Origin: Acidobacteriota bacterium
GTDB taxonomy: Bacteria > Acidobacteriota > Terriglobia > Terriglobales > Acidobacteriaceae
DNA: 33,294 bases
Reading direction: 5' to 3'
Assembly: GCA_003224815.1 (NCBI GenBank)
Contig: QHZW01000122.1
Coordinates: forward strand, 1 to 33,294
Positions 1 to 33,294 of the stretch are shown piece after piece (positions within the stretch are counted from its first letter, which is position 1; the number at the start of each line of letters is the position of its first letter). The notes beneath the pieces are model-generated. The model had not been told where the DNA came from. It searched no databases and saw only the letters and a list, made by a program, of their open reading frames with translations. A program made the translations under genes and the position numbers.

Positions 1-290
<290 letters not shown>

Positions 291-394
291 TTAGCTCTTG
301 GCAACTCCGATAGAAGCTCGGTTTTCACGATCAGCCGCTGAATTTTCACTCACAAACCATTTGGCTCCTGTACTGAGAGCTGATGGCTGACGGC

Positions 395-934
395 TTAACT
401 GTTAACCAACTGCTGCCTGATTCTCTCTAACTGTCCTTTTACTGAACCGTCGTACACCGTACTGCCCACGCGAGCAATGGCGCCGCCAAGTATTGCAGGA
501 TTTTGCTCATAGCGAGCGCGTATAGTTTTACCGGTGACTCGCGCCAGATCTTGCTCAAGAGCACTACGCTCATTGTTGTTGATTTCGCGAGCGGTTGTAA
601 TTTGCGCCTCCGCAAAACCCAGCCTCTGACTTAATTCCTGAGCGAACTGGGCGACGATTTCAGCGAAAGAGCGCGTCCTACCTTTGTCAACCACCACCGC
701 GACGAAGTTACGCACCGGACGCGATATTCCCGCGCGTTGCACAATGGCATCCAGGACACCGCGCTTCTGCTCCGCGGGAATGGAAGGGTTGTCCCAGACT
801 TCCCGCAACGCTTTGTTCTGCGCCATCAGAGTGGAGATCTGTTGGGTTTCCGCCAACGTCTTCGCAGCATCGAGACGGTTCGCCATAACAACATCGGCGA
901 ACGCGCGGGCGTAAGTGTTGACGACGGTTGCCAT
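395..934 (-). CDS. atpH: F1F0 ATP synthase subunit delta
   Basis: 179-aa ORF: MATVVNTYARAFADVV...LGGAIARVGSTVYDGSVKGQLERIRQQL, OSCP/delta C-terminal signature; operon context. Confidence 0.93.
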   Translation of the reverse strand: MATVVNTYARAFADVVMANRLDAAKTLAETQQISTLMAQNKALREVWDNPSIPAEQKRGVLDAIVQRAGISRPVRNFVAVVVDKGRTRSFAEIVAQFAQELSQRLGFAEAQITTAREINNNERSALEQDLARVTGKTIRARYEQNPAILGGAIARVGSTVYDGSVKGQLERIRQQLVNS

Positions 935-936
935 CG

Positions 937-1596
937 CTAGACTTTGTTCCCCGGCGCGCCGTCGCCTGAAAGGGCAAGCGAGACCGCAAGATCGGCGGCA
1001 TATGCAGTCAAGTCTCTGCGCGCGGCCTTTGCCGCAGCAGCGATCTCCTGTTGGGCCGACTCCACGATCCTGCGCGCATCTTCCTCGGCAGCCGCCTTGA
1101 TCCGTGCTTCCTCGGCAGCCGCCTCTTTTTCGCCGATGGCGCGCATCTGAGCGATCTCCTGATCCAAGCGTCCGAGCCGAGATTCAATCTCGGAGAGCCG
1201 GCGGTTAGCATCTTCGCTGGCGCGCCGCGCTTCTTCGAGCGATTTCTGGATTGTTGCAGTACGGTTGCGAAACACTGCCGGAAGATTCTTCTTTGAAGCC
1301 CACACAATCACACCCACGACGATTCCAAAGTTGATCGCAACAGCGAGCCAGTACGCTCCGTCAAGACTCAAGCCTGTCATCCGCGAAATTAGACGAACGG
1401 AGGCAGAACGCTTGAACTGAGCGGTTTCATCTTTGGAATTATCTTCAGGACCGCTGTTCGATTGAACATCCTGAGCGGAAGGCATTCCGCCCTGATCATT
1501 TGACCGCGATGTCTGGGCATGAAGCGCACCGGCAGAAGCTAAACTTCCAGCAAGCACAAGCGCGACAAAACTGAGTTTTCGAAGGTTCGCCCTCAT
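937..1596 (-). CDS. atpF: F1F0 ATP synthase subunit b, with signal-peptide-like N-terminal extension
   Basis: TM segment (YWLAVAINFGIVVGVIVWASKK) followed by a long charged helix (NRTATIQKSLEEARRASEDANRRLSEIESRLGRL); lies between b' and delta. Confidence 0.88.
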   Translation of the reverse strand: MRANLRKLSFVALVLAGSLASAGALHAQTSRSNDQGGMPSAQDVQSNSGPEDNSKDETAQFKRSASVRLISRMTGLSLDGAYWLAVAINFGIVVGVIVWASKKNLPAVFRNRTATIQKSLEEARRASEDANRRLSEIESRLGRLDQEIAQMRAIGEKEAAAEEARIKAAAEEDARRIVESAQQEIAAAAKAARRDLTAYAADLAVSLALSGDGAPGNKV

Positions 1597-2063
1597 TGGC
1601 CACCTGCCGGAACTTGCGCAAGGCCTGGTCCCAGTACAGTTCGAATGATTTCGGAGGCAAGCTTGCCAGCCTCGGCTTGGAGTGAACTTTTCGCTGCGAA
1701 TTTTTCTTTCTCGATTTCCGCGCGCGCCTGCTCGATCTGCGCTTTTGCCTGATCTCGAGCTTGAGCGACGGCTGCGGCCCTCGCCTGTGAAGCCTGCGCA
1801 CGTCGGACTTCCTGAGACTTAAACAATGCCACACGGGCATCGCGCAGACGCCGTTCGTATTCGGCAGTGCGCGCTTCGGCGGACGTAACATCGGCGCGCG
1901 CCTTTTCAATCGCACCCTGGGTCCGGGCGTACCGTTCAGATAGAACCCGCGTCAGAGGCTTATGGACCAGGACGGTGTAGCAGCCATAAAGAAGGAGAAA
2001 AAAAATGACGGTCGGGACGGAGCCGAGCAGTAATTCCCCTATTTGTCTGAGCGTCTCGTCCAT
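1593..2063 (-). CDS. F1F0 ATP synthase subunit b'
   Basis: 156 aa; N-terminal TM (LLLGSVPTVIFFLLLYGCYTVLVHKPL) plus long charged coiled coil; 4-nt overlap with the downstream b subunit. Confidence 0.85.
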   Translation of the reverse strand: MDETLRQIGELLLGSVPTVIFFLLLYGCYTVLVHKPLTRVLSERYARTQGAIEKARADVTSAEARTAEYERRLRDARVALFKSQEVRRAQASQARAAAVAQARDQAKAQIEQARAEIEKEKFAAKSSLQAEAGKLASEIIRTVLGPGLAQVPAGGQ

Positions 2064-2207
2064 ATTTTTAAGGGTAAGAACCAGCCGAAAGGGCTTTGGG
2101 AACCTTCAATATTATCCGCCTGCACGAGCATGTGTCAATTGAGAGACAGTGCCCTCTCAGGCCCAAATTGCATGCCCAAACACAGCAGAACTGCTGGTTT
2201 GAATCTT

Positions 2208-3101
2208 CTATTTTTCTTTCGCCGCGAAGTCCACCAGTTGCTTCAATGCATCGTAATTGTTCCCATTTACTCCGACGGGACGGCCATTGATAAACAGAGT
2301 CGGCGTGCTGTTTACGTCGACCGATTTGCCAAGATTCACAGAGGCCTCAACGCGCGACTGAGTTTCAGGTTTCGCTGCGCACATCGCGATGTCGGAGCCT
2401 TTCGTCCCGGATTGATCAGCCAACTCAGTTAATTTTTGGTCCGCATTATCTGCTGTGATCTGTTCTTGTGCCCCGAAGACGCTGTCCAGAAACTTCCAGA
2501 ATGCATCGGTCGATGCGTGCCCGACGCAATCGGCGTACTGCGCAGCCTTTTCAGCCCAGTTGTGGTTGGGCAGCGGAAAATGCTGATACACGAAGTGCAC
2601 GTCCGCATCTTCTTTCAGCAATTTCTCGATCGTCGGATTTGCTTCCTTGCAATGCGGGCATTGCAAATCGCTGAATTCAACAATCTCTACGGGAGCGTTC
2701 GCAGGCCCGCGGGAGGGACCATTAGCTTTCTTCTGCAATTCCAGTCGGGCCTTTTCGAAAGGATGCGCACCGAACGGGAGAATCTCACCAACCACCGCGT
2801 GTTTTCCGTCACGGCTAACGTAGAATTTCTGTCCTCCCTGTCCTTGTGGGCCGCTAAGGAGCACGTCCACCTCGGCCAGTCCTTCCGCCGCACTCGGCTT
2901 GATGCTCTGAATCTTCCATGTAAGTTGCGGATCGTAGCCGAAGGTAGCGTGCATGAATGCATTTACGGCATCTTCGGATGGCAGATTAACGTCTGAAGAT
3001 GAACCCGACGGTGAGACAGCCTTGGGCTTCGCTCCCGGCTTTTGCTGTGCGACCGCAACCGTCGGAACTGCGAGCAAAAAGAAAATAATTAATTTGCGCA
3101 T
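2208..3101 (-). CDS. DsbA-family thioredoxin-like protein, secreted
   Basis: Signal peptide MRKLIIFFLLAVPTVAVAQ; active site FSDLQCPHCKEANPTIEKLL (CPHC); C-terminal STPTLFINGRPVGV cis-Pro region. Confidence 0.88.
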   Translation of the reverse strand: MRKLIIFFLLAVPTVAVAQQKPGAKPKAVSPSGSSSDVNLPSEDAVNAFMHATFGYDPQLTWKIQSIKPSAAEGLAEVDVLLSGPQGQGGQKFYVSRDGKHAVVGEILPFGAHPFEKARLELQKKANGPSRGPANAPVEIVEFSDLQCPHCKEANPTIEKLLKEDADVHFVYQHFPLPNHNWAEKAAQYADCVGHASTDAFWKFLDSVFGAQEQITADNADQKLTELADQSGTKGSDIAMCAAKPETQSRVEASVNLGKSVDVNSTPTLFINGRPVGVNGNNYDALKQLVDFAAKEK

Positions 3102-3118
3102 TTCTTCCTTAGATGAGT

Positions 3119-4759
3119 TCAGAAATCTGCTTTGGCAGCAATTGGAAAACGCCGACCATATCCGAAAGCCTTAGGTGAAATCTTGATTCCCGGCGCCGCC
3201 TGCTGGCGCTTGTATTCGTTACGCTCCACCATACGGATGACGCTCTTCACCAACTCAAGCTCGAAACGTCGCTCCCGCGCAATCTGTTCCGCGGAGTGAG
3301 CGTCCTCCACATAGTCCTCAAGAATAGCATCGAGAACTTCATAGGCAGGGAGGCTATCGCTGTCTTTTTGATCTGCGCGCAGCTCGGCCGAAGGCGGCTT
3401 TTCAATGGTCGCACGCGGAATGACCGGCTTGCGAGAATTCGCATAATGGCTCAGTTGATACACCAGAGTCTTCGGAACATCGTTGATCACGGCAAGGCCA
3501 CCCGCCATGTCGCCATAGAGCGTGCAATAGCCAACGCCAAGTTCGCTCTTGTTTCCAGTACTTAAAACCAACGTGCCAAGTTTGTTGGAAAGCGCCATCA
3601 GCAACGATCCACGAATACGGGACTGAATATTTTCTTCAGTTGCGTCTTCGGAGCGCCCACGAAAAACATCCTTGAGTGTGTCTTTGAAGCCCTCGAATAT
3701 TTCTGTGATCCGCAACAACTCGAAACGCATCCCCAAATTCGACGCCAGCTCCCGCGCGTCGTTGATCGAGCCTTCCGACGAGTATGGGCCGGGCATGCCG
3801 ACGCCGATCACATTTTCAGCACCAATCGCTTCTACTGCGATGGTAGCGGTCAAGGCAGAGTCAATGCCGCCGCTGAGTCCGATGATCGCCTGCTTGAACC
3901 CACACTTGTGCATGTAGTCGCGGGTACCTAAAACGAGGGCTGCATAAATGCTGGCCTCTTCGCCTTCGATTTGCTGGTGCATTTCACCGGCCAGCGAATC
4001 GGAATCGAAGAAGACCAAGTCCTCCTCGAACGATTTTCCCTGCGCGATCACATTTCCTTCTCGGTCAAATGCCATGCTGGCACCATCGAAAACCAGGCTG
4101 TCGTTGCCTCCAACCTGGTTCACGAACGCTACAGGAACGCGGTCTGTTCGAGCAATGGTTGCGAGCATCTCGCGGCGCAACTCGCGCTTTCGCGCCCAGA
4201 AAGGCGAGGCAGAGATGTTGAGAACGAAGTTGCCGCCCGCCTTAACCAGAGATTCGACCGGATCGACGTTGTATAGACGTCGTGGCCAGAAGTGCTTGTC
4301 ATTCCAGGCGTCCTCACAAATCGTGAGCGCCATCTGCTTGCCGCAAAACGGGAATAGCACCTGGCTGCGTGCGGGCGCGAAGTTTCTCAGCTCATCGAAG
4401 ACGTCATATGTCGGCAGCAACATCTTCGATTGCACAAACTTGATCGTGCCATCCATGAGCAGCGCGGCGGAGTTCAATACAGATTTGCCTGTTTCGGCTT
4501 GCGCGGGAGTCACCAAGCCGCAGATGACGGCTATGCCCCGGGTTTCAGCAGCGATATGCTCCGCGGCCTCACGGTTATGCTGAACAAACGAAACGCGCTC
4601 CACCAAGTCCCGGGGAGGGTATCCGCAAACGGAAAGCTCAGGGAATAAGACAAGGCCAGCGCCTGCCGAGCGAGCGCGCTGCGCGAACGCGATGATCTTG
4701 GCCGAGTTGCCGGAGAAATCACCGACCGTGGGGTTAATCTGCCCAAGCGCGATCTTCAC
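3119..4759 (-). CDS. nadE: Glutamine-dependent NAD+ synthetase
   Basis: 546 aa with N-terminal nitrilase/glutaminase domain (MKIALGQINPTVGDFSGN...CEDAWND) and NAD synthase P-loop (IIGLSGGIDSALTATIAVEA). Confidence 0.95.
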   Translation of the reverse strand: MKIALGQINPTVGDFSGNSAKIIAFAQRARSAGAGLVLFPELSVCGYPPRDLVERVSFVQHNREAAEHIAAETRGIAVICGLVTPAQAETGKSVLNSAALLMDGTIKFVQSKMLLPTYDVFDELRNFAPARSQVLFPFCGKQMALTICEDAWNDKHFWPRRLYNVDPVESLVKAGGNFVLNISASPFWARKRELRREMLATIARTDRVPVAFVNQVGGNDSLVFDGASMAFDREGNVIAQGKSFEEDLVFFDSDSLAGEMHQQIEGEEASIYAALVLGTRDYMHKCGFKQAIIGLSGGIDSALTATIAVEAIGAENVIGVGMPGPYSSEGSINDARELASNLGMRFELLRITEIFEGFKDTLKDVFRGRSEDATEENIQSRIRGSLLMALSNKLGTLVLSTGNKSELGVGYCTLYGDMAGGLAVINDVPKTLVYQLSHYANSRKPVIPRATIEKPPSAELRADQKDSDSLPAYEVLDAILEDYVEDAHSAEQIARERRFELELVKSVIRMVERNEYKRQQAAPGIKISPKAFGYGRRFPIAAKADF

Positions 4760-4803
4760 ATATTCAGTTTAAAGGCCGGTGCTGTTGCCGCCAAATGTAG
4801 GGC

Positions 4804-5808
4804 TCACCGTGGCGAGGAAGAAAACTGCGGAGATGGCGATGGTGGGGGCATTGTGGTATCCGGGATACGGGTCGGGGCTGCGCTACCGGATCGGGACGAA
4901 CTCGGCTCTTCTCCTGGTCGCCGCAGAGTCGGCGCGTTGGCCGGATGCTCTTCCTTCTGGGCCGCACTGGCGACCGCCGGTCCTCCCAGATCGATTTCTT
5001 TCTCGGTGCGAACCATTTTCTCTCCGCCGACCTTCATGGTTTCTACGCGCACGACTTCGTCTCCGACAACGCGGACAAAATCGACATCCTGCGGAGGCTC
5101 GCCGTAGATCCAATCTTCGTATTCGGTGCCGTCTTCTTGTTTTTCGCGGATTTTGTTTGTCGGCCGACCTTTAGCGTAAATCACCATGTCGCGATTCATG
5201 CCCACCAGAACATGATGATCTTTGATCGCCTGTTTCACCTTGGGCGGCACGCTCTCCAGATATGCGTCCAGCGGCGACTTCGAATCGAAGTCAAAGACCG
5301 GCCACAACATCTGCTTCAGCTGCTCCACTGTCAGGTCAGGAATATGATGGTCAAAAATCAGATCTACGTAAGATCCGCGTGGATTATTAATGGGATCGTT
5401 TTGGGGTCCACCCGGACTAGCCATTCCGCCATTCATCCCGACCTGAATGTGCTGATACCACTTGGTCTTCTTTACCGGGCCGCCATTGATTTCGAAATGG
5501 AAACGGTCACCACGGATATCGAATTTGGTGATCATCGCGCGATCGCCTGGCTTAACTGACGGTCCCCACAGCGCCAGCAATTCCTGCAGCTTCTCACCGT
5601 TGGGAGAGATCTTCCCGTCCTTAATCGTCAGACCAACTTTGCCCATCGGAAACTGGGTGCGGATGTAAACCAAGTCCGAGTTGAAAGTGCGGATCAGCTC
5701 CACCCGATGCTGCTCGGTAATGGCAGCTGTTTCTTTCTCGTCGGCATTGCTGAATGCCATGCCCAGCAGGGGAACCAGGAGCAGAGTAGAAATACGGTGT
5801 AGCCTCAT
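4804..5808 (-). CDS. Secreted hypothetical protein with possible BamE/SmpA-like segment
   Basis: 334-aa ORF, signal peptide; segment VLVGMNRDMVIYAKGRPTNKIREKQEDGTEYEDWIYGEPPQDVDFVRVVGDEVVRVE resembles the SmpA/OmlA pattern; Pro/Ser-rich tail. Confidence 0.7.
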   Translation of the reverse strand: MRLHRISTLLLVPLLGMAFSNADEKETAAITEQHRVELIRTFNSDLVYIRTQFPMGKVGLTIKDGKISPNGEKLQELLALWGPSVKPGDRAMITKFDIRGDRFHFEINGGPVKKTKWYQHIQVGMNGGMASPGGPQNDPINNPRGSYVDLIFDHHIPDLTVEQLKQMLWPVFDFDSKSPLDAYLESVPPKVKQAIKDHHVLVGMNRDMVIYAKGRPTNKIREKQEDGTEYEDWIYGEPPQDVDFVRVVGDEVVRVETMKVGGEKMVRTEKEIDLGGPAVASAAQKEEHPANAPTLRRPGEEPSSSRSGSAAPTRIPDTTMPPPSPSPQFSSSPR

Positions 5809-5877
5809 AAGGCACCCATGGCGATTATAGACCTTGGATGCCTCGGCTCAACCCGGCGTGTTTCGCAAAAGAAATGT

Positions 5878-5912
5878 AAAAAAGGAGCGGCACGCCCATT
5901 CAAAGCGTGCCG
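5878..5912 (-). terminator. Putative rho-independent terminator downstream of the 5936-6998 gene
   Basis: On minus strand: CGGCACGC-TTTGAATGG-GCGTGCCG hairpin followed by CTCC and TTTTTT. Confidence 0.6.
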
Positions 5913-5935
5913 GGTGGAGGAAGAAGGCTTCCCAG

Positions 5936-6998
5936 CTACTTTGCCGAGAATGTAACCTTGTCTAGATAAACCGAGTACGGAGTCTTGTATTTGTTGCTGT
6001 CGATCTGGTAATTGACAGTGATTCCGTACCAGTTGCTGGGGGTCGGCGAGTCATAATGATCAATGACCGCCGTGTTGCCGTTCAGCGTGATGGAGTGGAA
6101 CAGGAGATGTCCGTCTGAGGTGCGCTGCACCTGTAGTGTGAGATGGTTCCAGGCATTGCTCTTTGGATTGCAAGGGACGCCACTGGCTACCCAATGCTGA
6201 CCAGGATTGCTCCATGTATCCCACTCGTGCCCGCCATCAATTCGACATTCATGACCCCAGATATAAGACTTGCCGTTTACGAATTGATTGATGTCGAATT
6301 CAAGAGCTTGTGAACTGCTGGTGTTACCGATCCAGAAGTAAACGTCATAGGTGAAGTAATGAAGCGAAGGCACTAGTGTCTTGCCAAAATCCGGCAGTCC
6401 CTGCGAAGAGAAGTCGCCGACCAGGTGATTGTTCCAGATAATGTCCGCCCATTGGACCGTTCCACCTCCGTATGTGCTCTTGGTGGACTTGCCATCCATG
6501 GATGGCGAACTCACGTTCTGTACCCACGACCATTTCGCTTTTGAACCGGTTGACGTGCAGCTTGAGCAAATGCCGAAGCTGGGAGGGAGCAAAGCGTATC
6601 CGGTCCAACCCTTGCTGCTTTGCAGGTTGTAGAACGTCTTACCGGAACCCGAGCCCTGATTCACGGAAGACGAGCCAACCCTAATGGTGAGCTTGACGCT
6701 GGCGGACCAGCCGCAATTGTCCCATTCCTGAACCACCGGATAGTGCGTTCCTGAGCTCATAGTAATGTACTTGTCGAGCTTAGTGCCGTTCACGATATAG
6801 GCGAGAACGCCTGGGGACGTGTATATGCCCATCGCCGAAACGCCCTTGGAGCAGGCCGGCGAAGCAGCAGTAGCCACAAAAATGCACTGAGCTTCGAACA
6901 GTTGAATTGTTACTCGGACTGCTTACGGTTACACCTGCAATCGCGGGCAGCGTGAGCACATATAGACACACGAGTACGTTGAGTTTGCCAACCCTCAT
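5936..6998 (-). pseudogene. Secreted Ig-like/concanavalin-like hypothetical protein, interrupted by an apparent +1 frameshift
   Basis: ORF 6780-6998 (MRVGKLNVLVCLYVLTLPAIAGVTVSSPSNNSTVRSSVHF) continues in another frame as ORF 5936-6877 (VATAASPACSKGVSAMGIYTSPGVLAYIVNG...). Deleting one base of the A5 run at 6878-6882 restores one continuous frame (...SVHFVATAASPACSKG...). Confidence 0.72.
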
Positions 6999-7165
6999 TC
7001 CTGACTCTCCAGCAGATTTTTTCTGTTAATCGCCCGCGAACATGCGGCTAAGTTGAAGGGATTCTAGGAAGGCAACTACTTAGGTGCAATGAAAACAAGG
7101 CTGTAGTGATAGTCAGAGGTACATATTCCAGGTAAGGTGAAGCTCAAAATCCCGAGGCGTTGCGG

Positions 7166-8695
7166 CTACGCAATGAACTCGCTGTCATCTGGAATCGGCT
7201 GAATCTGCGGCAGACGGTCTGTGACTTCGGCCAGTGCGGCTAGTTTTTCGGCGAGTTCGCTCTTGAATACGCCTAGGGGACATCGCCAGTGATAATTGCC
7301 TTCCGAAGTACTCGGAGTGTTCAAGCGAGCTTCACTGCCGAGCCCCAGCACATCCTGTATGGGGACGATAGAGAAGTTCGCAGGAGAGCTTTGCGCGAGT
7401 CGAATCAAGCCCCAGTTCGGACCATCATCACAATTTCCCGTTAACGCACAAACCGCTGCCCGTTCTTTCTCGCCAAGCGTGGACCACCAGCCCACAGTCG
7501 TGTCGTTATCGTGAGTGCCGCTGTAAATGACGCGATTAGGGGTCAGGCGATGGGGGAGATACGCGTGAGCACCAACGTCACCGAAAGCGAATTGCAATAC
7601 CGCCATGCCAGGAATGTCATGGCGGTCGCGCAAAGCCACAACGTCAGGCGTGATCAGACCCAGATCTTCAGCGAAGAATGGAAGCCCGCCTAATTCTTCT
7701 TTAATTTTGTGAAAGAGTTCATCGCCAGGGCCATCCACCCAGCGTCCTCGGATTGCTGTCGATTCGCTTGCAGGTATCTCCCAGAATTGCGCAAATCCAC
7801 GGAAATGATCAAGCCGAATGAAGTCGCAGGTCTGTGTCGCCCAGCGCAGACGTTGTACCCACCAGCGGTAGCCTGTGGCGCGGACGGCATCCCAGTTGTA
7901 GAGCGGGTTGCCCCATCGCTGGCCAGTCGCGCTAAAGTAATCCGGTGGCACGCCAGAGACAACTTCCGGTTGCAGGTCGTCTTCTCGCAGGCGAAAAAGT
8001 TCGCGGTGAGCCCAAACGTCAGCGCTGTCATAATCCACAAAGATGGCAATGTCGCCAACGACGCGGATCGATTTCTGCGCGCAATAGTAGCGGAGCGCAC
8101 GCCATTGTTCCCATAAGAAAAACTGCACAACACGGCGCGAATTCAACTTAGCGCTGGATTCCTGGCGAAATTTTTCAAGCGCCGCTCCTTCATGCCGCGC
8201 CAGTTCGGATGGCCAGTGGCTCCAGTTCTCGCCATGGCTTTGCCGGAGCAAGTCAAACATCACATAGTCTTCGAGCCACCAAGCGTTATCGGCGCAGAAG
8301 CGGTCGAATCGTTGCCTGGCATGTTCGTTGGATTTAGCAAGGAAGTCTTCTGCCGCTTTCCAGAGCAAAGGAAGCTTGTCACGTCTGACGCGCTCGTAAT
8401 CAATGGGCGCAACATCGCTTGTAAGACCGGAGAGTGCACCAGAGTCGATCCAGCCATGTTCTGCCAGCCGTTCAAGGCTGATCAGAAGCGGATCGCCGGC
8501 GAAAGCCGAAGTCGAAGAGTAGGGCGAGTTCCCTTTCGCGGGTGGATTCAGCGGAAGCACCTGCCAGAGTCCCTGGGTCGCCTTCGCAAGGAAGTCAAGG
8601 AATTCATAGGCGGAGGGGCCGAGGTCGCCAATTCCTCCCCGCGATGGCAGAGAAATTGGATGCAGAAGAATTCCAGTCGCGCGGGGAAAAGTCAT
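7166..8695 (-). CDS. malQ: 4-alpha-glucanotransferase (amylomaltase)
   Basis: 509 aa; RATGILLHPISLPSRGGIGDLGPSAYEFLDFL, FIRLDHFRGFAQFWEIP, FFAEDLGLITPDVVALRD, YSGTHDNDTTVGWW: GH77 motifs. Confidence 0.95.
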   Translation of the reverse strand: MTFPRATGILLHPISLPSRGGIGDLGPSAYEFLDFLAKATQGLWQVLPLNPPAKGNSPYSSTSAFAGDPLLISLERLAEHGWIDSGALSGLTSDVAPIDYERVRRDKLPLLWKAAEDFLAKSNEHARQRFDRFCADNAWWLEDYVMFDLLRQSHGENWSHWPSELARHEGAALEKFRQESSAKLNSRRVVQFFLWEQWRALRYYCAQKSIRVVGDIAIFVDYDSADVWAHRELFRLREDDLQPEVVSGVPPDYFSATGQRWGNPLYNWDAVRATGYRWWVQRLRWATQTCDFIRLDHFRGFAQFWEIPASESTAIRGRWVDGPGDELFHKIKEELGGLPFFAEDLGLITPDVVALRDRHDIPGMAVLQFAFGDVGAHAYLPHRLTPNRVIYSGTHDNDTTVGWWSTLGEKERAAVCALTGNCDDGPNWGLIRLAQSSPANFSIVPIQDVLGLGSEARLNTPSTSEGNYHWRCPLGVFKSELAEKLAALAEVTDRLPQIQPIPDDSEFIA

Positions 8696-8762
8696 GCAGT
8701 TGGCGAGTTGCCCGCCGGAAGACCGCGTCCTGACGGCTTATTCGAATTGAGCGTGTACTGAT

Positions 8763-8794
8763 GATGATCGGACCACCTCGATTGTCCGATCATC
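8763..8794. terminator. Intergenic perfect hairpin between malQ start and the PPIase stop; possible terminator without U-tract
   Basis: GATGATCGGAC-CACCTCGATT-GTCCGATCATC, 11-bp perfect inverted repeat, 9 bp downstream of the PPIase stop. Confidence 0.45.
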
Positions 8795-8802
8795 TCATTG
8801 AG

Positions 8803-10788
8803 TTACTCTGCTTCGGGGTTTCTCGGTTTCGTCAACGCCTCAAGCTCTTTCTGATTCATCTTGATTTTGCCCGACTTCTCCATTGACCCACGCAAATCTG
8901 CCAGAAACAATCCGAAGGCTTCCTGCTGCTTCTGCTGCACGAGCCCTTCTCGGATCTGGTCTTTTTTCGCGGTAAACTCCTGATCAGTGGGCGACTGGCG
9001 ATCAATCACCGAAAGCACGGCCCCGTCATTTCCGTTGTTGATGGGACCACTGATTTCGCCGGGCTTCAAGGTGAAGGCGACTGCCGCCCCGCCGCTCATC
9101 GAACCGATGTCCGGCACCTGCGTGTCAGGAAGCACGAAGTCACTGGTCTTGTAAGCCGCCCCAAGTTCCTTCGCCGCCTTTTTGAGGTCATGGTCGGACT
9201 TGGCTCGATCGCTCAGTTCCTGCGTCCTCTGCTGCAAGTCCTGTGCGGCACGTTCGTTTTTGAACTCCTGTTCGACCCGGCTCTTTATCTCTTCAAAAGT
9301 CGGAGTTGCCGGCGGCTTGACCGCTGTGACCTGATAAATGGCGTATCCCTGATGCAGCGGCACCTCGTCCGGAGGCGCCTTTTCAGACTGGCTGAAAGCG
9401 GCACTGGTGAACTGCTGGTCGTTGCCGATGCCAGGAAGCGCATCTTTGCTGGTGACGAAATCCGTGCTCACCACCTGCAAGCCTTTTGCCGCAGCAGCAC
9501 CATCCAGACCTTTGGGACTGCGAGCGTCAGAGAGTAACTGATCGGCCAGATTCTGGGCTGCTTGAGAGGCTTTCTGTTGCTTGATCTGCGGCTCGATCTC
9601 TGATTTCACTTCATCCAAAGTCTTAACGTGCGCCTCTTGTTTGTCGTCAACGTGCAGGATTACGTATGCATAACCTGCATCAATCACATCGCTGGTCCCG
9701 CCTTTCGGGAGCGATGCGACGGTCTTCGACACGGATTCAACGGGAAAGGCATCCGGTTGCACCCATCCCAGCGATCCGCCGTTTTTCGCAGTCTCTGCGT
9801 CTTCCGAGTTCCTCTTGGCTAGGTCAGCAAAGTTTCCGCCAGCTTTCAACTGCTTCAGAATATCGTCGGCTTTGGTGTGGGCCTGCTCGACTGCCGTCTG
9901 ATCCACCTTCCCATCACTTCCCGGGAGCGGCTTCTTGATCAGAATCTGCCTGACATTAACCTGTCCTGGAACGCGGTAATTATCGCGTCGTTGATCATAG
10001 TAATCTTGCAGGTCCTGTGGCGTAACCTGGGTTTGGGCGAGAAGCCTGGCGTTATCGATCACTACGTATTTAAGCTGACGCTTTTCGGGAATGGAATTGA
10101 TATACGTTTGCTTGTTACGATCGTAATAGGCCCTAAGTTCAGCATCGGCTGGCTTGATCGCCTTTAGTATGTCGTCTTTTTTGATGACCGCGTAATCGAA
10201 CTTCACCTTGGTGTTCTGCTTCTCGAACTGCTGCTTGATCTCGGCATCAGAAATCGACGCAGTTCCGGTCACGGTGGCACGCAGCTTGTTAACCACAATG
10301 TCATCTTTAACAGCCTGCTCAAGTTGCGGAACTGTGAATCCGAGTCGAGACGCAAAGTCCTTGTAGGCCTGTTCGCCTACAAAATTGCCGCCGGGAAAAA
10401 GAGTTTCGCCCAACTGACCGCGGTGCAGAAACTCCCGCACGTCGTCGTCTGATGCGCGCAAGCCCATGCGATTTGCTTCGTAGAGTAGGACCTTCTCGTT
10501 GATCAACTGCTGCGCAGCCTGCTGGGTAAAGTAAGGCATCAGCATGGCGGCCTGCGCACCCAGGCGCGAGCCCTGTTGGTCGATCATTTGGCGGGCCTGG
10601 CGTTGGACCTCAACCACAGTGACGTCCTGGCCGGAAACCGTTGCTACAGCCGGAGTTTTGTTTATGCCGAAACTCTGGCCGCTGAATGACGGCACCAGAT
10701 ACCACGCCATGGAAATACAAATGACGATTAAGATTGCGCCCAAAAAATACTTCTTGAATGCGCCGGATTCCTGCAGAAATCGAATCAT
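8803..10788 (-). CDS. PpiD/SurA-type periplasmic peptidyl-prolyl isomerase, membrane anchored
   Basis: Likely start MIRFLQESGAFKKYFLGAILIVICISMAWYL (residue 59 of the ORF-track call); SurA_N-like region and PPIC domain (VRQILIKKPLPG...FADLAKRNSEDAETAKNGGSLGWVQPDAFP). Confidence 0.88.
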   Translation of the reverse strand: MIRFLQESGAFKKYFLGAILIVICISMAWYLVPSFSGQSFGINKTPAVATVSGQDVTVVEVQRQARQMIDQQGSRLGAQAAMLMPYFTQQAAQQLINEKVLLYEANRMGLRASDDDVREFLHRGQLGETLFPGGNFVGEQAYKDFASRLGFTVPQLEQAVKDDIVVNKLRATVTGTASISDAEIKQQFEKQNTKVKFDYAVIKKDDILKAIKPADAELRAYYDRNKQTYINSIPEKRQLKYVVIDNARLLAQTQVTPQDLQDYYDQRRDNYRVPGQVNVRQILIKKPLPGSDGKVDQTAVEQAHTKADDILKQLKAGGNFADLAKRNSEDAETAKNGGSLGWVQPDAFPVESVSKTVASLPKGGTSDVIDAGYAYVILHVDDKQEAHVKTLDEVKSEIEPQIKQQKASQAAQNLADQLLSDARSPKGLDGAAAAKGLQVVSTDFVTSKDALPGIGNDQQFTSAAFSQSEKAPPDEVPLHQGYAIYQVTAVKPPATPTFEEIKSRVEQEFKNERAAQDLQQRTQELSDRAKSDHDLKKAAKELGAAYKTSDFVLPDTQVPDIGSMSGGAAVAFTLKPGEISGPINNGNDGAVLSVIDRQSPTDQEFTAKKDQIREGLVQQKQQEAFGLFLADLRGSMEKSGKIKMNQKELEALTKPRNPEAE

Positions 10789-10861
10789 GTAGTTGAGAAC
10801 TCCAGATGTGCGGAAAAACAAATTATAAAGCAGGCGGAGAGATGCTGCGCTAATGCCGACT

Positions 10862-10895
10862 CGCGTGGGGACGGGTGCCCTCACCCGTCCTGCAA
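10862..10895 (-). repeat. Dispersed palindromic element, copy A (short form)
   Basis: GGACGGGTG-CCCT-CACCCGTCC perfect 9-bp stem at 10869-10890. Its reverse complement shares GGACGGGTGAGGGCACCCGTCCCCACGCG with copy B. Confidence 0.85.
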
Positions 10896-10918
10896 AGCAT
10901 GATCCTGAATAGAACCCG

Positions 10919-13900
10919 TCAGTTCCCAGGCCCGTAATGGTAGGTGTATCCCCTCGGTTCATTCCCCGACATAAACCGCGTGTTGTACTTCAGCATATAG
11001 TCAAGATGTTCAGGATCGGCTGGAAACGATCTGTCCGCATACGGGTACTTTCCCATGTTCCTGAATGGCAGAGGCTCGACCGTGTTGCCATCGGCGGCGT
11101 AGAAATCCATGTCTTTTTCATAGCCGTTGGCCTGGAAGAAATAATCGCGCGTCCAACCTTTGGGAAGCACCGGAAGTTTGCCGGGATCAAACTCTAGCTG
11201 CACTTCTTCGCCAGAACCAAAAACCGCGAGCTTGTCGTCGAAAGAATTCAGCAGCGGCACGACATCGCCGTAGCGCGTGTACTCTCCCGCCTGACGGGCG
11301 TAAGGCCCAGTGCGGCTGACCTGCTCGTAAACGTACTTCACATTACCCGGCGGCAAATCCTCGATTTGGCGCGGATAGCCGTGGAAGCCAAGATTGGCTT
11401 TCCTCAGTGGGATTTCATTGATTTTGTAGTTTCGGTTTTGTTGGCTCCGGTCAACCAGAATGCTGTCCCAGTAGATTTGCAGGTTCGTGGTGATGCGGAT
11501 GCGCGTGGTGCCGAGCGGAAGCTTGCCGCTGAGATCGGCGGTGATGGTTTTGGGCAGGCCGGCGGGGAAACCCATATCGTTGGTGACGCGGCCCCACTCG
11601 CTTGGAGCTGCGGAGCTGCGCTCCGCCGGACGGGTGAGGGCACCCGTCCCCACGCGGGCTATCTCAGCTTCGACAAAAGGCGCAGTCGCTTCGATTCCCG
11701 CTTGCGACGCCGCGTACATACCCGTTGCAGTGAAGTACTCGATTTCCCCGTGCATCAGCAAGCGCAGCGGGCCTCCGCGATAGGGCTCCCCCAGATCAAG
11801 GACGAGGCTGTGCGGCTTGGTGAAGCCTTTGAACGGAAGCAAATCGAAATTGCCGACGTATTTGTGCGCGAGAAGATCGGGGAGAAGGTTGTTGCCTTTA
11901 TCGTCCCAGGCTCCGGCGGGAGGTTTCGCGTTGCTGCTGGTCACAACTTTGAATTCGGGATAGGGCGGGGTGCTGGCGAAGTATTCGTTGGGATAGACCT
12001 CTTCGTTCGCGGGGTGGTCCACGGCTACGAGTTTGACCGCGTCAAGATAGACGACCTCTTCCATGGGTTCCATCAGGCGGAAACTGAGGGTTCTGCGTGG
12101 ACGGACCTGGAGGGGAGCCCCTACACGTGAGGAGCTTCGCTCCTCCGGGCGGGTGGGGGCACCCATTCGACTTCCTCCCTCCGGTCGATCGCTCAGGGCA
12201 GGCCCCGCCCCTACGTGGGCCGAGGAGGTTCGGGCGTCTGCGCCCAGGGAATCACTAGAAATGGGGTGCCCCGCTTCTCGCTGGTTTTGCGAGAAGTGGG
12301 ACTCTCCGGACTTATCTAACTCGCGAATCAGATTGCGATCAATCTTCACCCACTCCGTGGGACGCGGGATGTTGCGTTCGTTTGGTCCGACCCAATGCCC
12401 AACGACTCCCGCGCCGAGAAGGTCTGAGACGAGTTCGTAATGCTTGCCGTTCCAGACGAATAATGTCGGGCATGAACTGCCGCGGCGATCAAGCTCCGTG
12501 AAATCCGCCTGCTTGTTCGCGGCCACTTCGATTTCGTCTTGCAGCACGCCGCCGGGCCAGAGCATGCGCACGACATCGGCTTGCTTGGCCTGCCCCAGGC
12601 CGACGGTGAGATACGGCGAGTTCTGCCCGAGATATCCGTTGGAGCCGTAGATCTCATATTTCTGGCGAATGCCGTCGGAGAACACTTCGACCTTGGTCCC
12701 GATGGCACCCTTGTTGCTGTTCAGTCCTTTAAGCGCGAGCCGCAGCCAGTTGTTCTTGTTGCCGCCTTCGTTCTTGAGCAGGACGGTAGGGCCGTGGTTC
12801 TGGGTGATGAGCAGGTCGGTCGCGCCGTCGTTGTCGTAGTCTCCAGTGATGATGGCGCGCGGATCTTTGAGCTGAATCTTGTCGAGATCTACGTCGGCGG
12901 TGACATCTTTCCATCCATCCGGGCCGAGATTTCGGAACAGCTTGATTTCGCTTTTGCCTTCTTTCGTTTCGCCCACAGCGACGAGGTCAACCCAGCCGTC
13001 ATCGTCGTAATCGAAAGCAGCGACGCCATAGGCGCGGGCCCAATTAGTCTCGGGAAACTTTACTTCCTCGAAGGATTTGCCGTGGTTATTACGCCAGAGC
13101 GAAATGCCTGGCGCTCCGTAATGCGTGAAGGCCACATCCATCCAGCCGTCGTGATCGAAGTCGAGCGCCGCGATACCAGATGCATTCGAGATAATCTGGC
13201 CTGACCATGGTTCCTCAACTGAGAACTTCCCTTCTCGCGGATTCTTGAAAATAGCGGGCTTCCGACCGACACCAGCCATGACCAAGTCGATCGCGCGGTC
13301 ATTGTTATAATCCGTGCCCATAGCTGAAACGAAAACGCCGAGCCCTGAGGCGTCCAATCCAGTCGAACCACTAACATCGGTGAAAGTCCCATCACCGTTA
13401 TTCCGCCAAACAACGTTGACGGTGACTACTTCTCCCTCAGATCCACTGCCTTCCGCAACCACGAATGGTGCATTTCGTCGTGCCATGGCACGCATCACTA
13501 ACAGGTCGACATCGCCGTCGTGATCGTAGTCAACGAATGTGAGCCCCCCCGTCACGTCGCTGGTTCGAACGCCAGCCGTCTCAGTCATATCTTTAAACGC
13601 GCCGTTCTTTTCGTTGTGCAGAAGCAGAAGCTTGGCTCTTTCCACGCCACCCGCAATGGAATGTTGTTTCAAGGTAACGGCTAAGTCGGCAAAACCGTCG
13701 TTGTCGTAGTCTCCCGCCGTACAGCTGAGTGCGCGCTGCTTCGGATCTAAACCAGCCTGTCTCGTAACGTCCTCGAACCTGCCACTTCCAATGTTGTGGT
13801 AGAACACCAACCCACCTTGTGGGCCGCCGTCCGCGACAAAGAGATCCACCTTGCCATCATCGTCAAAATCCAAGAAGCAGGCTCCTGATCCTAGCTCGAA

Positions 13901-14680
13901 CGCCGGCTCTTCATCGTAGATACCAGGATGCCGAGAGACGATCCCCGCCTCCTTCGTCACATCCACAAACTTCACCGGAATTTGAGGCGGAACTTTGACC
14001 GTGGCAGCTTGCGACTCCTCGGCCAGCGAATATTTGCCCTGCTCGCCATAGGCCAGGCTCATGGCCGAGCCGAGTTTGTTTTGCGTGACGTACTGGAAGC
14101 GCGCCAGGTGCTCGCGAGCGTGCGGGCTGTCGCCGGACTGCTGATAGGCGCGCGACAGTCCGAACTGCGCCGAGGCGTGCAGCGGATTCAACTTGAGCGC
14201 ATGGTCGAATGCGTCAATCGCCTGCGGAAACTGCTTGAGCTGCGAATACACTGTACCGAGGAAGTACCAGGTGTCGGCATCACTGTCGTCGAGCTCGATG
14301 ACGTGCTTAAAATCTTCGATCGCAGCCTGGGGATCGCTGCTGTTCTTGTTGAGCATGCCGAGCGCGTACCAGACGTGCGGATCTTTGGGATCGCTTTTGG
14401 CTGCGTCATCAAGAACTTTCTTCGCTTCATCCACATGCGCAAGCGCCAGTTGGGCGATGCCCTGGTTGATTTTCGCTGCGCGGAGATTCGGATCGGCTGC
14501 GGCGGCATCCTGAAAATACTTTAGGCCTTTTTCAAACAACTGCTGATTCATGTAGGCGGAGCCGAGATTGTTCAGGCGTGCGGCGTCGGCAGGGTCAGGT
14601 TTGTTTTCAGGAGAGGCGGCGATCAAGATCAGCGCAGCCGCAAGCAGTCCAGCCGTGCAAAGCAGCAGGTTAGATTTCAT
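10919..14680 (-). CDS. TPR + FG-GAP/VCBS repeat + ASPIC/UnbV (CRTAC1-like) secreted protein, with two in-frame palindromic-element insertions
   Basis: TPR N-terminus (NNLGSAYMNQQLFEKGLKYFQDAAAADPNL...); seven D-x-D-x-D/R-x3-D FG-GAP motifs (e.g. DFDDDGKVD, DYDNDGFAD, DFDHDGWMD); ASPIC region (GAIGTKVEVFSDGIRQKYEIYGSNGYLGQNSPYLTVGLGQ). Likely start MKSNLLLCTAG at 14680; the ORF is open to 14704. Confidence 0.88.
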   Translation of the reverse strand: MKSNLLLCTAGLLAAALILIAASPENKPDPADAARLNNLGSAYMNQQLFEKGLKYFQDAAAADPNLRAAKINQGIAQLALAHVDEAKKVLDDAAKSDPKDPHVWYALGMLNKNSSDPQAAIEDFKHVIELDDSDADTWYFLGTVYSQLKQFPQAIDAFDHALKLNPLHASAQFGLSRAYQQSGDSPHAREHLARFQYVTQNKLGSAMSLAYGEQGKYSLAEESQAATVKVPPQIPVKFVDVTKEAGIVSRHPGIYDEEPAFELGSGACFLDFDDDGKVDLFVADGGPQGGLVFYHNIGSGRFEDVTRQAGLDPKQRALSCTAGDYDNDGFADLAVTLKQHSIAGGVERAKLLLLHNEKNGAFKDMTETAGVRTSDVTGGLTFVDYDHDGDVDLLVMRAMARRNAPFVVAEGSGSEGEVVTVNVVWRNNGDGTFTDVSGSTGLDASGLGVFVSAMGTDYNNDRAIDLVMAGVGRKPAIFKNPREGKFSVEEPWSGQIISNASGIAALDFDHDGWMDVAFTHYGAPGISLWRNNHGKSFEEVKFPETNWARAYGVAAFDYDDDGWVDLVAVGETKEGKSEIKLFRNLGPDGWKDVTADVDLDKIQLKDPRAIITGDYDNDGATDLLITQNHGPTVLLKNEGGNKNNWLRLALKGLNSNKGAIGTKVEVFSDGIRQKYEIYGSNGYLGQNSPYLTVGLGQAKQADVVRMLWPGGVLQDEIEVAANKQADFTELDRRGSSCPTLFVWNGKHYELVSDLLGAGVVGHWVGPNERNIPRPTEWVKIDRNLIRELDKSGESHFSQNQREAGHPISSDSLGADARTSSAHVGAGPALSDRPEGGSRMGAPTRPEERSSSRVGAPLQVRPRRTLSFRLMEPMEEVVYLDAVKLVAVDHPANEEVYPNEYFASTPPYPEFKVVTSSNAKPPAGAWDDKGNNLLPDLLAHKYVGNFDLLPFKGFTKPHSLVLDLGEPYRGGPLRLLMHGEIEYFTATGMYAASQAGIEATAPFVEAEIARVGTGALTRPAERSSAAPSEWGRVTNDMGFPAGLPKTITADLSGKLPLGTTRIRITTNLQIYWDSILVDRSQQNRNYKINEIPLRKANLGFHGYPRQIEDLPPGNVKYVYEQVSRTGPYARQAGEYTRYGDVVPLLNSFDDKLAVFGSGEEVQLEFDPGKLPVLPKGWTRDYFFQANGYEKDMDFYAADGNTVEPLPFRNMGKYPYADRSFPADPEHLDYMLKYNTRFMSGNEPRGYTYHYGPGN
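11605..11655 (+). repeat. Dispersed palindromic element, copy B (inside coding sequence)
   Basis: GCGGAG-CTGCG-CTCCGC hairpin (11610-11626) followed by GGACGGGTG-AGGG-CACCCGTCC (11628-11649) and CCACGCG. Confidence 0.88.
12115..12225 (+). repeat. Dispersed palindromic element, copy C (long form, inside coding sequence)
   Basis: GAGGAG-CTTCG-CTCCTC (12129-12145), then CGGGCGGGTGGGGGCACCCATTCGACTTCCTCCCTCCGGTCGATCGCTCAGGGCAGGCCCCGCCCCTACG; the 3' part closely matches copies D and E. Confidence 0.9.
12263..12303. repeat. Second palindromic element type, next to copy C (inside coding sequence)
   Basis: CCCGCTTCTCGC-TGGTTTT-GCGAGAAGTGGG (12270-12300), 12-bp stem with one G.U pair, preceded by GGGGTGCC. 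Confidence 0.7.
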
Positions 14681-14723
14681 TGCTAGAGATTTAATCACAA
14701 TCACGATTCACGTAGACCGGCTG

Positions 14724-14846
14724 CCGTCCCCCGGGACGGCGAGCTCTGCTCGCCAATTGCCGCGCAGAGCGCGGCCGGGCGGGTGAGGGCACCCGTTCGA
14801 CTTCCTCCCTCCGGTCGGTCGCTCAGGGCAGGCTCCGCCCTACGTT
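14724..14846 (+). repeat. Dispersed palindromic element, copy D (long form plus extra hairpins; intergenic)
   Basis: CCGTCCC-CC-GGGACGG (14724-14739), GGCGAG-CTCTG-CTCGCC (14738-14754), GCCGCGC-AGA-GCGCGGC (14759-14775), then CGGGCGGGTGAGGGCACCCGTTCGACTTCCTCCCTCCGGTCGGTCGCTCAGGGCAGGCTCCGCCCTACG. Confidence 0.9.
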
Positions 14847-14859
14847 CTTCCTTTGCGAG

Positions 14860-16569
14860 TTAGTGGTTTTCTGCTACGACCCTTGCGACTTTTGCCGCTA
14901 CCGGTTTCCTTGCAGGAGCGCCGTACGGCCGCGAAGTCACGATTCCTTTTCCTTCTTCCACCGTGACCTTCTGGCCTGCGCCAATATTCGACAGCTTGTC
15001 AGTTTGGCCGCTGGGCCAGCGGACTTCGACTGAATCGGCTTTCGTTTTTTGTCCCAGTCCGAAACTTGCTACGAGCTCGCTTTGCGAAAGATAGCTTGAT
15101 CCACTGCGAACCATCTTAGATTGCTTTTCGCCTCCGGAAGCTACCGTGATTACCGCGCCAATGCCGTCGCGGTTCGACTTCGTGCCAACCAGTTTGATGC
15201 GCAGGCTGCGATTGGTCACGCCTTCGTTGTGGAATAGAAACACGCGTCCCCCGTTGGTCGTCATCAGGACGTCCAAAGCGCCGTCATTATCTATGTCGGC
15301 GTAAGCGGCACCGCGGCCAACCTTCGGCGCGGCAAAGGTGGCGCCGAGCGACTGTGTGGCTTCCATAAACTTTCCGCCTCCTAAATTGCGAAAAACGTGA
15401 GGAGGCTCAGCATAGCTCACGCGCTTCTGCACTTTTTCGATTTGATCTTCAATGTGACCGTCGGAGACGAAAATGTCAGGCCAGCCGTCGTTGTCATAAT
15501 CGAAGAAGAAGCAGCCGAAGCCAAGCGTCACCAGCGTGGCGCGGCCGACCTCTGAGCTGGGAGCTTCATCGACGAACAGTCCATTACCTTCGTTGTGGTA
15601 AAGCGAAACCATCTGGTTGGCAAAATTAGAAATGATCAAGCTGGGCCGGCCGGAGCGGTCGTAATCGGCGGCATCGACCCCCATTCCGGCACGAGCAATG
15701 CCATCCTCGCTGAATGCAATACCGGCGGGGACAGCTTTCTCTTCAAATGTGCCGTCGCCTTTATTCAGATAAAGCTTGTTCGGCTGCGTATCATTCGCGA
15801 GCACAACATCGGGCCAGCCATCGCCGTTGTAGTCGAGAACCGCGAGGCCAAGAGTCTTCGAAGTGTTATCGAAAAAGTGTGCCTTCTCGGTCGCATCCTC
15901 AAACTTTCCATTGCCGAGGTTGTGCCACAGACGCGCGGTTGATCCTTTATAAGACTCCGGCGTGCAGTACGATTTGTGCGTTCCGTCGAGCGTGCAGAAA
16001 AGATCGCCCTGCAACGACCACTGGACGTAGTTTGCGACCACCAGATCGAGCTTGCCGTCGCGGTCGTAATCAACCCAGGCGGCGCTGGTCGAAAATTCGT
16101 TTGGACCCAAAAGACCTGCGGACTTGGTCACGTCCGCGAACGTGCCGTTGCCGTTATTGCGGAAAAGATGGCTCTGCCCAAGCGCAGCAATGAAGATGTC
16201 CTCTGGGCCGTCGTTGTCGTAGTCACCAATGGCGACGCCGAGGCCGAAGATGGGAACTGCGAGTCCCGATTTTGCAGTTACATCGGTGAACGTTCCGTCG
16301 TGATTGTTGTGGTAAAGCTTGGGCGTGGTCGCGGGGCCAGGATGTCCCGGCCAGTTCTCCCCGTTGACCAGCAAAATGTCAGGCCAGCCGTCGTTGTCGT
16401 AATCAATGAACCCGCAACCGGGACCCATGGTCTCGGGCAGATATTTTTTTCCAAAGGCCGCGTTATTGTGCGTGAAATGGATTCCGGCTTGGGCAGTGAT
16501 GTCGCGGAAGGTGATTTGAGCGGAGGCGGAGAGGGCGATCAATAAGAATACGATGAGGAATTTCGGCAT
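14860..16569 (-). CDS. FG-GAP/VCBS repeat and ASPIC/UnbV domain secreted protein (CRTAC1-like)
   Basis: Signal peptide MPKFLIVFLLIALSASA; repeats DYDNDGWPD, DYDNDGPED, DYDRDGKLD, DYNGDGWPD, DYDNDGWPD, DIDNDGALD; C-terminal LVGTKSNRDGIGAVITVASGGEKQSKMVRSGSSYLSQSELVASFGLGQ. Confidence 0.92.
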   Translation of the reverse strand: MPKFLIVFLLIALSASAQITFRDITAQAGIHFTHNNAAFGKKYLPETMGPGCGFIDYDNDGWPDILLVNGENWPGHPGPATTPKLYHNNHDGTFTDVTAKSGLAVPIFGLGVAIGDYDNDGPEDIFIAALGQSHLFRNNGNGTFADVTKSAGLLGPNEFSTSAAWVDYDRDGKLDLVVANYVQWSLQGDLFCTLDGTHKSYCTPESYKGSTARLWHNLGNGKFEDATEKAHFFDNTSKTLGLAVLDYNGDGWPDVVLANDTQPNKLYLNKGDGTFEEKAVPAGIAFSEDGIARAGMGVDAADYDRSGRPSLIISNFANQMVSLYHNEGNGLFVDEAPSSEVGRATLVTLGFGCFFFDYDNDGWPDIFVSDGHIEDQIEKVQKRVSYAEPPHVFRNLGGGKFMEATQSLGATFAAPKVGRGAAYADIDNDGALDVLMTTNGGRVFLFHNEGVTNRSLRIKLVGTKSNRDGIGAVITVASGGEKQSKMVRSGSSYLSQSELVASFGLGQKTKADSVEVRWPSGQTDKLSNIGAGQKVTVEEGKGIVTSRPYGAPARKPVAAKVARVVAENH

Positions 16570-19550
16570 TACTTGGATTCCCGAGTGATTGAATTCTTGG
16601 CGGGATACGTCGAGCTGCGCTCGACCGGACGGGTGAGGGCACCCGTTCGGCTCCTTCCCTGCGGGCTGTCGCTCAGGGCAAGCTCCGTCCCTGCATGATT
16701 CTTGCCCGTGCCCGCCGGACTTGCAGTTGCCTGTCTCAAGTCCCGCAGCGGTACCGACACGTGTTCATGAATCGCTTGACGCTCGTTGTTGTCTTCCGGA
16801 TGGGCCTGACGATAGGGGCCCGTAATGGTCTGGGCAGACTCGTCTGCTTTGAATCGCAGGTAACGCGCCTGATGTTCTTTCGCCTGTTTCTCGTCGCCCA
16901 GGCCGTTGTAGCAGAGCATCAGGTTGTATTGCGCCTGCAAGTCTTCGGGATCAACCGCCAGAACGCCATTCAACGTGCTGATCGCCTCTTTGTATTTTCG
17001 TTGTAGAAATTGAATTCGTCCAAGGTCGTTAATCGCGACGCGATCGCGCGGATATTGCGCCAACACTTTGCGCAACTCGACGGCAGAGCCGTCGTAATTG
17101 CCATCACTGCGCAGGACGCGCGCATAAAAATAATGAGCACGGGCGAGGTCGGGACTTAATTCGATTGCTTTCGTCAGAACGGTGCGGGCACGGTCCATGT
17201 CGCCCTCCTGTACCGCCGCGCGGCCGATGTTCACCCATCCGTCGGGATTCTTGGGATCGATTTCGGTCACCTTCTGAAATGAAGCTTCTGCGCCCTTCAG
17301 ATCGCCTTGCAACAGCAGACCGATGCCGTAGTCGTTCCAGCGCTGCCAATCTTCAGCGCGAAGGTCAGTCTTTGGCTGGAGCGGCGGGGCGTTGCGCGAG
17401 CCAACCTGGAGAGTAACTTCGTCTTCTGCAATAGCGACGACTGGAACGTCGGGAATCTTTTCTTCTTTCGCTGACACTCCGTTCAGAGATCCGGTGAATG
17501 CGTACTTACGGTCATCGTAACCTGGGCCTTGATTGCCGGGCTTTTCAGTATCAGGAACTCCGGCGAATGCAAACTGCGTGTTCCACCACGAAAATTTGCG
17601 ATAGCAGAGCCGCGCATGCAGCGTGATCTTGTTCCCAACATTTTCAGGAATGTGCATTTGATAGTGCACAGTGTCGGCTGCACCCGGCGGAATCAAGCGG
17701 ACATAAACAACGGACCGCGTTGACCACGCATTGCGTTTGTTGATCGGATTTCCGTGCTCGTCAATCTGCAGCGAACGATAAAAGTGCGCTCCGTTTTCGA
17801 CGGGGCCCTTGCCGTTGTCCTCGACCATGCCGCTCCAAAAGATCGTCTGGTTTTTATCGTCAGTGGCCTTCAGTTCCAGCCATGTATCGTAGGCGTCGAC
17901 GGTTCCACCCGGAAAGAAGTGCCCGATTTTCTTGGTACGCACAACGACGTCTACGCGGACGGTATCGCCACGACGAAGCAGCGGCTGCACGCGATTCAAT
18001 GGGGCCGTAATCGGAGAAGCCTCTGTAGTGGCCGCCGCAATTTTGCTTTCTGCTTCTTCACCCACTGCGAACGTCGTTTGAATATCGGATTGCGGCGTCG
18101 CGACCGCCTTCGCTTGCACAGCTTCCGGCGAAACGGCGAAGATGTCCACGCTCAAGATGCCGTTCTTTAGGAAATTTTCGGTGAGCTTCAGTTGATCGGC
18201 ATCTTCGTTCGCAGTTGGAACCGCAGTATTCGCCGCTGGGAATCGGTGCGAATGCACGAACCCATTCACGTTGCCCATGTCTGCCGAGTGCGTCAGAGGC
18301 ATGTGGCAGTCCGCGCATTGCTGTGAATGCGGGGGATAATAAAAAGATCGCGCACCCTGCCCTGAGACTCCGCTCGCCTGCCAGTTGTCATACTCGTTAA
18401 AGCCGCGAATCCAGCGATATTGATTCACGGGAACGTCGAGGTGTACTTTGTGGCAGCTTGAGCAGAACTCCGCCGTCTGATCGCGCATGAAAGGCTTGAG
18501 GAATACGCGGCGGTGTGGCTCGGGATTCAGATTAACGAGAAAATCATGCACGGTGCGCACAAGCGGATTCTTACTCGCCGCGAGCTCGTGCAACTTCGGG
18601 TATTCCAGGTAGAAGTCCCCCTGTCCCATCGTGCTTTTAACGTTGGCAATCGAGTGGCACATCATACAACCGAGTCCGGCCTGAGACTCGGGACGATGCA
18701 CAATCTGCTTGATTGGCGTATCCATCAATCCGCTATAAAGAACGGCGGGGTCATGACATCCACCGCACCATTTAGAAGGCTTGGTGCCGATGCGGTCCTG
18801 CATGTACTCAATGCTTTTGCGATACCACTGATTGTTGAACGAGGAAAAGTGGTGAGCCGAGCTGTTCCACTGTTTGTAGATATCGGCATGGCACCGTTCA
18901 CAGGACTGCGACTCCATGAAGAATTTGCTGGGAATTTTTTGGCGACCGTACACCTGGGCTGAACTCGGAAAGAAATCGCCTTCCGGGCCATCACCTTCTT
19001 CATTCATGCTTTCGGGGGCATCAGCCGGATTCTGAATGCGCGCCGAATTCAGCCAGCGCGAGTTGCGGGAGTACCAACTGGCAAAGCTGAGGGCGACCAG
19101 CGCGATCGCACACAGCGAGTAACGCAGCGTCGCACGACCAAAGCCAGCCGACAGCCATCCCCGACGGCCAGTCCAATCGGCAAAAAGAATGCCGCTGCCG
19201 GCAACCGCCAGCAGGATGTGCAGATATAACCAATTCCATTCGGCGCGCAGCGTGCCAAGCTTGATCAGGAGAATCCCGAGAATTCCCGCAGCAATCAGGA
19301 GGATCCATCCCAGCCGCGCGATCAATGAACCACCGCGCACTCGTTGGAATAGAAAAATAATCAGGTAAACGGTGGCAATGACACCAGCGAGCGCATGCAG
19401 AAGGACTACGATTGCATAGAAGACATTAGGCTGAGGAACCGCGTACAGATAAACCGCCGAGGCAAAGAGAAAAATGAGCAGAGGCGGCAAAATTCGACGA
19501 CCGAAAAACGTCTTTATCCTGGGGATCATTTCCGGACTGGCGGCGGCCAC
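16569..19550 (-). CDS. Membrane-anchored pentaheme c-type cytochrome (cytochrome c554-like) with C-terminal TPR repeats
   Basis: Five CxxCH motifs (CERCH, CGGCH, CMMCH, CSSCH, CADCH); N-terminal hydrophobic segments; TPRs (GWVNIGRAAVQEGDMDRARTVLTKAIELSPDLARAHYFYARVL). TAATG stop/start overlap with the downstream FG-GAP gene. Confidence 0.9.
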   Translation of the reverse strand: MAAASPEMIPRIKTFFGRRILPPLLIFLFASAVYLYAVPQPNVFYAIVVLLHALAGVIATVYLIIFLFQRVRGGSLIARLGWILLIAAGILGILLIKLGTLRAEWNWLYLHILLAVAGSGILFADWTGRRGWLSAGFGRATLRYSLCAIALVALSFASWYSRNSRWLNSARIQNPADAPESMNEEGDGPEGDFFPSSAQVYGRQKIPSKFFMESQSCERCHADIYKQWNSSAHHFSSFNNQWYRKSIEYMQDRIGTKPSKWCGGCHDPAVLYSGLMDTPIKQIVHRPESQAGLGCMMCHSIANVKSTMGQGDFYLEYPKLHELAASKNPLVRTVHDFLVNLNPEPHRRVFLKPFMRDQTAEFCSSCHKVHLDVPVNQYRWIRGFNEYDNWQASGVSGQGARSFYYPPHSQQCADCHMPLTHSADMGNVNGFVHSHRFPAANTAVPTANEDADQLKLTENFLKNGILSVDIFAVSPEAVQAKAVATPQSDIQTTFAVGEEAESKIAAATTEASPITAPLNRVQPLLRRGDTVRVDVVVRTKKIGHFFPGGTVDAYDTWLELKATDDKNQTIFWSGMVEDNGKGPVENGAHFYRSLQIDEHGNPINKRNAWSTRSVVYVRLIPPGAADTVHYQMHIPENVGNKITLHARLCYRKFSWWNTQFAFAGVPDTEKPGNQGPGYDDRKYAFTGSLNGVSAKEEKIPDVPVVAIAEDEVTLQVGSRNAPPLQPKTDLRAEDWQRWNDYGIGLLLQGDLKGAEASFQKVTEIDPKNPDGWVNIGRAAVQEGDMDRARTVLTKAIELSPDLARAHYFYARVLRSDGNYDGSAVELRKVLAQYPRDRVAINDLGRIQFLQRKYKEAISTLNGVLAVDPEDLQAQYNLMLCYNGLGDEKQAKEHQARYLRFKADESAQTITGPYRQAHPEDNNERQAIHEHVSVPLRDLRQATASPAGTGKNHAGTELALSDSPQGRSRTGALTRPVERSSTYPAKNSITRESK
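16605..16697 (+). repeat. Dispersed palindromic element, copy E (inside the cytochrome C-terminal coding sequence)
   Basis: GTCGAG-CTGCG-CTCGAC (16609-16625), CGGACGGGTGAGGGCACCCGTTCGGCTCCTTCCCTGCGGGCTGTCGCTCAGGGCAAGCTCCGTCCCTGCA. Confidence 0.88.
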
Positions 19551-19653
19551 GAGCGGCGCGCTAGGAAAATAACGCTAAATGCTCCAGCAGCTTAGCGGAA
19601 TAGTATAAAAACATTAGCGAGTCGCAGCGCTTTGCTGGCTGATGACGCCGAAG

Positions 19654-19878
19654 TCAGAACGAACCTTCCTGGGTAAAGGTAAAGCCCGGGAGCGCAGCTC
19701 CGGCTGTGCTCTTTGCAACTTTCACTTTGACGGTGGGCGCGTCTGGCGCGTTTACTTCAGCCGGGCGCAGCAACGCATATTGTGTGAAGACTTCGTTGTA
19801 AACCTTGGTCACGAGATAATCCTGACCGTTTTCATCCTTGCGCCAGACCTGCCCCAACTGAATCGACTTCACTGCCAT
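19654..19878 (-). CDS. Small hypothetical protein
   Basis: 74 aa from MAVKSIQLGQVWRKDENGQDYLVTKVYNEVFTQYALLRPAE; GGAG ribosome-binding-like sequence upstream of this ATG; ORF open to 19971. Confidence 0.6.
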   Translation of the reverse strand: MAVKSIQLGQVWRKDENGQDYLVTKVYNEVFTQYALLRPAEVNAPDAPTVKVKVAKSTAGAALPGFTFTQEGSF

Positions 19879-20038
19879 AGCGTTCTCCACATTCAGAGTA
19901 ACGGCGGCAAAACCCGTCGTCAATTGAGCATGCATACACGTTGGGAGATGCACTGTCGATAGCACATCCATTCGCCGACACCGCTGGAAATCCTACGTGT
20001 GACCTCTGCTAAGATGGCGTCCGGCGAGGAGAATCAGA

Positions 20039-20899
20039 ATGCCGCGAGGAGTTACACCGCGTCGCCCAGCCAAAACTGGACGGCAAGAGGGCGCCAGAGT
20101 GAGGGTCAAGGCGACTTCAAAGTCGCAAAAAGGCGGCTATAGTGCACCGCAGCGATTGAAGACTAGCGCTCAAACACCGGCACCTAAGCTCAGCAAAAAT
20201 GGACGCGGTTCCGCGAAGGGCTACAACCCGGTTGCGCCCGAGCGCGTGACGGAAATACTGTCGCGTCTCGACCAACTTTACCCCGACGTGACCTGTGCGC
20301 TCACGCATCGAAATCCATGGGAACTGCTCGTCGCGACGATTCTTTCTGCACAGTCTACGGATGTGCGCGTGAACATTGTCACCCCGGAGCTGTTCAGGAA
20401 ATATCCGACTGTGCAGGATTTCGCGCGCCTCGAACCGCAGCAACTCGAGCCGGACATCCGCTCGACGGGCTTCTTCCGCAATAAGAGCAAGTCCGTAGTC
20501 GGAGCGGCGAAAAGGATCGTGAACGAGTTCGGGGGAAATGTTCCGGAGAACATCGACGACCTGCTCACGTTACCCGGAGTAGCGCGCAAGACCGCAAATG
20601 TTGTGCTGGGAACATGGTTCGGAAAAGCTGAGGGCCTGGTCGTTGACACCCATGTTCATCGCATCTCGCGGCGGCTGGAGCTCACAAAAAATGATGACCC
20701 GAAAAAGATCGAACAAGATTTAATGCGGATGATTCCACGCGAGAAATGGATTCTCTTTTCCCATCAAATCATCTGGCACGGACGCAAGCTCTGTCTCGCG
20801 CGCTCGCCCAAATGCGCCGACTGCCTGCTCGAAAATATCTGCCACGCCGAAGATAAGACCTGGAGCACGGTGGAAAAACATGCCGGAGCCAAAGCATAA
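20039..20899 (+). CDS. nth: Endonuclease III with basic N-terminal extension
   Basis: HhH (LPGVARKTANVVLG), catalytic VVDTHVHRIS, C-terminal 4Fe-4S motif CLARSPKCADCLLENIC (C-x6-C-x2-C-x5-C). Confidence 0.95.
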   Translation: MPRGVTPRRPAKTGRQEGARVRVKATSKSQKGGYSAPQRLKTSAQTPAPKLSKNGRGSAKGYNPVAPERVTEILSRLDQLYPDVTCALTHRNPWELLVATILSAQSTDVRVNIVTPELFRKYPTVQDFARLEPQQLEPDIRSTGFFRNKSKSVVGAAKRIVNEFGGNVPENIDDLLTLPGVARKTANVVLGTWFGKAEGLVVDTHVHRISRRLELTKNDDPKKIEQDLMRMIPREKWILFSHQIIWHGRKLCLARSPKCADCLLENICHAEDKTWSTVEKHAGAKA

Positions 20900-20907
20900 G
20901 ACTTCAG

Positions 20908-23241
20908 CTAAGTCGGCACTTTCAAGATCAAGTATCCGCCCACCAGTGCGAAAATCACATCGGGCGACCATGCGGCCAGCACCGGCGGCAACTGACTGAT
21001 ATTGCCCATGGCTTCAAACAGCCCTGAGATCACGGAATACACCACGGCAATGCCGATTGCCGTGGCGACTCCGGCCATGGCGCCGCGCTTCCCTGCCGAT
21101 AGCGCGAATGGAATCGCCAGCACTCCCATGACAAACGTGATCACCGGGAATGCGATCTTCTTGTGCAGTTGCACCCTGAGCTTTACCACCTCAAATCCAC
21201 TCTGTTGTAAATCGTGAATGTAGCGGCGCAGCTGCTCGTAATTCATCTCGAGCGATTGCTTCACTTCTTTTTTGAAATACTCAGGCGGCTCGGACACGGC
21301 GTTGAAGGTTGAAACATCGAATGGACGATAATCGCGAATAGCTGCGCCTTCAAACGTACGCTGCCATCCTGAGGTGCACACCCAGCGGTGCAAGCCTTCG
21401 TCCCAGCGTGCGCGGTCAGTGTAAATGCGGTTGCCGAGTTGGAAGGTCGCGGGATTGAATTGGAAGACCGAGAGATCGCCGAACTGGTTTCGGTCGGAGT
21501 CGAACAGTTGGTAGTAATAGATCGTCGAATGCGCGCCGAAAATCCATTTGCGATATGGGTTCAAGTAAGTTTGCGGCGGGCGGCCCTTGATTTTGTTCAA
21601 CAGCGCGTCCTGCCGTTTATTCGTGTGCGGCAAATAGAATTGATCGGAAAGAAATAATCCGACCGCAACCATCACCGCAACCAGCAGCACGGGAATGATC
21701 ACGCGATAAATGCTGATGCCAGTCGCCTTGAGCGCGGTGACTTCGTTCGATCGCTCCATCAGGCCAAGCGTGATCAGCACCGCCAGCAACACTCCGTACT
21801 GCGCGACGTTGTACAGAAAGTACGGCGTCACATTGAGTAGATACTCCGCCACAATATACGGCGAGACCTGGTTCTTGAGAATGTCCCCGAGCAACTCAAA
21901 CACGGTGAATATCAGCGATAGCGCGAGCAGCGCGCCGACGATCAACGCGAGATTCACAGCGAAATCGCGCATCACATAGTCGTCAAGAATCATGGGAAAA
22001 CTGGCGCTGAACACGCGCTTTCTGGTTGCGGCGCGTTCAAAGACATTTTCGCTGGGCGCAGTAGGCACCAGCAGAGTTCCGCCTTGAAGTCTCGCCTTTA
22101 AGGATGCCCATGAGCCCTTCATCAAGGCAATTTCAAACGGACGCCGCTCTGAACGCCAGAGCAGGAAAATTCCCAGGCCAAGACATGCGATGTCGGCAAG
22201 CCACACACCAACGCCGGGAGAAACCTTGCCCTGTCGCGCGAGCGAAACTCCCAGCAAAGACACAAAGTAGTACCCGAAGACAAGAATGATGGTGAGGACA
22301 AATCCCGTTGACTTGCCGCCTTTTTTTGCCGAAAGTCCCAGTGGGAATCCGACCAGACCCAGCACAAAGCAAGCGCCGGGCAGCGCGAACCGACGGTGGA
22401 ATTCAATCCAGTACCAGCGTGCGATGGCCGGATTTTTGCGGCGATGCGCCATCTGTGGCAATTGCCAGGTTGGCACCTCGGAGATAGAGGTCGGCGGCTG
22501 GTCTTTTGCCGCGGCGCTCTCCGGCAGCGGAATCGGCAAATCAGTCTGGTCAAAGGTTGAGATCTGATATTTTTCCGGTGCGGTCGGATCAGTTTCGTGC
22601 GAGGAGCCGTTGATCAGGTGCAGATGAAGCGTATCCGGCCCTTCACTGACCAAAATCCCGCGTTCCGCCAGCGTCACTCGGGGCGCGGACGGATTTGAAA
22701 TGTCTGCGATGAATACGCCTTTCCAGATGGCAGCCCCGGGCGCGTTCTTCACGTCATGAACATAAAGAACGAGCTTGGGAAATCCTTCGTAAAAGACTCG
22801 CGGCTGTATCTGAAACGAGACCTGCGAACCCTTCAGCTGCTCCTGCAAGTGGGAAAGAGCAGCTGCCGCACGTGGCGCAACGTAAACGCTATTGCCGACT
22901 GCCAGTATCAGCGCGGCTAGGAAAAAAAGTGAGAGAATGCGGAGAAACTGCCACACCCCGACACCGCTCGCTTTCATAGCGGTAATCTCGCTGTCGGCGG
23001 CGAGGCGGCTCAGGCCGAGCAAGACTCCGATGAGCACGCCCGCGGGCAGCGTGATATTCAGCGCTCCAGGAATGATGAGAAAGAAAAGTTCAATCGCGCT
23101 CGGCAAAGGCGCGCTGTTGCGGACCACTAGTTCGAGAATCTGCCCCAGCTCGCGGGTGAAAATGACAAATGTGAAAATTGCGGTCCCGATCAGCGCGTGC
23201 GTGGTGACTTCGCCGAGAATGTAGCGCGTGAGGATCCGCAT
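20908..23241 (-). CDS. Fused LptF-LptG lipopolysaccharide export permease
   Basis: 777 aa with two YjgP/YjgQ-type modules: MRILTRYILGEVTTHALIGTAIFTFVIFT... and SFPMILDDYVMRDFAVNLALIVGALLALSLIFTVFELLGD...EVTALKATGISIYRVIIPVLLVAV. Confidence 0.9.
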   Translation of the reverse strand: MRILTRYILGEVTTHALIGTAIFTFVIFTRELGQILELVVRNSAPLPSAIELFFLIIPGALNITLPAGVLIGVLLGLSRLAADSEITAMKASGVGVWQFLRILSLFFLAALILAVGNSVYVAPRAAAALSHLQEQLKGSQVSFQIQPRVFYEGFPKLVLYVHDVKNAPGAAIWKGVFIADISNPSAPRVTLAERGILVSEGPDTLHLHLINGSSHETDPTAPEKYQISTFDQTDLPIPLPESAAAKDQPPTSISEVPTWQLPQMAHRRKNPAIARWYWIEFHRRFALPGACFVLGLVGFPLGLSAKKGGKSTGFVLTIILVFGYYFVSLLGVSLARQGKVSPGVGVWLADIACLGLGIFLLWRSERRPFEIALMKGSWASLKARLQGGTLLVPTAPSENVFERAATRKRVFSASFPMILDDYVMRDFAVNLALIVGALLALSLIFTVFELLGDILKNQVSPYIVAEYLLNVTPYFLYNVAQYGVLLAVLITLGLMERSNEVTALKATGISIYRVIIPVLLVAVMVAVGLFLSDQFYLPHTNKRQDALLNKIKGRPPQTYLNPYRKWIFGAHSTIYYYQLFDSDRNQFGDLSVFQFNPATFQLGNRIYTDRARWDEGLHRWVCTSGWQRTFEGAAIRDYRPFDVSTFNAVSEPPEYFKKEVKQSLEMNYEQLRRYIHDLQQSGFEVVKLRVQLHKKIAFPVITFVMGVLAIPFALSAGKRGAMAGVATAIGIAVVYSVISGLFEAMGNISQLPPVLAAWSPDVIFALVGGYLILKVPT

Positions 23242-23448
23242 GGAGGCAACACGTGGAGTCTAGCATGGGGAAAAGACGATGGAATGTTCACGCGACGAGG
23301 CAAATGGTCCAGGACGCGACTGAGTTTGCACGGGCAGGAATGTTCACGCCACACGTTTGTGCATATGAGCCGCAGGTTTGACCCAAGGCAAGAAGGCCAA
23401 TAAAATCAAAGAGCGGAACTCCCCGCGTTCCACACACCATAGCGCTAC

Positions 23449-23522
23449 TGCCCCCTCGTTCAATGGCAGGACAGCAGATTCTGGATCTGCTTATCGGGGT
23501 TCGAGTCCCTGGGGGGCAGCCA
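23449..23522 (+). tRNA. tRNA-Gln (anticodon CTG), encoded CCA
   Basis: Acceptor TGCCCCC/GGGGGCA, D stem GTTC/GGAC, anticodon arm GCAGA-TTCTGGA-TCTGC, T arm CGGGG-TTCGAGT-CCCTG, discriminator G then CCA. Confidence 0.95.
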
Positions 23523-23524
23523 TC

Positions 23525-23671
23525 CTTCCAGAATTCCGAATCCCCGGCATCTTCAAAGACGCTGTGATCTCGATCGCGGCGCCCATTGCCAAGCAGGAAA
23601 ACATTCGCGGGTCCGAGCGCATCATGGCAGGTCTGGCACGAGCGAAGCGCAACGGCTCGGGGCGTCCTTAG
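23525..23671 (+). pseudogene. Serine recombinase (resolvase-type) fragment
   Basis: Frame reads EFRIPGIFKDAVISIAAPIAKQENIRGSERIMAGLARAKRNGSGRP*, matching the family pattern GPFKDAVIxILAxIAKQERxRxSERxxAGLxRAKxxGxxxGRP; no N-terminal catalytic domain present. Confidence 0.8.
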
Positions 23672-23739
23672 GTCGGCAACGCGAAAGCATCCCGTACAAC
23701 ACTGTGGTGCAGAAAAGGTCAATTAATGTAATCGCCTGT

Positions 23740-24660
23740 TCACAGCAATTGAGCCCGGGCATGCGCCTCTTCATCCGCCCTGATATCCGAGTCTGGAAAG
23801 CTCGTAAGCTCCTTGCGACGCATCCAGAAATAAATTCCAAACGCCAGCATGATGGGCGGTAGGACTATTCCAAATTCATCAATGAAGTACTGTGTCTTCC
23901 CTGTGTCAATCGTCAGAGGCGTGAATATTGCCTGAACGAATATGTTGTGGCTGTTGTGAAGCAGGACGCCGGTCCAGAGGCTACCTGATCGCAGACGAAA
24001 CCAATCGACAATGGCTGCGCCACCGATATTGAGAATTACGAAACAACCGAAGCTGTACCATCGAGGCACACCCGGGTTGTTGTATGAACTGAAGAAAATA
24101 ATTGGCGCATGCCAGCACGCCCAAATCGCGGCGTTGATCAGAACGGTCGCAGTGAAGTTGCGATGTGTTAGCTGAAACAGGGCAGGAACGAGGAATCCAC
24201 GCCATCCGATTTCCTCGCCCAATGCTCCGGCAAGATCCAACATGCCGAGCGTTGCGCTGAAAAAGATCAGCAAGATTGCCGATCCGGCCGCGGATATGTG
24301 AAGCCCTACTGACTTCGCTGCGTCCGCCACAAACACTGGGTTCGGCACATTGCCCCAACCCACGACCCAAATGAGCCCATATGCGATGCCTACGTATACC
24401 AGAGGGCTGAGCCACGCGAGTAGCTGCCATCTCCAAGCGCCCCAGTTCCAGCCAAAGACTTTCAACGGCGTCTTCGCAATGAATGCAGTCAGTGTTGCGG
24501 CAGCCGCGGGGGACCACATGATGAGTTGAACGTAATAACCCTTTGCACCGAAAACATCGCCGGAGATGATTGCAAGGGATTCGCCGATTGCGGTGAAAAT
24601 CACCAACAGCACCAGGAACACGCCGATGTGCTGCCAGCGCCATGAAGGCGTCATTGACAT
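23740..24660 (-). CDS. CPBP family intramembrane metalloprotease
   Basis: EEIGWRGFLVPAL ... WACWHAPIIFF motifs in a multi-TM protein; alternative starts at 24744 or 24654. Confidence 0.85.
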   Translation of the reverse strand: MSMTPSWRWQHIGVFLVLLVIFTAIGESLAIISGDVFGAKGYYVQLIMWSPAAAATLTAFIAKTPLKVFGWNWGAWRWQLLAWLSPLVYVGIAYGLIWVVGWGNVPNPVFVADAAKSVGLHISAAGSAILLIFFSATLGMLDLAGALGEEIGWRGFLVPALFQLTHRNFTATVLINAAIWACWHAPIIFFSSYNNPGVPRWYSFGCFVILNIGGAAIVDWFRLRSGSLWTGVLLHNSHNIFVQAIFTPLTIDTGKTQYFIDEFGIVLPPIMLAFGIYFWMRRKELTSFPDSDIRADEEAHARAQLL

Positions 24661-24829
24661 TCCTGTCTGCACTGCCTCGATTTTAAAGAAGGATACCCTC
24701 AGTGGCGGCGATTTGTTGTCGTAATATCTGCCGATTACAGTCATTGAGGAGTTCGGCGGGTAACTTCGTGTGGCTGTGATCGCTGGTCAAAGAAGGCCAG
24801 CTCAAACAATCGCGGCTGGCCGCTGAAGC

Positions 24830-24859
24830 AAAAAAAAGTCCCAATCCTCGGATCGGGAC
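24830..24859 (-). terminator. Rho-independent terminator of the ferritin-like gene
   Basis: Minus strand GTCCCGATC-CGAG-GATTGGGAC followed directly by TTTTTTTT. Confidence 0.9.
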
Positions 24860-24886
24860 GGAGTCATCTGAGTCGCATTCTGCAAA

Positions 24887-25396
24887 TCAGGCTGCGCGGA
24901 GATCCTGCGTGGCCCTGCGGTTCACCGCGGTTTCGGCGATCTGGGTCAGCTTGGCATCGGCGGCTTTCTCTTCGTCAAGCGTCTGCTGAAGCACCTGAGC
25001 CGCATCCTGCAATCCTAATTGCTGAGCAAACGAAACGAGCGATCCGTACACCGCCATCTCGTAGTGCTCAACCTTATTGCCGTCCATGATGAGCGCGGCA
25101 TCGCGCAGCGAAGGCGAATCGATCTTGCCGACCGTGTCCTTCACGGCATCAGCCAGTTCGTCGAAAACATCGTTGCCCTCGGTTTTGGCGTCGGCCCCCG
25201 CGCTGGAGAACACCCGTTCCAGGCGCTCAACGTGACGGCCGGTTTCCTGCAGGTGCTGCTCCAGTGCGCTCCGCAGTTCGGGCGACGTTGAATTCTCGAT
25301 CATCGTCGGCAGGCCCTTTTTCACGAGCTTCTGCTCGCAGTCATAGATGTAACGTAACTCTTTTTCAAATAAGTCGCGGAGATTGTTGATTTGCAT
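24887..25396 (-). CDS. YciE/YciF (DUF892) ferritin-like protein
   Basis: MQINNLRDLFEKELRYIYDCEQKLVKKGLPTMIENSTSPELRSALEQHLQET...VEHYEMAVYGSLVSFAQQLG: family signature. Confidence 0.9.
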   Translation of the reverse strand: MQINNLRDLFEKELRYIYDCEQKLVKKGLPTMIENSTSPELRSALEQHLQETGRHVERLERVFSSAGADAKTEGNDVFDELADAVKDTVGKIDSPSLRDAALIMDGNKVEHYEMAVYGSLVSFAQQLGLQDAAQVLQQTLDEEKAADAKLTQIAETAVNRRATQDLRAA

Positions 25397-25596
25397 TTTT
25401 AACTCCTTTCAATAGCTTATGTGCGGCCCTTCTGCCGCGGGGATCCTTGCCGTGCGTCTTGAAACTTCAGATGAAAGGGTCTGCGATAGCGATGTATGCA
25501 AAACCGGGCGCGGCACTGGAATCGAGATCACAACCGATTTCTGGTCGCGGGAACCTTGTTCAGGAAGGACGGAAAAATGATGAAGAGCTTTGGCCG

Positions 25597-25842
25597 CTAA
25601 GTGAAAGGAATGGCGGGAAACCTGGTTTTGATTTCCTGTGCAAGTTCGGCGCCAGTGACGCCCGGCATCAAGTGGTCGGAAAGGACGAGGTCAATGCGGC
25701 GCGACTCGAGAATGTTCAGCGCTTCATCGGCAGAATGAGCCGTGGCAACCTGGTAGCCCGCCTTCTCAAGAACGAGCTTTCGAAGCACCAGCGGATTGTC
25801 CTCGTCATCTACGCAGAGGATGACATGTTTGTGGTCTGCCAT
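25597..25842 (-). CDS. Response regulator receiver protein, C-terminally truncated
   Basis: MADHKHVILCVDDEDNPLVLRKLVLEKAGYQVATAHSADEALNILESRRIDLVLSDHLMPGVTGAELAQEIKTRFPAIPFT*; REC up to about the start of beta4 only. Confidence 0.75.
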   Translation of the reverse strand: MADHKHVILCVDDEDNPLVLRKLVLEKAGYQVATAHSADEALNILESRRIDLVLSDHLMPGVTGAELAQEIKTRFPAIPFT

Positions 25843-25862
25843 TAGCTCCTCAGCTGGAAATA

Positions 25863-27455
25863 TCAGGCAGATAATGCACTCGCCGCAGCCATATCGGAAC
25901 TGGCCTTTTGGGTGGCTGCACTCCCGGGTATGAAGACAGAGAAGCACGTTATGTTGCCAGTTTTGAATCTCACTGTACGAAACCGAATATGACCGCCGTA
26001 CTTCTGAATGATGCCCTTGCTGATCCAAAGGCCCAATCCGGTGCCTTTTGCCTCTTTGGTGCTGAAGAAAGGCTCGAAAATCTTCTTTGCGTTCTGCGCG
26101 CCGATGCCTAATCCAGTGTCACAGATGTTGACTCGCATGCCATTCTGCCCACTGCTCCAGTCGCGAGCATGGATCAATTTCACTTGCAGTTCGCCACCAT
26201 CGGGCATCGCCTGGATGGCATTAGTAATTATGTTCAGAAACACTTGCTTCAACTCCACGGAAAACCCCTGAATCTTCCCTACCGTCCGGAAGTCCTTCTT
26301 GAGGATGATCCGGTTTAGCTGGAGCTTGCGCGATTGAAGCTCGATGATGTTGTCCAGGATCTCAGAGAGAGAAACTGCGACCGGTTGCTGTGATTCGCGA
26401 TAGAAGCTGAGCGTCTGCCTGGTTATGTGGGTGATGCGCGCCAACTCCTCTTCAGCAAGACGCGAGTAGTAACGCGCTTCATCGTCGAGGGATGGATGAT
26501 CGTGCAATAAATAGAACGCATTTGATATGGCTTCAAGAGGATTATTGATTTCGTGCGCGATAATGCCAGCCAGGCGTCCCATCGCGGCCAGGCGTTCGGA
26601 TTTAATTAACGCCTCCTCTGCTTGCTTGCGATCCGTAATATCGGTGTTGGTACCGAACCAGCTGGCGAGGTTACCCGCGGCGTCGCGAATCGGCAACGCG
26701 CGCGAAAGAAACCAGCGGTAGGAACCATCCTTGCCCTTCAAGGGGAAAGTATCTTCCCAGGGTTCGCCCGCAGTCCAGCAGCGCTGCAGTTTTTCAGTCA
26801 CGGCAGCGACATTGTCGGGATGGATCTGTTTGTTCCAGCGCCAGCCGCGCATCTCTTCCAGAGTCGTTCCGGTGTAGTCGTACCATCGTTGGTTGTACCA
26901 GAAGACGCCACCGGCAGGGTCCGCCATCCAGGCAAGCTGTGGAATGGAATTGGCCAGCGAGCGAAATTGGCTCTCACTCTGACGCAGCTCTTCGGTCCGC
27001 TCGGCAACGCGCTGCTCAAGTTCCCGGTTCAGTTTTTCCAGTTGCCGGTTCTTGCGGTGCAGCTCGGAAAAAACGCTGACTTTCGCGCGCAACAAGTCTG
27101 GAATGATCGGCACCGCAATGTAGTCAACCGCGCCACGCTCGTATCCTTTCAAGCGGTCGGTGTCCGTCAAATGCACGCCGGAAATGAAGATGATGGCAGT
27201 CTTACGAAACCGCGGATGCTCACGAATCATCTCGGCGAGTTGAAACCCGTCTATGTCAGGCATGCTGACGTCCATCAGCACCACGGCGACATCATGCTTG
27301 AGCAGATGTTCGAGCGCCTCGCGCCCGGAGTTCGCCTTAATAAGGTTCTCTCCCAGTGGACTGAGAATAGCCTCGTAGCTCAACAGTTTCCCAGGCTGGT
27401 CATCAACCATGAGAATGTTGACCTGCTCGTGCGCCGATGTTGTTAGTTCAGTCAT
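25863..27455 (-). CDS. Hybrid sensor histidine kinase: REC-PAS-HisKA-HATPase_c
   Basis: REC (NILMVDDQPGKLL...VVLMDVSMPDIDG), PAS (FRSLANSIPQLAWMADPAGGVFWYNQRW), H-box (AAMGRLAGIIAHEINNPLEAI), N/G boxes (NIITNAIQAMPDGG, DTGLGI, GTGLGLWIS). Confidence 0.93.
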   Translation of the reverse strand: MTELTTSAHEQVNILMVDDQPGKLLSYEAILSPLGENLIKANSGREALEHLLKHDVAVVLMDVSMPDIDGFQLAEMIREHPRFRKTAIIFISGVHLTDTDRLKGYERGAVDYIAVPIIPDLLRAKVSVFSELHRKNRQLEKLNRELEQRVAERTEELRQSESQFRSLANSIPQLAWMADPAGGVFWYNQRWYDYTGTTLEEMRGWRWNKQIHPDNVAAVTEKLQRCWTAGEPWEDTFPLKGKDGSYRWFLSRALPIRDAAGNLASWFGTNTDITDRKQAEEALIKSERLAAMGRLAGIIAHEINNPLEAISNAFYLLHDHPSLDDEARYYSRLAEEELARITHITRQTLSFYRESQQPVAVSLSEILDNIIELQSRKLQLNRIILKKDFRTVGKIQGFSVELKQVFLNIITNAIQAMPDGGELQVKLIHARDWSSGQNGMRVNICDTGLGIGAQNAKKIFEPFFSTKEAKGTGLGLWISKGIIQKYGGHIRFRTVRFKTGNITCFSVFIPGSAATQKASSDMAAASALSA

Positions 27456-27492
27456 AACGTGTTATTACGCGCCCCCGCACACATTACTTGTG

Positions 27493-30400
27493 CTACCGGT
27501 GGAGCCACATCCGCAATGCCGAAAGCAATTGCTCCGTATTCACAGGCTTCGCTAGATACTCGGACGCGCCTGCTTCCAGGCACTTCTCTCGATCCCCCTT
27601 CATGGCTTTGGCCGTCAGGGCAACGATCGGCAAGCGCCGGAATGACGGGTTCTGACGAATCACCTGCATGGTCTCGTAACCATCCATCTCCGGCATCATG
27701 ATGTCCATTAAAACAATGGCCATGTCTGGCGTGGACTCGAGCATCGAAATTGCTTCGCGTCCAGTTCCAGCAGTCAGCACGGTCATACCGCGGCGTTCCA
27801 GCACACTACTCAGAGCGAAAATGTTGCGCACATCATCGTCCACGACCAGCACCTTGCGGCCGACCAGAGCCTCGTCGGAACGATGCAAACGGTCAAGCAT
27901 TCTCTGCTTTTCCGCCGGCAGATCGGCAACGACCCGGTGCAGGAAGAGAGCAGTCTCGTCGAGCAATCGCTCGGGAGACTCCACGCCCTTCACCACCACA
28001 CTCCGCGCCAGACTATGGAGGCGAGCGTCTTCATCAGGGGACAACTCCTTGCCAGTAAAGACGACAACTGGCAAGTCGCCCAGCGCCGGAGCATCGCGCA
28101 GTCGTTCGAGGACATCGAAGCCGCTCATATCAGGCAAGCGCAGGTCGAGCACAACACAATCAAAGGATTCGCCGTTGATTGCTTCGAGCGCGTCCGCGAA
28201 TTCCTTAATACGGCTCAACGCCTGGTTCAATCCTTCCGGGGTGGTAGGCTTGGTCACGAAGCCGAAGGCGCCGCGAGCGAGGCCGTGATGGCGGTCCTCG
28301 TCAAGGGTCAGCATCTGCACCGGAATGTGGCGCGTAGCTGAATCCTGTTTCAAATGGTTGAGAACGGTCCAGCCCAGCATGTCGGGCAGGAAGACGTCGA
28401 GTGAGACCGCGCTGGGATGATACTCGCGTGCCAGAGCCAAAGCGTCAGCGCCGCGAGTCGCCACAAGAACTTTAAAGCCCTTATCGCGCGCAAGGTCGAG
28501 CAGCACACGCGCGTAGTGCTGATCATCTTCCACGATCAGTAGGACAGAATCATCGGGCTGCACATTCTTGCGATCATCTTCGATGTGCTCGTCCGTGCGC
28601 TCTACCACATTAACTGCCGAGAGTTGCAGCGGGGCGCTGGAAATCCGGCCTTCCCTCGTAAGCATGCCGGCGGAAGGTCCGACATAGGTTTGCGGCAGAT
28701 ACAGAGTGAAAGTGCTGCCCTTGCCGGGCGTGCTGCGCAACTGAATCTCTCCGCCCAGCAGGTTTGCCAACTCGCGGCTGATGGCGAGTCCCAGACCGGT
28801 GCCGCCGTACTTGCGGCTGGTGCCGGCATCCGCCTGTTGGAAGGCCTCGAAAATAATGCGTTGCTTGTCGGCGGGAATTCCGATCCCAGTGTCTGCAACT
28901 TCGAAGGCGATCACTGAAGCCGCTTTCGACAGGATCGGGTGATCCTCTGTCCAGCCGCTTGTTGCAGCAGCGACCGACAGGCGCACGCCGCCTTGTTCGG
29001 TGAACTTGAACGCATTCGACAGCAGGTTCTTTAATACCTGTTGCAGGCGCTTCGAGTCGGTGACCAGGCTACGCGAAAGATGCGTATCAGTATGAATTTC
29101 GAACGACAACCGCTTGTTTTCCGCTTCGTGCTTGAACGGACGGCCGATCGCTTCCAGCACGCTGGCAAAGAAGACCTCTTCGGCTTCGACCGAAACCGTT
29201 CCAGACTCGATTTTCGAAAGATCGAGAATGTCGCTGATAAGGTTCAGCAAGTCTGTGCCTGCGCCGTGAATGGTGCGGGCAAACTCCACCTGCTTGGGAG
29301 TGAGATTGCCACCCGGGTTTTCGGTCAACTGCTGGCCGAGAACGAGAATACTGTTGAGAGGCGTACGTAGCTCGTGTGACATGTTCGCCAGAAATTCCGA
29401 TTTGTACTTCGACGTAAGCGCCAGCTCTTTGGCCTTTTCTTCAAGAGCCCGACGCGCCTGCTCGATTTCCTGGTTCTTTCTTTCTACTTCGGCGTTTTGT
29501 TCGGCGAGCTGCTGGGCTTTCTGCGCCAACTGTTCGTTGGTCTGCTGCAATTCCTTCTGCTGTGCCTGCAATTCTGCAGCAAGCTGTTGTGATTGCTTCA
29601 ACAGTCCTTCAGTTTGCATGGTGGCTTCAATACTGTTGAGCACAATGCCGATGCTGGAAGTGAGTTGCTCGAGAAAAGCCAAATGAGAAGCGGTGAACGC
29701 TCCCAGGGATGCTAATTCGATCACCGCCTTCACTCGGTCTTCGAACAAAATCGGCAACACAATCACATTTCGCGGAACCGCCTCGAATAACCCGGAACGA
29801 ATTGCCACAGTTCGGTCGGGTGGTAAATCGCTAATGAGCATGCGGCGTTTTTCGACTGCGCATTGGCCGATGAGTCCTTCGCCCGCTTTGAGCTTGCGCA
29901 GATGCCCGTCCTGTCCGTCGCCTGCAAATGCGGAGAGCAAGGCCATGCCGCCAGAATCTTCACCCTCCATCTGATAGATCACGCCTTGCTGGGCGTTGAC
30001 CAGCGGAGCAAGTTCGGACAGAAGCATGCGACCGACAGTTCCCAAATCTCGCTGCCCTTGCAACATGCCAGTGAAGCGTGCAAGGTTCGTTTTCAGCCAG
30101 TCCTGTTCTGTGTTGCGCTCCGTCGTAAGACGAAGGTTGTTAATCATGGTGTTGATGTTGTCTTTGAGTTCCGCGACCTCGCCGCTGGCTTCCACCTGAA
30201 TCGATCGCGTGAGATCTCCTTTAGTGACGGCGGTTGCGACTTCTGCGATGGCGCGGACTTGGTTAGTGAGGTTATCGGCAAGCAGATTCACATTGCCGAC
30301 AAGATCTTTCCAAGTTCCGGCTGCGCCCGGGACGTTGGCCTGACCACCGAGGCGACCTTCGACGCCGACTTCGCGGGCCACGGTCGTCACCTGATCAGCG

Positions 30401-33294
30401 AAGGTGGCAAGCGTGTCGGTCATGTTGTTGATCGTTTCGGCGAGGGCAGCGACTTCGCCCTTTGCATTGACGGTCAGCTTCTGGGTGAGGACGCCGTTAG
30501 CGACGGCAGTCACAACTTTAACAATGCCGCGCACCTGCTCGGTTAAGTTCGCGGCCATGACGTTCACGTTGTCAGTGAGATCCTTCCAGGTTCCGGCGAC
30601 GCCCGGCACCTGCGCCTGGCCGCCAAGCTTACCTTCGGTTCCGACTTCTCGCGCCACGCGCGTGACTTCGGCGGCAAAGGCGTTGAGCTGGTCCACCATC
30701 GTATTAATGGTGTTTTTGAGTTCTAGAATCTCGCCTTTCACATCGACCGTGATTTTGCGCGACAGGTCGCCGCGAGCCACAGCCGTTGTGACTTCGGCGA
30801 TATTACGCACCTGGCCCGTCAGATTGCCTGCCATCGCATTGACCGAGTCGGTCAAATCTTTCCACGTTCCGGCGACCCCGGGCACGTTGGCCTGACCGCC
30901 AAGACGTCCTTCGGAACCGACTTCGCGCGCCACACGCGTTACCTCGGCAGCGAAGGAGCGCAACTGCTCGACCATCGTGTTCAGCGTTTCTTTTAGCTGC
31001 AGGATCTCGCCTCGCACGTCCACCGTGATCTTCTTCGATAAGTCGCCGTTGGCGATAGCAGTTGCTACCTCGGCGATGTTCCGCACCTGGCCGGTGAGGT
31101 TCGAGGCCATGAAGTTAACGTTATCGGTTAAATCCTTCCAGGTCCCGGCGACGTCAGGCACCTCGGCCTGACCTCCGAGTTTGCCGTCCGTTCCGACTTC
31201 GCGGGCCACGCGAGTGACTTCGCCTGCGAAGGCGTTGAGCTGGTCCACCATGGTGTTGATGGTGTTCTTGAGTTCAAGAATTTCGCCTTTCACATCTACC
31301 GTGATTTTGCGCGACAGATCGCCGCGAGCAACCGCGGTGGTAACCTCGGCAATGTTTCGCACCTGAGCTGTAAGATTTCCGGCCATGGAGTTGACCGAGT
31401 CGGTCAAGTCTTTCCACGTTCCGGCGACACCAGGGACATTTGCCTGACCGCCGAGACGGCCTTCTGAGCCGACTTCGCGAGCAACGCGGGTCACTTCGCC
31501 CGCGAATGCGTTTAGCTGGTCCACCATAGTGTTGATAGTTTCTTTCAACAGAAGAATTTCGCCACTGACGTTGACGGTGATTTTCTTTGACAAGTCTCCA
31601 TTAGCGATGGCGGTTGAAACTTCAGCAATGTTTCGTACCTGACCAGTAAGGTTGCTGGCCATGGAGTTGACGGAATCGGTCAAGTCTTTCCATGTACCGC
31701 CGACGCCCGGAACTTGCGCTTGACCGCCAAGCTTTCCGTCAGTGCCCACTTCGCGGGCCACGCGCGTTACCTCCGAAGCAAACGACCGGAGCTGGTCCAC
31801 CATCGTGTTCAGCGTTTCTTTCAGCTGCAAGATTTCACCACGGACGTCGACCGTGATTTTGCGAGAGAGGTCGCCGCGAGCCACCGCCGTAGCGACTTCC
31901 GCGATATTTCGCACTTGCGCCGTGAGGTTCCCCGCCATGAAGTTGACGTTGTCGGTAAGGTCCTTCCAGGTTCCGGCAACGCCCGGTACCTGCGCCTGTC
32001 CACCAAGCTTCCCTTCCGTGCCCACTTCGCGCGCTACGCGAGTGACTTCTCCAGCGAATGCGTTGAGCTGGTCCACCATGGTGTTGATGGTGTTCTTCAG
32101 TTCGAGAATTTCGCCTTTCACATCTACCGTGATTTTGCGCGACAGATCGCCGCGAGCAACCGCGGTTGTGACTTCAGCGATGTTTCGGACCTGACCGGTA
32201 AGGTTGCCGGCCATCGAATTGACCGAGTCGGTTAGATCCTTCCACGTGCCCGCGACACCCGGCACGTTGGCCTGTCCGCCGAGACGCCCTTCAGATCCGA
32301 CCTCGCGAGCCACTCGTGTCACTTCTCCGGCGAACCGATTCAACTGATCCACCATGGTGTTGAGCGTTTCCTTGAGCTGCAGAATTTCGCCGCGCACATC
32401 AACGGTGATTTTGCGGGAGAGGTCGCCACCGGCAATCGCGGTAGCAACTTCGGAGATGTTTCGCACCTGAGCAGTCAGGTTGCCCGCCATGAAGTTGACG
32501 TTATCGGTTAAGTCTTTCCACGTTCCCGCAACGCCGGGCACTTCGGCTTGACCGCCGAGTTTTCCTTCGGTTCCCACTTCTCGGGCGACGCGTGTGACTT
32601 CGCCGGCAAACGCATTCAGCTGGTCAACCATGGTGTTGATGGTCTCTTTGAGTTCCAGAATTTCGCCTTTGACATCTACGGTGATTTTGCGCGACAGGTC
32701 ACCGCGAGCAACGGCCGTCGTTACTTCCGCGATGTTTCGCACCTGTGCGGTAAGGTTTCCCGCCATCGCGTTTACGGAGTCGGTGAGATCTTTCCAAGTT
32801 CCGGCGACACCCGGGACGACAGCCTGTCCACCGAGTTTGCCGTCAGTTCCGACTTCCCGCGCGACTCTTGTTACTTCGCAAGCAAACGAACGCAACTGAT
32901 CCACCATTGTGTTGATGGCTTCTTTCAGCTGCAGGATTTCGCCGCGAACGTCCACTGTAATCTTGCGAGATAAATCTCCGCTGGCGACAGCATTGGTGAC
33001 TTCAGCAATATTGCGCACCTGGCCAGTCAGGTTGCTGGCCATCGAGTTCACTGAATCGGTCAGGTCTTTCCAGGTTCCGGCGACACCGGGCACCACGGCC
33101 TGACCGCCGAGCTTACCGTCAGTTCCCACTTCGCGTGCAACGCGCGTGACCTCTGAAGTGAACACGCCGAGCTGCTGGATCATCGTGTTGACGATTTCCG
33201 CCGAACGCAAGAATTCGCCTTCTAGCGGACGCCCATCAACGTCGAGACGCACAGTTTGAGTCAGATTTCCTTGGGCAACTGCGCCGATGGCGCG
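27493..33294 (-). CDS. Giant poly-HAMP hybrid sensor kinase: (HAMP)n-GAF-HisKA-HATPase_c-REC-REC(truncated)-REC; 5' end outside window
   Basis: At least 11 tandem 92-aa HAMP-pair units (30133-33168), GAF-like region, H-box [20 protein letters not shown], HATPase [17 protein letters not shown]-terminal REC regions ending [23 protein letters not shown] is open past 33252 to the window edge. Confidence 0.93.
30133..33168 (-). repeat. Tandem coding repeat: 11 consecutive 276-bp (92-aa) HAMP-pair units, continuing toward the window end
   Basis: Repeated [87 protein letters not shown]. Confidence 0.95.

Follow-up and report, generated by a model that had tools for sequence, protein, structure and literature searches.

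Introduction

The characteristics that define GTAG REPs and their associated REPtrons have been described previously (PMC3733652, PMC2817692). Di Nocera, De Gregorio, and Rocco (2013, PMC3733652) reported intragenic GTAG REPs that encode 20 to 30 amino acids in frame within genes for repair proteins and tRNA synthetases; in that work, the Acidobacteria are named for TIR-flanked transposases. In Rickettsia, the palindromic elements (RPEs) lie in frame in housekeeping proteins (PMC10969869, PMC3733652).

Here, we analyzed a palindromic repeat that recurs in a stretch of 33,294 nucleotides (the window) from a metagenome-assembled genome (MAG) of the Acidobacteriota (Terriglobales; 4.55-Mb draft assembly, 84% complete; G000 in the genome comparisons). 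A previous sequence-only reading had interpreted this repeat as a mobile, peptide-coding palindrome and the best candidate in this DNA for an undescribed system. The compared genomes are mostly draft MAGs, and gene calls derive from codon scores rather than transcripts. The family-wide survey covered 398 genomes of Acidobacteriaceae, while the REP classification set comprises 133 copies from 22 genomes, counts that are slightly low because the tag-based pattern skips the split copies C, D, and E of the window and a copy in an rRNA-methyltransferase-like gene (L021). Seemingly coding copies at the N terminus of genes were handled as probably untranslated.

Results

The repeat is a GTAG-tagged REP

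The unit consists of RYGTAG followed by a 9-bp hairpin (GGGCGGGTG-CCCT-CACCCGCCC) and a second, variable hairpin of 5 to 7 bp. The tag, (A/G)(C/T)GTAG or GTGG, is read on the other strand, and the 9-bp stem starts directly after it; among 116 classified copies, 88 carry GTAG and 17 carry GTGG. Folding of single copies as ssDNA supports this layout of tag and hairpin. In a covariation test, 96.7% of the cells in the 9-bp stem were paired, and 14 changes affected both sides of the stem compared with 3.1 in shuffles, with none of 500 shuffles reaching that number; one of the stem pairs occurs as G-C, A-T, and C-G.

In the 4.55-Mb draft, we found 28 copies at ≤1 mismatch and none for the reversed control. 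The repeat has a patchy spread: G000 has 28 copies, G003 has 36, G054 has 13, and G130 has about 30, while most of the 398 family genomes lack it. Most copies are intergenic (89 of 133), while 27 are located inside genes with a coding signal on both sides. An inverted GTAG partner with a hairpin is present downstream of 46 of 131 copies compared with 0 of 131 in the upstream control. These inverted pairs span about 50 to 160 bp, have GTAG at both ends, and are REPIN-like; their two halves usually belong to different REP types (CGGGTG and CCGGACG), and each half has an extra hairpin.

Altogether, the tag with its adjoining palindrome, the covarying hairpin, the interspersed and mainly intergenic copies, the head-to-head dimers, and the flanking RAYT genes described below are the features of a GTAG REP. 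The idea of an undescribed system does not hold, as in-frame intragenic copies of such repeats are published for other phyla (PMC3733652). Rather, the repeat probably represents a new GTAG REP family of Terriglobales, as judged from the text of PMC3733652, which covers 24 families.

Copies A to E and their host genes

The core of the repeat has 12 matches in the window at ≤3 mismatches compared with 1.1 expected, palindromic copies being counted twice. Copy A (10862..10890, plus strand) is a solo REP with a GTGG tag that lies between genes, upstream of a gene for a foldase-like protein (8803-~10790, minus strand). A called ORF of 719 aa extends across this copy but begins upstream of an internal ATG; copy A is, therefore, most likely not translated. 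Copies B and C are in frame in the same protein (host protein 1; 10919..14704, minus strand, with the start probably near 14680), which has TPR, FG-GAP, and ASPIC/UnbV regions. Copy B (11610..11655, minus strand; RVGTGALTRPAERSSA) is a solo REP. Copy C (12117..12217, minus strand; VGAGPALSDRPEGGSRMGAPTRPEERSSSRVGA) is split by a nested second palindromic repeat (12166..12204, minus strand) that encodes ALSDRPEGGSR, and the insert also holds a third, unrelated palindrome (12258..12304, minus strand) that encodes SHFSQNQREAGHPI and is common at this site in other species too. The intergenic copy D (14710..14845, minus strand) is a full inverted REP pair with GTAG...CTAC at its two ends; it contains the nested second repeat (14796-14833) and folds into consecutive hairpins. 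Copy E (16608..16697, minus strand), again split by the second repeat (about 16646-16684), lies in the C-terminal tail of host protein 2 (16569..19550, minus strand), a cytochrome c554/multihaem protein with TPRs.

In the two minus-strand ORFs, the translations are ...ARVGTGALTRPAERSSAAP for copy B, ...SRMGAPTRPEERSSSRVG for copy C, and ...SRTGALTRPVERSSTYP for copy E. This reproduces exactly the earlier observation that these copies are translated in one frame and orientation as TGALTRPxERSS-type peptides. The frame also stays open in intergenic copy D (RRAEPALSDRPEGGSRTGALTRPAALCAAIGEQSSPSRGTAAGLRES*), again as noted earlier. By itself, the agreement between three copies is weak evidence because four of the six frames are open in the GTAG form and because copies B and C share one gene and all genes here are on the minus strand; the chance of three window copies agreeing in frame is ~1/16 or higher. 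Elsewhere in the window (27493-33252), we noted a 1,919-aa hybrid sensor kinase with ~11 tandem 92-aa repeats, which we take to be HAMP-like.

The segments at sites B, C, and E are insertions

In outgroup orthologs of host protein 1, site B reads VEAxxxGKWxRV without an insert, and site C has only a turn (REKDGKLSFRL) or inserts of other repeats. At the tail with site E, G000 and G003 carry the REP peptide, G004 and G002 have degenerate forms of it, and other genera lack it. The empty sites are too diverged to place the junctions base by base. Because orthologs outside the genus lack these segments, we conclude that the segments are insertions, in line with the earlier suggestion of an in-frame, protein-tolerated insert analogous to the Rickettsia RPEs; the aligned orthologs do not all carry the segment as an ancestral domain. 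Copies C and E are common to several congeners, as might be the case if the segments were ancestral protein domains that are alike by chance. However, this reading is refuted by the empty sites in the outgroup genera, the same DNA is present in unrelated genes and between genes, and we give this alternative essentially no weight.

The orthologous copies at C and E in G003 are uninterrupted REPs, while in both G000 copies the second repeat (GCCTGCCCTGAGCGA...GAAGTCGAA), which is also present in copy D, interrupts the hairpin at one and the same point. Because the G003 copies do not have the nested piece, a longer conserved peptide is rejected: copies C and E indeed share ALSDxPxGxSR, as previously observed, but this upstream peptide is the translated nested repeat and not part of the element.

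At site E, the REP is identical in 37 of 39 positions between G000 and G003, while the four-fold sites of the gene are only 39% identical, arguing that a simple neutral old insertion is the wrong description of this site. At site C, G003 and G004 have the same base at 11 of the insert's 13 four-fold sites compared with 46% expected, a figure from G000 and G004 that serves as a stand-in for this pair. The insert DNA is being renewed or constrained, possibly by re-insertion, by gene conversion in an active family, or by selection on the hairpin.

Frame usage in genes is biased but not restricted to one frame

Among the 27 internal copies, which are partly orthologous across congeners so that the counts overstate their independence, 16 read as GALTRP, 6 as RVRAPAPT, and 4 as GEGTRP, the last two on the opposite strand, and 1 reads otherwise. 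Over the four open frames, the distribution is 16/0/6/4 (p = 9e-5), and 10 of the 27 copies are on the opposite strand. Thus, the single obligatory frame and orientation proposed from the window does not extend to the genomes; the equal distribution over all frames that had been named as counterevidence was not observed either, as the distribution is not uniform. An in-frame inverted pair may account for the two dominant frames, since its left end would read HVGAGALTRP and its right end RVRAPAPT(R/Q). Both leading frames are seen at the pair ends in S9 peptidase genes.

The bias toward one frame (16 of 26 copies in open frames) and the retention of the peptide at orthologous sites in G000, G003, and partly G004 would fit a palindrome that is selected for its peptide, as in an RPE-like element in which TGALTRPxERSS is kept in genes for some role. 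However, two-thirds of the copies (89 of 133) are intergenic and the visible constraint sits on the DNA hairpin, observations that also speak against a peptide-coding element as originally proposed; the same loops accept unrelated palindromes (CHPERSEGS.., SQNQRDMGHP..) and both strands of this REP; and the conservation at site C is at silent DNA positions (the 11 of 13 four-fold sites). We consider selection for the peptide highly improbable.

Overall, REPs are depleted in genes. The intragenic share is 22 of 63 copies in the genus of the window (G000 and G003) and 3 of 44 in G130 and G054. Enrichment of the GTGG tag in genes was not significant among classified copies. We also observed that a REP in a B12-dependent ribonucleotide reductase gene (L007, around 1501) breaks the frame in the assembly: eight codons past the REP, the frame ends, and the rest of the protein is encoded in another frame, possibly reflecting an assembly or sequencing error, a pseudogene, or recoding.

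The same loops are used repeatedly and by unrelated palindromes

REP hosts include the housekeeping proteins AlaRS, ValRS, ThrRS, UvrC, YchF, MurF, SelA, and Tgt, of which AlaRS and UvrC are examples of essential proteins, as well as an S9 peptidase and members of the aconitase and ABC-F families. G000 and G003 share the REP site of AlaRS. In UvrC, it is in the same loop in G002, G054, and G130, with a REP-like insert of opposite orientation in G001 and other REP-like inserts in further species. Across many Terriglobales (loci L335-L364 for UvrC and L365-L394 for AlaRS), one loop in each of these two proteins holds varied REP-like inserts, which occur in either orientation. Similarly, the S9 peptidase genes (L019, L038, L107) of G000, G003, and G004 have inverted REP pairs at one site that differ in orientation and type. 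Site C of host protein 1 (12117-12304 of the window; loci L195-L274) has inserts above the 14-residue baseline in 32 of 58 orthologs, and these inserts represent several unrelated palindromic families, i.e., CHPERSEGS..DPSPQKAAAQDDK, SQNQRDMGHP, TSDLGPQ, and the REP. In a literature search, we found no paper on "CHPERSEGS" and none on an intragenic REP together with UvrC.

Because site C is filled by unrelated palindromes, permissive loops are favored over a special role of this peptide. Consistently, a low-confidence AlphaFold model of the C-terminal domain of host protein 1 (pLDDT 48) places sites B and C in segments of low pLDDT that lie between strands. A variant of the REP explanation is that the loops are DNA hot spots that reflect a target-sequence preference of the RAYT rather than permissive protein sites. 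The reuse of the UvrC, AlaRS, and S9 peptidase sites in both orientations would agree with this idea; however, the recurrent sites also take palindromes of unrelated sequence, REPs are depleted in genes overall, and TnpA_REP requires only a dinucleotide at its cut site (PMC8266576), making such hot spots unlikely.

A hairpin-loop base differs between intragenic and intergenic copies

C replaces the hairpin-loop T in 14 of 27 intragenic copies compared with 8 of 89 intergenic copies (p = 5.6e-6), and this is the only one of 28 positions that differs between the two groups. For any change at this position, p is 2.6e-5, or about 7e-4 after correction for 28 positions. The difference persists for independent sites assigned by hand (10 of 21 versus 8 of 89, p = 1.4e-4) and within the genus (12 of 21 intragenic versus 2 of 39 intergenic copies, p = 1.3e-5). 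The comparison involves loci L002, L015, L019, L027, L038, L103, L113, L114, L127, and L280 versus intergenic copies. General decay of intragenic copies is unsupported as the cause, as the other positions are alike in the two groups.

The IS608 and ISDra2 transposases contact a loop T, and related TnpA_REPs that act on perfect palindromes tolerate no change at certain loop positions (PMC8266576). By analogy, we tentatively suggest, while regarding it as a minority prospect, that intragenic REPs are disarmed, i.e., that the T-to-C change may stop cutting by the transposase and leave a permanent in-frame insert, while intergenic copies would stay mobile. If so, this change would be a way in which mobile hairpins turn harmless inside genes. 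Alternatively, the encoded amino acid may be under selection, with Leu changing to Pro or, when the opposite strand is read, Arg to Gly.

RAYT genes are flanked by the repeat in congeners

In the congener G004, an intact gene matches NF047646 (REP-associated tyrosine transposase) above the cut-off. Its stop codon, TAG, lies within a REP tag, and after the gene comes an inverted REP pair whose second half is the REP studied here. In the REP-rich congener G003, an inverted pair of this kind follows a decayed RAYT gene (71% identical). A pattern search of the window's own assembly (84% complete; seven Y1_Tnp hits) gave no RAYT flanked by this REP. Other RAYT genes (L079, L294) have related REPs on both flanks (CGGGCG- and CCGGACG-types, GGAG tag) and are further REPtron families within the same bacterial family.

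Discussion

The observed family structure, tag, stem covariation, and pairing, together with the RAYT linkage in congeners, the absence from outgroups, and the recurrence in loops, are best explained by a RAYT-mobilized GTAG REP family that is tolerated in genes where it keeps the frame in permissive loops or tails, and we regard this explanation as very probable. According to this model, the REP is a non-autonomous single-strand element that would be mobilized by a RAYT (TnpA_REP) and would land mostly between genes. Intragenic insertions would survive only if they keep the frame and lie in permissive loops or tails; such inserts are likely translated and presumably neutral. The peptide would, therefore, be a by-product and not the purpose of the element.

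These findings add a large phylum of soil bacteria to the groups with in-frame insertion of palindromes, which was known from Rickettsia and a few Proteobacteria. Moreover, the spread over species exposes the process, as the same loops are filled, empty, or hold other repeats or either orientation; and it yields a natural inventory of loops that tolerate insertions in core enzymes, AlaRS and UvrC among them.

In Pseudomonas, REPINs, reportedly described by Bertels and Rainey in 2011, are said to consist of two inverted REPs with GTAG-type ends that form the apparent mobile unit. The inverted pairs described here have the same arrangement and type of ends; however, their halves are usually different REPs, each with its own extra hairpin. 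With the Rickettsia RPEs, the repeat shares the in-frame insertion in housekeeping proteins; however, REP-type RPEs are CGTC-tagged and without a known transposase, whereas the Terriglobales REP lacks the CGTC tag, is GTAG/GTGG-tagged, and is RAYT-linked. Some Coxiella QMITEs also insert in frame or at the C terminus, but these are MITEs of 150 to 400 bp and not tagged short hairpins (PMC5896051).

The closest likeness is to the GTAG REPs of PMC3733652, which have the same GTAG tag, short GC-rich hairpin, head-to-head dimers, and RAYT linkage, in which the TAG of the tag also serves as a stop codon, and for which in-frame copies and, occasionally, same-site insertions are reported. Compared with that account, as far as its text describes the families, the Terriglobales repeat has a new consensus, new hosts, and a much wider recurrence at the same sites. 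It also differs in having a nested second repeat and a loop base that distinguishes intragenic from intergenic copies.
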